Positions 1-64,000 of a DNA stretch of 64,000 nt are shown in pieces. Positions within the stretch are counted from its first letter, which is position 1. Every line of letters begins with the position of its first letter. A program made the position numbers and the translations under genes. The notes under the pieces are model-generated. The model was not told where the DNA came from. It did no database searches and saw nothing but the letters and a program-made list of their open reading frames with translations. The stretch comes from Cyanobium sp. E1_MAG_00006 (GTDB taxonomy: Bacteria > Cyanobacteriota > Cyanobacteriia > PCC-6307 > Cyanobiaceae): assembly GCA_027488975.1 (NCBI GenBank), contig JAIYAQ010000012.1, positions 186,001 through 250,000 of the forward strand. The letters run 5' to 3'.

Positions 1-205
1 GGTTCTGAGCCTCGGCGGCGGCATCGGCGTTCTGTGCCAACACCGCACCAGCCACGAACCAGCCGCTGGCCAGCAGCGAGGTGATCCAGTAGGCACGCCA
101 ACGACGCTGATACAGGTAGCCCGCTCCCAAACCGGGGAGCACGTTGAGCAGCACCGCCACCCAGCCGGCGGAGGCGGCGAGGATCTGCTCTCGGGATGGA
201 GTCAT
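1..205 (-). CDS. Hypothetical small membrane protein, truncated by the window edge
   Basis: Reverse strand from ATG at 205: MTPSREQILAASAGWVAVLLNVLPGLGAGYLYQRRWRAYWITSLLASGWFVAGAVLAQNADAAAEAQN..., open to the window edge, two hydrophobic segments. Confidence 0.6.
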   Translation of the reverse strand, partial: MTPSREQILAASAGWVAVLLNVLPGLGAGYLYQRRWRAYWITSLLASGWFVAGAVLAQNADAAAEAQN

Positions 206-251
206 GCTGGCGGGTGGTGGCTGGCGGGACACTCTGGCAACGCTCGGCCGC

Positions 252-356
252 TCAGCGCTGCCGTGAGCGCCCCATCGACGACCAGATCCAGGCCATCAGG
301 GTGCTCACAGCAGCACCGAAGGCCAGAAAGGCGATCAGCAGATCAGTCCGTTGCAT
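252..356 (-). CDS. Putative 34-aa single-TM microprotein
   Basis: Internal ATG of the 252..497 ORF: MQRTDLLIAFLAFGAAVSTLMAWIWSSMGRSRQR; hydrophobic core with a basic tail. Confidence 0.35.
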   Translation of the reverse strand: MQRTDLLIAFLAFGAAVSTLMAWIWSSMGRSRQR

Positions 357-438
357 CGCCCTCCGCAAGCGTTGTGGCCAAGACCCTAAAAGCGCGCTGA
401 CGCAATGGCGTAGCCGGAGGTACAGCTGAGGCCGGGTG

Positions 439-1110
439 TCAGCGTTTCGGCGCAGGCTGCAGCTGATCCGCGGGCAGGTAACCGCGCAGAGCACCACCCC
501 GCTGCTGCACCTGGCACCAGAGGCGGCCCTGGCTGCGCTGGCAGCCGAGCCTGTCCACCAGCGTGTCGCTGGCCAGGCGGCCCAGCACCTCGGCCGACCA
601 GGCCGGTTGCTGGCGCAGCAGCACCGGCCCGCTCACCTGCCAGCTGCCCGCAGGCTCCCAGACGACGATGCCGCCGTCCGCCAGCAGGCTGAGCATCAGG
701 CGGCCGTCCTTCAGCAGATACGACCTGATGTTGGCGGCCTGGGCCAGCAGCACCGCATCCAGGGTCGGCGGCGGACAGAAGGCCCGCGTGGCGGCCAGGG
801 GCCCGAAGCGGAAGCCACCGCTGCTGCCCTCGGTGCTCCCCTGGGCAGACCAGGTGCCGCGGGCGCGGTTGCAGTTGAGCTGCATGGTCACGCTGCCGTC
901 GCGGCTCAGCTCCATCGTGTAGGTGGTGCCGGGGCTGGGGCGGGTGGTGCCCTGGGCCGAATCCATCGACTGGACCTCAACCAGCCGCCACTGGCTCTCG
1001 GCCAGCTGGGCGGGCAGGGCAGCAGCCGGTGACACATTCAGCGGCACGGCAAGGAGCGCCGCAACCGCCATCACCGCTGGATTCAGCTGCATGAACAGCA
1101 CGCGCATCAT
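439..1110 (-). CDS. META/HslJ-like domain protein, secreted
   Basis: N-terminal signal-like segment, then SQWRLVEVQSM...YTMELSRDGSVTMQLNCNRARGTW...LAATRAFCPPP, typical of META/HslJ domains. Confidence 0.75.
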   Translation of the reverse strand: MMRVLFMQLNPAVMAVAALLAVPLNVSPAAALPAQLAESQWRLVEVQSMDSAQGTTRPSPGTTYTMELSRDGSVTMQLNCNRARGTWSAQGSTEGSSGGFRFGPLAATRAFCPPPTLDAVLLAQAANIRSYLLKDGRLMLSLLADGGIVVWEPAGSWQVSGPVLLRQQPAWSAEVLGRLASDTLVDRLGCQRSQGRLWCQVQQRGGALRGYLPADQLQPAPKR

Positions 1111-1119
1111 GGCCGCAAC

Positions 1120-1703
1120 TTAGCCGTGGGAGGCCACAACCTGAGCCGCTTCCAGCACAGCGATCGACACCGAAATAAAGAAACCGAGAACCGTGAAGAT
1201 GCCAGCCAGCTTGCCGGCATGGTCATACGATTCGGAAATCATCGAATTGGTCAGCATCACCAGAATCGCGCCACCGGCGAAGGCCTGAATCAGCGACAAC
1301 CAAGCCTTCGGCGCGTCCTCGAACAGCCCGTAGCCAAGGGCCGAGGCCGAGGCACACACCAGGGCGATCACCATCCACAGCAGCAGGATCCGGCCCGCAC
1401 TCCAGCCACTGCTCTTCATGCCCACCGTGCCAGCCACCGCCTCCGGCAGGTTGGAGAGAAAGATCGCCACCAGCATCGCCACCAGCACCGACAGGTTCGG
1501 AGCCCGGCGGTGGCACTGCTGAATGGCTTCGATCCAGCGATCGCAGAAGTAGAAGCACAACGCACCGGCGAGATCAGAGTGCCAGCACCGAACGCCATCA
1601 ACAGCCCGAGGGTGCGCCGGCTCAGCGCAAACCGGCAGGCCAGCCAGCCGCCCAGCAGGAGCGACGATGTCGCCAGCGCTCCCCACATCCAGGCCTCGAG
1701 CAT
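1120..1703 (-). pseudogene. ZIP-family metal transporter, disrupted by internal deletion and frameshift
   Basis: N-terminus MLEAWMWGALATSSLLLGGWLACRF..LGLLMAFGAGTLIS is in one frame (ORF 1416..1703); the rest, ..GALCFYFCDRWIEAIQQ...VAIFLSNLPEAVAGTVGMKSSGW..., is in another (ORF 1120..1686). Junction near 1565-1580. Confidence 0.75.
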
Positions 1704-1757
1704 TCAGCTGACACCGCTGCCATGAATCCTGATCACGCTCCCAGCATCCGGCCAGCG

Positions 1758-1925
1758 ATGCCGAACCACTACCGCATCGTGCGCGACGACGGAATCAGCG
1801 ACAGCATCGCCGGGCGCAGCTTCACCAGCTACAACGACGCCTACGACGTGCTCGAGCGCTACTACGGCGACCTCTGCTGCTCCGACGATCGCGAGCACTA
1901 CCGAATCATCGAGGAGACGATCTGA
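1758..1925 (+). CDS. Hypothetical small protein
   Basis: ORF 1722..1925; likely start MPNHYRIVRDDGISDSIAGRSFTSYNDAYDVLERYYGDLCCSDDREHYRIIEETI; overlaps the next gene by 1 nt. Confidence 0.6.
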   Translation: MPNHYRIVRDDGISDSIAGRSFTSYNDAYDVLERYYGDLCCSDDREHYRIIEETI

Positions 1926-2734
1926 TGCGGCGTTCACGTGATCGTGCTCGCCGCAGCTGGCGCATCGCCCGCGCCCTGCTCTCGAGCCAGTACGCCACCA
2001 TGCTCGAGTACCGCGCCGAGATCGCCCTGTGGGCGCTGGCGGGCGTGCTGCCGCTGATCATGCTGGGGGTCTGGCAGGGATCCGGAGCCGGCGTTGCCGC
2101 AGGCCTTAGCCCCCAGGCACTGGGCCGCTATTTCCTGGCGGCGTTCGTTGTGCGTCAGTTCACCGTGGTGTGGCTGATTCACGTGTTCGAGGAGGACGCC
2201 CTGCAGGGCAAGCTCTCGCCCCAGCTGCTGCAACCCCTGCACCCGCTCTGGCGCTATCTGGCCAGCCACCTGGCGGAGCAGGCGACCCGCCTGCCGTTCG
2301 TGCTGGTGATGCTGGCGTTGGTGGCCCTCTGGCAGCCAGGGATCCTGCCCATGCCCGGCCCTGGCCGACTGCTGCTGGCCGTGTTGGCGATCGCTGCGGC
2401 CTTCGCGCTCCGCTTCATCCTGCACATCATCCTCACCATGGCCTGCTTCTGGACCGAGCGTGCCGCTGCCCTGGATCGGCTGCTGCTGATCCCCTATCTG
2501 TTTCTGTCCGGCCTGGTGGCACCGCTCTCCACCTTTCCGCCATCGGTGCGCGCCCTAGCCGAAGCCACGCCATTCCCGTCGATGCTCGCCTTTCCTGCAG
2601 CCCTGCTGGCGGGTGAACCGGTGAACGTGGCCGCCGGATTCGCCGGCATCGGGGCCTGGTGCGCCCTGTTACTGCCGATCGCGCTGCTGCTCTGGCGGAC
2701 CGGCATCCGCCGCTACGCCGCCCTGGGGGCCTGA
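1925..2734 (+). CDS. ABC-2 family transporter permease
   Basis: ORF of 269 aa with six hydrophobic segments; WALAGVLPLIMLGVWQG, VWLIHVFEEDALQGKLSPQLLQPLHPLWRYLASHLAEQ, typical of ABC-2 permeases; tandem with a paralogous permease. Confidence 0.8.
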   Translation: MRRSRDRARRSWRIARALLSSQYATMLEYRAEIALWALAGVLPLIMLGVWQGSGAGVAAGLSPQALGRYFLAAFVVRQFTVVWLIHVFEEDALQGKLSPQLLQPLHPLWRYLASHLAEQATRLPFVLVMLALVALWQPGILPMPGPGRLLLAVLAIAAAFALRFILHIILTMACFWTERAAALDRLLLIPYLFLSGLVAPLSTFPPSVRALAEATPFPSMLAFPAALLAGEPVNVAAGFAGIGAWCALLLPIALLLWRTGIRRYAALGA

Positions 2735-2737
2735 ACG

Positions 2738-3574
2738 ATGGTCCGCGCCAGCCGCCGTTCCAGGCTGCAGCGGTATCGCCGCACCCTGCTGCGTTTCTGG
2801 GGCACGGCTCTAGCGGCCGAACTGGAATACGGGGCCAACGCCCTGGTGGAGCTGCTGGCAGTACTCGGCAACCTGGCCGGCAGCCTGTTCGTGCTGTCGC
2901 TGCTCTACGGCAACGGCCGCAGCCTGGGGGGCTGGAGCTGGGATGCCGCCTTGGTGGTGCTCGGGCTTTACACCCTGCTGGATGGCTTCACGAGCTGCCT
3001 GCTGCAACCGAACCTGAGCAAGATCGTGGGCCACGTGCAGAACGGCACGCTGGATTTCGTGCTGCTCAAACCAATCGACAGTCAGTTCTGGCTCTCCGCC
3101 CGCCAGGTCTCACCCTGGGGGCTGCCCGGCGTTCTGGCGGGTCTTGTACTGATCGGTGTGGGCCTGGCCAACGCCACACCGCCCATTGGCTGGCGTGATC
3201 CCATCGCACTGCTGCAGCCGCTTGGCCTCGGTTTCACTCTGCTCCTGTGCGCCGCCGCGATCCTCTACAGCCTGTGGTTTCTGATGGCCGGGCTCAGCAT
3301 CTGGTTTGTGAAGGTATGGAACGCAACCGAGGTATTGCGCACGACACTCGTGGCCGGCCGTTATCCGGTGAGCGCCTATCCACCAGCCCTGCGCCTGCTG
3401 TTCACCTTCGTGCTGCCCGTGGCCTTCCTCACCACCGTTCCGGCAGAAGCGCTGCTGGGGCGGGCCTCCACCGGGTGGGTGGCCGGCAGCTTGCTGGCAG
3501 CCGTGCTCAGCCTGATCTTCAGCCGGGTGTTCTGGCGCCGGGCCCTGCGCCATTACACGTCCGCCTCCAGCTAG
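2738..3574 (+). CDS. ABC-2 family transporter permease
   Basis: ORF of 278 aa; LVVLGLYTLLDGFTSCLLQPNLSKIVGHVQNGTLDFVLLKPIDSQFWLSAR matches the ABC-2 type permease family. Confidence 0.8.
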   Translation: MVRASRRSRLQRYRRTLLRFWGTALAAELEYGANALVELLAVLGNLAGSLFVLSLLYGNGRSLGGWSWDAALVVLGLYTLLDGFTSCLLQPNLSKIVGHVQNGTLDFVLLKPIDSQFWLSARQVSPWGLPGVLAGLVLIGVGLANATPPIGWRDPIALLQPLGLGFTLLLCAAAILYSLWFLMAGLSIWFVKVWNATEVLRTTLVAGRYPVSAYPPALRLLFTFVLPVAFLTTVPAEALLGRASTGWVAGSLLAAVLSLIFSRVFWRRALRHYTSASS

Positions 3575-3626
3575 CCAGGCGGGGGGGGATCTCGCTTACG
3601 GTGAAGCCTGATCCGAGGGCTTGAGC

Positions 3627-3881
3627 ATGTCCAGCACCAAAGGCCTGACGATCGGTGAACTTGAGGCGAAGTATTTCCTGTACCGCAAGGCCCTGAAGCA
3701 ACTGCTGCTGGAGGGTCGTTCCATGGCGGGGATCGAGAAGACGCTCTGCTGGAGCCGCCTCGAAACCCTGCACAACTGTCTACCAAGGCAGTACAAATCA
3801 CCCGATCACATCCGCCACCAGCTGAGGCGCGAAATCGAACAGGAGCAGGCCGCCTCCGCAGCAGCTGCAGCCGGGGCCTGA
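3627..3881 (+). CDS. Conserved hypothetical protein
   Basis: Compact ORF MSSTKGLTIGELEAKYFLYRKALKQLLLEGRSMAGIEKTLCWSRLETLHNCLPRQY... Confidence 0.6.
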   Translation: MSSTKGLTIGELEAKYFLYRKALKQLLLEGRSMAGIEKTLCWSRLETLHNCLPRQYKSPDHIRHQLRREIEQEQAASAAAAAGA

Positions 3882-3958
3882 ACAGAAGCTGACCCCGGCA
3901 GCCCGTCGCGGCCGCCCGGCGCTGCCAGTGTTCCTTCAGAACACAGAGTGCAGCCGAC

Positions 3959-5128
3959 GTGAGTCAGGCCGTTGAACGCCGGATCGAATCGCTCGACGAT
4001 CTGCGCGATGTGGCCTCGGCCTTCGATCTGACCGCTGCCGTTTGCAGCATCGTGCCGCTGGGCAGCGGCAATGTGAACGACACCTACCTGGTTGAGGCTG
4101 GCGATCAGAAGGTCGTGCTGCAACGGCTCAACACTGGTGTCTTTCGCCGGCCGGAGCTGGTGATGGGCAATCAGCAGATGCTCAGCCGCCATGTGCAGAA
4201 GAGGCTGAACGCCGATCGGAACCTCGGCGAGGCAGGGCTGCTGGCCGGCCGTCGCTGGGAGCTGCCCCGCCTGATCTGCACCCGCGATGGCGGCTGCACC
4301 TGGCACCGCTGCAGCGACGGCGGCTTCTGGCGCACCACCACCTTTGTGGCCGATGCCCACAGCGTGGATGTGATCGAGCACCGCCGGCAGGCACGCGAGC
4401 TCGGCTGGGGACTCGGCGTGTTCCACCAGCTGATCAGCGACCTGCCGGTGGAGCAGCTGGCGGACACCCTGGAAGGGTTCCACATCACCCCCCGCTACCT
4501 CGAGGCCTACCACCGGGCCCTGGTCCACACCAGCGTCCCTAGCACGCCCCTAGGCCAGGAGTGCCTCGCCTTCATCCGCGAGCGTGAGCTGATCGTTTCA
4601 CTGCTGGAGGACGCCAAGGCCCGCGGCGACCTGCCCCTGCGCCCGATCCACGGCGACCCGAAGATCAACAACATGCTGCTCGAGCGCAGCAGCGGCGAGG
4701 CCATCGCCCTGATCGACCTCGACACAGTCAAACCCGGGCTGGTGCACTACGACATCGGCGACTGCCTGCGCTCCTGCTGCAATCGCCTCGGCGAGGAAAC
4801 CACCGACTTCGACGCGGTGCACTTCGATCTCGACCTGGCCGCCGCCATCCTCGAGGGTTACCTGGCAATGGCCAGCAGCTTCCTGCAGCCGGTGGAGCTC
4901 GGCTTCATCGCTGATGCCGCCCGCCTGATCAGCTTCGAGCTGGGGCTGCGCTTCTTCACCGACTATCTCGCCGGCAACACCTACTTCAAGGCCAGCCATC
5001 CCGAACAGAATCTGCACCGTGCCGTGGTGCAGTTCCGGCTTGTGGCCAGCATCGAAGCCCAGGAGGCTGCGTTGCGAGCGCTGGTGCAGCAGCTCAGCGA
5101 GCCGACGGCGCTGACCCTTGCCGCCTGA
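3959..5128 (+). CDS. Phosphotransferase (APH / N-acetylhexosamine kinase-like)
   Basis: GSGNVNDTYLVEAGDQKVVLQRLN; PIHGDPKINNMLL catalytic loop; ALIDLDTVKPGLVHYDIGDCLRS. Confidence 0.85.
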   Translation: MSQAVERRIESLDDLRDVASAFDLTAAVCSIVPLGSGNVNDTYLVEAGDQKVVLQRLNTGVFRRPELVMGNQQMLSRHVQKRLNADRNLGEAGLLAGRRWELPRLICTRDGGCTWHRCSDGGFWRTTTFVADAHSVDVIEHRRQARELGWGLGVFHQLISDLPVEQLADTLEGFHITPRYLEAYHRALVHTSVPSTPLGQECLAFIRERELIVSLLEDAKARGDLPLRPIHGDPKINNMLLERSSGEAIALIDLDTVKPGLVHYDIGDCLRSCCNRLGEETTDFDAVHFDLDLAAAILEGYLAMASSFLQPVELGFIADAARLISFELGLRFFTDYLAGNTYFKASHPEQNLHRAVVQFRLVASIEAQEAALRALVQQLSEPTALTLAA

Positions 5129-5738
5129 TGGCCCTCCGATGGTCAGCCACGCGTCCGCTCCCTTCAGCACAGTCGGTCCTGCCCCCAAACCGCTGATCCC
5201 GTTTGCGCCCGAAGCGCACCTGCAGGGCCTGGCCCTCAGCTGCACCGCCCGCTGGCATGAGGGTGTGCTCGAACTCCACTACCGCCTCAGCGGCCCCCTG
5301 CCGCGGCTGCGGCTCGCCAGCCAGATCGGCGGCGAACCACCACAGCGGCGCGATCAGCTGTGGCAGAGCACCTGCTTCGAGGCCTTCATCGGCCGTGCAG
5401 GCCAACCGGGCTACTGGGAACTCAACCTTGCTCCCAACGGAGACTGGAACTGTTATGCCCTCAACGGGTACCGGCAGGGGCTGCAGCCTGAGCCCCGCAT
5501 TCAGGCAATGCCCTTCGTTCTGAAGCAGCGCCAGCTTGAAGGCGAGCTGGAGCAACTGGAGCTGACGCTCAGCCTGCCCATTGGCGCACTGATCCCGGCC
5601 GCATCAGCGCTGGAGTTGTCCGCTACGGCTGTGCTGGATGACGTGAGCCACGGCTGCAGCTACTGGGCCTGGCTTCACAGCGGCCCCGAACCGGACTTTC
5701 ACCGGCGCGAGAGCTTTCTGCCACTGGCTGAAGGCTGA
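5118..5738 (+). CDS. DOMON-like domain-containing protein
   Basis: LHYRLSGPLPRLRL...RRDQLWQSTCFEAFIGRAGQPGYWELNLAPNGDWNCYALNGYRQG pattern of the DOMON-like family; start codon uncertain. Confidence 0.8.
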   Translation: MPPDGPPMVSHASAPFSTVGPAPKPLIPFAPEAHLQGLALSCTARWHEGVLELHYRLSGPLPRLRLASQIGGEPPQRRDQLWQSTCFEAFIGRAGQPGYWELNLAPNGDWNCYALNGYRQGLQPEPRIQAMPFVLKQRQLEGELEQLELTLSLPIGALIPAASALELSATAVLDDVSHGCSYWAWLHSGPEPDFHRRESFLPLAEG

Positions 5739-5761
5739 GGCCCTCGCACAAGGCTTCAGCG

Positions 5762-5968
5762 TCACTTCTGGGCAGCCTGGGCCGCAGTGTCAGAGCTGTT
5801 GCTGTGGCCGTGCAGATGCTTCTCACACGCTTCGGCGGAGCACAGGCCGAGGGCAATGGTGCAGGTGAGGGGAAGCAGCAGGGCACTGCGCAGGAAGGAA
5901 AGCACTGAGCCAGGGCAAGTACCTGAACCGTAGGCGGCGCGGGCGTTAACGCAAGCGATCGCCACCAA
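5762..5968 (-). CDS. Putative small secreted/membrane hypothetical protein
   Basis: ORF containing SVLSFLRSALLLPLTCTIALGLCSAEACEKHLHGHSNSS, signal-peptide-like; true start probably internal GTG. Confidence 0.35.
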   Translation of the reverse strand: MVAIACVNARAAYGSGTCPGSVLSFLRSALLLPLTCTIALGLCSAEACEKHLHGHSNSSDTAAQAAQK

Positions 5969-6083
5969 ACCCGGAAGAACCCGGCGCCGATCTGTTCAGA
6001 CGATCACAAAACCGAAATCAAACCGCTGCTTCCGGGAGTCTGCGTGGATCGCCGTATCGTGCGCTACAGAAGGAGGGGTTGCT

Positions 6084-6269
6084 GTGCACGTCACACACAT
6101 CGGCGATGACCATCTGATCAACCTGTCCAGCAACGAGGCCTCAGCCCTGGTGGATGCCTGTGCTCTGCTGCTGCTAGCGGCCCAGTCGGTTCCGGGCTGT
6201 CAGCTCAAACCCGAGATGTCGGCCGTGCTGGCCACCGTGTACGAGCAGTTCAGCAGCCGCATCGTCTGA
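6084..6269 (+). CDS. Conserved small hypothetical protein
   Basis: GTG start preceded by a strong purine-rich RBS (gaaggagggg); MHVTHIGDDHLINLSSNEASALVDACALLLLAAQSVPGCQLKPEMSAVLATVYEQFSSRIV. Confidence 0.6.
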   Translation: MHVTHIGDDHLINLSSNEASALVDACALLLLAAQSVPGCQLKPEMSAVLATVYEQFSSRIV

Positions 6270-6320
6270 GCCGCGTCGCCAGTGCCGCACCGTCTGAGCT
6301 ACGCGGGTTAGAAACGGGCG

Positions 6321-6656
6321 ATGCACGCCCTCTCGCTTCCCACCTGGTGGATCCACGTCGCCTCGATGCTGGAGTGGGGCCTGGCGATGGTCGCCATTCA
6401 GCGCTGGGGCTTCCAGAGGCGCGAGCGCGCCTGGAGTTGGCTGGCCCTGGCGATGCTGCCGGCCCTGATCAGCGCCATGGCGGCCTGCACCTGGCATCTG
6501 TTCGACAACGCCCGTGAGCTCAAGGGTCTGGTGGTGTTCCAGGCCGCCACAACCCTGATCGGCAACGGCACCCTCGCGCTGGCCGCCTGGAATCTGGCCC
6601 GTCAGCCGGTGGTGCACCAGCAGGCGGCCAGTCAGCCGGTGGTGCCGCAGCCATGA
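6321..6656 (+). CDS. DUF2499 (Ycf49-like) protein
   Basis: MHALSLPTWWIHVASMLEWGLAMVAIQRWG...WSWLALAMLPALISAMAACTWHLFDNA, typical of DUF2499. Confidence 0.85.
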   Translation: MHALSLPTWWIHVASMLEWGLAMVAIQRWGFQRRERAWSWLALAMLPALISAMAACTWHLFDNARELKGLVVFQAATTLIGNGTLALAAWNLARQPVVHQQAASQPVVPQP

Positions 6657-6976
6657 GCCTCAGCACAGCCTTGACGGCACTGGCGGGTATCGATCCGGCA
6701 CCCCTGTTCGCGCTCTCGCTGTTCCCCTATCTGGCCTTCCTCTGGTACGCCTGGCGCTCACAGCGGCTGCCGCGCCTGGCCTTGATCGGCTTCGGCCTCA
6801 CGCTGCTGTTCGTGGCCGTCACCATCGTGGCTGCCGTGGTGGCGGAGAACCGCTACGGCCAACAGCTCGCCGATGTGGACGCTCTGCACGGCGGCGCCGA
6901 GGCGTTTCTCACCCTGGCCAACCTGTTCGTGCTGCTCGGCTTCAGCCGCCCGGCCGGCTCCTCGCCTCCGCCATGA
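6653..6976 (+). CDS. DUF3593 domain-containing membrane protein
   Basis: DPAPLFALSLFPYLAFLWYAWRSQRLPRLALIGFGLTLLFVAVTI; ATGA overlap with the DUF2499 gene, the usual partner. Confidence 0.8.
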   Translation: MSLSTALTALAGIDPAPLFALSLFPYLAFLWYAWRSQRLPRLALIGFGLTLLFVAVTIVAAVVAENRYGQQLADVDALHGGAEAFLTLANLFVLLGFSRPAGSSPPP

Positions 6977-8148
6977 GACAGGCCCGCACCATGCTGCGAG
7001 CCGCCGTTCGCTTGATGGGGACGGCCGCAACTGTCGCAACGATCGCGTCGGTCGCGACGCCCGTGCCGGTTCTGGCTGAAGGCGCCGGTTCCGCAGCGCT
7101 GGCCGGCAGCCCGCAGCCCGCCTCGCGGGTGCTGCGGGTGGGAGTGCTGGATGGCGCCCAGCCCTGCTCCGATCTCGAGAGCGGTCAGTGGCAGGGCCTG
7201 GCGGTGGAGTTGTGGTCCCGCCTGGCCAGCCGCGAACGGCTGCCCTTCATCCTCGAAACCCGTTCCACCGCAGCCAGCCTGCTGCAGGACGTGCAGGCCG
7301 GCAGCCTCGATGTGGGCGTGGGCTGCCTGACGATCACCCCCGAACGGGTGAATGACGTTCGATTCTCCCTGCCCTTCCAGGAGATGGGGTTGGGGGTGAT
7401 GCAACGTCGCAACCGCCTGGAAGCGGGCGAGGCGGTGCTGCGCTCCTTGCTCAGCCGCGATCTCCTGCAGTTGCTGGCGGCCTATCTGGCCAGCATCACC
7501 GTGGTCAGCGTGTTGCTGTGGCAGAGCGAGGCCCATGGCAGCGGCGAGGAGCATCGCCGCCACGGCCGCCGCCGCACCTTCGCCAAGGTGTTCCAGATCC
7601 TGGCCACCGGCCCCGGCACCAACACAATCGCCTCCACCACCCGCGGCCACGGGCTGGTGATCGTCAGCTACCTGATCCGCATCATCACCGCATCACTGCT
7701 GGTGACCACGATCACTGTGAAGGTGGTGCGCGAGCCGGCTGCCGGCGTGGCGGACCTCCGCCAGCTCTCCGACCTGGAGGGCCAGCGGGTGGCGGCCCGC
7801 CCCGGCAGCGTCAGCCAGGAGGTGCTGCGCCAGATCAACGCCTCCGGACCGGAAGCGCCGATTCGGATCGTGCCGCTGCCCCAGGTGAGCCAGGCGCCGA
7901 ACCTGTTGCTGGACCAGAAGGCCGAAGCGGTGCTGGCGGAAGACCAGCAGCTGCGCTGGGCGATGAACCGCACCCCAGGGCGCACGCTGCAGATCAGCCT
8001 GCAGGGGCTGCAGCGGGAATCTCAGGCCTTCGCCCTGTCACCGCTGCTGTCGAAGGCCACCGAGGACAGGATCAACAAGGGGATCAGTGCCCTGAAGCGC
8101 AACGGCACCGTGACCCAGTTGCAGAGGGAGGCAGTGAACAAGTCTTAA
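6973..8148 (+). CDS. GluR0-like channel: substrate-binding domain split by a TM1-P-TM2 pore
   Basis: SBP S1 half (VLRVGVLDGAQPCSDLESGQWQGLAVELWSRLA...), then LLQLLAAYLASITVVSVLLW / KVFQILATGPGTNTI / GLVIVSYLIRIITASLLVTTITV, then SBP S2 half (LRQLSDLEGQRVAARPGSVSQE...). Confidence 0.75.
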   Translation: MRQARTMLRAAVRLMGTAATVATIASVATPVPVLAEGAGSAALAGSPQPASRVLRVGVLDGAQPCSDLESGQWQGLAVELWSRLASRERLPFILETRSTAASLLQDVQAGSLDVGVGCLTITPERVNDVRFSLPFQEMGLGVMQRRNRLEAGEAVLRSLLSRDLLQLLAAYLASITVVSVLLWQSEAHGSGEEHRRHGRRRTFAKVFQILATGPGTNTIASTTRGHGLVIVSYLIRIITASLLVTTITVKVVREPAAGVADLRQLSDLEGQRVAARPGSVSQEVLRQINASGPEAPIRIVPLPQVSQAPNLLLDQKAEAVLAEDQQLRWAMNRTPGRTLQISLQGLQRESQAFALSPLLSKATEDRINKGISALKRNGTVTQLQREAVNKS

Positions 8149-8206
8149 GCGGGCCTCGCTGCCAGCCGGATCCGCTCGGAAGATGAGGCGTCGCCCCGAG
8201 AATTCG

Positions 8207-8464
8207 ATGCTCGCTCCCCTGCTGGCCATCGCCCCTGCCTCCGTCGCCTGGTCCCCCAAGGTTGGCCTGGTGATGATCATCGCCAACGTGATCGCCATCG
8301 GCATCGGCAAGGCCACCATCAAGTACCCCAACGAAGGCGCCAAGCTGCCCAACGCCGCCATGTTCGGTGGCATGAGCCATGCCGCTCTGCTGGCCACCAC
8401 CTCCTTCGGCCACATCCTCGGCATGGGCGCAATCCTCGGCCTGGCCGCCCGCGGCGTGGTCTGA
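8207..8464 (+). CDS. psaK: Photosystem I subunit PsaK
   Basis: MLAPLLAIAPASVAWSPKVGLVMIIANVIAIGIGKATIKYPNEGAKLPNAAMFGGMSHAALLATTSFGHILGMGAILGLAARGVV, clear PsaK. Confidence 0.95.
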   Translation: MLAPLLAIAPASVAWSPKVGLVMIIANVIAIGIGKATIKYPNEGAKLPNAAMFGGMSHAALLATTSFGHILGMGAILGLAARGVV

Positions 8465-8482
8465 GATCAGAGCGATCGTGTT

Positions 8483-8510
8483 GCAGGCCTCCACGCGGGG
8501 CCTGCTTTTT
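8483..8510 (+). terminator. Rho-independent-type terminator downstream of psaK
   Basis: GCAGGCC-tccacgcgg-GGCCTGC followed by TTTTT. Confidence 0.75.
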
Positions 8511-8529
8511 CGTTCCAGCCACGGCTGCG

Positions 8530-9804
8530 TCAGCGCCAGCCGAGCAGATAGGGAAGCGCCCGAGGTCCGTAGCGCTCAAAGCGGTAGTCGAACAGCAGGG
8601 CGGAGAGGTCCTCAGCTCCGGCACCCGCCTCGAGACCGGCCAGCAGGCGCCGCAACCGCCCATCGGCCGTGGGGCCATCCAGCCCCAGCCAGGTGCGGCG
8701 GGCCAGGCGGCCGCTCAGGCTCCAGCGCCAACCCAGTCGCCGCCGCAGCCGACGTGGATAGCGGCGCAGGGCCGCAGGCCTGCCCGCCAACGCCTGCAAC
8801 AGCAACGGGGCCAGAACGGCACTGCTGCTGAGGGCATGGCGGATGCCTTCGCCACCCAGCAGGTTGGCCGTGCTCACCGCATCGCCAAGGCCCAGCAGGG
8901 GACCGTTCTGATGGGGTTCGCGCCGGCGGATCGTGCTGCGAATCACGCCGCCATGGCGATCCAGCACCAGCGCCTGGGCCAGATCCAGCCGCTGCAGCAC
9001 GTTCTGGAGCAGCCCATGCAGCGGTGGCTGCGGTCGGCCGGGATCATCCAGCCGGCAGACGCCCACCTTCAGCTGGCCCGGCGCCATCGGGAACACCCAG
9101 CCGTAGCCCTGGGGCACCCAATCCGATCCCAGCAGGAAGCTGAGCCGATCCGCCCAGATCTGCCAGACGGCTTGGTCCACCTGCAGCAGCCATTCCACGC
9201 CGCCGCCACTCACCAGCGGGTCGTCGGCGTGGTCGGGCTCGCCGAGCAACGCCCGCTGCTGGCCGGTGGCATCCACCAGCCAGCGGCTGCGGATCCAGCG
9301 TTGCGCACCAGCTGGCCCCCGCAGCAGCGTGCGGGCCTGCGCGCCATCGGGCTGCCACTCCACTGCACGCCAGCCCAGCCGCAACTCGGCCCCAGCGGCC
9401 TCCGCCCGCTCCGCCAGGCAGTGGCGCAGGGCGCCGAAATCGAGAACCGCTCCGAGTGGCGGCACACTCTCCTCGGCCGCCGCGGTGCCGGCAGCGTTGG
9501 CCGCAGGCGTCGCTGATGTCCAGCTGCGCCGGTCTGAGCCCGGCCCCAATAGGGTCCAGCTCGACCAGCGGGCCGCCACCACCGCATCCGGAAGGGCGTG
9601 CTCCTGAACCGCCGCCCAGGGGAGCGCGGCACTGCTGAAGGCGGCCTGGCGGAGATCCACCAGGCTGTCCACCAGCAGCACTGAGGCACCGGCCTGAGCC
9701 AGCCGCCGCGCCAGATCGGCACCAGCAGGGCCGGCGCCGGCGATCAACACATCGCAGCTGTCCTCGCCCGGAGTGGCCAGCAGCTCTCCTCCGGGATCAG
9801 ACAC
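8530..9804 (-). CDS. NAD(P)/FAD-dependent oxidoreductase (lycopene cyclase / geranylgeranyl reductase superfamily)
   Basis: [30 protein letters not shown] (Rossmann GxGxxG); [53 protein letters not shown]. Confidence 0.8.
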
Positions 9805-11704
9805 CCACCGGCTGACGCCGCAGGGCGCTGAAGCGCTGGAGGATTCCGTCCGCCATCTGCGGCGGCGTCAGCCCGAGGCTCTGCTTGCTTTGCTCCGGGC
9901 TGGCGTGATCCACCAGCACATCGGGAATACCGATGCGGTGCACCGGCACGAGCACGTCGTGGTCGTTGAGGGTTTCCACCACCGCAGCGCCGAAACCTCC
10001 GGCCAGGCAGCCCTCCTCCATGGTCACCACCCGACCGATGCGCTGGGCCATCGGCAGGATCAGCGCCTGATCCAGCGGGCGCAGGAAGCGCGCATTGATC
10101 ACAGCGGCACGAACCCCCTGCTCCTGAAGCAGGCCGGCAGTGGCCATCGCCGGCGCCACCATCGCGCCGTAGGCCACGATCAGCAGATCGTCGCCGTCGG
10201 CCAGCAGCTCGCCGCGACCGATCTCCAGGGGCTCCCAGCCCTCCTCCATCAGCGGCACGCCTTCACCCTCGCCCCGGGGAATGCGCAAGGCGGTGGGTCC
10301 GCTGTGCTGCAGACAGGTGATCAGCATCCGCTGCAGTTCACCCTCATCCTTCGGTGCCATCACCGTGAAGTTGGGCACGCAGCGCAGGTAGCTGATGTCG
10401 TACTGGCCTTGGTGGGTGGGGCCATCGGCGCCGACGATGCCGGCCCGGTCCATCACGAAGGTGACGGGCAGGTTCTGGATGCCCACGTCGTGAATCAGCT
10501 GGTCGTAGGCACGCTGCAGGAAGGTGCTGTAGATGGCGCACACCGGCCGCAGGCCCTCGCAGGCCATGCCGGCGGCCATGGTCACTGCATGCTGCTCGGC
10601 GATGCCCACATCGAAATACTGATGCGGCCGTGCCTTCTCCAGCAGATCAAGGCCCGTGCCGGTGGCCATGGCCGCAGTGATGCCCACCACGCGCGGATTC
10701 TGCTCGCAGATCTTGATCAGCGTCTGGCCGAACACCTTGCTGTAGCTGGGCGGCTTGGGTTTGCTCGAGGGATACGCCTTGCCGGTGGCCAGATCGAAGG
10801 CGCTCTGGGCGTGGTAGCCCACCTGGTCCTCCTCGGCATAGGCATAGCCCTTGCCCTTGGTGGTGGCCACGTGCACCAGCACCGGCCCCTCGTGCTCATG
10901 GGCCTGCTGGAACACCTTGATCATCTCGGCCATGTCGTGGCCATCGACGGGGCCCATGTAAGTGAACCCCAGCTCCTCGAACACGGCGCCCAGCTTGGGC
11001 ACCGCCAGGCGCTTCATGCTCTCCTTGAGGTTCTTCAGCTCGGTGGGCAGCTCACCGTGCATGAACGGCAGGTGCTTGATGGCCTCCTCGGCGTTGTCCT
11101 GCAGGAACTGCAGCGGCTTGCTGTGCCGCATGCGGTTCAGGTGCGTGCTCAGGGCACCCACCGGCGGGCTGATCGACATGTCGTTGTCGTTCAGAACCAC
11201 CAGCAGCCGGGTTTTCGGCAGGTGGCCGGCATGGTTGATGGCCTCCAGAGCCATGCCACCGGTGAGGGATCCATCGCCGATCACGGCGACGCACTTGAAG
11301 TCTTCACCGCGCTGATCCCGGGCCAGGGCCATGCCCAGGGCTGCCGAGATGGAGGTGCTGGCGTGGCCGGCACCGAAATGATCGAAGCGGCTCTCGCTGC
11401 GCTTGAGATAGCCAGCCACGCCATCCTTCTGGCGCAGTGTGCCGAAATCGTTGTACCGGCCGGTGATCAGCTTGTGGGGGTAAGCCTGATGGCCCACATC
11501 CCACACCACCCGGTCATGGTCGAGATCGAGGGTTTGATAGAGGGCCAGGGTGAGTTCCACCACCCCAAGCCCCGGACCCAGATGGCCGCCGCTGGTGCTC
11601 ACCACCTCCAGATGGCGTTCGCGGATCTGACGGGCGACGTCCTGCAGCTCGGCGACGCTCAGCCCGTGCAGCTGATTCGGATGCGTCAGCTCGCTGAGAT
11701 GCAT
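9797..11704 (-). CDS. dxs: 1-deoxy-D-xylulose-5-phosphate synthase
   Basis: [92 protein letters not shown]. Confidence 0.97.
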
Positions 11705-11820
11705 GCCACGGGCCTTCAGTGGGAATCAGCCTACGTGTCTCACCTGAGCCGTTGGCGTCGGATCACACCGTCTGCGGCGGGTCGTCATGAGCCGGCCACC
11801 GGGCTTGGCACACTGAGGCC

Positions 11821-13461
11821 ATGACAGAGGCGATGCGCGATTCAGGCGGCGACAGCCAGGCGGGAGCCGGGGCGCGGCAGGCCGCTGCCACCACCGAGGA
11901 CCCCTGCTCGGACATGCTCCAGCGGATCCTGCGGGCTCGCGTGTACGACGTGGCGGTCGAATCGCCCCTCGATCCCGCCCCCAACCTCTCCCGCCGCCTG
12001 GGCAACACCGTGCTGCTCAAGCGGGAAGACCTGCAGCCGGTGTTCAGCTTCAAGCTGCGCGGCGCTTACAACAAGATGGCCGGCCTGACGCCGGCGGAGC
12101 TGGAACGCGGCGTGATCGCCGCCAGCGCCGGCAACCACGCCCAGGGCGTGGCCCTCAGCGCCCAGACGCTGGGCTGCCGCGCCGTGATCGTGATGCCGGT
12201 CACCACACCGGAGATGAAGGTGCGGGCTGTCGCTGCCCGCGGCGCCGAGGTGGTACTGCACGGCGACACCTACGACGCCGCCTGCGCCGAAGCCTGGCGA
12301 CTGGCCGAGGAGCGCGGCCTCACCTTCATCCATCCGTTCGACGATCCTGAGGTGATCGCCGGCCAGGGAACCATCGCCCTGGAGATCCTGCGCCAGTGCT
12401 CCTCGCCCCCCGATGCCATCTACGTGGCGGTGGGTGGTGGCGGCCTGATCGCCGGCATCGCCACCTACGTGAAATCCCTCTGGCCCCAGGTAGAGGTGAT
12501 CGGCGTGGAGCCAGAGGATGCCGATGCCATGACCCGCTCCCTCGCCCAGGGCGAACGGGTGATGCTGGAGCAGGTGGGCCTGTTCGCCGATGGCGTGGCC
12601 GTGCGGCAGGTGGGGGAGCGCACCTTCGCCCTGGCCCGCCGGCATGTGGACGCGATGGTGACCGTGAACACCGACGCCATCTGCGCAGCGATCAAGGACG
12701 TGTTCGAGGACACCCGTTCGATCCTTGAACCCGCCGGGGCCCTGGCAGTGGCCGGCATGAAGGCGGATGTGGCCAGACGCGGCCTCAAGGGCCGCACCCT
12801 GGTGGCGGTGGCCTGCGGGGCCAACATGAACTTCGATCGGCTGCGCTTCGTGGCCGAGCGCACCGAGATCAGCGAAGACCGCGAAGCGATGCTGGCGGTG
12901 GAGATTCCCGAGCAGCCCGGCAGCCTGCGCCAGTTCTGCAACCTGCTCGGCAGCCGCAACCTCACCGAGTTCAGCTACCGCCTGGCGGATCCCGGCCGCG
13001 CCCACATCTTCGTGGGGGTGCAAACGAGCGGCAGCAGCGATGAGCAGAACCTGATCCACGATGTGCAGGGCGCCGGCTTCCCCTGCCTCGACCTCTCCAA
13101 CGACGAGCTGGCCAAGCTGCACCTGCGCCACATGGTGGGCGGCCGGATGCCGTCCAGCGCCGGCGAGGCCGCTGGCCACGGCCGCGAGCTGCTCTATCGC
13201 TTCGAGTTTCCGGAGCGGCCGGGGGCGCTGATGCGCTTCCTCACCAGCCTGCATCCCGACTGGAACATCAGCATGTTCCACTACCGCAACCACGGCGCCG
13301 ACGTGGGCCGCATCGTGGTGGGGGTGCAGGTGCCGCCCGCCGAGATGCCCGCCTGGCAGACCTTCCTCGACGGCCTCGGCTATAGCTACGTGGACGAGAC
13401 CGGCAACCCTGCCTACCGCCTCTTCCTGGGCGAGCTGGCCGGGGGCGTTGAGGTTGGGTAA
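11821..13461 (+). CDS. ilvA: Threonine ammonia-lyase, biosynthetic
   Basis: KREDLQPVFSFKLRGAYNKMAGL PLP motif; AASAGNHAQGVALSAQ; VGGGGLIAGIATYVK; two C-terminal ACT-like domains. Confidence 0.96.
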   Translation: MTEAMRDSGGDSQAGAGARQAAATTEDPCSDMLQRILRARVYDVAVESPLDPAPNLSRRLGNTVLLKREDLQPVFSFKLRGAYNKMAGLTPAELERGVIAASAGNHAQGVALSAQTLGCRAVIVMPVTTPEMKVRAVAARGAEVVLHGDTYDAACAEAWRLAEERGLTFIHPFDDPEVIAGQGTIALEILRQCSSPPDAIYVAVGGGGLIAGIATYVKSLWPQVEVIGVEPEDADAMTRSLAQGERVMLEQVGLFADGVAVRQVGERTFALARRHVDAMVTVNTDAICAAIKDVFEDTRSILEPAGALAVAGMKADVARRGLKGRTLVAVACGANMNFDRLRFVAERTEISEDREAMLAVEIPEQPGSLRQFCNLLGSRNLTEFSYRLADPGRAHIFVGVQTSGSSDEQNLIHDVQGAGFPCLDLSNDELAKLHLRHMVGGRMPSSAGEAAGHGRELLYRFEFPERPGALMRFLTSLHPDWNISMFHYRNHGADVGRIVVGVQVPPAEMPAWQTFLDGLGYSYVDETGNPAYRLFLGELAGGVEVG

Positions 13462-14119
13462 CTTGCGCGAACCGCAGGTGGCGCCGGTGGATTCCAACCC
13501 CGAGGGCCTCACGCCCGCTTCCAGCGAACCCGCCGCGTCAGTGGCCGCACCCGGGCTGGAGTTGCTCTCCCTGCCGGCGCGGATCGAGGCGATCCTCTAC
13601 CTCAAGGGCAAGCCCCTCAGCCTGGGTGATCTGGCCGAGATCGCCGGCATCAACCGCGATGAGGCCGAGATGGGGCTGATCACGCTGATGGCCGACTACG
13701 CCCACCGCGACACGGCCCTGGAGATCCGCCAGGAGGGCCAGCGCTACAGCCTGCAGCTGCGCGATGGCCTGGGTGGGCTCGTGCAGAACCTGCTGCCGGT
13801 GGACCTCTCCACCGCCGCCCTGCGCACCCTGGCCACCATCGCCTTGAAGAAGCGCATCCTGCAGTCGGATCTGGTGGAGTTGCGCGGCTCCGGCGCCTAC
13901 GACCACATCAAGGAGCTGCTGGCCCAGAACTTCATCGAGCGCAAACGCCAGAGCGAAGGCCGTTCCTACTGGCTGACGCTGAGCGAGAAGTTCCACCGCA
14001 CCTTCGCCATCCGCACCGACGATCTGGTCGCCCGCAGCCGCACAGGCCGCCGTGAGGAGCCAGCCCCGGAGATCGCCCCGGCGGAGCCCCTCAGTAATGC
14101 CGACTGGGAAGCCGCCTGA
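13448..14119 (+). CDS. scpB: SMC-Scp complex subunit ScpB
   Basis: RIEAILYLKGKPLSLGDLAEIAGINRDEAE...ALRTLATIALKKRILQSDLVELRGSGAYDHIKELLAQNFI; start codon uncertain. Confidence 0.88.
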   Translation: MRLGNLREPQVAPVDSNPEGLTPASSEPAASVAAPGLELLSLPARIEAILYLKGKPLSLGDLAEIAGINRDEAEMGLITLMADYAHRDTALEIRQEGQRYSLQLRDGLGGLVQNLLPVDLSTAALRTLATIALKKRILQSDLVELRGSGAYDHIKELLAQNFIERKRQSEGRSYWLTLSEKFHRTFAIRTDDLVARSRTGRREEPAPEIAPAEPLSNADWEAA

Positions 14120-14172
14120 GCTGCATCTGAATACGGCATCTGAATACAGTCAGCCCAGACACGCACAGCCCC

Positions 14173-14463
14173 ATGGCCCCCATCCTCGGCGACCTGATCG
14201 GGGTTCTGATCCAGACCCTCTCGATCTACACCCTGGTTCTGCTGGTGCGGGTGCTGCTCACCTGGTTCCCGAATCTGGACTGGAGCAACCCGGTGCTCTC
14301 AAGCGTCAGCGCCATCACCGACCCGTACCTGAACATCTTCCGGGGCCTGATCCCGCCCATCGGCGGATTGGATCTCTCGGCGATCGTGGCGTTCCTGGCC
14401 CTGCAACTGGTGCAGACCCTGCTGGAGCAGAGCCGCGTGCTCTTCTACCCGTCGCTCTACTGA
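14173..14463 (+). CDS. YggT family membrane protein
   Basis: LIQTLSIYTLVLLVRVLLTWFPNLDWSNPVLSSVSAITDPYLNIFRGLIPPIGGLDLSAIVAFLALQ. Confidence 0.9.
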   Translation: MAPILGDLIGVLIQTLSIYTLVLLVRVLLTWFPNLDWSNPVLSSVSAITDPYLNIFRGLIPPIGGLDLSAIVAFLALQLVQTLLEQSRVLFYPSLY

Positions 14464-14522
14464 GGCCAGCGACTGAGGCCATCTACTGAGGCCAGCACGT
14501 CAGGCTGACCAGCCGAAGCCGC

Positions 14523-15020
14523 TCAGCCGCCAGCCACCGCCTGCTCCAGCGGCAGCAGATCATCAAACTCACCGGCGCGGGTACGTACCGGTGCGCTGAA
14601 ACCGCGTGCCTTGACGTTGGCGAACGTGAAGGGGCCGGGTGTGCCGGCGGGCACCGCCAGGCGCAGGGCAAAGCTGGAGTCACCGGGCGGCACATCACCG
14701 ATCGAACCCACCCGCGAGCGGTTCTGCAGCACCGGTTCACCGCTGGCATCGAGGATCTGGGCGAATACATCGGTGTCGACCACCGGCTTGCGGCCGGGGT
14801 TGCTCACCATGCCGCGCAGCACGTAGCAGCTGGCACCGCTGGGGCGGCGCAGCTGCGGCTGGGAGCCGATGTCCTCCGAGGGGCAGGGATCCAGGCTCAC
14901 CTGGCTCACGCTCAGGCCCGCAGCCAGGGCGGGCGGCACGCCCGGCCCCAGCAGGCTGAACAGGCTCAGCAGGCAGAGCGCGAGGGCCAACAGCGGCTGG
15001 GCCGGGAAACGTCGGATCAC
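14523..15020 (-). CDS. Hypothetical exported protein
   Basis: Signal peptide PLLALALCLLSLFSLLGPGVPPALAAG; beta-rich domain CYVLRGMVSNPGRKPVVDTDVFAQILDASGEPV, resembling FxLYD. Confidence 0.6.
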   Translation of the reverse strand: MIRRFPAQPLLALALCLLSLFSLLGPGVPPALAAGLSVSQVSLDPCPSEDIGSQPQLRRPSGASCYVLRGMVSNPGRKPVVDTDVFAQILDASGEPVLQNRSRVGSIGDVPPGDSSFALRLAVPAGTPGPFTFANVKARGFSAPVRTRAGEFDDLLPLEQAVAGG

Positions 15021-15056
15021 GGAACGCGCAGGCGGTGGGCAGTTGCCCCATCCTGC

Positions 15057-15386
15057 TCAGCGCAGATCGCCGCTGCCGCCGATCACATTGCGCTCGGCGC
15101 GGCTGGCCAGCTTCGCCAGGTTGGCCTCGCCGATCTCCGCCAGGCTGAAGCCAAGCTCGCTGGCCAGCTGGGCCACGTACCAGAGCACATCGCCCAGTTC
15201 CAGCTTGAGGGCCTCGCGCACCTCGGGAGAGAAGCTGCCGCCGTGATCGCGCAGCACTTTCTTCACCTTGTCGGCCACTTCGCCGGCTTCGCCGCATAGG
15301 CCCAGGGTGGGATAGATGGGGTTGGCGCCCACGTCGGGGTAGCGGGCCGTGCGCCTGGCCCCTTGCTGATACGCGTTGAGATCCAT
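15057..15386 (-). CDS. MazG-like nucleoside triphosphate pyrophosphohydrolase
   Basis: MDLNAYQQGARRTARYPDVGANPIYPTLGLCGEAGEVADKVKKVLRD...LELGDVLWYVAQLASELG; start at ATG 15386 inside the much longer antisense ORF. Confidence 0.88.
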   Translation of the reverse strand: MDLNAYQQGARRTARYPDVGANPIYPTLGLCGEAGEVADKVKKVLRDHGGSFSPEVREALKLELGDVLWYVAQLASELGFSLAEIGEANLAKLASRAERNVIGGSGDLR

Positions 15387-15446
15387 TGGCGCCACAGGGC
15401 TGGAGGGCCCAAATGATAGTGTCGGCCTACCGTCTGGCCCTGCCGA

Positions 15447-17231
15447 ATGGCCCTGCCCGATCTCACGCGTCGCACCAAGATCGTGGCCACCATCGGCCCC
15501 GCCACCGAATCTCCAGAGCAGCTGCGCCGCCTGATTGAGGCCGGTGCCACCACATTCCGTCTCAACTTCTCCCACGGCGACCACAGCGAACACGCCGCCC
15601 GCATCGCCACCATCCGCCAGGTGGGCCACGAGCTGGGCATCCACGTCGGCATCCTGCAGGACCTGCAGGGCCCGAAGATCCGACTCGGCCGATTCAAGGA
15701 CGGCCCCATCACCGTGGCCAAGGGCGATCGCTTCACGCTCACCTCCCGGGCTGTGGCCTGCACCCAGGAGATCGCCACCGTCACCTACGACAAGCTGGCC
15801 GATGAGGTGATGGCCGGCAGCCGGATCCTGCTGGACGACGGCCGCGTGGAAATGGTGGTCGACAATGTCGATAAGCCTGAGCAGACCCTCTATTGCACCG
15901 TCACCGTGGGTGGCGTGCTCTCCAACAACAAGGGCGTCAACTTCCCGGACGTTCAACTCTCGATCCGCGCCCTCACCGACAAGGACCGCACCGATCTGGC
16001 CTTCGGTCTGCAGCAGGGGGTCGACTGGGTGGCACTCAGCTTCGTGCGCAACCCCTCCGACATGCTGGAGATCAAGGAGCTGATCGCCAGCCACGGCCAC
16101 AGCACGCCGGTGGTGGCCAAGATCGAGAAGTTCGAGGCGATCGATCAGATCGACGCGATCCTGCCGCTCTGCGACGGCGTGATGGTGGCCCGCGGCGACC
16201 TCGGCGTCGAGATGCCCGCCGAGGAGGTGCCGCTGCTGCAGAAGGAGCTGATCCGCAAGTGCAACGCCCTTGGCATCCCGGTGATCACCGCCACCCAGAT
16301 GCTCGATTCGATGGTGAGCTGCCCGCGGCCCACCCGCGCTGAGGTGAGCGATGTGGCCAACGCCATCCTCGATGGCACCGACGCCGTGATGCTGTCCAAC
16401 GAAAGCGCCGTGGGCGACTTCCCGGTGGAAGCGGTAGCAACGATGACCCAGATCGCCCGCCGCATCGAGCGCGACTACCCCCGCCGCGGCGACGAAAGCC
16501 AGCTGGCCTCCACGATCCCCAACGCCATCAGCCAGGCGGTGAGCTCGATCGCCCGCCAGCTGGAAGCCTCGGCGATCCTCACCCTGACCAAAGGCGGCGC
16601 CACAGCCCGCAACGTCAGCAAGTTCCGCCCGAGCACACCGATCCTCGCGATCACCAGCGAGGTGTCTGTGGCACGCCGGCTGCAGCTGTGCTGGGGCGTC
16701 AGCCCGTTGCTGATCGAGGAGCAGACCTCCTCCACCAGCACCTTCAGCATGGCCATGGGCATGGCCCGCGAGATGGGCGTTCTCAGCGACGGCGACCTGG
16801 TTGTTCAGACAGCCGGCACCCTGGCGGGCGTGAGCGGCTCCACCGACTTCATCAAGGTGGGCATCGTCTCGGCTGTGCTCTCCAGAGGCCTCGGCATCGG
16901 CACTGGCTCGGTGAGCGGTCGCGTGCGCCTGGTGGAGAGCCCTGAGGCTGCTGCCTCGATCCAGACCGGCGAGATCCTGGTGGTGCGTGAAACCACGGCC
17001 GACTACGTGGAAGCGCTGCGCAGGGCCAAGGGCGTGATCGCCGAACAGGGCGGCAGCGAGAGCCACGCCGCCGTGATCGCCCAGCAAACCGGAATCCCGG
17101 CGATCGTGGGCGTGGCCAATGCGATCGAGAGCCTGCGCCAGGGCGAGATCGTCACCCTCGACCTGCTGCGCGGTGAGGTGCACCGCGGCGCCCGCAGCCA
17201 CAACACCGACAAGCACGGCGCCATCGTCTAG
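15447..17231 (+). CDS. pyk: Pyruvate kinase
   Basis: RRTKIVATIGPATESPEQLRRLIEAGATTFRLNFSHG; VMVARGDLGVEMPAEEVPLLQKELIRKCN; C-terminal PEP-utiliser-like GGSESHAAVIAQQTGIPAIVG. Confidence 0.97.
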   Translation: MALPDLTRRTKIVATIGPATESPEQLRRLIEAGATTFRLNFSHGDHSEHAARIATIRQVGHELGIHVGILQDLQGPKIRLGRFKDGPITVAKGDRFTLTSRAVACTQEIATVTYDKLADEVMAGSRILLDDGRVEMVVDNVDKPEQTLYCTVTVGGVLSNNKGVNFPDVQLSIRALTDKDRTDLAFGLQQGVDWVALSFVRNPSDMLEIKELIASHGHSTPVVAKIEKFEAIDQIDAILPLCDGVMVARGDLGVEMPAEEVPLLQKELIRKCNALGIPVITATQMLDSMVSCPRPTRAEVSDVANAILDGTDAVMLSNESAVGDFPVEAVATMTQIARRIERDYPRRGDESQLASTIPNAISQAVSSIARQLEASAILTLTKGGATARNVSKFRPSTPILAITSEVSVARRLQLCWGVSPLLIEEQTSSTSTFSMAMGMAREMGVLSDGDLVVQTAGTLAGVSGSTDFIKVGIVSAVLSRGLGIGTGSVSGRVRLVESPEAAASIQTGEILVVRETTADYVEALRRAKGVIAEQGGSESHAAVIAQQTGIPAIVGVANAIESLRQGEIVTLDLLRGEVHRGARSHNTDKHGAIV

Positions 17232-17257
17232 TCAGACCTTCAACGTCCGGAACCTCA

Positions 17258-18487
17258 ATGGCCGCGAAGCTGCCCCTGCGTGAAACCGTGGGGATGGCCC
17301 TGAACACCCTGCGGGCCAACCGGCTGCGCTCGCTGCTCACGATGCTCGGCATCGTGATCGGCAACGCCTCGGTGATCACCCTGGTGGGCGTGGGCAAAGG
17401 TGCCCAGAACCTGGCGGAGGGGCAGCTCAACACCCTCGGCGCCAACGTGCTGTTCGTGGTGCCCGGCAACAACGACAGTCGCCGCCAGGGCATCGACTTT
17501 CCCAAGACCCTGGTGCTTGAGGACGCCGAGGCGATCGCCGAACAGGTGCCCTCAGTGAAGCGGGTGGTGCCCCAGATCACTCTCAGCGCCGTGTTGCAGT
17601 CCGGTTCCAGGAGTTCCAGCAGCAGCGTGTCGGGCATCACGCCCGACTTCATCAGCGTGCGTCGCTTCGACGTGGCCCAGGGGCGCTTCATCGACCGCCG
17701 CGATCTGGACGGAGCACGGAACGTGGTGGTGATCGGCCCCGATCTGCGCGAAAAACTGTTGCCGGCGGGCTCGGCCATCGGCCGCAGCCTGCGCATCCGC
17801 GACCAGAGCTTTGAGGTGATCGGCGTGATGGCGTCCAAGGGCGCCGTGTTCGGCCAGAACCAGGATGAAGCGGCCTACATCCCGCTGAGCACGATGGTGA
17901 GCAAGCTCTCCGGACGCGATCCCACCTACGGGGTGAGCCTGAACTTCATCAGCGTGGAAGCGAAGGATGAGGCCAGCACCGGCGCTGCCAAGTTCCAGAT
18001 CACGAACCTTTTGCGCCAGCGCCACAACATCCTGCGCGAGGACGACTTCGCCGTGCGCTCCCAGAAGGATGCCCTCTCGATCGTGGGCACGATCACCGGC
18101 GGACTGACTCTGATGCTGGCGGCGATCGGAGCCATCTCCCTGCTGGTGGGTGGGATCGGGATCATGAACATCATGCTGGTGTCGGTGAGTGAGCGCACCA
18201 GCGAGATCGGCCTGCGCAAGGCGATCGGCGCCCGCAGCAGCGATGTTCTGAGCCAGTTCCTGGTGGAGGCCCTCGTGCTCTCCAGCCTCGGCGGCGTGAT
18301 CGGCAGCGCCCTCGGCATCTCCGCCGTGGCGGCGGTGGCGGCGTTCACACCCCTACCGGCCTCGATCGCCGCCGCCAACGTGCTGATCACGGTGGGGCTC
18401 TCTGGCTCGATCGGCCTGATCTTCGGGGTGCTGCCGGCCCGACGCGCCTCCCGCCTCGATCCGATCACAGCCCTGCGCAGCCTCTGA
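17258..18487 (+). CDS. MacB-like ABC transporter permease (FtsX fold)
   Basis: TLRANRLRSLLTMLGIVIGNASVITLVGVGKGAQ; GGIGIMNIMLVSVSERTSEIGLRKAIGA; PARRASRLDPITALR. Confidence 0.92.
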   Translation: MAAKLPLRETVGMALNTLRANRLRSLLTMLGIVIGNASVITLVGVGKGAQNLAEGQLNTLGANVLFVVPGNNDSRRQGIDFPKTLVLEDAEAIAEQVPSVKRVVPQITLSAVLQSGSRSSSSSVSGITPDFISVRRFDVAQGRFIDRRDLDGARNVVVIGPDLREKLLPAGSAIGRSLRIRDQSFEVIGVMASKGAVFGQNQDEAAYIPLSTMVSKLSGRDPTYGVSLNFISVEAKDEASTGAAKFQITNLLRQRHNILREDDFAVRSQKDALSIVGTITGGLTLMLAAIGAISLLVGGIGIMNIMLVSVSERTSEIGLRKAIGARSSDVLSQFLVEALVLSSLGGVIGSALGISAVAAVAAFTPLPASIAAANVLITVGLSGSIGLIFGVLPARRASRLDPITALRSL

Positions 18488-18602
18488 AGCCCGCAGGGAT
18501 TCGGTCCGGCGCGGCACAGTTCCGGCCGTCAACAGCACAGAAGCGGTGCCTAGCTCAGGAAGAAAACCTTAAAACCCGGGATTCACCCCAAAAGCGTGTC
18601 GG

Positions 18603-18965
18603 ATGCCACCAATGCCTGACCGCAGGGATGGGTTCATGGTGGATCCTTCACACCCGGCGACACCCTTGGCGCAGCTTTCTTGCGGCTACCGCAACAACAG
18701 CGATCGCATGGTGATCGTGCGTTGCATCGGCCCTGAGGAGTTCTTCCTCGAGCGGGTGGTGTTTCCCTTCGAGCTGCTCAGCTTCCTGGCGCCGCCAAAT
18801 TCCGTGTTGGAGATCTGGACCCACGGCCTCGGCGGTCCTGAGCTGGTGGAGAGCCTGGAGGTCGCCAACCTGCAGGTGGAGTCGCCCGAGGAGGCGAACC
18901 ATCTCAGCCTCGCGCCGGAGCCGGAAGCCCGCCTGGCAGAACTCGACTGGCAGGAAGCGGTCTGA
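18603..18965 (+). CDS. DUF1830 domain-containing protein
   Basis: [51 protein letters not shown]. Confidence 0.88.
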
Positions 18966-19038
18966 TTCGTGCCGCTGGCGCGACAGACAGGATGAGGGCC
19001 GCTTTACACTTGTTAAACAACCGGCATTTCTGGCAGCC

Positions 19039-21006
19039 ATGAATCAGCGCTGGCGCTTCATCGCCCTCTGGGTTCTGCCCATCGGCGTGGCCCTGTTCCT
19101 TGGCTGGCAGGTGCTCGGAAGCGGCGCCAATCGCATGGCCCCAGCCGCATCCGGTGGCCCCACCGTGGCACCGCGCAATGCCGCCGTGGCTCGCATGAGC
19201 TACGGCCGCTTCCTCGACTACGTCGAGGCCGGCCGTGTCACCGCGGTCGACATCTTTGACGGTGGCCGTACTGCCGTGGTGGAGGCCGTTGATCCCGACC
19301 TCGACAACCGGGTGCAGCGCCTGCGCGTGGATCTGCCCGGTCTGGCACCCGAGCTGGTGAACAATCTCAAGCAGCAGGGCATCAGCTTTGACATTCACCC
19401 ACCCCGCCAGGCCCCGCCGGCCCTGGGGCTGCTGGGCAACCTGCTGTTCCCACTGCTGCTGATCGGCACGCTGGTGTTCCTGGCCCGGCGCGGCAGCGGC
19501 ATGCCCGGCGGTCCTGGCCAGGCGATGCAGTTCGGCAAGACCAAGGCCCGTTTCGCCATGGAAGCCGAAACCGGCGTGAAATTCGACGATGTGGCCGGCG
19601 TCGAGGAGGCCAAGCAGGATCTCCAGGAGGTCGTGACCTTCCTGAAGACTCCGGAACGCTTCACCTCTGTGGGCGCCAAGATTCCCAAAGGCGTGTTGCT
19701 GGTGGGCCCCCCTGGCACCGGCAAGACCCTGCTGGCCAAGGCGATCGCCGGCGAGGCCGGTGTGCCCTTCTTCTCCCTCTCCGGCTCGGAGTTTGTGGAG
19801 ATGTTCGTTGGCGTCGGCGCCAGCCGCGTGCGCGATCTGTTCAAGCGGGCCAAGGAGAACAGCCCCTGCCTGATCTTCATCGATGAGATCGATGCCGTGG
19901 GCCGTCAGCGCGGTGCCGGCGTGGGCGGCGGCAACGACGAACGGGAGCAGACCCTCAACCAGCTGCTCACCGAAATGGACGGCTTCGAGGGCAACAGCGG
20001 CATCATCATCATCGCCGCCACCAACAGGGCCGATGTGCTGGATTCCGCCCTGCTGCGCCCCGGTCGCTTCGACCGTCAGGTGCAGGTGGACGTGCCGGAC
20101 ATCAAGGGTCGCCTCTCGGTGCTCAAGGTTCACTCCCGCGACAAGAAGCTTGCCGAGGATGTGAGTCTTGAATCGATCGCCCGCCGAACCCCAGGTTTCT
20201 CCGGTGCGGATCTGGCCAACCTGCTCAACGAAGCCGCCATCCTCACGGCCCGCCGCCGCAAGGAGGCGACGACCCTCGCCGAAATCGACGACGCGGTGGA
20301 CCGGATCATCGCCGGCATGGAGGGCAAACCGCTCACGGATGGTCGCAGTAAGCGCCTGATCGCCTACCACGAGGTGGGGCACGCCCTGGTGGGCACCCTG
20401 GTCAAAGCCCACGATCCCGTGCAGAAGGTCACCCTGATTCCTCGCGGCCAGGCGCAGGGCCTCACCTGGTTCTCCCCCGATGAGGAGCAGATGCTGGTGA
20501 GTCGCGCCCAGCTGCGCGCCCGGATCATGGGTGCCCTCGGCGGCCGTGCCGCCGAGGATGTGGTGTTCGGCTACGCCGAGGTGACCACCGGCGCCGGTGG
20601 CGACATTCAGCAGGTGGCCTCGATCGCCCGGCAGATGGTGACCCGTTTCGGCATGAGCGAAGTGGGTCAGCTGTCCCTGGAGGCCGGCAACCAGGAGGTG
20701 TTCCTGGGCCGCGACCTGATGACCCGCAGCGACGGCTCCGATGCCACCGCCGCCCGCGTGGATCTGGCCGTGCGCCAGATGGTGCAGAACTGCTATGCCG
20801 ACACGGTCAAGCTGGTGGCCGCGCATCGCGCCTGCATGGATCGGGTGGTGGAACTGCTGATCGAGAAGGAAAGCCTGGATGGCGATGAATTCCGCGCCAT
20901 CGTCAGTGAATTCGCCACCATCCCTGAGAAGGAGCGCTTCTCACCGTTCCTCAGCAGCGAGGGTGAAGCCCAGCCAGAGCCTGCCGCTGCACCGGCCAGC
21001 GCCTGA
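19039..21006 (+). CDS. ftsH: ATP-dependent zinc metalloprotease FtsH
   Basis: [46 protein letters not shown]; protease motif HEVGHA. Confidence 0.97.
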
Positions 21007-21037
21007 ATTGTTGGTTTCTGATTTCTGATTTCTCAAT

Positions 21038-21066
21038 GCCCGGGCGCAGAAACGCTCGGGCTTTTT
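21038..21066 (+). terminator. Rho-independent-type terminator downstream of ftsH
   Basis: GCCCGGGCG-cagaaa-CGCTCGGGC followed by TTTTT. Confidence 0.8.
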
Positions 21067-21088
21067 GCTGGTCTGGCAGGACAGCAGC

Positions 21089-21283
21089 TCAGGAGTCCGA
21101 GCGCAAGCTGCGCTGACCACGGCAGCGATCCGAGCAGTAGATCACCTGCTCCCACACCGCAGCCCAGCGGCGACGCCATGAAAAAGGCCTGCCACACACG
21201 GGGCAGACCTTGCTGGGTCGCTGGCTGGGCGGTAGGCCCTTGCCGCCAGGACGCGCGTCTGACTCTCCGCGACCGCGCCCCAA
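21089..21283 (-). CDS. DUF2256 domain-containing small zinc-finger protein
   Basis: [51 protein letters not shown]...YCSDRC pattern; start tentative (TTG). Confidence 0.7.
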
Positions 21284-21285
21284 GG

Positions 21286-21891
21286 TCAGACCGAGCGAAC
21301 GGGGCGCTTGTCGATCACCTTGTCGATCAGGCCGTACTGCACCGCCTCGGCGGGCGACATGAAGAAGTCGCGGTCGGTGTCTTCCTCGATGCGGTCCATG
21401 GGCTGGCCGGTGCGATCGGAGAGCTCCTGGTTGAGCTTCTTCTTGAGATAGAGAATCTCGTCGGCCTGGATGCGGATGTCGCTGGCCTGACCACGCGCCC
21501 CGCCCAGGGGCTGGTGAATCATGATCCGCGAATGGGTGAGGCTGCTGCGCTTGCCCTTGGCGCCGGCGCAGAGCAGGAAGGCACCCATCGAGGCGGCCAG
21601 ACCCACACACACCGTCTGCACATCGGGTTTGATGTGCTGCATCGTGTCGAAGATGCCCAGGCCGTCGTACACCGAACCGCCGGGGGAGTTGATGTAGAGG
21701 AAGATGTCCTTCTCCGGATCCTCGGCTTCGAGAAACAGCAGCTGGGCCACGATCCGGTTGGCCGACTCCGCTGTGACCGGCTCACCAAGGAAGATGATGC
21801 GCTCGCGCAGCAGGCGCGAATAGATATCGAACGCCCGCTCACCCCGGCCCGACTCTTCGATCACGATCGGGATCATCGACACGGGCGGCAA
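21286..21891 (-). CDS. clpP: ATP-dependent Clp protease proteolytic subunit
   Basis: [98 protein letters not shown]. Confidence 0.97.
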
Positions 21892-21973
21892 GCAGCTGGC
21901 GGGATCCTACTGAGGCCGAGCCGGGAGAAGCGTTCCCCGCGAGCTAGGGTCGCCCCACCTTGAACCCCTGAGC

Positions 21974-22687
21974 GTGGGCGCCAGCCTCACCGTTGCCGAC
22001 AGCAAGCGGGCCTTTCACACCGCTTTCCCCCACGTGATCGCGCCGCTCTACCGGCGCCTGGTGGATGAACTGCTGGTGGAGCTGCATCTGCTCAGCCACC
22101 AACAGGGTTTCCAGGCCGACGGCCTGTTCGCCGTGGGGCTCACCCAGGTGTTCGACAGCTTCTCCCAGGGCTACCGCCCCGAGCAGCAGCGTGAACCACT
22201 GTTTATCGCGCTGTGCGCCGCCAACGGCTTCGATGGCCCCGCCCTGCGCACGCAGGCAGAGCAGGCGCGCAGCGGCGTGGGGCATCACAGCCTCGAGGAG
22301 GTGAAGGGCTGGCTCTCCAACCGCGGCGAGGGTGCCCCGGCGCCGATTGCCGGCTTGCTGCAGGGGGTCGTACGACCCGACTTCCACTATTCCCGCCTGG
22401 TGGCCGTCGGCCTGCTGAGCCTGCTGCAGAGCGCCCAGGGCGCCGATGCCCTGGAGCCCCAGGCCCTGCGCAACGCCGCCCATGAGATCGGCGAGGCGAT
22501 GGATCTGATCAAGGATCGCGTGGACAAGGACCTGAGCCTCTACGCCGGCAACATCGAGAAGATGAGCCAGGCGGTGGAGCTGATGGAGGAAACCGTGGCC
22601 GCCGAGCGACGCCGTCGCGAGAGGGCCGAGCAGGAGCGCTTTGGTGCTTCAGCCGATGAAGTGGCGGGCAGCACCGATCCCGCTTGA
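21974..22687 (+). CDS. thf1: Thylakoid formation protein Thf1/Psb29
   Basis: SLTVADSKRAFHTAFPHVIAPLYRRLVDELLVELHLLSHQQGFQADGLFAVGLTQVFDSFSQGY. Confidence 0.92.
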   Translation: MGASLTVADSKRAFHTAFPHVIAPLYRRLVDELLVELHLLSHQQGFQADGLFAVGLTQVFDSFSQGYRPEQQREPLFIALCAANGFDGPALRTQAEQARSGVGHHSLEEVKGWLSNRGEGAPAPIAGLLQGVVRPDFHYSRLVAVGLLSLLQSAQGADALEPQALRNAAHEIGEAMDLIKDRVDKDLSLYAGNIEKMSQAVELMEETVAAERRRRERAEQERFGASADEVAGSTDPA

Positions 22688-22716
22688 ATCCACTGCATTC
22701 AGCGCAGCGCCGACGT

Positions 22717-24066
22717 TCAGCGCGGCGCCGAAGCTGAGCCTGCAGCACGCAGCTCCAGGCGACCCGCCAGGCTGCTGCGCCGCTCACCGGAACGCTGCCC
22801 GAGGGGCAGACCGATCAGCTCCAGCTGTTGGGAGCGTTGCACCACCGGCGGCAGGCCGCTGGGCAGCAGACTCGCCGTGGCCATGGCAGCGGGCTGAAGC
22901 CGCAACCTCCAGGCAGACTCCGTCAACGGCAGGCCAGCGGGAATCCTGGTCGGCACAGGGCCCAGGAACAGCAACAGCTGCCCCTGCGGCAGCCAGCGCC
23001 ATCCACCAAGCAGCGTGCCATCCTCCCGGCTCCAGCCGGTGATACCCGGCAAAGGCTGCGTCGCGGCCAGGCCCTGATCCTCAAGGGCATCGCTGAGGTC
23101 CTTCAGCCAGCGCTCCAGCACAGGACGGCCGGATCCCGCTGTGAGCTGGAGCTGCAGGCCTGCCAGGAACGGGCCCTTCGGCACCGCCTGCAAGCGCAGC
23201 TGGAAGGGTGAAGCCTGAAGCTGCCGCAGGGGAACCGGCCCGAGGCCGTAGGTCTGCGCGAGCGACTGGCTCAGCACCGGGCTGGCCAGCAGTCCACGCA
23301 GCAGCAGATCCAGCCGACGGCCGCGCAGCTCCAGCAGCTGATCACCGGCCAGGGGAGCCACGGTGGGCACCGGCAGGCTGGCTGGCGCCGCGCCGAGGGC
23401 GCCTTCACTGCCATCGGCCTCCCCCTGCCAGAGCAGCGAGCGCCCCTGGCTGCTGAGCACCAGGCAACCCTGCTGGAGATCCTGGGCGAGGCTGGCCAGC
23501 GGGCCCAGCATCTGGCCCATGGCGCCGCCATTCCAGTGCACGGCCTGACTTTGACGCAGATGCTGCGTGCAGCGCAGGGCAAGGCCCCGCGGCGGCCGTC
23601 GGCGGGCCCGCAACTGCTCCTGCAGAAGCTGGCGTGCCAGAGGATCGGGAGCCACCACCACCAGATTATCGAGGCGCAGGCTGTTGGCGGGGAGCGGCAG
23701 CGAGGCTGGCGCGCTCAGCACCAGGTAGGCCCCGGCATCACCATGGGCGCCCCAGAACTGCCACCACAGGCGGCGCTGAGCGGCCCACAAGCGCCCGGCG
23801 CTGGCTGGGCCCAGGCGCTGAACCCATAACGGCGGTGGCGGCTGCGCCGGCTGGGCTGCGAAGCTCTGCAGGAGGGCCGCAGCTGGCATCAGACGCTCAA
23901 GGCCGGTGGCGGTGCGCCGGGGGAAGCTGAGCAACAGAAGCGCCGGCACCAGCAGCAGTGTCGCCGTGGTGAGCAGGGTGAAAGCCAGTGGAGGCCTTAG
24001 GGCTTGAGCTGGCCGCAGCGCCAGCGCAGCCTGCAGGGCAAGGGGATTCGGCAACCTCAGGCGCAT
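22717..24066 (-). CDS. Hypothetical membrane-anchored protein
   Basis: Start taken at MRLRLPNPLALQAALALRPAQALRPPLAFTLLTTATLLLVPALLLLSFPRR; one N-terminal TM; no family recognised with confidence. Confidence 0.6.
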   Translation of the reverse strand: MRLRLPNPLALQAALALRPAQALRPPLAFTLLTTATLLLVPALLLLSFPRRTATGLERLMPAAALLQSFAAQPAQPPPPLWVQRLGPASAGRLWAAQRRLWWQFWGAHGDAGAYLVLSAPASLPLPANSLRLDNLVVVAPDPLARQLLQEQLRARRRPPRGLALRCTQHLRQSQAVHWNGGAMGQMLGPLASLAQDLQQGCLVLSSQGRSLLWQGEADGSEGALGAAPASLPVPTVAPLAGDQLLELRGRRLDLLLRGLLASPVLSQSLAQTYGLGPVPLRQLQASPFQLRLQAVPKGPFLAGLQLQLTAGSGRPVLERWLKDLSDALEDQGLAATQPLPGITGWSREDGTLLGGWRWLPQGQLLLFLGPVPTRIPAGLPLTESAWRLRLQPAAMATASLLPSGLPPVVQRSQQLELIGLPLGQRSGERRSSLAGRLELRAAGSASAPR

Positions 24067-25379
24067 GGCAGAACCTCTCCATAGAGGGTGGTGCGCTGAC
24101 GCACGGGCCGACCGAGACCCCGGGCAGCCGCCTGCAGAGCCTCGGGGCTCTGGGCCGTGCCTCCCAGGGCGCCAGCCATGCGGGTAATCGTTTCTTCCAT
24201 CAGGGTGCCGCCGAGATCGTTGCAGCCCCAGCGCAGGGCCTCGCTGGCCCCGGCCAGGGTGAGCTTCACCCAGCTGGGCTGATGGTTGCGGAACCAGACA
24301 CCAAGCAGCAGGCGGGCCTGGGCGGTGAGGGCCAGCATGGCGGCGAGGTCCGGCTGATCGCGCCCCACCCGCTGCCGCAGGGGGGCCGGCGCCGCGGCGC
24401 CGATGAAGGGGAGCAGCACGAACTCGCTGAAACCACTGCGGCGATGCTGCCAGGCCCGCTGCTGCAGGGCTACCAGCGTGAGCAGATGCGCAGCGCGGTC
24501 GGCAACGCTTTCCAGATGGCCGGCCATCAGCGTGGCGGTACTGGCCAGGCCAGCTTCGTGCACCTGCAGGATCACGGCACACCACTGCCGGGCCGTGAGC
24601 TTCTCAGGGCAGAGACGCTGCCGCAGCGGTTCGCTCAGCACCTCGGCGGCGGTACCGGGCACAGAGCCGAGCCCGGCGCCACACAGGGCCTCCAGCACCG
24701 CCTGAAGACTGAGTTGATCCTGCTCGGCGATGAACAGCAGCTCCTGCGGCGAGAAGGCGTGCAGATGCAGGCCGGGTGCGGCTTCAGCCAGGCCCCGCAG
24801 CAGCTGCACGTGATACGTGAGCGCCGAGCCATCGATCCGGGCGGCGGTGTTCAGACCACCCTGGATGCAGAGTTCGGTGGCTCCGAGTGCCCGGGCTTCA
24901 GCGGCGCGCTGCTGCAGGCTGTCAAAGCTGTGCCAATAGGCGCCCGCCTGGCCAGGATCGCGGCGGAAGGCACAGAAGCTGCAGTGCTTTTGGCAATGGT
25001 TGCTGGTGTTGAGATTGCGGTTCACCACATAGGTGACCGTGTCGCCCGCCAGCTGGCAGCGCAGGCCGTCCGCCTGACGTTGCAACGGTTCGGCCGAAGG
25101 CTGACTGAGCAGCCTCAGGGCCAGAGACGAGCTGCGAGGGCTGGCCGGATCGTCGAGGAGAGAGATGGCAAGGCTCTCCTGTTCAGCGTCCGTCCAAGCG
25201 GAAGGAGCACAACGCTCAGCTTCTGGAATCTCACCAGCCAGATCCTCTCGGGGAGGCACCAGCAGCACGCCTGCTTCCTGCCAGGCCCAGGCTTCAAGGG
25301 CCGCCGGGCCCTCGCTCACCGGCGTGAACGGCCCGAGGAAGCGGAAACCGGCTGCTGACGACGGCGGCGATCCCGCCAC
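24057..25379 (-). CDS. cofH: 7,8-didemethyl-8-hydroxy-5-deazariboflavin synthase subunit CofH
   Basis: Radical SAM motif NRNLNTSNHCQKHCSFCAFRRDPGQAGAYWHS; ELCIQGGLNTAARIDGSALTYHVQLLRGLAEAAPGLHLHAFSPQELLF; N-terminal start uncertain. Confidence 0.88.
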   Translation of the reverse strand: MAGSPPSSAAGFRFLGPFTPVSEGPAALEAWAWQEAGVLLVPPREDLAGEIPEAERCAPSAWTDAEQESLAISLLDDPASPRSSSLALRLLSQPSAEPLQRQADGLRCQLAGDTVTYVVNRNLNTSNHCQKHCSFCAFRRDPGQAGAYWHSFDSLQQRAAEARALGATELCIQGGLNTAARIDGSALTYHVQLLRGLAEAAPGLHLHAFSPQELLFIAEQDQLSLQAVLEALCGAGLGSVPGTAAEVLSEPLRQRLCPEKLTARQWCAVILQVHEAGLASTATLMAGHLESVADRAAHLLTLVALQQRAWQHRRSGFSEFVLLPFIGAAAPAPLRQRVGRDQPDLAAMLALTAQARLLLGVWFRNHQPSWVKLTLAGASEALRWGCNDLGGTLMEETITRMAGALGGTAQSPEALQAAARGLGRPVRQRTTLYGEVLPCA

Positions 25380-25495
25380 TCGATCGTGGAGAGATAGATC
25401 ACACCGCCACTCACGAACACGAGCAGGGTGGCCGCCGCGATGGCGAGGATGTTGTTGAGGCTGAGGCCGGTGGCGGCCAGCACGACATCATTCAC
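25316..25495 (-). CDS. Putative 59-aa single-TM protein between petN and cofH
   Basis: GTG start: (M)NDVVLAATGLSLNNILAIAAATLLVFVSGGVIYLSTIEWRDRRRRQQPVSASSGRSRR; absent from the ORF track. Confidence 0.5.
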   Translation of the reverse strand: MNDVVLAATGLSLNNILAIAAATLLVFVSGGVIYLSTIEWRDRRRRQQPVSASSGRSRR

Positions 25496-25519
25496 GGCGC
25501 CGGTTCGGCTGTCAGCCCA

Positions 25520-25621
25520 TCAGAAGTTGAGAAGGTTGTCGCCGTTGCGGCCCCACACCACCATGGCGATCGAGAAGGTGAAGGTGGCAGCAAGAGCGGC
25601 CCAACCCACGGTGATCAGCAT
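25520..25621 (-). CDS. petN: Cytochrome b6-f complex subunit VIII PetN
   Basis: 33-aa [36 protein letters not shown], matching PetN ([13 protein letters not shown]); below the ORF-track size cut-off. Confidence 0.92.
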
Positions 25622-25685
25622 GGTCGAGAGAACAGCGGTCAGCGGCACTGTACTCAGCCCAGGGCATCAGACTGGGAGGCCCTTG

Positions 25686-26012
25686 ATGGTCTGTCGCCTG
25701 ATGCCTGCGCTCCATGCCAGCAGTTCCGATCCGGGCGGCCAGGCCGTGATGGAGCGGCAGCAGCTGCGGGCGCCCTACCCCAGTGGACGCGTGATCGTGC
25801 TCGACGACGACCACAACACCTTTCAGCACGTCGTGGAGGTGCTGGTGCGCCACATCCCCGGCATGACGCCCGATCGAGCCTGGTCGCTGGCCCATCAAAT
25901 CGACTCCAGCGGCTCGGCGGTGGTCTGGACCGGGCCGCTGGAGCAGGCCGAACTGCATCACCAGCAGTTGGCGGGCGAGGGGCTCACGATGGCGCCGCTG
26001 GAACGCTGCTGA
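25686..26012 (+). CDS. ClpS-family protease adaptor
   Basis: PYPSGRVIVLDDDHNTFQHVVEVLVRHIPGMTPDRAWSLAHQIDSSGSAVVWTGPLEQAELHHQQL, ClpS-like core. Confidence 0.82.
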   Translation: MVCRLMPALHASSSDPGGQAVMERQQLRAPYPSGRVIVLDDDHNTFQHVVEVLVRHIPGMTPDRAWSLAHQIDSSGSAVVWTGPLEQAELHHQQLAGEGLTMAPLERC

Positions 26013-26014
26013 TC

Positions 26015-26263
26015 TCAGGGGCGGCGGCTGTGCTGGAGCAGATCGAAGAGCGGGCGGGTGCGCAACCGCGCGTCCTCGGCCTCGAGCACGAAGCTGAGGA
26101 TCCGGCCGGCACACACCGCCACGCCGCGAAGTCGCTGCTCGCCGTCCTCACGCAGGGACACCACAGCGGCGTCATCGCCCAGCTGCAGGCGCAGAGCGTG
26201 ATCGAGCCGCTGACGCAGCTCGGGCGTGGTGGCGGAGGAAGCCATGGTTGCGTCGGCCCGCAC
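26015..26263 (-). CDS. Conserved hypothetical protein
   Basis: 82-aa ORF, ELRQRLDHALRLQLGDDAAVVSLREDGEQRLRGVAVCAGRILSFVLEAED; convergent with the ClpS-like gene. Confidence 0.5.
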   Translation of the reverse strand: MRADATMASSATTPELRQRLDHALRLQLGDDAAVVSLREDGEQRLRGVAVCAGRILSFVLEAEDARLRTRPLFDLLQHSRRP

Positions 26264-26324
26264 AGGCGGATCTGATCTCTAGCAGGGTTCCCTAAGGTTG
26301 ACCAGCCCACACAGGCAACTGCCC

Positions 26325-26603
26325 ATGGGCCGGCTGGTGATCACCCACAGCACCTATCTGGAGGGCCTGATCCCACTGCTGAAACGGCTTGTGCGGCATC
26401 CCCGCATCGACACGATCACCCCGGCGGTGATCGCCCGGGTACGAGGCCGCGCGCCGGAACTGCGTCTGCGGGTCTCAGCCCCGATCACCGGCGGCTGGAA
26501 GGTGCTGGCCCGCCGCGGCAGCTCCGCCCAGGAGGTGTTCGTGGTCACCGAGCTCGATGCCGCTGAACTGGAGCAAGCGATTGCCCGCGAGCTGGGCAGC
26601 TGA
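26325..26603 (+). CDS. DUF2103 domain-containing protein
   Basis: MGRLVITHSTYLEGLIPLLKRLVRHPRIDTITPAVIARVRGRAPELRLRVSAPITGGWKVLARRGSSAQEVFVVT. Confidence 0.85.
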   Translation: MGRLVITHSTYLEGLIPLLKRLVRHPRIDTITPAVIARVRGRAPELRLRVSAPITGGWKVLARRGSSAQEVFVVTELDAAELEQAIARELGS

Positions 26604-26652
26604 GGGGGCGATGGTCAACGGCAAAGGGTTAGCCGGGAGTGTTAGCAGGAAC

Positions 26653-26781
26653 TCAGCCGAAGGCGTTCTTGAGCACGGCAGCAATGCTCATGTGGCCATG
26701 GAGATAGAGGCCGGCCGCCAAGGGCAGAACCGACAGCATCAAGGCGCTGAACAGGATGGTGAGTGGAAGGCGGTTATCCAA
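26653..26781 (-). CDS. Putative 42-aa membrane microprotein
   Basis: TTG start: (M)DNRLPLTILFSALMLSVLPLAAGLYLHGHMSIAAVLKNAFG; absent from the ORF track. Confidence 0.45.
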   Translation of the reverse strand: MDNRLPLTILFSALMLSVLPLAAGLYLHGHMSIAAVLKNAFG

Positions 26782-26867
26782 AGCAGATGAATTCAGTGCT
26801 GCGTGATTAACACATTGGCCCTAAAAACGGTGCCGATGATCACGCCATCAGAAAAGGGTGAACCGCT

Positions 26868-26969
26868 GTGCCGTTCTGCCCCAGATTCCGACCTGGATAA
26901 ACCAGAAGGGGAGTCAGAGCGGAGATTCGTTTCCGGCTACGAGGCCGGTCTACGGCACTGTCGCGACAG
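26868..26969. ncRNA. Candidate structured RNA element downstream of purK, strand undetermined
   Basis: Seven-bp closing stem GTGCCGT(26868-26874)/ACGGCAC(26952-26958) encloses CCCC..CTGG-ataaa-CCAG..GGGG (26879-26911) and CCGGC-tacgag-GCCGG (26933-26948); followed by the 12-nt palindrome CTGTCGCGACAG (26958-26969). Confidence 0.35.
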
Positions 26970-27065
26970 ACGCCCCAAGTCGAAAAGGGAGTCAGATCAG
27001 AAAACTGTAGAAGGCAGTCACCAACACAGCAGTTCGAGACGAATTCTAGGCCCTCCTCAGGGGTC

Positions 27066-28445
27066 TCAGGGCTCTGGAACGGGAGGAAGGGGCCAGATCT
27101 GCCGCACCTGGGCGAGGCGTTCCATCGCCTCCTGGCGGCGAGCTTCGGGATCCCCCTGGCGCAACAACAGGGTCACGTGCCCCAGCTTGCGGCCGATCGA
27201 CGATCCCCCCTTGCCGTACCAATGCAGGTGGGCCTCCGGCAGGGCGGCCAGCGCCTCGCGCTGGCTGGCGTAGTCGGCGCCGGGGTCGGCCACCTCGCGG
27301 TTCTCAAACCCGAGCAGGTTCACCATCAGGGCACCGGGGACCACCAGATCAGGCTCAAGCGCCGGCTGCCCGCCCACAACCCGGAGCTGCTGGTCGAACT
27401 GGCTGACCGTGCAGGCCTCGATCGTGTAGTGGCCCGAATTGTGGGTGCGGGGTGCCAGCTCGTTGATCAGCAGGCCGCGGGGCCCGTAGAAGAATTCGAT
27501 CGCCAGCACCCCGACGTACTGCAGGGAGGTGAGCAGCGAGGCGGCAATGTTGCGCACCGCCTGCTCCAGAGCCTGGCTGGCATCCAGGGGTGCCAGGACC
27601 CAATCGCACACCTGACCGTGCTGCTGGGTCTGCACCAGCGGGAACACCACCACCTCCCCCTGGCTGTCGCGTGCGGCCACCACCGCCAGCTCCTGCTCGA
27701 ACGTCACGTACTCCTCGACGATCCACTCCGCAGGCGTGACCCGCTCCAGCAGGGCCTCCAGCTCGGCGGTGTCGCGCAGCAGCACGGTGCCACGGCCGTC
27801 GTAGCCGCCGCTGGCGGCCTTGGCCATCAGGGGGTAGCCGAAGCCATCCGGCAGCCTGGGGGGCACCACTCCCACCGCATCGACGGTGGAACCGGCAGCG
27901 GAACCAGCGGGATCAACGCCCGAACCGGACGGGCCGCTTCGATCGGCGCCACCAGCACCACCAGGATCAGCGGCACCATCGGCACGACCATCCGACGGCT
28001 CCTGCGCCTGCAGAGCCAGCTGCTCAAGCGGGAACCAGCGTGGCGAGGGCAGATTGAACCGTTGCAGCACCTCCCGCTGACTGCGCTTGCTCACCAGCGG
28101 ACGCAGGGCATCGAGACGCGGCACGAAGTGCACACCACCGGCTTCGAGTGGGGCGAGGCCATCGAGATCCACCCACTCGTTCTCGAAACTGATGGCCTGG
28201 CAGCGGCGCGCCAGTTCAGCGGTACCAGCCACATCGCGCACCTCAGCGAGCACCACGCTGGTGGCGATGGCCACTGCCGGATCCTGCGATCCTGGGGTCT
28301 GCACGTGCAGGGGCACGTCGTGGCGACGGGCAGATTCGGCCAGCATCCAGGCCAGCTGGCCGCCGCCAACGATGCCGATCGGCTGGCCGATCGCGTTGCC
28401 GATGGCCGCTGGATCAGCCTGTCCTGGCCCGCTCGACGCGCCCAT
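27066..28445 (-). CDS. purK: 5-(carboxyamino)imidazole ribonucleotide synthase
   Basis: IGIVGGGQLAWMLAESARR; SFENEWVDLDGLAPLEAGGVHFVPRLDALRPLVSKRSQREVLQRFNLPSP; GGYDGRGTVLL; EFFYGPRGLLINELAPRTHNSGHYTIEAC. Confidence 0.95.
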   Translation of the reverse strand: MGASSGPGQADPAAIGNAIGQPIGIVGGGQLAWMLAESARRHDVPLHVQTPGSQDPAVAIATSVVLAEVRDVAGTAELARRCQAISFENEWVDLDGLAPLEAGGVHFVPRLDALRPLVSKRSQREVLQRFNLPSPRWFPLEQLALQAQEPSDGRADGAADPGGAGGADRSGPSGSGVDPAGSAAGSTVDAVGVVPPRLPDGFGYPLMAKAASGGYDGRGTVLLRDTAELEALLERVTPAEWIVEEYVTFEQELAVVAARDSQGEVVVFPLVQTQQHGQVCDWVLAPLDASQALEQAVRNIAASLLTSLQYVGVLAIEFFYGPRGLLINELAPRTHNSGHYTIEACTVSQFDQQLRVVGGQPALEPDLVVPGALMVNLLGFENREVADPGADYASQREALAALPEAHLHWYGKGGSSIGRKLGHVTLLLRQGDPEARRQEAMERLAQVRQIWPLPPVPEP

Positions 28446-28542
28446 GCGCCTGAAGGATCAATCACTCAATGTCGCATCTATGAGGCCCCCTGCCCAGACC
28501 CAGTGCCTCAGCTGACATCCGACTGACACCTGAAGCGGCGCT

Positions 28543-29460
28543 TCAGCTGATGCCGCGGTCGCCGGCGAAGGCGAAACGAATGGCGCTGAGCAGCAGCACG
28601 ATCACGAACAGCGCCAGGCCGACGGTGCAGGCGTAGCTGATCTCCAGCTCGGCGAAGGCCTGGTCGTAGACGTAGTAGACGAGGGTTCGGGTGGCATCGG
28701 CGGGCCCCCCCTGGGTCATCAGGTAGACCTCCTCGAACACCTTGGTGGCGGCAATGGCGGAGATTACGGCCACCAACGTCACGTAGGGGCGCAGCAGCGG
28801 CAGGGTGATGTCGAGGTGCTTGCGCCAACCCTCACTGCCATCGAGTTCCGCCGCCTCGTAGAGGTCCTGGGCGATGCCCTGCAGACCCGCCAGGAAGATC
28901 ACCATGTAGTAGCCGAGGCCCTTCCAGAGGGTCACCACCATCACCGCCGGCAGGGCCAGAACAGGGTTGGTGAGGAAACCGATCGGCGTGAAGGCGGGGC
29001 CGAGCAGGGCGCTCAGCCAGCCGTTCACCAGGCCGGTTTCGGCGTAGAGCCAGCGAAAGGCGATGGCTGCCACCACGATCGACACCAGCACCGGCGTGTA
29101 GAAGGCGGCCCGGAACAGATGGATGCCCGGCAGCTGACGGTTCACCAGCACCGCCAGGGCAAGGGAGCCCAGAACCACCGGCGGCACGACCCCCACCAGA
29201 TAGAGCAGCGTGGTGCCCAGCACCCGGAAGAACATCGGATCGGCCAGCAGGCGGCGGATGTTGGCCAGGCCGATGAACTGCAGGGGCTCACTCACATCCA
29301 GCCCACTGCGGCTGAAGCTGATCACCAGCGCCATCACCGCCGGGATCAGAACCGACAGGGCCAGCAGGATCAGGCCTGGTGCCAGGAAGGCCCAGGCCGT
29401 GCTGCTGCGCGGGGCGGTGCTGCTGCGCGAAATCGGCCCAGGGCCAGCAGGGGCGGACAT
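28543..29460 (-). CDS. Carbohydrate ABC transporter permease (MalF/UgpA type)
   Basis: AWAFLAPGLILLALSVLIPAVMALVISFSRSG; EAAELDGSEGWRKHLDITLPLLRPYVTLV (EAA motif); MTQGGPADATRTLVYYVYDQAF. Confidence 0.9.
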   Translation of the reverse strand: MSAPAGPGPISRSSTAPRSSTAWAFLAPGLILLALSVLIPAVMALVISFSRSGLDVSEPLQFIGLANIRRLLADPMFFRVLGTTLLYLVGVVPPVVLGSLALAVLVNRQLPGIHLFRAAFYTPVLVSIVVAAIAFRWLYAETGLVNGWLSALLGPAFTPIGFLTNPVLALPAVMVVTLWKGLGYYMVIFLAGLQGIAQDLYEAAELDGSEGWRKHLDITLPLLRPYVTLVAVISAIAATKVFEEVYLMTQGGPADATRTLVYYVYDQAFAELEISYACTVGLALFVIVLLLSAIRFAFAGDRGIS

Positions 29461-29509
29461 CGGCTCAGGCACCCGGGCGTGATCGCGCCATTGTGGGAGA
29501 TCTGAAGGC

Positions 29510-31377
<1,868 letters not shown>

Positions 31378-31387
<10 letters not shown>

Positions 31388-32769
31388 TCAATGGGCCCTG
31401 GCGAACCCGTGCCATCGCCCGCTTCAAGAGATCGCAAACGCAACAACATGGCGCCGGGGCTTTCAGGAGCCTCCACGATTGGCTCGAGCAGTGCGCAGGC
31501 CTGGTGGTCGTTCCAGCCCTCACCTCGCCACCTCTCCCCCAGAGCTGCCGCTGCGGCTGCCACCAGCAACAGCAGCGGAAGCAGGGACGCATCACCCTGA
31601 AGCGTGAACACGAAGGCCGCACAGAACAGCGGTGCGCCATGGGCAGCAGCGAACAGGGCCGTGGCACCCACCGCCGCCAGCTGGGCAAGATCGCTGGCGG
31701 CGAGCCCAGGCAAGCCCTGAAGCGGGCTGATGAGCAGGGCGCCCAGGCTCATGCAGTCGTGCATCAGGCCACCGGGAGCCCCCAGCGAAAGACTGATCAG
31801 GCTGGCCAGCAGGCGCCACAGAAGCAGAAGCGGCGAGCCGACGGCTGCACCGGAAAGGGCCGCCGCCAGCGACAACGATCCGTCGTTGAGGCTGAGTCCC
31901 TGGCTGAGGAGTGCCAGCAGCGTGAGGCTCGCGGCGAGCAGCAACGCGCCGATCAGCAGCCGCCCCGCCAACAGACCTTTGACCCACGCGGCCAGAGGCA
32001 ACAGCAGGCGGATGAACAGGGCACCGGCAGCGGCCCCCACGAGGGTGAGCAGCAGGATCAAGCCCCAAGTGCCCGGATCCAAGCCCCCAAGATCCCGACC
32101 CGGCAGACGGGCCGGCTGCCCCATAGTGGCGGCCGACAGGCTGGCACTGCCCGACAGCAGGAGCGCCGGCAAAACGAGGGGTAGACCGCTGCGCTGGCCC
32201 AGCTCTTCCAGTCCGTAGGCAACGGCCAGCAGGGGCGAGCGAAACGCTGCCCCCAATCCGGCCGCACCACCGATGACAGCCACCAGCTGAGGGGAGAGGG
32301 AGGCCAGCGGCTGCAGGGCCGGCCAGCGCCGGCGGATGGCCAGGAACACACTCGCCCCGAGCGCAACCGAGGGGGATTCCACCCCGACCGCCAGGCCCCC
32401 CACATGGGTGAGGACCATCAGCGGCAAGCGGCGCAGCTGGGTGGTGAGGTTCAACTGCTCGAACCAGCGAAGCTCACCGCTGCTGCGCTCAGCCGGGGTG
32501 GCACGATCGAGGGCCAGCAGCGCTGCTGTGCCGCCACCACGGCCAGCAGCCAGGGGGCCCCAGGCCAGCAGCACCAAAGCGCCAGTGGCCGCGAACACCA
32601 CCAGGCAGCCCAACAGCGGCTGGGGTTGAGCCGCGAGCCACAGGCCACGCTGCACCCTGAAGCCGAGTTCCGAGAGGCCCTGGTAGGGCCACATCAGCAG
32701 CCCGAGCAGCAGTCCCAGAAGCAACCAACCGCTGAGGGCTGAGACAAGCGGTGAACGCAAGCGTGCCAT
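31378..32769 (-). CDS. ClC-family chloride channel/transporter
   Basis: [18 protein letters not shown] (cf. GREGP); [23 protein letters not shown]; ten or more hydrophobic segments; start taken at [14 protein letters not shown]. Confidence 0.82.
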
Positions 32770-32857
32770 CGATGCGTTGCCACTGATCGATTGTGGTCGC
32801 TTTTTCGGGCGGCCTGTCGCCGTAGCCTCAACGCCTTCTGGCCGCGCTCCCCGCTCC

Positions 32858-33991
32858 ATGACCGCCACGCCCACCGCGCTGCGCACGATCCGGGTGGAGC
32901 TCAGCGCCAACCCCTACCCGATCGTGATCGGCGCCGGGGCACTGCAACAGCTGGGCGAGCAGGTGCGCGCGGCGGGCATCAAAGCAGGCACCAAGGTGCT
33001 GGTGGTCACCAACCCGGTGGTGGAGCAGCACTACGGCGCCACCGCCCTGAGCAGCCTGCTGGCGGCCGGCTTCGAGGCCAGCAGCCTGATGATCGAAGCG
33101 GGAGAAGACCAGAAAACCCCTGCAACCGTGGCCCTGATCCACGACGCGGCCTTTGAACGCAGGCTGGAGCGCGGCTCGCTGATCGTGGCCCTCGGCGGCG
33201 GCGTGGTGGGCGACATGGCCGGCTTCGCCGCCGCCAGCTGGCTACGCGGCATCGCCGTGGTGCAGGTGCCCACCACCCTGCTGGCGATGGTGGATGCGGC
33301 GATCGGCGGCAAGACCGGCGTAAACCATCCCGGCGGCAAGAACCTGATCGGCGCCTTTCATCAGCCGCGGCTGGTGCTGATCGACCCCGCTACCCTCGGC
33401 ACCCTGCCGGAGCGGGAGTTCCGGGCCGGCATGGCTGAGGTGATCAAGTACGGCGTGATCGGCGATGCCGAGCTGTTCGCCGATCTGGAAGCTGCCGCCG
33501 GCCGTGATGCCGCCACCGGTCTCGCCAGCCTGAGCGCCGTGGGGCCAGCCCTGCTGCAAACGTTGCTGGAGCGCTCCGCCGCCGCCAAGGCGCGGGTGGT
33601 GGCGGGCGACGAGCGCGAGGGCGGCCTGCGGGCAATCCTCAACTACGGCCACACCCTCGGCCACGTGGTGGAGGCCCTGTGCGGCTACGGCACCTGGCTG
33701 CACGGCGAGGCCGTGGCCATCGGCATGGTGGCCGCCGGCGAACTGGCGCTGGAGCTTGGGCTCTGGAGCCAGACGGAGCAAAGCCGCCAGCGGGCGGTGA
33801 TCGCCGCCGCAGGGCTGCCTCAGGCCTGGCCTCAACTGGAGCCCGAAGCCGTGCTGCGCTGCCTGCAGGGCGACAAGAAAGTGCGCGACGGCCGCGTGCG
33901 CTTCGTGCTGCCCACCGGCCTGGGCACGGTGGAGATCTGCGACGAGGTGAGCGGAGCTCAGGTGCTGGCAGCCCTGGAACGCTGCCGCTGA
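32858..33991 (+). CDS. aroB: 3-dehydroquinate synthase
   Basis: [82 protein letters not shown]. Confidence 0.96.
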
Positions 33992-33998
33992 AGGATGT

Positions 33999-34703
33999 TC
34001 AGGTTGTGGCGCTGACGGCCCTGGCGATCAGCACCGTGAGCATCAGCATCGCCAGCAGAACCTGCAGAGCCATCACCAGCTTGGCGGGCCGGGAGATCAG
34101 CGCCTCACTGGTGGGGCCGTAGGTGGAATTGACATTCAGTGAGATGAACAGGTAGTCGACGATGTGGGGCACAGGCGGCGTTTCCCCCTCCCGACTGGGC
34201 CAGACAAAGGCACCACCAGGTGTGCTCACATCCAGAAACACATAGATGAACATGAACACCAGCACGCTCTCCATGTAGACGGCCGCCACATCCCAGAGGC
34301 TCACCAAGCCGCCGCCCTGGTGATGGCCGGCCGTGAAGATCATCGCGATCACGTTGGCGATCACCTGCAGCACCGAAAACGAGAGATACAGCAACCCCCA
34401 CTGGAAGAGACGGCGGCGACTGCCGCGGAACAGCGACAGCACCAGCCCAACGGTGACCACGACGAACAGCAGCGTTCCGAGCCGTTCGATACCGCTCACC
34501 ACACCGAGCATGGCGGGCGCAATCGCCTGGTCGCGCTCCAGGTGCTGGGCCAGCAGCAGATCCATCAGCCACACGCTCGAGGTGGCAACGATCACCGCCA
34601 GCCGGCCACGGCCATGGGTGAGGCGCTGGCGCAGCTGCTCGGCGGGTGAGTCCGGCAGGGGATCCATCGCCGTGGTGTCGCCGGGCGTTGCGCCGCTGGC
34701 CAT
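33999..34703 (-). CDS. Ion-channel-like membrane protein with a degenerate pore loop
   Basis: C-terminal P-loop/TM arrangement VDYLFISLNVNSTYGPTSEALISRPAKLVMALQVLLAMLMLTVLIARAV, like Ion_trans_2 pores but STYGP instead of TVGYGD. Confidence 0.55.
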   Translation of the reverse strand: MASGATPGDTTAMDPLPDSPAEQLRQRLTHGRGRLAVIVATSSVWLMDLLLAQHLERDQAIAPAMLGVVSGIERLGTLLFVVVTVGLVLSLFRGSRRRLFQWGLLYLSFSVLQVIANVIAMIFTAGHHQGGGLVSLWDVAAVYMESVLVFMFIYVFLDVSTPGGAFVWPSREGETPPVPHIVDYLFISLNVNSTYGPTSEALISRPAKLVMALQVLLAMLMLTVLIARAVSATT

Positions 34704-34754
34704 CGATCCGCTGCCTTTGCCTGAGCCGCAGCTTGGCGCGGAACAGCGAAGGCG

Positions 34755-35978
34755 TCAGCCGAGCGGCGGATCCTGCAGGAACAGCGGCAGTGCCTCGGGC
34801 TGAGCGCGTTCGGGCAGAGCACGTTCGGACTGATCGGCAACGCCAGAGCGGCAGAAGGCAATCCAGCGGAAGTCGCCGAGGGCGGTGGGATCCACCAGCC
34901 GCAGCAGGGCCTCGCGGCGGCGCAGCAGCTCCGGCAGCTCGCCGGCGGCACTCTGCTGCAGGCCATGGAGCTGCTGCGCCAGCCCCAGAGCCAGCAGGGC
35001 TTCACCCTGGCGCCGCTGGCCAAGGGGCGTCCACCCGCTGGCCTCGGCGGCGGCCTGAAGGCTCTCCAGGCAGAGGTGTGCCGTGAGATCCCAGTGGCCA
35101 GGCTCCAGCAGCGGATCGTCGCAGGCCTGCTGCTGGCGGTAGGCCATCAGCGTGCCGTTGCTGCGTTGGGGGCCGTAGTAGCGCCAGGCTTCGTGGGCGT
35201 AATCGATCACCAGCAGCTGTCCCGCCGCCAGGGCGGCGGCGGCGTTCGCCAGCCAGGGGGTCAGCCCCGGATGCAGCTCGGTGGTGAAGCCCGCAGCACG
35301 TTGCGGACCTGGCTGCAGCAGCCCCAGGGGCTCCAGCTGCGACAGGGCCTGCGGCTCCAGGGGCTCGCCGGGGACCAGCTGAAGCGAGGGCGGGGCGTCC
35401 AACTCCTCGTGAAGGGCCACCAGCTGTTGGCGCCAGAGTGCCCCGTCCCACTCGATTCGCTCCACCGCCAGGGCATCGAGCACCTCGTGGGCCAGCATCA
35501 CGCCCACCAGCGGGGAGGCGGCGAGTTCAGCGAAGCTCAGCCAGCGGCAGGGCAGCGGTTCTGACGCCAGCAGGCGGCGCTGCCGCTGGGCCATGCCGGC
35601 ATTGGGCTCCACCAGCACCAGCGTGGTGCGGGCCGCCAGCTCGGGCCAGCGGGCCGCCAGGGCCTCGGCCAACTGCAGGGCGAGGTGGCCTTCGCCGGGG
35701 CCGGTTTCCACCAGGGCCAGGGGCCCGTCCCCGGGTTGCTGCAGCAGCCACTGGGCGATCTGGGGGGCCAGCAGGGCCGCAAAATCGGGGCCCAGTGAGG
35801 GCGACGTGGCGAAGTCGCCGCGGGGTCCCACCTGCAGCCGGCCGGAGCCGTAGGCGCCGTGCTCGGGATCGTGCAGGGCCCAGTCCATATAGGTGCGGAA
35901 GGGCACGGCGCCACCGGCAGCCCGCAGGCGCGCCTCCAGCCAGGCGGGAGCTGGCGACGGGCTGGTGGATGCGCTCAC
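34755..35978 (-). CDS. SAM-dependent methyltransferase, MidA/NDUFAF7-like
   Basis: FRTYMDWALHDPEHGAYGSGRLQVGPRGDFATSPSLGPDFAALLAPQIAQWL; LVETGPGEGHLALQLAEAL; LLVIDYAHEAWRYYGPQRSNGTLMAYR. Confidence 0.9.
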   Translation of the reverse strand: MSASTSPSPAPAWLEARLRAAGGAVPFRTYMDWALHDPEHGAYGSGRLQVGPRGDFATSPSLGPDFAALLAPQIAQWLLQQPGDGPLALVETGPGEGHLALQLAEALAARWPELAARTTLVLVEPNAGMAQRQRRLLASEPLPCRWLSFAELAASPLVGVMLAHEVLDALAVERIEWDGALWRQQLVALHEELDAPPSLQLVPGEPLEPQALSQLEPLGLLQPGPQRAAGFTTELHPGLTPWLANAAAALAAGQLLVIDYAHEAWRYYGPQRSNGTLMAYRQQQACDDPLLEPGHWDLTAHLCLESLQAAAEASGWTPLGQRRQGEALLALGLAQQLHGLQQSAAGELPELLRRREALLRLVDPTALGDFRWIAFCRSGVADQSERALPERAQPEALPLFLQDPPLG

Positions 35979-36026
35979 GGCTGCACGATCGGCTCAGGGA
36001 GAATGCTGGCTACTGAAGCAGGCGCC

Positions 36027-36887
36027 ATGGATCGGCCCACCGCAGCGATGGCGCAGCCTCGGAATCGCAGCACAGCGACCCCGCGCAACCTGCTGCGCTG
36101 GCTGGCCGGCCTGGCGCTCACCCTGGTGCTGCTGCTGGGGCTGGGAGCCGGGCCTGCTCTGGCCTACGACAACCCCGATCTGCTGCCGGATCACCCCACG
36201 CCGGTGATCGACCTGGCCAAGATCCTCACCGACCCCCAGCGCACCGCCCTGGAGGCGGAACTCGAGGATTTCGAGCATGTGAGCGGCTGGAAGCTGCGGG
36301 TGCTCACCCAGTACGACCGCACCCCCGGCCTGGCGGTGAAGGAGTTCTGGGGCCTCGATGAGCGTTCGCTGCTGCTGATCGCCGATGAGCGCGGCGGCAA
36401 CCTGCTCAACTTCAACGTGGGTGATGCCCTGTTCGCTCTGATGCCGCGCACCTACTGGGTGGAGCTGCAGACCCGCTTCGGCAATCAGTACTACGTGCGC
36501 GACAACGGCCAGGACGCCGCCATCGTGGATGCCCTGCACACCGTGAAGGGCTGCCTGGAGATCGGTGGCTGCCAGGTGGTGCCCGGTCTGCCCCAGGAGC
36601 AGTGGATCCTCACGCTGATCACCTCGATCCTGGGCGGCCTGATCGTTGGCTTCGCCGCCTACCCGCGCAAGCCGGAGCACACGGTGGAATGGGCCTGGGT
36701 GCTGCTGCTCTCACCCCTGTGGGTGATCCTGTTCGGCGTGTTCGGCGTGGCGCCGATCGTGACCCGCACGCCCGACCTGCTGCCGTTGCTGCGCAATGCC
36801 CTCGGCTTCATCGGTGCGATCGCGGCGGCCTACCTGATCGCTCAGAACACGGTGGGCAAAGCCAGGCTGCGGGACAGCGAGGGCTGA
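36027..36887 (+). CDS. TPM-domain membrane protein (Psb32/YgcG-like)
   Basis: TPVIDLAKILTDPQRTALEAELEDFEHVSGWKLRVLTQYDRTPG...; two C-terminal TM segments. Confidence 0.82.
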   Translation: MDRPTAAMAQPRNRSTATPRNLLRWLAGLALTLVLLLGLGAGPALAYDNPDLLPDHPTPVIDLAKILTDPQRTALEAELEDFEHVSGWKLRVLTQYDRTPGLAVKEFWGLDERSLLLIADERGGNLLNFNVGDALFALMPRTYWVELQTRFGNQYYVRDNGQDAAIVDALHTVKGCLEIGGCQVVPGLPQEQWILTLITSILGGLIVGFAAYPRKPEHTVEWAWVLLLSPLWVILFGVFGVAPIVTRTPDLLPLLRNALGFIGAIAAAYLIAQNTVGKARLRDSEG

Positions 36888-36888
36888 T

Positions 36889-37764
36889 TCAGCTGCCCTG
36901 GGCGACGCTGCGGGGGCCGAGGCGCTCCAGGGCCTCCAGACGACAACGCAGGGAGTCGACCGGTTCGCAGGCAGGCTGCTTGGCCACCTCCTGCAGTCCG
37001 CCGGCTGCAGCACGCAGTTCAGCCAGGTTGCGCTCATAGAAGCTGCGCAGCACGGCGTAGCGCTGCACCGGCTGTCCGTAGTAGCTGTTGCCTGCGAGGG
37101 TGGGGAACGACGCCCACTCCGGCGCCAGGCGCGCCGCCAGATCGGGACTGAACACTCCCTGATCAGCCAGCGCCAGGGCACCACGGAGCTCGATCAGGAA
37201 CAGGGCGGCCTGGTCTTGCACATGGGGGCCGAAGCCAGCGAGCTGCAGGGAGCGGCTGGCGCGGTTCCAGGTGAACGGCATGAACTGGTAAGCCCCAGCG
37301 GCGGCACTGGCGTAGCCACCCGAGTAGTTCACGCGATCGGGATGGCGCTCAAGGCTTGCCATCAGGCCACCGCCGAACATGATCCGATAGCCGATGTCCT
37401 CACCGCGGGCCCAGGTGCCTTCGGCGAAGCGAATGGTGTTCAGCAGCGCCCGACGCTCGGGGGTGATGGCGTAGCGAGCGGCTGCCGGAGCTGACTGCGG
37501 ATTGAGCAGAGCAAGGCTGGTGCGCTGTGCAGGCATGGCCGGCTGCGCTTCCGGAGCGGACTCCGCCCGCACGGACGCCACCAACGGGGCAGGAGGCGCA
37601 ACGATCTCGTACGACTGAGCGCGTGCAGCCACCGGCAGGGCGATTGGTGCGGCAAGCACAGAGGCCAAAACCGCCACCAGGCTCACACCGGACGGGCTGT
37701 GGAACTCGCGGCGGCAAGCGCTGCGAGCGGAGCACAAAGAGGAGGATCGAGCGGGAACCAGCAA
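36889..37764 (-). CDS. Secreted GH104 / lambda-endolysin-like muramidase
   Basis: ALLNTIRFAEGTWARGEDIGYRIMFGGGLMASLERHPDRVNYSGGYASAAAGAYQFMPFTWNRASRSLQLAGFGPHVQDQAALFLI, hallmark of lambda R/GH104, preceded by a signal-like segment. Confidence 0.82.
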   Translation of the reverse strand: MLVPARSSSLCSARSACRREFHSPSGVSLVAVLASVLAAPIALPVAARAQSYEIVAPPAPLVASVRAESAPEAQPAMPAQRTSLALLNPQSAPAAARYAITPERRALLNTIRFAEGTWARGEDIGYRIMFGGGLMASLERHPDRVNYSGGYASAAAGAYQFMPFTWNRASRSLQLAGFGPHVQDQAALFLIELRGALALADQGVFSPDLAARLAPEWASFPTLAGNSYYGQPVQRYAVLRSFYERNLAELRAAAGGLQEVAKQPACEPVDSLRCRLEALERLGPRSVAQGS

Positions 37765-38024
37765 ACCAGGAGCGCGCGAAGAACAGCCGCAACATCCAGA
37801 CAGATGCCTGGCGTCACAGGGGGTTAAGTCGATGGACGTCCAATCAAAAACCCTGAAATCAAAGGGGCGAAGGACGTTGGATTGATCGGCTTAAAAGGAG
37901 TTAAGAAAGGGTAATGAATGGAGCCAGAACGTCAAACAATCGCGAAGCCGGGAAAGAAACGATTGAATCAGCTTTGGATTGCGGCCATTGTGTCAAACAA
38001 CCGGCGCGAACGCCAATGGATTAG

Positions 38025-38044
38025 GGACGGTCAAAAAACCGTCC
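38025..38044. repeat. Perfect 7-bp inverted repeat with 6-nt A-rich loop
   Basis: GGACGGT-caaaaa-ACCGTCC in the intergenic region upstream of the muramidase gene; no T-run after it on the + strand. Confidence 0.7.
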
Positions 38045-38158
38045 ACCAATATCACGAACCCACTTGCACAGTTCGCAACGCTTTTGGGGCGGCTGAATTG
38101 GTGGCGTTTGCAACAGAAATGCCCGGGATCTGTTGTCGCAGCAACAGTGAGGCACCGC

Positions 38159-39247
38159 TCAGCGCGCCTGCAGCAGGCTGCGCTCAATGGCAAGCTCCCG
38201 CAGCCGCTGCGCAGCGTCCACCTCGCCGCCGGACGGCAAAGGGCCCGTGCTGGGCGGCAGTAGAGGCTGATCCAGCTGCCAGTCGCCCCGTTCGAGCTGC
38301 TCGCGGCTGAGCAGACGGTGCCAGCCATGGCGCTGCAACGCGGCCTCGAGCACCGGCGCTTCAGCAAAGCCGTGGCGTTGCACCAGGTGAATGCCGGTGC
38401 CCAGGCTGAGAGCCTCGCAGAACGTGCTGTAGCCCGGTTTGGTGATCACCCGGCCGCAGAGCGGCAACAGCTCAAGCGGCCGTAGATCCGCTGGGATGAG
38501 GACGGCGTTGCGCACAGCCGCGGCAAGGGCCGGATCACTCACCAGGAACTGATGCTCGGGCCAGCGCGCAAACGGAGCGGAATCGAGCGCAAGGCCGAGC
38601 CCGCCGAAGGCCACCATCACCGTGCCCTCCCGCGGCTCGCTGAGCTGCAGGCGCTCACGCAGGGCTTCCGGGCGGTGACGCGGCCGACCGGCCGTGAGGC
38701 CCACAGCAGTGACGGGCAGATCCCAGGGCATCGGCATGGCCAGAGGGCACTGAATCAAGGCATCACCAAGGCGGTAGGCGGCGTGAGCCCGATCAGCCAA
38801 TGCGCCGAAGGCACCGCCCATGGGGCGGTAGATGGCATCCCAGCCGAAGTTCCCCATCCACACCAGTGGCGCCGCCAGCCGTTGGGCCAGCTCCGCGGCC
38901 GCGGGCGGCACATCCCCGAGCAGCAGCAGCGGTTCACCCTGGCTGCGGATCCAGGCGACCTCGCGCTCCAGCTGCGCCGGCAGATCCCGCTCCAGCTGCT
39001 CGTGGGCGTTCAGGGTGGCCGGGCCGTCCGCACCAAGGGCATCCGCCTGGATCACGCCCACATCCCAGCGGCAGGATCGCAGCTCAAACGGCACAGGACC
39101 GAAGGCAAGCTCGAGAAAGGAGCGCGGCAGGGAGGTGGACAGCACCAGACGCCAGCTCGGCTCCAGAACGTGCAGGGCCGTGAGCACCGAGGCCACCCGC
39201 GAGCCGTGGCCATAGCCATGGCCGCTGACGCAGGCATGAATCAGCAC
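38159..39247 (-). CDS. Glycosyltransferase-like protein (GT-B/UGT type)
   Basis: ACVSGHGYGHGSRVASVLTAL; VMVAFGGLGLALD; CGRVITKPGYSTFCEALSLGTGIHLVQRHGFAEAPVLEAALQRHG. Confidence 0.75.
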   Translation of the reverse strand: MLIHACVSGHGYGHGSRVASVLTALHVLEPSWRLVLSTSLPRSFLELAFGPVPFELRSCRWDVGVIQADALGADGPATLNAHEQLERDLPAQLEREVAWIRSQGEPLLLLGDVPPAAAELAQRLAAPLVWMGNFGWDAIYRPMGGAFGALADRAHAAYRLGDALIQCPLAMPMPWDLPVTAVGLTAGRPRHRPEALRERLQLSEPREGTVMVAFGGLGLALDSAPFARWPEHQFLVSDPALAAAVRNAVLIPADLRPLELLPLCGRVITKPGYSTFCEALSLGTGIHLVQRHGFAEAPVLEAALQRHGWHRLLSREQLERGDWQLDQPLLPPSTGPLPSGGEVDAAQRLRELAIERSLLQAR

Positions 39248-40131
39248 GCCTGCAGCTCCAGGCTGCGATGCAGGGTCTGGCGATAGAGCAGGTCGCCGGC
39301 GGGGCTGTACCAGCGGTGGCTCACCTCCTGCAGCACGCCGTCGCTGAGCTCCACCCAGCTGAAGTGGCGCAGGGAGCGTCCCTGGGGATCCAGCCCGTGC
39401 CGTGGCACGCAGGCGCTGTTGAGATAGGCGGTACCGGCCCGATCGATGCAGAAACTCAGGCGATCCCCCGCACCACGACGCAAGCGGTGGTGCATGTGGC
39501 CGAACACCACAAGGGGCAGTGGGCGATGGCGGCGGATGCGATCAATAGCCAGGGCCAGATCCTGATCGCCCCAGTCGCAGGCGGGAGGTTTCCAGTCGCG
39601 GCCGCAGGGGTCGGCGGCGGCGCTGCCAAGACCGCTGGGGCCGCTGTGGGCCAGCAGGATCAGCGGCAGCAGCGGATCGGCCGCCAGTGCGGCCGCGGTG
39701 ATGCGCTGAACCGAATCCTCCAGGCTCACCGGTCCGAACACGGCGGTGGCACCGCTGTTGAGATGGAAGCCGCCTCCGGCACTGGCGGGGCGGCCGCCCA
39801 CCACGGAAAGCCCGGGGGGATGGAGCTCCCGAAGGCCCCAGCCGCAATGCCGATCCCCGAGGGCATCAAGCTGACGGCGCAAGGTGCGGCCACTGGAGTC
39901 GCGGCCGGTGTCGTGGTTGCCGAGGATGCAGGCCACGGGCAGATCCAGCGCCGCCAACCGGGCCGGAATGCGGCGGTTGCCATCACTGAGATCGCCCACC
40001 ACCAACAGGGCGTCGGGCGCCAGAAGACGCAGCAGCTCCTCATCGGAGTTGTCCCACTGGCCGTGTAGATCACCGGCGATGGCGATGCGAAGCTCTGCCA
40101 AGCCGATGCCTAGGCTCTCACCATCCTGCAT
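39241..40131 (-). CDS. Metallophosphoesterase family protein (TIGR04168-like)
   Basis: RIAIAGDLHGQWDNSDEELLRLLAPDALLVVGDLSDGNRRIPARLAALDLPVACILGNHDTG; PLVVFGHMHHRLRRG. Confidence 0.85.
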   Translation of the reverse strand: MQDGESLGIGLAELRIAIAGDLHGQWDNSDEELLRLLAPDALLVVGDLSDGNRRIPARLAALDLPVACILGNHDTGRDSSGRTLRRQLDALGDRHCGWGLRELHPPGLSVVGGRPASAGGGFHLNSGATAVFGPVSLEDSVQRITAAALAADPLLPLILLAHSGPSGLGSAAADPCGRDWKPPACDWGDQDLALAIDRIRRHRPLPLVVFGHMHHRLRRGAGDRLSFCIDRAGTAYLNSACVPRHGLDPQGRSLRHFSWVELSDGVLQEVSHRWYSPAGDLLYRQTLHRSLELQAC

Positions 40132-40146
40132 CACATGGGGTAGCGG

Positions 40147-41127
<981 letters not shown>

Positions 41128-41136
41128 GTTCGTCGC

Positions 41137-42225
41137 TCAGTAGCTGTAGTTGGCCACGAACAGGCTGGCGTCGTCCGAGGGTTCAGAACCGGCCGCGTAG
41201 ACGCCGCGGCTGGCGGCGCCGTTCGCGCGCGCCCGGGCCAGCAGGGCCGCCTGGCCGGCAACCACATCGGTGCCGCCCCAGTGCTGGAGGCAGGAGTGCT
41301 GCAGGGCCCGGCCGAACGAGAAGCCCAGATGCCAGGGGGCGCTGCCGGCGGCGGCCTGGTTGATGGCGTTGAGGCAGAGGCTGGCGTCCTCCTCGCTGAG
41401 GCCACCACTGAGGAACAGGATCGCCGGCACGGCCGCGGGCACCGTGCGGCTGAGGGTGCGCGCCGTGAACGCCCCCACCTCCTCGGCACTGGGGCGTTGC
41501 GGGCAGTCGGCGCCGGCAAGGGTCATCGAGGGCTTGAGCAGGCTGCCCTCCAGCAGCACGCCGTTGAGCGCCAGGGCCTCATAGACGGTCCGCAGCACCC
41601 ACTCCTGCACAGCGGCGGAGGTGACGATGTCGTGGTCGCCATCCATCAGGATCTCCGGCTCAACGATCGGCACCAGCCCCTGCTCCTGCACGGTGCGGGC
41701 ATAGCGGGCCAGCCCCCAGGCGTTCTCACGCACCGCCAGCTCCGAAGGGCAGCCTCCGGCACTGATCTGCAGCACCGCCCGCCATTTGGCAAAGCGGGCC
41801 CCAGCGGCGTAGTAGCGCGCCGCCCGCTCCGCCAACCCCTTGAGGCCGGTGCACCAGCTCTCCCCAGCCAGACCACCAGCCAGCGGTTCCACCCCCTGAT
41901 CCACCTTGATGCCGGGCACGATCCCCTGCTGCTGGAACAGCTCCGTGATCCGCACACCCTCGGCGCCGGCGATGGCGGGGTCAGCCTCCTGAACCAGGGT
42001 TTCCTCGAACAGGATCACGCCGGAGATGCTCCCGTTCAGGCCAGCGCTAGTGGCCAGCAGGCTGCGGTAGGCGCGGCGGTTGGCCTCGCTGTTCTCGAGG
42101 CCGATCGCCGCGAAGCGCTTGCCGATCGTGCCGGTGGATTCATCGGCCGCCAGCAGGCCGGTGCCGGGCGCCGCCAGGGCCGCAGCCGTAGCGATCAGCT
42201 CCTCGCGAAAATCGTCCAGGGACAT
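41137..42225 (-). CDS. Fructose-bisphosphate aldolase, class I
   Basis: GTGLLAADESTGTIGKRFAAIGLENSEANRRAYRSLLATS; GIKVDQGVEPLAG; GVLLEGSLLKPSMTLAG. Confidence 0.95.
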   Translation of the reverse strand: MSLDDFREELIATAAALAAPGTGLLAADESTGTIGKRFAAIGLENSEANRRAYRSLLATSAGLNGSISGVILFEETLVQEADPAIAGAEGVRITELFQQQGIVPGIKVDQGVEPLAGGLAGESWCTGLKGLAERAARYYAAGARFAKWRAVLQISAGGCPSELAVRENAWGLARYARTVQEQGLVPIVEPEILMDGDHDIVTSAAVQEWVLRTVYEALALNGVLLEGSLLKPSMTLAGADCPQRPSAEEVGAFTARTLSRTVPAAVPAILFLSGGLSEEDASLCLNAINQAAAGSAPWHLGFSFGRALQHSCLQHWGGTDVVAGQAALLARARANGAASRGVYAAGSEPSDDASLFVANYSY

Positions 42226-42327
42226 GGCGGCCGCTTGCAGGAATCCACCCCTGGCTAAGGACGGGCAGGGGAAGCGTCAACGCCCACCCGTGGCGCTCGC
42301 CACAATCGCCGCACCCCAGCGCCGTGG

Positions 42328-43353
42328 ATGCTCCCACCGGATTCCCTGCTGACCCTCACCCCCGAGGGCCTGTTCTGCAGGGCCGCCCAGGCCTGGATCG
42401 ATCCCTGGCGGCCAGTGCCGCGGGCCCTGATCACCCACGCCCATGCCGACCACGCCCGGCCCGGCTGCGGCGAGTACTGGGCGGTCGGCAGCAGTGAAGG
42501 CATCCTGCGGGAGCGGCTGGGCAGCGGCATCCGCCTCCTGCCGGTGGACTACGGCCAGTTGCACCGCATCGGCGACGCGCGCGTGTCGTTTCATTCCGCC
42601 GGCCATGTGCTGGGTTCGGCCCAGATCCGAATCGAGGCAAGCGGCGAGAGCTGGCTGGTGAGCGGCGACTACAAACGTTGCGCCGACCCCAGCTGCGCGC
42701 CCTTTGAGCCCGTGCAGGCCGATGTGCTGATCAGCGAGGCCACCTTCGGCCTGCCGATCTACCGCTGGCAGAGCGGTGCGGCCGTGGCGGCCGAGATCGT
42801 GCGCTGGTGGCGCAGCGCCCCGGATCGGCCCTCGCTCCTGCTCTGCTACGCCTTCGGCAAGGCCCAGCGGGTGCTGGCGGAACTGGCCGGGCTGGGGGTG
42901 GAGGAAGAGGTGCTGCTGCATGGGTCAGTGCAGCGGCTGATGGAGCCCTACCGCCAGGCGGGAGTGGCGATGCCTCCCACCAGGCCCCTGGCGGAGCTGC
43001 CGCGGGGCGAGAGCCTGGCCGGCCGGTTGGTGATCGCCCCACCGGGGGCCATGCGGGGCCGTGGCCTGCGCGGACTCGCCCAGGCGCAGAGCGCTTTTGT
43101 GAGCGGCTGGATGGCAGTGCGCGGTGCCCGCCGCCGCCGTGGCACCGGCCGCGGCTTCGTGCTCAGCGATCACGCCGACTGGCCCGGCCTGCTGCAGACC
43201 GTGCGCGACAGCCGCGCCCGCCAGGTGTACGTGACCCACGGCCAGAGCAGCGTGCTGGCCCGCTACCTGCGCGAGGTGGAAGGCCTCAGCGCCGCACCGC
43301 TGGAGGGGGCCTTCGAGGCGGAGCGCTTCGAGGGAGATGGTGAGCCGCCATGA
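42328..43353 (+). CDS. Ligase-associated DNA exonuclease (TIGR04122-like)
   Basis: MBL-fold: DSLLTLTPEGLFCRAAQAWIDPWRPVPRALITHAHADHARPGCGEYW; FHSAGHVLGSAQIRIEASGESWLVSGDYKRCADPSCAPFEPV; ATGA overlap with ligase. Confidence 0.92.
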   Translation: MLPPDSLLTLTPEGLFCRAAQAWIDPWRPVPRALITHAHADHARPGCGEYWAVGSSEGILRERLGSGIRLLPVDYGQLHRIGDARVSFHSAGHVLGSAQIRIEASGESWLVSGDYKRCADPSCAPFEPVQADVLISEATFGLPIYRWQSGAAVAAEIVRWWRSAPDRPSLLLCYAFGKAQRVLAELAGLGVEEEVLLHGSVQRLMEPYRQAGVAMPPTRPLAELPRGESLAGRLVIAPPGAMRGRGLRGLAQAQSAFVSGWMAVRGARRRRGTGRGFVLSDHADWPGLLQTVRDSRARQVYVTHGQSSVLARYLREVEGLSAAPLEGAFEAERFEGDGEPP

Positions 43354-45035
43354 ACCGGTTCAGCGCCCTGTTCAGCCAGCTCGATGGCACCACCCGAACC
43401 GGCGCCAAGCTCGAGGCGCTGGAGCACTATTTCCGCAGTGCCGATCCGGCCGATGCCGCCTGGGCGCTGGCCCTGCTGCTGGGCAAGCGGCGCCGGCGGC
43501 TGATCACCGGCCGGCGGTTGCGGGAGATCTGCCTGCAGGCCACCGGGCTGCCGGACTGGCTGTTCGAGGCCTGCCACAGCCAGGTGGGTGATTCGGCCGA
43601 AACCGTGGCGCTGCTGTGGCAGCAGGCCCGTCCATCGGGATTGGAGGCAGAGCCCCCCCAAGATGCCGCGGCCAATCAGGCCAGCCAGGTGCCGCTGCAT
43701 CAGTGGATGGAGCAGCGTCTGCCGCGGCTGGCGGCATTGCAAGGGGAAGAGCAGGCCGCGGCCGTGGGCGTCTGCTGGGCAGCACTGCCGGCAGACCACC
43801 TGCTGCTGGTGAACAAGCTGCTCACCGGCGGCTTCCGGGTGGGGGTGTCCACCGGGCTGGTGACGCGGGCCCTCGCCCGCAGCGCAGACCTGGAGGAGGC
43901 GTTGCTGGCCCACCGGCTGATGGGGGGCTTCGAGCCCAGCGCCGAGGCGTTCACCACCCTGCTGCTGCCGGCGGAGCAGGGGCAGGAACTGCGCACGCGG
44001 CCCTATCCCTTCTTTCTGGCCAGTCCGCTGGAGCCCGGCCAGCTGGAGCCCACCGCACCCGGCAGCTGGCAGGTGGAGTGGAAGTGGGATGGCATCCGCG
44101 GCCAACTGATCCACCGCAAGGCCGGCTGCAGCCTCTGGAGCCGCGGTGAGGACCTGATCAACGACGCCTTCCCGGAGCTGATCGCCTTGGCGGCCGCGTT
44201 GCCAGAGGCCACGGTGCTCGATGGCGAGGTGATCATCTGGCGCCGCGGTGAGCCGCGCCCCGAACCCTTCGCCAGCCTGCAGCGGCGGCTGGGACGCAAG
44301 GCACCCAGCGCGGCGCTGCAGCGGGAGTGCCCGGCCTGCTTCATCGCCTACGACCTGCTGGAGCAGGGGGGAGAGGATCTGCGCGAGCTGCCACTGCAGC
44401 AGCGCCGCCAGCGGCTGGAGACGTTGCACCGCCAATGGCTCCGGAGCTGCGGCGATGGCCCCCTGGCAGGGCGACTGCAGCTCTCCGGCACCGAGGTGCT
44501 GGAGCACTGGAGCGGGCTCGACGACCTGCGCGATCAGGCCCGCAGCCGCAGCGCCGAAGGGCTGATGCTCAAGGCCCTCGACTCCCCCTATCTGGTGGGG
44601 CGCAAGCGGGGCTTCTGGTGGAAGCACAAGCTCGAGCCGCTGCGGCTGGATGCGGTGCTGCTCTACGCCCAGGCCGGCAGCGGACGCCGCGCCAACCTCT
44701 ACACCGATTACAGCTTCGGCCTCTGGGACGGCGACCCAGCCGGCGGCGGCCAGCTGGTGACCTTCGCCAAGGCCTACTCCGGCCTCGACGACAGCGAGAT
44801 CCGCGAACTGGATCGCTGGATCCGTGCCCACACCACCGAGCGGTTCGGGCCGGTGCGCTCCGTGCAGCCACTGCAGGTGTTCGAACTGGCCTTTGAAGGG
44901 CTGCAGCGCTCGCGCCGCCACAAGTGCGGCATCGCCGTGCGCTTCCCCCGCATCGCCCGCTGGCGCCGCGACAAGCCGGCCAGCGAAGCCGACAGCCTGG
45001 CCAGCGCCCTGGCCCTACTGGAGGCACAGGCATGA
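43350..45035 (+). CDS. ATP-dependent DNA ligase (TIGR04120-like)
   Basis: WQVEWKWDGIRGQLIHRKAGCSLWSRGEDLINDAFPEL (adenylation motif EWKWDGIR); EGLMLKALDSPYLVGRKRGFWWKHKLEPL. Confidence 0.94.
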   Translation: MNRFSALFSQLDGTTRTGAKLEALEHYFRSADPADAAWALALLLGKRRRRLITGRRLREICLQATGLPDWLFEACHSQVGDSAETVALLWQQARPSGLEAEPPQDAAANQASQVPLHQWMEQRLPRLAALQGEEQAAAVGVCWAALPADHLLLVNKLLTGGFRVGVSTGLVTRALARSADLEEALLAHRLMGGFEPSAEAFTTLLLPAEQGQELRTRPYPFFLASPLEPGQLEPTAPGSWQVEWKWDGIRGQLIHRKAGCSLWSRGEDLINDAFPELIALAAALPEATVLDGEVIIWRRGEPRPEPFASLQRRLGRKAPSAALQRECPACFIAYDLLEQGGEDLRELPLQQRRQRLETLHRQWLRSCGDGPLAGRLQLSGTEVLEHWSGLDDLRDQARSRSAEGLMLKALDSPYLVGRKRGFWWKHKLEPLRLDAVLLYAQAGSGRRANLYTDYSFGLWDGDPAGGGQLVTFAKAYSGLDDSEIRELDRWIRAHTTERFGPVRSVQPLQVFELAFEGLQRSRRHKCGIAVRFPRIARWRRDKPASEADSLASALALLEAQA

Positions 45036-47557
45036 CCCCGCTGGCGCCGATCGAGGCCTGGTTCAGCCACCAGGGCTGGACGCCGATGGCCTTTCAGCGC
45101 GAGTGCTGGCAGGCCTACCTGGAAGGCGAGAGCGGCCTGTTGCAGGTGCCCACCGGCTCAGGCAAGACCTACGCCGCTGTGATGGGCCCGATCGCCGAAC
45201 TGCTGGCCGAACGGCGCAGCGCCGCCCAGGCCCCAGGCCGCCTGCACCTGCTGGTGATCACGCCGCTGCGGGCCCTCAGCCGCGATCTTGCCCTGGCGAT
45301 CGAGGAGCCGATCCAGGCCATGGGCTGGCCGCTGCGGGTGGGCATCCGCAATGGCGACACCAGCAGCCATGAACGCACCAAGCAGCTGCGCACTCCCCCC
45401 GAGATCCTGATCACCACGCCCGAGTCGCTGTCGGTGCTGCTGGCCAACCCCAAGGCGCCGCAGCTGTTCGCCGGCCTGCAGGCCGTGGTGCTCGACGAAT
45501 GGCACGAGCTGATGGGCAGCAAGCGCGGCAACCAGTGCGAGCTCTGCCTGAGCTGGCTGCGGCGGCTGCGACCCGGCCTGCGCACGTGGGCGATCAGCGC
45601 CACCATCGGCAACCTCGAGGAGGCCGCCCACGCCGCCCTTGGCCCCGGACTTGGCCTCTGTGCCAACGCATCCCCCCGCATCATCACCGCGGCTCTGCAG
45701 CGCGACACCGCCATCCGCAGCCTGCTGCCGGAGACGATCGACGGCTTTCCCTGGGGCGGCCACCTGGGGCTGCGCATGTATGAGCGGTTGGTGGCCGGAC
45801 TGGATCCGGCCGTGAGCACGCTGCTGTTCACCAACACCCGCAACCAGGCCGAACGCTGGCACCAGTGCCTGCGCTTCGCCTGCCCGGAGATGGAGGACGC
45901 CCTGGCCCTGCACCACAGCGCCATCGACCGCAGCGAGCGCGAGGCGATCGAGGCACGGGTGAAGAGCGGCGCGCTGCGCTGGGTGGTGTGCACCAGCTCG
46001 CTCGACCTGGGGGTTGACTTCCAGCCGGTGGAGCGGGTGGTGCAGATCGGCTCGGCCAAGAACCTGGCGCGGCTGCTGCAGCGGGCCGGCCGCAGCGCCC
46101 ACTGCCCCGGCGGTACCTCCCAGGTGCTGTTCATGCCCACCAACGCCCTGGAGCTGCTGGAGGTGAGCGCCATGCGCCGCGGACTGAGCGAGGGGCTGGT
46201 GGAACACCGCCGCCCACCGCTACTGCCCCTCGATGTGCTGCTGCAGCACCTCACCACGCTGGCCTGCGGCCCGGGCTTCGAGCCCGCTGCCGAGCTGGCC
46301 ACGGTGCGCCGCTGCTGGAGCTTCCGCTCGCTCAGCGATGCCCACTGGCAGTGGTGCCTGCAGATGCTTGAGCACGGTGGCGCCTGCCTGGGCGCCTATC
46401 CGCGCTACCGCAAGCTGGTGCGCTGCGAACCCGGCAGCGACGAGCCTTCCGCCGAAGGCGCCCCCTACCGCTACCGCGTGCTCGACAAGGCCATTGCCCG
46501 CCTGCACCGCTTCAACATCGGCACCATCACCGCCGATCGCGCCGTGACCGTGCGCTTCGTGCGCGGTGCCGTGCTGGGCCATGTGGAAGAGGCCTTCATC
46601 TCACGGCTCAAACCCGGGGATGTGTTCTTCTTCGCCGGCCGCCAGCTGGAGTTCGTGCGCCTGCGGGAGATGACCGCTCAGGTGAAGGCCACCACCCGCA
46701 AGAGCTCCACCGTGCCCGCCTGGGCCGGCGGCCAGATGGCCCTCTCCGACCTGCTCAGCCAGCAGCTGCGCGATGAGGTGGACCGCTGCGCCCGCGCCCT
46801 GGCCGACGAGGTGGAGCTCGACAGTCCCGAACTGCAGGCCCTCGAACCGCTGCTGCAACGCCAGGCGGATCTCTCCTGCCTGCCAAAAGCCGATCAGCTT
46901 CTGCTGGAGGTGTGCCGCAGCCGCGAGGGCAGCCACCTGTTCGTCTACCCCTTCGAGGGGCGCTTCGTACACGAAGGCCTCGGTTTTCTCTGGGCCTGGC
47001 GGCTGGCACGCCACCGCGCCAGCACGATCACCGTGTCGGTGAACGATTACGGCTTTGAGCTCCTCGCGCCGAAGGGGTATCCCTTCGAGGAGCTGATCGA
47101 GCTGCATGGCGATGCATTGCTCGACGTGGAGCACCTTGATGCCGACCTGGAGCAGGCGGTGAACCTCTCCGAGCTCTGCCGCCGGCGCTTCCGTGCCATC
47201 GCTCAGGTGAGCGGCCTGATCAGCCAGAGCATGCCCGGGCAGAACAAGACAGGCGGCCAACTGCAGATCAGCGCAGCGCTGCTGTTCGATGTGTTCCGGA
47301 AGCACGAGCCCGATCACCTGCTGCTGGAGCAGGCCCGCCGTGAAGTGCTCGAGGAGCAGCTGGAGCGGCACCGGCTGCAGGCCGCCCTGGAACGAATGGC
47401 ATCCAGCCAGTGGCGGCTGGAGCGCATCCCCCGCCCCGGCCCCCTGGCCTTTCCGCTGCTGGTGGAACGGCTGAACAACCGCCTGAGCAATGAATCGCTG
47501 CTGGAGCGGGTGCAGCGGCTGATCAGCGAGGCGCAGCGGGCGGAAGCTCTGGGATGA
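45032..47557 (+). CDS. Ligase-associated DEXH-box helicase (Lhr-like, TIGR04121-like)
   Basis: LLQVPTGSGKTYAAVMGPIAELL; VVLDEWHELMGSKRGNQCELCLSWLR; SSLDLGVDFQPVERVVQIGSAKNLARLLQRAGRSAHCPGG; ATGA overlap with ligase. Confidence 0.93.
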   Translation: MTPLAPIEAWFSHQGWTPMAFQRECWQAYLEGESGLLQVPTGSGKTYAAVMGPIAELLAERRSAAQAPGRLHLLVITPLRALSRDLALAIEEPIQAMGWPLRVGIRNGDTSSHERTKQLRTPPEILITTPESLSVLLANPKAPQLFAGLQAVVLDEWHELMGSKRGNQCELCLSWLRRLRPGLRTWAISATIGNLEEAAHAALGPGLGLCANASPRIITAALQRDTAIRSLLPETIDGFPWGGHLGLRMYERLVAGLDPAVSTLLFTNTRNQAERWHQCLRFACPEMEDALALHHSAIDRSEREAIEARVKSGALRWVVCTSSLDLGVDFQPVERVVQIGSAKNLARLLQRAGRSAHCPGGTSQVLFMPTNALELLEVSAMRRGLSEGLVEHRRPPLLPLDVLLQHLTTLACGPGFEPAAELATVRRCWSFRSLSDAHWQWCLQMLEHGGACLGAYPRYRKLVRCEPGSDEPSAEGAPYRYRVLDKAIARLHRFNIGTITADRAVTVRFVRGAVLGHVEEAFISRLKPGDVFFFAGRQLEFVRLREMTAQVKATTRKSSTVPAWAGGQMALSDLLSQQLRDEVDRCARALADEVELDSPELQALEPLLQRQADLSCLPKADQLLLEVCRSREGSHLFVYPFEGRFVHEGLGFLWAWRLARHRASTITVSVNDYGFELLAPKGYPFEELIELHGDALLDVEHLDADLEQAVNLSELCRRRFRAIAQVSGLISQSMPGQNKTGGQLQISAALLFDVFRKHEPDHLLLEQARREVLEEQLERHRLQAALERMASSQWRLERIPRPGPLAFPLLVERLNNRLSNESLLERVQRLISEAQRAEALG

Positions 47558-47648
47558 GCCGAAGGGATCAGAAGCGCAGGATCCACAGCGGTGAGACCAA
47601 TGACAATGCTGCAGGGATGTTCTGCACAGACCCGCGATCGGTCTGATC

Positions 47649-49667
47649 ATGACCAGCACCGACGAACCGGGATTGGGGTCGATCGTGACAACGCTGCGCC
47701 CCACCGGCTGGCTCCGCCAGCGCCTGCGCACCCGCCCTGACCCCAGGGCACTGCCCTGGCTGGTGCTTCTGGGCGGACTGCTGACGACAACGTTGTTCTG
47801 CAACAGCGAGCGTCACTACAAGCAGCTGGAACATGAGCGGATCGAGCGCACACTCGCCACGGACATCATCGAAGGGATCGAGGCGCGGCTCGGGACCAAC
47901 ATCGCCATGCTCGATGCCACGGTGGGGCTCTTCAACGCATCCGAGAGGGTCACCCGCGACGAATTCACCCGATTCGCCCAGTCTCTGATCAGCCATGGTG
48001 AGAACCTCAAGGGCATCCAGGGCGTGAGCTTCGCGGCGGTGGTGCCCGGCAACGACGTGCTCGCCTTCGAGGCCGAGATCCGCCGCGATGGGCAACCGGA
48101 CTTCCGCATCCGACCAGCCGGGCCAAGAGCGCTGACAACGGCAATCGTTTATCTCCAGCCGGATGACTGGCGCAACCAACGGGCCATCGGCTTCGACATG
48201 TATTCCGAGACGGTGCGACGCAGCGCCATGCAGATGGCCGCCAGCACCGGCGAACCGGCTCTCACCGGCCCGGTGCGTCTCGTGCAGGAGATCAATGTTC
48301 TGCCACAGGCCGGCACCCTTCTCTATGTGCCGATCTACGAGAACCCGAACGACAGGTTTCTATCGCCTCAGGATCGATTGCGTCGTCTGCGCGGCTGGGC
48401 CTACTCACCCCTGCGCATGGGCGATCTGATCAACAATGCCCTGTCGGATGTGAAAAATCCCGACAAGATCGGCACCGGCGTGCTGATCTACGACGGCAAC
48501 CAACCGCGCCGTAATCGGCTGTTGTTCGACAACCTCGGCCTCGACGGCAGCGCGCGGCTGACCCATCCCACCTGGCTGAAGGTGATGGTAGCCAAGCGCA
48601 CCTGGCTGATCGGCATCCAAATCGATCACCGCAGGGTGAGCCCCGGCGGCTGGAGCCGAGAGCTGCTGCTGATGGCGCTGCTGGGCCTCAGCCTGAGCGT
48701 CCTACTGGCACTGATCACGCTGCGCCTGGTAACGAACCACCTCCGCCTGCAGGCCGCGCTGGCCGGCGAACAGGCGGCAACCAGTGAGCGCGCGCTGGCC
48801 AGCGTGGTGTTTGACAACAGCCCGGTGGGGATCGTGGTGACCGACCCAGACGGCATCATCATCCGCGTCAACCCGGCCTTCACCCGGATCAGCGGCTACG
48901 CCCTGCAGGAATGCCGCGGTCACAAATCCAACCTTCTCCGATCCGGCCGCCACGATCAGGAGTTCTACTGCGAGATGTGGGAAGCGATCATCCGGAACGG
49001 CCACTGGAGCGGAGAGATCTGGAACCGCCATCGCACCGGTCAGATCCGACGGCACGACCTGACGATCACGGCGGTGCTCGACAACAAGGAGCAGATCGTC
49101 AACTTCGTCGGACTGCTGCGGGATGTCACCGAGCGATACAGCCAGCAGGAGGAGATGCGGCATCTGGCCACCCACGACCAGCTCACGGGTCTGGCCAACC
49201 GAACGCTGTTGATGGAGGCGCTCAACCGCAGCCTGGCTCTGGCTGCACGCCAAGGACGGCGGGTGGGTCTGCTGTTTCTCGACCTGGACGGCTTCAAACC
49301 TGTCAACGATCACTTCGGCCATGGAACCGGCGCTTGCCTGCTGCAGGCGGTGGCCAACCGGCTGCTGAGCAGCATCCGCAAGAGCGACACGCTCTGCCGG
49401 CAAGGGGGTGATGAGTTCGTGTTGCTGGTGCCCGAGGTGGAGGATCTGGCCCAGCTGCTGAGCCTGGCCGAGAAGCTCCTGCTCAGCCTGCAGGAGCCCT
49501 ATCCCGATCTGCCCTCTGGGATCAAGATCGGGGCCAGCATCGGCGTGGCCTGCTGGCCGGAGCATGCCGAGGATGCCGACGGTCTGCTGGATGCCGCCGA
49601 CAACGCCATGTACCAGGCCAAACATCGAGGCGGCGGAGCGATCGCCGTGGCCGGAAGCGCCAGCTAG
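47649..49667 (+). CDS. CHASE-PAS-GGDEF putative diguanylate cyclase
   Basis: N-terminal TM plus CHASE-like region; PAS core VFDNSPVGIVVTDPDGIIIRVNPAFTRISGYALQEC; GGDEF domain DQLTGLANRTLLMEALNRSL...CRQGGDEFVLLVPEVED. Confidence 0.92.
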   Translation: MTSTDEPGLGSIVTTLRPTGWLRQRLRTRPDPRALPWLVLLGGLLTTTLFCNSERHYKQLEHERIERTLATDIIEGIEARLGTNIAMLDATVGLFNASERVTRDEFTRFAQSLISHGENLKGIQGVSFAAVVPGNDVLAFEAEIRRDGQPDFRIRPAGPRALTTAIVYLQPDDWRNQRAIGFDMYSETVRRSAMQMAASTGEPALTGPVRLVQEINVLPQAGTLLYVPIYENPNDRFLSPQDRLRRLRGWAYSPLRMGDLINNALSDVKNPDKIGTGVLIYDGNQPRRNRLLFDNLGLDGSARLTHPTWLKVMVAKRTWLIGIQIDHRRVSPGGWSRELLLMALLGLSLSVLLALITLRLVTNHLRLQAALAGEQAATSERALASVVFDNSPVGIVVTDPDGIIIRVNPAFTRISGYALQECRGHKSNLLRSGRHDQEFYCEMWEAIIRNGHWSGEIWNRHRTGQIRRHDLTITAVLDNKEQIVNFVGLLRDVTERYSQQEEMRHLATHDQLTGLANRTLLMEALNRSLALAARQGRRVGLLFLDLDGFKPVNDHFGHGTGACLLQAVANRLLSSIRKSDTLCRQGGDEFVLLVPEVEDLAQLLSLAEKLLLSLQEPYPDLPSGIKIGASIGVACWPEHAEDADGLLDAADNAMYQAKHRGGGAIAVAGSAS

Positions 49668-49693
49668 AACGGCACCACGCAGAGCAGGGCTCG

Positions 49694-50035
49694 ATGGGGC
49701 AGCAGCAGCAACCCCGCTTTCTGGCGGTGCGCGTGGGGGATCTGGTGGCGGTGCAGGCCTGCGGTGATCTGGCTGTCGACTGGTGGCTGGGGCAAGTCAT
49801 CCACGCCGAAGGGGGCGCCCGCTGCAACGCCAATTCCCTGTTTCAGATCGCCTGCGTCGACACCGGCGTGATCCGCACCGTCAACGCCGATGCGGTGATC
49901 GAGATCCTCACGGCGGCAGCTGATGCGCGATCAGGTGCGTTCGAGACGGCGCACGATCACAGCCATCAGCGCCAGCGAACCGGCCAGGGCAATCAACAAG
50001 GCAATCGTCATGGCGGCCAACGCGGAAGACGCTGA
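49694..50035 (+). CDS. DUF3104 domain-containing protein
   Basis: FLAVRVGDLVAVQACGDLAVDWWLGQVIHAEGGARCNANSLFQIACVDTGVIRTVNADAVIEIL; low-complexity C-terminal tail is doubtful. Confidence 0.7.
   Translation: MGQQQQPRFLAVRVGDLVAVQACGDLAVDWWLGQVIHAEGGARCNANSLFQIACVDTGVIRTVNADAVIEILTAAADARSGAFETAHDHSHQRQRTGQGNQQGNRHGGQRGRR
49931..50011 (-). CDS. Candidate 26-aa membrane microprotein
   Basis: MTIALLIALAGSLALMAVIVRRLERT, antisense to the doubtful DUF3104 tail; absent from the ORF track. Confidence 0.35.
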   Translation of the reverse strand: MTIALLIALAGSLALMAVIVRRLERT

Positions 50036-50405
50036 TTCTGCCGCCCTGGTGTTCGTGTACGGCAGTCTCAAACGGGGCCAGGCCAATCACCACGTGCTCG
50101 AGGGCGGCCGCTGGCTGGGAACGGCGACCCTGGTCGGACTGGCGCTGTACGACCTCGGCCCGTTCCCGATGGCCATCGCCAACGGCGACGCAACCTGCTC
50201 ACTGGAGGGAGAGGTCTACGCCGTCGGCGCCGCCTTGCTGGAACGTCTTGACCGCTTCGAAGGGGCGCCGCGCCTCTACCAGCGCCAGGCCCACGCCCTG
50301 GCCGACGGACGGACGGTGTGGGTGTACGTGGGGCGGGCGCGGCAGGTGCGGCATGTCCAGCGGATCCCATCCGGCTGCTGGACCGGCCCGCGCTCCGCTG
50401 ACTGA
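50010..50405 (+). CDS. Gamma-glutamylcyclotransferase-like (AIG2/GGCT) protein
   Basis: LVFVYGSLKRGQANHHVLEGGRWLGTATLVGLALYDLGPFPMAI...GEVYAVGAALLERLDRFEGAPRLYQRQ. Confidence 0.9.
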   Translation: MAANAEDADSAALVFVYGSLKRGQANHHVLEGGRWLGTATLVGLALYDLGPFPMAIANGDATCSLEGEVYAVGAALLERLDRFEGAPRLYQRQAHALADGRTVWVYVGRARQVRHVQRIPSGCWTGPRSAD

Positions 50406-50456
50406 TGGCGCCCGGTCCGCTCTGATCAGCGCTGCGCTCCAGCCCCTGACGCTTCC

Positions 50457-50720
50457 ATGCCGCTGACACACCTGTTGCCGGGGTCGCTGGCGCTGCTGCT
50501 GCTCTTGCTGTTGCAACCGGGGGCCGCCAGGTCGGAAGACCTGCGCCATGACTGCCTCGCCTGGCAGCGCGCCCATGGGTCCGAGCAGGTGGCTCTCGCC
50601 GATCGGATCGGCAGCGCCCAGCTCCTCACCCGGGCCCATCAACCAGCGGAGGTGGGCAGCAGCGACTCGCGCAGCCTCTACAGCTGGAGCGACATCCAAC
50701 GCCTATGTCGCCGCCAGTAA
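50457..50720 (+). CDS. Small secreted hypothetical protein
   Basis: Signal peptide MPLTHLLPGSLALLLLLLLQPGAARS followed by a 60-aa mature region with two Cys. Confidence 0.6.
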   Translation: MPLTHLLPGSLALLLLLLLQPGAARSEDLRHDCLAWQRAHGSEQVALADRIGSAQLLTRAHQPAEVGSSDSRSLYSWSDIQRLCRRQ

Positions 50721-50756
50721 CGGGACAAAGGGGAACGGCGCGGGAGCAGCAGTCCG

Positions 50757-53000
50757 TCAGGCGGCCACCAGCCAGCGGCCGCAGCACGCCAGCAGCAGCG
50801 CCAGGGCCGAGGCGCCGAGCCAGGCCGCCCGGTTGTTGGCCAGCAGCCGCCGCAGCACCACCACGGCAGCCAACCAACCCAGCAGCACCGCAGCGCTCTG
50901 ACAGAAGGCGATCACATGCGAATCGGCACGCCAGGCCGGCAAAGCGGCCAGCCAGGTGACGAGCCAGGTGTCAAGCCAGCCTGTATCGCCAGCGCCGACC
51001 AGCGGCGCGAAGCTCACCGGCAGCACCGCCCCAGCCTCCGCCATGCCGATCGGCAGGTGGCGAGCCAGCAACAGCGCCCACAGCAGCGGCAGCAGGCCGT
51101 AGAGCGTGCGGCGCAGCCGCGGCGCCGAAAAGAAGGGCCGCGCCAGCAGAAACAGGGCCGACGGCAGGGCCAGGGCGAGGGTTGCGAAGGCGAGGCGAGG
51201 CAGCAGGGGGCCGGCCACCAGGCTGGCGGGGGCCAGCGGTAGCCAACCCAGCAGACGCTGGGCCTGGTGCAGACAGAGATCCCCCGCGAGCACCAGGATC
51301 AGGCCGGGTTCGCCCACGGGGGTATCCATCTCGCGCTGCAGATCAGCCGCCGGCGGCCGAAGGGCCAGCTGCACCGAGCGATGCGGACAGGCCTGGGCGC
51401 AGGTGAGGCAGAGCACACAGTTGCGGTTGTCAGCCAGGTGGGCGGGATGGGTGCCGAGCGGACACCCCCCCGTGGTCAGCCCTTCGCCGTCAGCGGGACC
51501 ACCCTTGAAGCAGGCGTAGCTGCTGCAGCTGCCGCTGCAGGTGCCCACCTGAGCGCGCAGCTCCAGCACCGACAACTTGGCGAACAGGCCGTTCATGCCG
51601 CCCACCGGACAGAGGTAGCGGCACCAGAACCGCTTCTCGAAGCGCAGCGAGCCGATCACCGCACCGGCAGTGATCAGCAGCAGCAGGCAGCTGCTCAGCC
51701 AGGCGGTGTTCTGCAGGTTCCACACCTCCTCCCAGAGCAGGATCAGGGCGAAGCCCGCCGCCAGCAGCGGCGAGGCCCAGTCGTCGCTGTTGCCGCGCGG
51801 CCAGCGGGCCGGCTGCCAGCCGAGGGCCCGCGCCGCCCGCTGGGTGATCTCCCCCCAGACCATGAACGGGCAGAAGGAGCACCACAGCCGGCCCACCAAG
51901 GGAAAACCCAGCAGGATCAGCGGCCACCACCAGGCCCAGAACAGATTGAGGGCACCGTTGTGGTCGCGATCCTGCGGCCCCAGCCACAGCCAGAGGTTGA
52001 CCAGCACAAACAGCCAGCTCACCAGCCCGTACAGGAGCGTGTTCCAGAGCCATGGCGCCCGCATCCACTCCCTGAGGCGAGGCTTCCAGCGCCAGATGTC
52101 AAAGCGCAGGCGCTGCTGGCGGGGCGACGTCCAGAACACATCCTCCGGCAGGAGTGCAGGCCAGGCGGCCTGTCCGTTGGTCCCCCCCTGGCGCCGCACC
52201 TGTTGCAGGGCGCGGTAAATCAGCGTCTCGAGCTCGCGCAGATTGTTGGGGAAGTCGTAGCTCTGCAGCCGCTTGACCACCGCCTCCGGGACCTCCGGGG
52301 GATGGGGCCAGCCGAGCTTGCGGCTGCGCTGACGCACGCCGTAGCGGAGCCATTCGCCCAGATCCTGGCGCCGCACCCGCAGGGGCGGCACGCGGATCAG
52401 GCTGCAGGCACGATCAAAGGCCGGCGTTGCCTGCTCCGCGGTGAAGAACACACGGCCGGGAAAATGACGCCAGGGGCCGGCGGCATCACCATCGGAACAG
52501 GCGGGCCGCCATTGACCGGTCTGGGCCAGATGCAGCAGCAGAGGCCGCAGGTCGACCGGCACCTGATCGAGCTTGTCGATCAGCAGGGCGCCGCGAGCAA
52601 GCAGTTCCAGCAGCGGTCGTTCAGAGTCGTCGGCCACGGTGCCGAACAGATCGGATCCATCAGGCCGCAACAGGGCACCATCGAGCTGCAGCATCAGCTG
52701 GTGGCGAGCGGCGGAGCCGAAGTGGATCAGGGCAGCCAGGTTGTCCTTCTCTAGGCCGGGCTCTCCGCTGATCAGCACCGGCCGTGCCGTGACATCAGCG
52801 GCGGCGAGCCTCACGGACTCGCGCAGGCTGCGGGCATAACGACTGCTGCCAACCACGCCGCGCCGGGCCCGACCCACCAGCAGCGGCGCCAGCCGCAGCA
52901 GCTCGGCCGGCTGTCGCAACGGTGACTCCAGCGGTGCTGAGCTCACGGAGGCGTCGGCAGTGTTCTCCAGTGTGATGCCGAGGCCGCAACGCAGCAGCAC
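50757..53000 (-). CDS. Degenerate sigma-54-activator-type AAA+ domain fused to a NapH/NosR-like membrane polyferredoxin
   Basis: AAA+-like N-terminus (LVGRARRGVVGSSRYARSLRESVRLAAADVTARPVLISGEPGLEKDNLAALIH; NNLRELETLIYRAL), then multi-TM region with WCSFCPF, WCRYLCPVGGMNGLF and NCVLCLTCAQACPH 4Fe-4S motif. Confidence 0.85.
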   Translation of the reverse strand: MLLRCGLGITLENTADASVSSAPLESPLRQPAELLRLAPLLVGRARRGVVGSSRYARSLRESVRLAAADVTARPVLISGEPGLEKDNLAALIHFGSAARHQLMLQLDGALLRPDGSDLFGTVADDSERPLLELLARGALLIDKLDQVPVDLRPLLLHLAQTGQWRPACSDGDAAGPWRHFPGRVFFTAEQATPAFDRACSLIRVPPLRVRRQDLGEWLRYGVRQRSRKLGWPHPPEVPEAVVKRLQSYDFPNNLRELETLIYRALQQVRRQGGTNGQAAWPALLPEDVFWTSPRQQRLRFDIWRWKPRLREWMRAPWLWNTLLYGLVSWLFVLVNLWLWLGPQDRDHNGALNLFWAWWWPLILLGFPLVGRLWCSFCPFMVWGEITQRAARALGWQPARWPRGNSDDWASPLLAAGFALILLWEEVWNLQNTAWLSSCLLLLITAGAVIGSLRFEKRFWCRYLCPVGGMNGLFAKLSVLELRAQVGTCSGSCSSYACFKGGPADGEGLTTGGCPLGTHPAHLADNRNCVLCLTCAQACPHRSVQLALRPPAADLQREMDTPVGEPGLILVLAGDLCLHQAQRLLGWLPLAPASLVAGPLLPRLAFATLALALPSALFLLARPFFSAPRLRRTLYGLLPLLWALLLARHLPIGMAEAGAVLPVSFAPLVGAGDTGWLDTWLVTWLAALPAWRADSHVIAFCQSAAVLLGWLAAVVVLRRLLANNRAAWLGASALALLLACCGRWLVAA

Positions 53001-53047
53001 CGGGTCTGAGCCGATACTGGCGCGTCGAGCGATCTCCTTCCCCTGCG

Positions 53048-53629
53048 ATGACCCTCACCCTCTACGGCGGTGCCCGCAGCCGCGCCTCGATGCCGCGCTG
53101 GTACATGGAAGAGAAGGGCATCGCCTACGCGTGGCACCAGCTGGATCTGGAGGCGGGTGAGCACCGCTGCGAACCCTTCACACGCATCAACCCGTTCGGC
53201 AAGGTGCCGGCCCTGGTGGAGGAGGACCCGGGCCTTCCCGGCGGGCGGGTGCAGCTGTTCGAGAGCGGCGCGATCCTGCTCTATCTGGCCGAACGCCACG
53301 GCGGTGAGTGCCGCACAGCCGCCGAGCGGGCCCTGGCCCAGCAGTGGGTGCTGTTCGCCAATGCCACCCTGGCCACAGCTCTGTTCGTGCCGAGCAACCG
53401 CGAGCGCGAGTTTCCCCGGCTGATGACGGTGCTCGATGGGCTGCTGGCCGGCGGACATCCCCTGATCGGCAGCGACTGGGGCGTGGCCGACTGCGCCGTG
53501 AACGCCTATCTGGCCTATCTGCCGATCTTCTTCCCCCAGATCGACCTCAGCCCTTATCCGAACGTGCAAGCCACGATCGCCGCCACCCAGCAGCGCCCTG
53601 CCTACCAGCAGGCCATGGGGCAGCGGTGA
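53048..53629 (+). CDS. Glutathione S-transferase family protein
   Basis: MTLTLYGGARSRASMPRWYMEEKGIAYAWHQLDLEAGEHRCEPFTRINPFGKVPALVEED...LFESGAILLYLAERH. Confidence 0.92.
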   Translation: MTLTLYGGARSRASMPRWYMEEKGIAYAWHQLDLEAGEHRCEPFTRINPFGKVPALVEEDPGLPGGRVQLFESGAILLYLAERHGGECRTAAERALAQQWVLFANATLATALFVPSNREREFPRLMTVLDGLLAGGHPLIGSDWGVADCAVNAYLAYLPIFFPQIDLSPYPNVQATIAATQQRPAYQQAMGQR

Positions 53630-54288
53630 GCGGGGCCGGCCGGGCCTGGCCGGGAGCCGCGGAGCTTCACTGGCATGGTCACCGCCTGGAGCTGCTGCCG
53701 GAGCGCGCTGTCTGGGATCCGGCCCAGGGGCTGCTGCTGCTAGCGGATGTCCATCTGGGCAAGGCGGAGTGCTTCCAGGCCAGCGGCATTCCCCTGCCCA
53801 GCGATGGCGACCTGGCCAATCTCAACCGTCTGCTGACGCTGGCCCATGGCCTGAGGCCGCAGCGGGTGGTGGTGCTCGGAGATCTGATCCACAGCCGCCT
53901 GGGCCTCACCGGCGAGCTCCGCCAGAAGCTAAGCGCGCTGCCGGAGTTGCTGGGCTGCCCGCTGCAGCTGGTGGGCGGCAACCATGAGGCCGGCAGCTGG
54001 CTGGCGCGGCTGCCGGCGGAGTCGTCCCAAGGCTGCGGCCCGCTCTGGCTGAGCCATATGCCGCAGCAAGCGCCCGGTTCTGAGCAGCTCAACCTCTGCG
54101 GTCACCTCCATCCCGTGGCACTGCTCGGCGGCGGCGCCGACCGGCTGCGGCTGCCCTGCTTCGGGTTCGACCGGCAGCGAAGGCAGCTGCAGCTGCCGGC
54201 CTTCGGTGACCTCACCGGCGGCCATCCCTGCGCCCGAGAGCTGCAGCGCTGGGTGGTGGCGGACGACCAGGTGCTGGCCCTGCCATGA
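53626..54288 (+). CDS. pdeM: Ligase-associated metallophosphoesterase PdeM (TIGR04123-like)
   Basis: LELLPERAVWDPAQGLLLLADVHLGKAECFQASGIPLPSDGDLANLNRLLTLA; VVLGDLIHSRLG; LVGGNHE; LCGHLHPVA; GTG start overlaps the GST stop. Confidence 0.9.
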   Translation: MSGAGRAWPGAAELHWHGHRLELLPERAVWDPAQGLLLLADVHLGKAECFQASGIPLPSDGDLANLNRLLTLAHGLRPQRVVVLGDLIHSRLGLTGELRQKLSALPELLGCPLQLVGGNHEAGSWLARLPAESSQGCGPLWLSHMPQQAPGSEQLNLCGHLHPVALLGGGADRLRLPCFGFDRQRRQLQLPAFGDLTGGHPCARELQRWVVADDQVLALP

Positions 54289-54300
54289 AGCGCAGCAAAC

Positions 54301-55836
54301 ATGGCGCCGGTGAGAAAGCCCCGTAGATTTGCGGCCGCCTTACTCGGCCCTCTGACTCGCGCCACTTCGCCACAGAGCGCAGCCCGCGAGGCTCCGTCGT
54401 TGCCGGACCCGAGGCCCTGGTGGTGGCGCAAGCGCTGGCTGACCATCGGCGTGCCCGCTGGCGCCGTGGCTTTTCTTGTGGCGATTGCACCACCGCTGCC
54501 CGAAAGCCAGCGCACAGACTCGAAAGCGGCAGCAGCGGCGGCGGCCGGCAGCAGCCGCGGCTTTCGCTACCAGCCGGATGCGCAGGCGTACGCCCTGGAT
54601 TTCGATCCGCGCAAGGTGCGGCTGGATCTTCTGGAGGGCTGGGACCGCGAGCAGGATGCTTACAACGACGCCGCTGCCCTGGCCTACATCTCCGGGCCGA
54701 TGTACGAGCGGCATGTCAACAACAGCGGCCAGGAGATCACCGTGCCGCTGGGGGATATCAAGCTCGGCGAACGGGTCTGGCGCGGCCGCAACCGCACCGC
54801 CGCCCGCCAGCGCGCCTTCATCGGCATCCGGCACGACGGACGGGTTGACTTCGGCTACGGCGAGCTCACGCCCCAGCGAGCCGCCCAGTACGACAGCTTC
54901 ATCGGTGGCCTGCACAGCGTCTACAACGACCTGGAGGCCCCACCGCCGGAGTACCGCGGGGCCTACAGCATCTCGATGGGCCAGCAGATCCGTTATTTCC
55001 TGCCTCGGATCCGCATGCTGATCGGCCTTCGCAGCGACGGCCGGCTGGAGGTGCTGATGAGCCGCGACGGCCTGACATTGGAGCAGACCCGCTCCCTGGC
55101 CCGTCAGCGGGGCCTGCGGGCCGCTTACCTGCCGGATCACGCCTCCAAGAGCCGTCTGATCATTCCGGGGGTGAAGGGCTTCAGCGACGAGGACGCCAAC
55201 TGGATCAGCGGCGGCGCCACCAGCTTCGTGCATGTGCCCTACATGCTGCGGCTGAGTGAGCGGACTGTGCCGCTGCAGGGCAATCTGCTGGCCAGCCTCA
55301 CCCCACGGCTGGATTCCGGCAGCTGCGGTGGCCCGCTTCGCTGCGGCCAGACCCTGGGAACGCAGATCCTCGATCGCGCCCTGGCAGGCCTCAACCGGCT
55401 GATGGAGCAAGGGGTGGAGCCGCTGGCGCGGCTGATCTGGGCACCGAAGGGCGATCCTGCACCCCGTCGAGCCGCCCTGCGTTCGCCCTTGCGTGAACCG
55501 CCGATCACCGCGGATCCGATCGCCCTCCGGGAGCTGCAGCAGAACGGCACCAGCAGCACGGGCAGCAATCAGGCCACACCGCTGGCACCGGATCTGCCGC
55601 CACCGCTGCTGATACAGCAGGGTCAGGCGCTACCGGCCGACCCGGAAGCCAGCAGCGTGGCGCCAGCGCTGGAGGCAGCGAGCCCAGCGATGGGAAGCAA
55701 CGCCATCACCGCACCAGAGGTGGACAGTGCCAGCGGAGCCGCGGGGGGAGCACCACCGCCGCCACCGCTACCTCCACCAGGCCAGGCCCCAGCGGCCCAG
55801 CCCGACGCTTCGGTGACGACAAATCCTCGTCCCTGA
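54301..55836 (+). CDS. Hypothetical membrane-anchored protein with proline-rich C-terminus
   Basis: N-terminal TM WLTIGVPAGAVAFLVAIAPPL; large globular region; tail GGAPPPPPLPPPGQAPAAQPDASVTTNPRP. Confidence 0.65.
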   Translation: MAPVRKPRRFAAALLGPLTRATSPQSAAREAPSLPDPRPWWWRKRWLTIGVPAGAVAFLVAIAPPLPESQRTDSKAAAAAAAGSSRGFRYQPDAQAYALDFDPRKVRLDLLEGWDREQDAYNDAAALAYISGPMYERHVNNSGQEITVPLGDIKLGERVWRGRNRTAARQRAFIGIRHDGRVDFGYGELTPQRAAQYDSFIGGLHSVYNDLEAPPPEYRGAYSISMGQQIRYFLPRIRMLIGLRSDGRLEVLMSRDGLTLEQTRSLARQRGLRAAYLPDHASKSRLIIPGVKGFSDEDANWISGGATSFVHVPYMLRLSERTVPLQGNLLASLTPRLDSGSCGGPLRCGQTLGTQILDRALAGLNRLMEQGVEPLARLIWAPKGDPAPRRAALRSPLREPPITADPIALRELQQNGTSSTGSNQATPLAPDLPPPLLIQQGQALPADPEASSVAPALEAASPAMGSNAITAPEVDSASGAAGGAPPPPPLPPPGQAPAAQPDASVTTNPRP

Positions 55837-55838
55837 CG

Positions 55839-56303
55839 TCAGCCGGCTGCGGCCAACGCCCGCACCACATCGCCGCGGGTGAGAACGCCAACCGGCTGGC
55901 GCGCCCCATCGAGCACAAACAGGCGCTGGGTGCTGCCTTCGTGCAGCTGGCGGGCGGCGGCAGGCAGGGACAGCTCACCACTGCAGGTGTGGGGGTTGTG
56001 GCTCATCACCTCACCCACCGTGCTGCCCAGCACCTGGTGCACCTCCTTGTCCCAGTTGAGCGGGTTGCGGAGGTAGATCACGGCATCCAGAAGCATCACG
56101 TAGGGGCCGGCCTGAAAGCCGCTCTCACGCACCATCAGGTCCTGCTCGCTCAGTTCCCCCACCAGCGCACCGCTGGCATCGAGCACGGGCAGGCCGCTGA
56201 TGTGGTGCTCGCTCATCAGCGTCACCGCCTCCTGCAGCGGCGAATCCTGGTTCACGCTCAGCACCGGGGTGGTCATCACGGCGGAAACGGGCTGCTGCAC
56301 CAC
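55839..56303 (-). CDS. CBS-domain pair protein
   Basis: VSAVMTTPVLSVNQDSPLQEAVTLMSEHHISGLPVLDASGALVGELSEQDLM...STQRLFVLDGARQPVGVLTRGDVVRAL; start tentative (GTG). Confidence 0.85.
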   Translation of the reverse strand: MVQQPVSAVMTTPVLSVNQDSPLQEAVTLMSEHHISGLPVLDASGALVGELSEQDLMVRESGFQAGPYVMLLDAVIYLRNPLNWDKEVHQVLGSTVGEVMSHNPHTCSGELSLPAAARQLHEGSTQRLFVLDGARQPVGVLTRGDVVRALAAAG

Positions 56304-56402
56304 GGGCGAGTCGGTTGGCTGCCCGCATTCTGAGGCCGCGGGCTCGCCGCGCTGCGAGGCCAGACCACTCCCAGCAGACTGCAACCAATCCACCTGCAGC
56401 TG

Positions 56403-57101
56403 ATGAGCCGTTTTCAGGAGGCCCTGCGCGCCACCAACAGCCTGCGCCTGCTGGCGGCCGCGGGCCGCAGCGGCGGCGAACTCAGCAGCATCGCCGACCT
56501 GATCGACAACTTTCTGGGCAGCCCCCAACTGGCCGCCAGCGTGGAACGGTTCAAGGCCGTGCCGGGCGGCGCGGAGATGCTCAGCCAGCGCTACCCGCCC
56601 CTGCAGCCGGACATCGACAGCCTGCGCCAGCTGCCCCCCGACAGCCTCGGGCGCCGCTATGCCGACCTGATCCTCTCCCTAGGCTACGACCCCGAGTTCT
56701 TCAGACCCCGCGATGTGAGCACAGACGACCGCTGGCTCACCCAGCGCATCGCCACCACCCACGACATCCACCACGTGGTGGCCGGATTCGGCACCGAGAC
56801 CGCCGGTGAGAACGGCGTGCTGGCGATCACAGCTGCCCAGATCGGCTTTCCTGGCTATGTGCTGCTCACCAGCGCGGGCCAGCTGGCGGCCTTCCGCTTC
56901 CAGCCAGAGCGCTTTCCACTGCTCAGCGCCTCCCAGGCCCACGGCCATGCCATCGCCCGCCGGGCCCAGTGCATGGCGGCGGTGAAGTGGGAGGAGGGCT
57001 GGGAGAAGCCGGTGCGTCAATGGAGGGAGGAGCTGGGCATCAGCGATCCGGCCGACGCCGAGCCCTACGGCCTCGATGTCCAGCTGGGCCCCCTGCCGTG
57101 A
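56403..57101 (+). CDS. Coq4-family protein
   Basis: RYADLILSLGYDPEFFRPRDVSTDDRWLTQRIATTHDIHHVVAGFGTETAGENGVLAITAAQIGFPGYV, containing the HDxxH...GE metal-binding motif. Confidence 0.88.
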   Translation: MSRFQEALRATNSLRLLAAAGRSGGELSSIADLIDNFLGSPQLAASVERFKAVPGGAEMLSQRYPPLQPDIDSLRQLPPDSLGRRYADLILSLGYDPEFFRPRDVSTDDRWLTQRIATTHDIHHVVAGFGTETAGENGVLAITAAQIGFPGYVLLTSAGQLAAFRFQPERFPLLSASQAHGHAIARRAQCMAAVKWEEGWEKPVRQWREELGISDPADAEPYGLDVQLGPLP

Positions 57102-57655
57102 GCTGGTCCCCTGGTCCCCTGCGCCGCCTGGCCGATGCCCTCACCGTGGCGAGAGCCGTGGCGGGCCTGCCGTTGATCCTGGCCCTCGATGCCGGCTGGG
57201 AAGTCCTGGCCTGGTGGCTGCTGCTGCTGGGGGGGCTCAGTGATGCCGCCGACGGCGCCCTGGCCCGCCGCGCCGGTGGTGGATCGGTGTGGGGCGCCCG
57301 GCTCGATCCCCTCACCGACAAGATCCTGATCCTGGCGCCACTGCTGTGGCTGGCCACCAAGGGCGTGCTGCCGCTCTGGGCGATCTGGCTGCTGTTGGCC
57401 CGCGAGCTGTTGATCTCCGGCTGGCGGGCCGGTCACGGCAGTGGCGGGCCCGCCTCCTGGGGCGGCAAGGCCAAGACGATCCTGCAATTCGCCTCACTGC
57501 TGCTGCTGCTCTGGCCCAACGGCTGGGGGGCCGCCCTGGATGGAGAGAACAGCTTCGGACTGACCGGGCTGCTGCACCTGACGGGCTACTGGTTGTTCTG
57601 GCCGTCGCTGCTGCTGGCCATCAGCTCCGCCTGGGGCTACCTGAAGCGACGCTGA
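57098..57655 (+). CDS. CDP-alcohol phosphatidyltransferase
   Basis: Motif DGALARRAGGGSVWGARLDPLTD matches DGxxAR(x8)GxxxDxxxD; GTG start overlaps the Coq4 stop. Confidence 0.9.
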   Translation: MSWSPGPLRRLADALTVARAVAGLPLILALDAGWEVLAWWLLLLGGLSDAADGALARRAGGGSVWGARLDPLTDKILILAPLLWLATKGVLPLWAIWLLLARELLISGWRAGHGSGGPASWGGKAKTILQFASLLLLLWPNGWGAALDGENSFGLTGLLHLTGYWLFWPSLLLAISSAWGYLKRR

Positions 57656-57698
57656 ACCAACAGCACCGCCCAAGCAGCCGGCCCCGCAGTTCTGAAAG

Positions 57699-58616
57699 TC
57701 AGCCGATCAGCGCCGCATCACCGGAGAAGTCAGGGTCGGTGGGCATCCGCAGGGCGTAGTCGTTGGCATAGCTATCGGCGAGGGAGCGCTCAACGTCGTA
57801 GCGCGGCGTCCAGGCCAGCTCGCTCTGCACCCGAGTGATATCGGTGAGGAAGTGGGCCAGCCGCAGCGGGAAGGCCTTGCGGGCCTTCTTGTCGAGCCCG
57901 GAAGGATCGAAGCTGCGGATCTCAACCGTGGCCGGATCCTTGCCGCAGGCGCGGGCGGCGGCGGCCACCAGGCCCCGGAAGCTAATGCCCTGGGCGCTGC
58001 TGCAGTTGTAGATGCGGTTGGCGGCGGCATCGACGCCGATGCAGCGGGCCATGGCTGTGGCCAGATCGTTCACATGGCCCAGCTGGGTGATCGTGCTGCC
58101 ATCTCCTGGCAGGGGCACCGGCCGCCCATGCACGATGCGATCGAAGAACCAGCTCTCCACCGGGTTGTAGTTGCCTGCACCCACGATGTAAGTGGGGCGG
58201 AAGCTGGTGAAGGGGATCGTCTCGGCGCTGAGCCAGGCCTCGGTGTCGAGCTTGCCGCTGTGGCGGCTCTGGGGATCGGTGGGGGAGTCCTCATGCAGGG
58301 GCCACAGCTCGCTGTCGGCGTAAACGCCGGCGGAGCTCACATAGACGAAGCGATGGCTTGGGGCACCGGTGCGCTCGATCACCGCCCGGCTGTCGTCCAC
58401 CGTGCGGCCGGAACTGTCGACGATCACATCGAAACGACGACCCTCGAGAGCCGCCAGGCCCTCGGCACTGCTGCGATCCCCGCTCAGATGCTCGACGCCG
58501 GCGGGCACGGGGTTGCGGCCGCGGGTGAACAGGGTGAGGTCATGCCCCTGGCTCAGCAGCTGCGCCACAAGCGGCCTGCCCACGAAACGGGTGCCACCCA
58601 TCACCAGGATCTTCAC
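57699..58616 (-). CDS. NAD-dependent epimerase/dehydratase family protein
   Basis: MKILVMGGTRFVGRPLVAQLLSQGHDLTLFTRG; RFVYVSSAGVYADSELWPLHEDSPTDP; FRPTYIVGAGNYNPVESWFFDRI; GTG start at 58616. Confidence 0.9.
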   Translation of the reverse strand: MKILVMGGTRFVGRPLVAQLLSQGHDLTLFTRGRNPVPAGVEHLSGDRSSAEGLAALEGRRFDVIVDSSGRTVDDSRAVIERTGAPSHRFVYVSSAGVYADSELWPLHEDSPTDPQSRHSGKLDTEAWLSAETIPFTSFRPTYIVGAGNYNPVESWFFDRIVHGRPVPLPGDGSTITQLGHVNDLATAMARCIGVDAAANRIYNCSSAQGISFRGLVAAAARACGKDPATVEIRSFDPSGLDKKARKAFPLRLAHFLTDITRVQSELAWTPRYDVERSLADSYANDYALRMPTDPDFSGDAALIG

Positions 58617-58642
58617 GCCAGGGCCTGCCAACTGGGCGCCAT

Positions 58643-59575
58643 TCAAACCCCGGGCCCGACGGGCCAGCCGACGCACCAATGGAGCAGCTGCGCCCAGAGC
58701 GGCACGCTGACCAGCGCCAGCGCCGTACTCCAGAAGACCAGAGCTGCCGCTGCCGCGGGCCCCTCCCGCAGTTCCGGCGCTCGCGCACTCCCCGGACTCG
58801 CCTCCGCCAGCAGCAGCACCGACACGGCGGTGGGGGCCGCCGCCTGCAGCACCAGCGCCGCCTGGGCCAGAGGCGGCAGTGCCAGCGGCGTCAGCAGCAG
58901 CAGCCGCACCAAGGCCAGTAGCAGCAGCGGGAACAACAACAACTTGATCGCCAGCACTAGCCAGAGCCGCCGCGGCAATCCACGGCCCGGCGCGGCGGCC
59001 AGCCGCATCCCCACCAGCGTCAGCGACAGCAGCACCACCGCTCGCGCCGGCCACCACAACCAGCTCGCCAGAGCCTGATGCCAGGGCGTGAGCAGCAGCA
59101 GGGCAGCACCCAGTGCGCCACGGCTGGCAGGACTGGCAATCAGCTCCTCTAGCAGCGGCCGCAGCCGCAGAGGCTGCCCCGCCAGCAGCAACGGCCCGAG
59201 GCTCCAGGTAAAGAGGGTGGCCACCAGGTCGTAGCTGATGGCGTAGCCGACCGCCTGGGCCGGCAGCAACGCCAGCACCGCCGGGATTCCAAAATAGGCC
59301 GTGTTGCCCACCACGGCGCCCATCTGCTCCACCGGCTGAGGCAGCCAGCGGCGCAGAAGCAGCAAGCCCCCCGCCACCGCCAGCAGGGCAAGCAGGGCCA
59401 CCAGGGCGGAGCTGCGGTTCAGACCACTGCGCAGCAGCAGCCCCATCAGGCTGAACGGCACCCCCCACTGCACCAGCGGCGGAGCCAGCCGCTGCGACAA
59501 CCCCGGCCAGCGACGGCCAAGTGCGAGGCCGAGCAGCAGCGCCGGCACCAGCTCCAGCAGAAAGGTCAGGGTCAA
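58643..59575 (-). CDS. AEC (auxin efflux carrier) family transporter
   Basis: GVPFSLMGLLLRSGL; VVGNTAYFGIPAVLALLPAQAVGYAISYDLVATLFTWSLGPLLLAG; about 10 TM segments. Confidence 0.82.
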   Translation of the reverse strand: MTLTFLLELVPALLLGLALGRRWPGLSQRLAPPLVQWGVPFSLMGLLLRSGLNRSSALVALLALLAVAGGLLLLRRWLPQPVEQMGAVVGNTAYFGIPAVLALLPAQAVGYAISYDLVATLFTWSLGPLLLAGQPLRLRPLLEELIASPASRGALGAALLLLTPWHQALASWLWWPARAVVLLSLTLVGMRLAAAPGRGLPRRLWLVLAIKLLLFPLLLLALVRLLLLTPLALPPLAQAALVLQAAAPTAVSVLLLAEASPGSARAPELREGPAAAAALVFWSTALALVSVPLWAQLLHWCVGWPVGPGV

Positions 59576-59653
59576 CGGGTCAGGATCAACGGGCCGGGGT
59601 CCTCCAGGATGGCCCCGACAGCCGATCAGCCCGGCACATCAAGCCGTTCGAGC

Positions 59654-60637
59654 ATGCGCACCGGTCCGGCCTACACCGCACAGCCGGCCGTCCTGACCCG
59701 CAGCGGCGGCTACCGGCACTTTCGCCTCGTGAGTGAGCGAGGCCGCGGCGCCCAGAGGGCGGCAGAGCTGGCGGCCGTGCTTGAGCCCGGCTTCCGGATC
59801 GTGGTGCCGCTGCTGGAGCTGCGGGATCGAAGCCTCTGGCAGCCTGGCTGGCAGTCGTTGCCCGCGCCGGCCGCCATGCAGATCATTCCCGCCATCGACC
59901 TGCTCGACGGCCACTGCGTGCGGCTGCACCAGGGCGATTACGACCAGGTGACCCGCTTCAGCGACGATCCGGTGGCCCAGGCGCTCGACTGGCAGCGCCA
60001 GGGAGCGCAGCGGCTGCATCTGGTCGATCTCGATGGCGCCCGCACCGGCCAGGCGGTGAACGACCAGGTGGTGAAGGCGATCACCGCCGCCCTCTACATC
60101 CCCGTGCAGCTGGGGGGCGGCGTGCGCACGGCGGCGCGTGCCGAGGAGCTGTTGGCCTGCGGCCTCGATCGCGTCATCCTCGGCACCGTGGCGCTGGAGC
60201 AGCCCGAGCTGGTGGATGACCTGGCAGGGCGCCATGCCGGGCGGATCGTGGTGGGGATCGACGCCAGGAACGGCAAAGTGGCCACCCGCGGCTGGATCGA
60301 AGAGAGCAGCACGGAAGCCACCGCCCTGGCCCAGCGCTTCGCCGCCAGCGGCGTCGCCGCGATCATCAGCACCGACATCGCCACCGACGGCACCCTGGCG
60401 GGCCCCAACCTCGACGCGCTGCGCGCCATGGCCGAGGCGAGCAGCGTGCCCGTGATCGCCTCCGGCGGCATCGGCACCCTGGAGCACATCCTCTCCCTGC
60501 TCAGCCTGGCGCCGCTGGGGGTGGAGGGGGTGATCGTCGGCCGTGCCCTCTATGACGGCCGGGTGGATCTGGCCGAGGCCCTGCAGGCCATCGGCGAGGG
60601 GCGGCTGCAGGATCCGCTGCCGTTCACGCTCGCCTGA
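59654..60637 (+). CDS. hisA: HisA with in-frame N-terminal TIGR02450-like domain (HisA alone 59876..60637)
   Basis: HisA MQIIPAIDLLDGHCVRLHQGDYDQVTRFSDDPVAQAL...IPVQLGGGVRT...IISTDIATDGTLAGPNLDAL; upstream in-frame GGYRHFRLVSERGRGAQRAAELAAVLEPGFRIVVPLLELRDRSLWQPGWQSLP with no intervening stop. Confidence 0.85.
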   Translation: MRTGPAYTAQPAVLTRSGGYRHFRLVSERGRGAQRAAELAAVLEPGFRIVVPLLELRDRSLWQPGWQSLPAPAAMQIIPAIDLLDGHCVRLHQGDYDQVTRFSDDPVAQALDWQRQGAQRLHLVDLDGARTGQAVNDQVVKAITAALYIPVQLGGGVRTAARAEELLACGLDRVILGTVALEQPELVDDLAGRHAGRIVVGIDARNGKVATRGWIEESSTEATALAQRFAASGVAAIISTDIATDGTLAGPNLDALRAMAEASSVPVIASGGIGTLEHILSLLSLAPLGVEGVIVGRALYDGRVDLAEALQAIGEGRLQDPLPFTLA

Positions 60638-60713
60638 AGCTGGCGCGGAGCACAGGGCAACCCGTAAGCGGAACGGTTGCAGCCTGGCCTATAACAGTTT
60701 TTAGGTCTCTGAG

Positions 60714-61190
60714 GTGTGTGGCGTGTTCGCCGACGCCCTTCCATCCGAACCGGGCGCATCCCCGGACGCCATCGCAACGCCGGCCAGCAACGTCGACGAG
60801 GTATACCGGCGCTGTCGTCATCTGGGGATGCGGCTGAGCCGGCAGCGGCGCATGGTGCTGGAGCTGCTCTGGGATGAAAAGGACCATCTCAGCGCCCGCG
60901 ATATCTTCGAGAAACTGAATACCCGTGGTCGCAACATCGGCCACACCTCGGTGTACCAGAACCTCGAAGCCCTCCAGAGCGCGGGCGTGATCGAGTGTCT
61001 CGATCGCGCCAGCGGCCGCTTGTACGGCTACCGAAGCGATCCCCACAGCCACCTCACCTGCCTGGAATCCGGCGCGATACAAGACCTCAATGTCGAGCTG
61101 CCCGAATCCCTGCTGCAACGCATCGAGGCCGAGACCGGCTATCGAATCGAGAGCTACACACTCAATCTGAGCGGCCGGCGCCGGCCCTGA
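60714..61190 (+). CDS. Fur-family transcriptional regulator
   Basis: GMRLSRQRRMVLELLWDEKDHLSARDIFEKLNTRGRNIGHTSVYQNLEALQSAGVIECLDRASGRLYGYRSDPHSHLTCLESGAI. Confidence 0.92.
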   Translation: MCGVFADALPSEPGASPDAIATPASNVDEVYRRCRHLGMRLSRQRRMVLELLWDEKDHLSARDIFEKLNTRGRNIGHTSVYQNLEALQSAGVIECLDRASGRLYGYRSDPHSHLTCLESGAIQDLNVELPESLLQRIEAETGYRIESYTLNLSGRRRP

Positions 61191-61290
61191 GCCCTCAGAT
61201 CGATGGGACCAAGCTGGCACTGGAGAAGCCAGTCTGCTGCCGTTAACTTGAGCACCGAACCGATGCGCCAGGCGGCGCGCTCACGGCACC

Positions 61291-62937
61291 GTGCCCAAGG
61301 CAAAGGCTGCACCATCCCTGCTGATCCTGGCCGAGCCACTGCTGCGTGAAGGGCTGCTGCGATTGCTCGAGATTCCGGCGCAGTCAGGTCGAGAGGATGC
61401 GCCTTACAGCCTGTTCAACGAGGAGGAGGGCTCGGCACGCCGTCCCCAGCTGGTGATCTGGGGGCCCAGTGCCTCCATGCCAGCCGCCAGCCTGAGCGCC
61501 GAACTGCAACAACTCCGCGAACGCTGGCAGCCGGCTCCGCTGCTGCTGTTGCTGGCCGGTGAGGTGCCCTATCCGAGCGCCTGGCTGCTGCAACTGCCGG
61601 CGGAGGGCCTGCTGCAGCAAGCGGAGCCAGCGGAGATCCGCAGCGCGGTATCCACCGTGCTGGCAGGTGGTCGCGTACTGGAACTGCGCCCCCTCGCCGC
61701 AAGCCCGGCAGGCGAGGCCGCCGGTGCCATCGGCCTCGGCCAGTGGCTGCTGCAGAGCGGTCTGGCCCAGATCACAGCGGAGCAGCAGCGCTGCCGGCAC
61801 TGGCTGGAGCTGAGCCCGGGCGGTCTCACGGGGCTGCTGCTGCGCGGCCGGCTGCGGGAGCTGGCCGTGGCCCGCCGGCTTCTGCTCTGGCTGTGGGGGC
61901 CGATCGCCATGGCCTTTCCCCAGCAAGTCGAGCCAGCAGAAACAACCGCCGGGCCGACTGGCCTCGCCGCCACCGCCATCAGCCTGCGGGAACGCACCGC
62001 TGTGGGGGTATGGGAGGCGATCCAGGGGCGGCTGGTGGCGGCCGTGCAGCAGGGCCTCAGCAACCGCAGCGGTCAGCTGCTGGCCCTGGAGGGCCTGAGC
62101 CCGGAGCACCGGCGCGACCTGCTGCTGGCCCTGCTCAGCCAGCTGGATCTGCTGATCACCCGCCTGCGCCACGAGCAGCTGCGCGGCGAAGTCCTCGAGC
62201 TGCGCTGGCAGGAGCAGCAACCGGAGCTGCGACGCCTGTCGCTGCGGCACATGGCCGGCGAATACGTGCAACTGCCTCAGGCCGGTGGTCTGCTGCCGGT
62301 GGCCGAGAGCCTCAGCACCGCCAGCAATCTCTCAACCAGCGATCCGGAACTGCCCCAGGCCCTGCCGATGCTGGCCGCCCTGGTGCAGGCACAGCCACTG
62401 CTGGTAGAAGGCCGCTTGCTGGCCCCGGATGAACCCCAGGCCCTGCTCCATCTCGAGGCCCTGATCAGCAACTGGCTGATCCGCAGCGCCGAGCTGATCA
62501 GTGCCGAGGTGCTGGCCTGCTGCAGCAGCTGGCCGGAGCTGCGCCGCTATCTGCTTTGCCCGGAGCTCCTGGCCACCCGCAACCTGGAGCGCCTGCGCAA
62601 CCAGCTCAATGCCCAGCAACGCTGGGGCAGCTGGTTCGAGCGGCCTGTGCAGCTCTACGAAAGCCAGCGCCTGCTCTACCGGCTGCAGGAGGGGGCCATC
62701 GTGCCGCTGCAGCTCACCGAACCGCGCGACCCTGAACTGCGCCAGCTCAGCTGGCCCCAGCAACTGGTGACCCTGCTGCTCGAGGCCCGCGATGCCCTGG
62801 CCCCCCAGGTGCAGTCGCTGCTGCGTCGCTTCGGCGACATCGTGGTGGTGGTGCTCACCCAGGTGGTGGGGCGGGCCATCGGCTTGGTGGGCCGCGGAAT
62901 CATGCAAGGCATGGGTCGCAGCATCAGCCGGGGCTGA
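61291..62937 (+). CDS. DUF3685 domain-containing protein
   Basis: N-terminal response-regulator-like region SLLILAEPLLREGLLRLLEIPAQ; C-terminal RNLERLRNQLNAQQRWGSWFERPVQLYESQRLLYRL...FGDIVVVVLTQVVGRAIGLVGRGIMQGMGR. Confidence 0.82.
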   Translation: MPKAKAAPSLLILAEPLLREGLLRLLEIPAQSGREDAPYSLFNEEEGSARRPQLVIWGPSASMPAASLSAELQQLRERWQPAPLLLLLAGEVPYPSAWLLQLPAEGLLQQAEPAEIRSAVSTVLAGGRVLELRPLAASPAGEAAGAIGLGQWLLQSGLAQITAEQQRCRHWLELSPGGLTGLLLRGRLRELAVARRLLLWLWGPIAMAFPQQVEPAETTAGPTGLAATAISLRERTAVGVWEAIQGRLVAAVQQGLSNRSGQLLALEGLSPEHRRDLLLALLSQLDLLITRLRHEQLRGEVLELRWQEQQPELRRLSLRHMAGEYVQLPQAGGLLPVAESLSTASNLSTSDPELPQALPMLAALVQAQPLLVEGRLLAPDEPQALLHLEALISNWLIRSAELISAEVLACCSSWPELRRYLLCPELLATRNLERLRNQLNAQQRWGSWFERPVQLYESQRLLYRLQEGAIVPLQLTEPRDPELRQLSWPQQLVTLLLEARDALAPQVQSLLRRFGDIVVVVLTQVVGRAIGLVGRGIMQGMGRSISRG

Positions 62938-62978
62938 GGGGCCGCGGGCCACAATGGCCCCAGCCCGCTCTCCTCTTG

Positions 62979-63548
62979 ATGCCCCGATCGCTGGCCCGGC
63001 TGCTCCAGCCCCTGGCAGCCCTGGCCCTCAGCCTGCTGCTGGCGTTCGGCCTGCTGCCCACTGCCGCCGAGGCCGCCCGGGACACCAACAGCTACGACGG
63101 CAACATCTACGCCCTCTACGCCGGCAACGGCTCGCTGGTGCCGCCACGCGGCAGCCTGGCGCAGGCCATGGCCGACCACCGGCCGATCGTGCTGGGCTTC
63201 TTCCTCGACGACAGCGCCGCCAGCAAGCAGTACGCGATTGTCTACAACGAGCTGCAGAGGCTATGGGGCCGCACGGCCGAACTCATCCTGCTGCCGACCG
63301 ATCCGCTGCAGAATCGTGCCGGCCAGGGCCCAACCGATCCCGCCTCCTACTGGAAGGGCGTGATTCCCCAGGTGGTGGTGTTCAACGCCGATGGACAGCC
63401 GGTGCTTGATGAAAGCGGGCCGGTGAGCATCGATGCGATCAACGCCGCCCTCACCAAGGTCACCGGCCTCAAGCCCCAGGGCGACGTGACCCTCAGCCTC
63501 AACCGCGAGGTGAACGAACTGAACAGCGAAATCGTCGCCAGCCGATGA
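62979..63548 (+). CDS. Thylakoid membrane PSI accumulation factor-like, thioredoxin-like exported protein
   Basis: Signal/TM segment; [76 protein letters not shown]...[16 protein letters not shown]. Confidence 0.82.
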
Positions 63549-64000
63549 CCCATCGCCAGGAGAGCGACAGCATGGGCACCATCGCGGTGCCCACAGCTCA
63601 TTACTGGGGCGCCCAGACCCAGCGCTCGATCACCAACTTTCCTTTCGGCCAGCAGATGCCGCTGGCGATCGTGCACGCCTTCGGCCAGCTCAAGGCCGCC
63701 TGCGCTGAGGCCAACCGCGATCTCGGCAAGCTTGATCCCTCCCTCTGCGCGGCGATCGTGACGGCGTCGGACGAGGTGGCCGCCGGCAGCCTCGATGCCG
63801 AGTTCCCGCTGAAGGTGTGGCAGACGGGCTCCGGCACCCAGAGCAACATGAACGCCAATGAGGTGATCGCCAACCGGGCGATCGAGGGCCTCGGCGGGGT
63901 GCTGGGCAGCAAGAGTCCGGTGCACCCCAACGATCACGTCAACCTCAGTCAGTCGAGCAACGACACCTTCCCGGCGGCGATGCACATCGCCGCGGTGCTC
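63545..64000 (+). CDS. fumC: Class II fumarate hydratase, 5' part, truncated by the window edge
   Basis: [35 protein letters not shown]...[26 protein letters not shown]...[25 protein letters not shown]; not in the ORF track because it is open at the end. Confidence 0.95.

Follow-up and report, generated by a model that had tools for sequence, protein, structure and literature searches.

A sigma-54-activator-type AAA+ domain fused to a membrane 4Fe-4S protein in cyanobacteria

What happens to the ATPase of a sigma-54 activator in bacteria that are generally without sigma-54? The sigma-54 system is generally missing from cyanobacteria. According to a published survey, 29 cyanobacteria have neither sigma-54 nor its activators (PMC3162934). 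The question is raised by one gene in the window, that is, the whole 64,000-nucleotide stretch of Cyanobium sp. E1_MAG_00006 DNA analysed here, in which an ATPase domain like that of the enhancer-binding proteins (EBPs) is joined to a membrane ferredoxin. A sequence-only reading of the window had judged a normal sigma-54 activator role unlikely, and our search of this genome for rpoN, which returned none, bears this out. Across 296 genomes of the phylum only two rpoN matches exceeded the cut-off, both partial. One reached 23 bits; the other (L178, G147:C1:411956-412339) is a 202-aa open reading frame of a cyanobacterium that matches Sigma54_DBD at 62 bits and ends in an RpoN-box-like sequence (RRTVTKYCKIARIKSS), possibly an rpoN relic, and no full rpoN was seen there.

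The gene is a 747-aa open reading frame with a GTG start, placed where the sequence-only reading had put it. Residues 1-30 show no conservation, and the true start codon is uncertain. Its parts, in window positions, are as follows.

50757-53000, minus strand: whole gene, 747 aa, EBP-type pseudo-AAA+ domain plus membrane 4Fe-4S protein (Pfam, NCBIfam, conservation)
52401-52871, minus strand: AAA+ alpha/beta subdomain, residues 44-200, with Sigma54_activat homology and no GAFTGA loop (Pfam, PDB, Foldseek)
52737-52766, minus strand: degenerate Walker A, residues 79-88, GEPGLEKDNL (alignment)
52617-52658, minus strand: site where the GAFTGA loop is expected, residues 115-128, GSDLFGTVADDSER; loop absent family-wide (alignment)
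52560-52589, minus strand: Walker B strand, residues 138-147, ALLIDKLDQV, with Lys143 in place of the catalytic Glu (alignment)
52101-52400, minus strand: AAA+ lid, residues 201-300, with sensor II-like FPNNLREL (Pfam, PDB matches)
51576-52100, minus strand: membrane part 1, residues 301-475, predicted TM helices with C374-x2-C377P and C460-x3-C464P (Pfam, AlphaFold2, alignment)
51321-51575, minus strand: ferredoxin-like domain, residues 476-560, with C488, C492, C497, C513 and CVLCLTCAQACP (C528, C531, C534, C538) (Pfam, alignment)
50760-51320, minus strand: C-terminal TM helices, residues 561-747, a homologous region of which also occurs in a free-standing Deinococcus protein (homology, AlphaFold2)

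Pfam places Sigma54_activat at residues 51-166 (27.2 bits against a cut-off of 20.2) and AAA_lid_14 at residues 208-266 (26.8 bits, slightly below the cut-off of 27), and the NorR, NtrX and PspF models of NCBIfam score the AAA half at 47-53 bits, all far below their curated cut-offs. PF00158 matches all 14 control genomes and is weak proof when taken alone; its further matches in the Cyanobium genome are weak. All 34 PDB sequence matches were to EBP-type proteins. With the AlphaFold2 model (mean pLDDT 78.6) as query, the best 50 Foldseek matches were EBP chains or complexes of EBPs, the ATPase domain of NtrC1 (3m0e) reaching a TM-score of 0.75 to the modelled AAA+ domain. Sequence profiles, PDB matches and predicted fold agree with the EBP-type layout first proposed, and the AAA+ domain (residues ~45-300) is of EBP origin, of the sigma-54-activator type.

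The motifs of this domain were then compared among its relatives. As already noted from the letters alone, the window protein reads GEPGLEKDN at Walker A and LLIDK at Walker B, and has neither GAFTGA nor a helix-turn-helix (HTH). No GAFTGA-like sequence occurs in any of the 151 aligned members, the stretch between LFG and Walker B having been shortened by deletion, and in some picocyanobacteria the AAA core or loop region is deleted further (L112, L168). Most picocyanobacteria have D-(Q/K/N/C) as the Walker B pair, and most other members N-N; a Glu at the second position of the pair was found in none of the members aligned, paralogues included, and the arginine finger positions are not conserved. 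A normal EBP from a member of the phylum that does not belong to the cyanobacterial class (L156), used as a positive control, carries GAYTGA, GTGKE and FLDE. Walker A is GEPGLEKDN in most members, with K85 invariant (148/148) and G82 and D86 nearly so; among the orthologues D86 is invariant as well. In 12 of 142 orthologues (4/97 picocyanobacterial, 8/45 other) a Gly replaces E84, giving GEPGLGKDN, and all six paralogues analysed have a canonical GKT P-loop. GEPGLGKD is close to a working P-loop, since EBPs themselves carry a Glu after the Walker A Lys; therefore only the loss of the hydrolytic Glu is established, and not that of nucleotide binding. The earlier description of the AAA+ module as inactive thus holds for GAFTGA and the Walker B Glu, but not for Walker A throughout, which is canonical in a minority of orthologues and in the paralogues. 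The invariant K85 and the Gly and GKT variants suggest that nucleotide binding may have been retained without hydrolysis.

The other half has the sequence features of a NapH-like membrane ferredoxin, as had been proposed. The motifs WCSFCPF, RYLCPVGGMNG and CVLCLTCAQACP are present, Fer4_5 scores above its cut-off (28 bits; two stretches, best 440-477), and the 12 cysteines, C374, C377, C460, C464, C488, C492, C497, C513, C528, C531, C534 and C538, are invariant in 148 of 148 members. At the superfamily level the protein is NapH/NosR-like, with Fer4_5 stretches and CP motifs beside TM helices and a 4Fe-4S motif; the NapH model itself (TIGR02163, residues 368-544) scores 35.6 bits against a curated cut-off of 213. 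Judging by the positively charged loops next to them, the cysteine motifs would be cytoplasmic, and probably bind two to three [4Fe-4S] clusters at the cytoplasmic face. A plasmid of Deinococcus ficus encodes the membrane half alone, with neither AAA+ nor CRP-like domain (WP_027463891.1, L175:7042-9323; 30% identity across 97% of the membrane half, C-terminal TM helices included), and therefore this half can stand without AAA+. In Deinococcus ficus the 4Fe-4S gene lies downstream of, and overlaps the end of, a gene for a histidine-rich, probably exported protein, which suggests metal handling.

The fusion is widespread. In the genus, 20 of 25 genomes have a match, which in 18 of them spans most of the protein, and two of these 18 copies carry one internal stop; within the gene's own family it is present in 76 of 150 good genomes, and GTDB species genomes hold 552 encoding stretches. 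Our scan of genome contigs took the best 80 loci, nearly all of them picocyanobacterial; most other cyanobacterial lineages sampled also carry the fusion protein. One further copy, 69% identical, sits in a metagenome-assembled genome titled Bifidobacterium breve (L057), which is almost certainly cyanobacterial and mislabelled. In other Cyanophyceae the orthologues are mostly about 825-885 aa long (~845) and begin with a CRP-like domain (PF00027), of which Pfam detected none (CRP/FNR-type cNMP domain) in the window protein and which the picocyanobacterial form lacks. As the longer form is that of most cyanobacteria, the window form is a truncated one. Binding of a cyclic nucleotide by the CRP-like domain is doubtful because its canonical phosphate-binding residues, including the usual Arg, are not conserved in the orthologues. 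In the tree the picocyanobacterial, main and paralogue groups are separate, their order being uncertain because of long branches. The CRP-like domain, the canonical P-loops, the sulphide-island paralogue described below and the Deinococcus membrane half all go beyond what the sequence-only reading contained.

Ordinary EBP action is impossible for this protein because the sigma-54 contact, the hydrolysis residue and the DNA-binding domain are gone. We consider it the most economical reading, and give it about an even chance, that the protein acts as an Fe-S redox relay or sensor in the membrane and has retained its EBP-derived pseudo-ATPase as a nucleotide-sensing or oligomerising platform, and is no transcription activator. 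Its core would be a membrane-bound NapH-like 4Fe-4S redox protein built on the twelve invariant cysteines, which carries on its cytoplasmic side an AAA+ domain that came from a sigma-54 EBP and was stripped of GAFTGA, Walker B Glu and DNA-binding domain. So stripped, the domain cannot remodel sigma-54 RNA polymerase and has most likely lost ATP hydrolysis too; it may have been kept as a nucleotide-responsive or constitutive platform for oligomerisation or regulation, which could tune electron flow or report the redox state of the clusters or of quinone to a partner. The ancestral CRP-like domain in front would have supplied a second input, lost in picocyanobacteria. This is compatible with the sensor or assembly scaffold first suggested for the AAA+ part, either of which it may be. 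The architecture is well supported; we infer the mechanism and, for the window protein, Fe-S clusters, topology, oligomerisation and the relay or sensor role. Three observations count against this explanation: the main clade has no conserved neighbour or partner, the similarity to NapH is far below the cut-off, and the faster-evolving, further-deleted AAA core also fits slow loss.

The last of these points to the alternative that the AAA+ part is vestigial and slowly decaying, the working protein being a membrane ferredoxin for electron transfer. Within the picocyanobacterial sample the AAA core is only 57% identical, whereas identity reaches 80-84% in the first membrane part and the ferredoxin part (84% in the ferredoxin region); the CRP-like domain has already been lost, the loop region is further deleted in some picocyanobacteria, and the membrane half occurs alone in Deinococcus. 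In G332, too, the AAA part has a frameshift and stops, but the reading frame of the membrane half is open. A few copies of the gene as a whole are split or stop-bearing (G280, G364, G008, G228, G295 and G332), as expected of a non-essential gene. Apart from G008, these are picocyanobacterial copies and several come from one genus (g9), which suggests ongoing loss there. Selection nevertheless speaks against decay. In close pairs the AAA core had a dN/dS of 0.07-0.36 and the lid one of 0.06-0.22; the first membrane part stood at 0.04-0.19, the ferredoxin part at 0-0.12 and the C-terminal helices at 0.10-0.35. By these values the AAA part is constrained, less than the ferredoxin but similarly to the C-terminal helices, and GEPGL(E/G)KDN is almost invariant throughout the main clade. 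The fusion of AAA+ domain and membrane ferredoxin is real and under purifying selection, and we regard a vestigial AAA+ part as unlikely.

Gene neighbourhoods give a different picture for the window's clade and for its paralogue. In the main clade no conserved neighbour or functional partner was found, and the synteny in the gene's own family is purely local, involving GST, GGACT and helicase/phosphoesterase genes. The divergent GST-like gene is the following.

53048-53629, plus strand: divergent GST-like gene, starting 47 bp away; a homologue lies nearby in 49 of 81 sampled loci, some of which have cut flanks

It is probably outside the mechanism. The gene is also flanked by an Lhr-like DEAD-box helicase (44924-47557) and a calcineurin-like phosphoesterase (53308-54288), possibly a ligase-associated DNA-repair pair, and this arrangement recurs in many relatives. 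Co-occurrence with NiFe hydrogenase (odds ratio 15 across 151 genomes) breaks within the genus, where G008 and G016 encode the protein but no hydrogenase, and G003, G014, G017 and G018 show the reverse; we read it as a lineage or genome-size effect.

The second clade shares 36-41% identity with the window protein and has the canonical P-loop (GKT), again without GAFTGA and Walker B Glu. In 8 of the 11 loci its gene adjoins cysK (L145, L146, L147, L155, L176, L177, L181, L182); several families are represented, and two of these loci are on plasmids, of Pseudanabaena galeata and Aulosira laxa. The genes nearby include psbA (3 loci), a second petC and those for cytochrome bd subunit II and rhodanese-like proteins. 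MBL-rhodanese proteins similar to persulphide dioxygenases are encoded there too, as are proteins like type III sulphide:quinone reductase that score below the family cut-off. These surroundings are a sulphide and low-oxygen setting. As a redox and sulphur context they count in favour of the relay or sensor reading. They also favour the idea that the family as a whole serves adaptation to sulphide or low oxygen, as an electron carrier linked to quinone that takes part in assimilating or oxidising sulphur and whose AAA+ domain gates assembly with a partner such as CysK. The link is limited to the paralogue, however, while the window's clade lies outside such islands and is present in many cyanobacteria. 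As the main clade has no conserved partner, the paralogue's link to sulphide need not hold for the window protein; it is a hint and no proof for this clade, and the idea is distinctly improbable as its explanation. The literature that we examined on cyanobacterial photosynthesis with sulphide makes no mention of 4Fe-4S or cyclic nucleotide.

A further alternative is a membrane-tethered transcription regulator that acts on sigma-70-type RNA polymerase, in the manner of VpsR or other EBPs without GAFTGA, with the Fe-S clusters as its sensor. VpsR is an EBP that works without sigma-54, and it is among the Foldseek matches; most orthologues, moreover, carry the CRP-like domain. Against this, Pfam detected no HTH in the window protein or in the orthologues scanned, the protein has several TM helices, and the Walker B Glu and arginine fingers are lost, so that we hold such a regulator to be very doubtful. 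An artefact of sequencing or assembly, or two genes joined by error, has practically no chance of being right: the same fusion occurs in hundreds of independent genomes, and no point counted in favour of an artefact.

Collectively, our results favour a redox relay or sensor in the membrane that uses Fe-S clusters and has kept its AAA+ platform. A more specific version, which we offer tentatively and think rather less than probable, is that a sigma-54 activator ATPase became, in cyanobacteria, a non-hydrolysing, nucleotide-gated assembly platform by which a membrane 4Fe-4S electron carrier is switched, and that a sister copy became specialised for photosynthesis under sulphide-rich, low-oxygen conditions. 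In full-text literature we found no description of the fusion protein. It is apparently an undescribed but widely conserved membrane redox protein of cyanobacteria, whose database records ("cyclic nucleotide-binding domain-containing protein", "nitrogen assimilation regulatory protein") mislead surveys of transcription factors, and the sulphide-island paralogue offers a concrete, testable way into its function.

Compared with known systems, the protein shares with the EBPs (NtrX, NorR, PspF, NtrC1; PF00158) the AAA+ alpha/beta and lid fold, the order of motifs and the LFG and FP.N(L/I)REL landmarks. It differs from them in lacking GAFTGA, the Walker B Glu and the HTH, in its degenerate Walker A, in a genome without sigma-54, and in the membrane ferredoxin that replaces the DNA-binding end. 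With NapH/MauN (TIGR02163) and the C-terminal part of NosR it has in common TM helices bearing Cx2CP and Cx3CP, followed by a CxxCxxCxxxCP ferredoxin. Unlike NapH/MauN, whose cut-off it falls far below, it has one canonical CxxCxxCxxxCP, the other set being Cx3Cx4Cx15CP, and it adds C-terminal TM helices and, in front, the AAA+ domain, joined in most orthologues by the CRP-like domain. Deinococcus ficus WP_027463891.1 resembles the membrane half and differs in having no AAA+ or CRP-like domain. VpsR, FleQ and comparable EBPs also have an EBP AAA+ fold that has wholly or partly departed from sigma-54 activation; unlike the window protein, they are soluble and have kept their DNA-binding domain.
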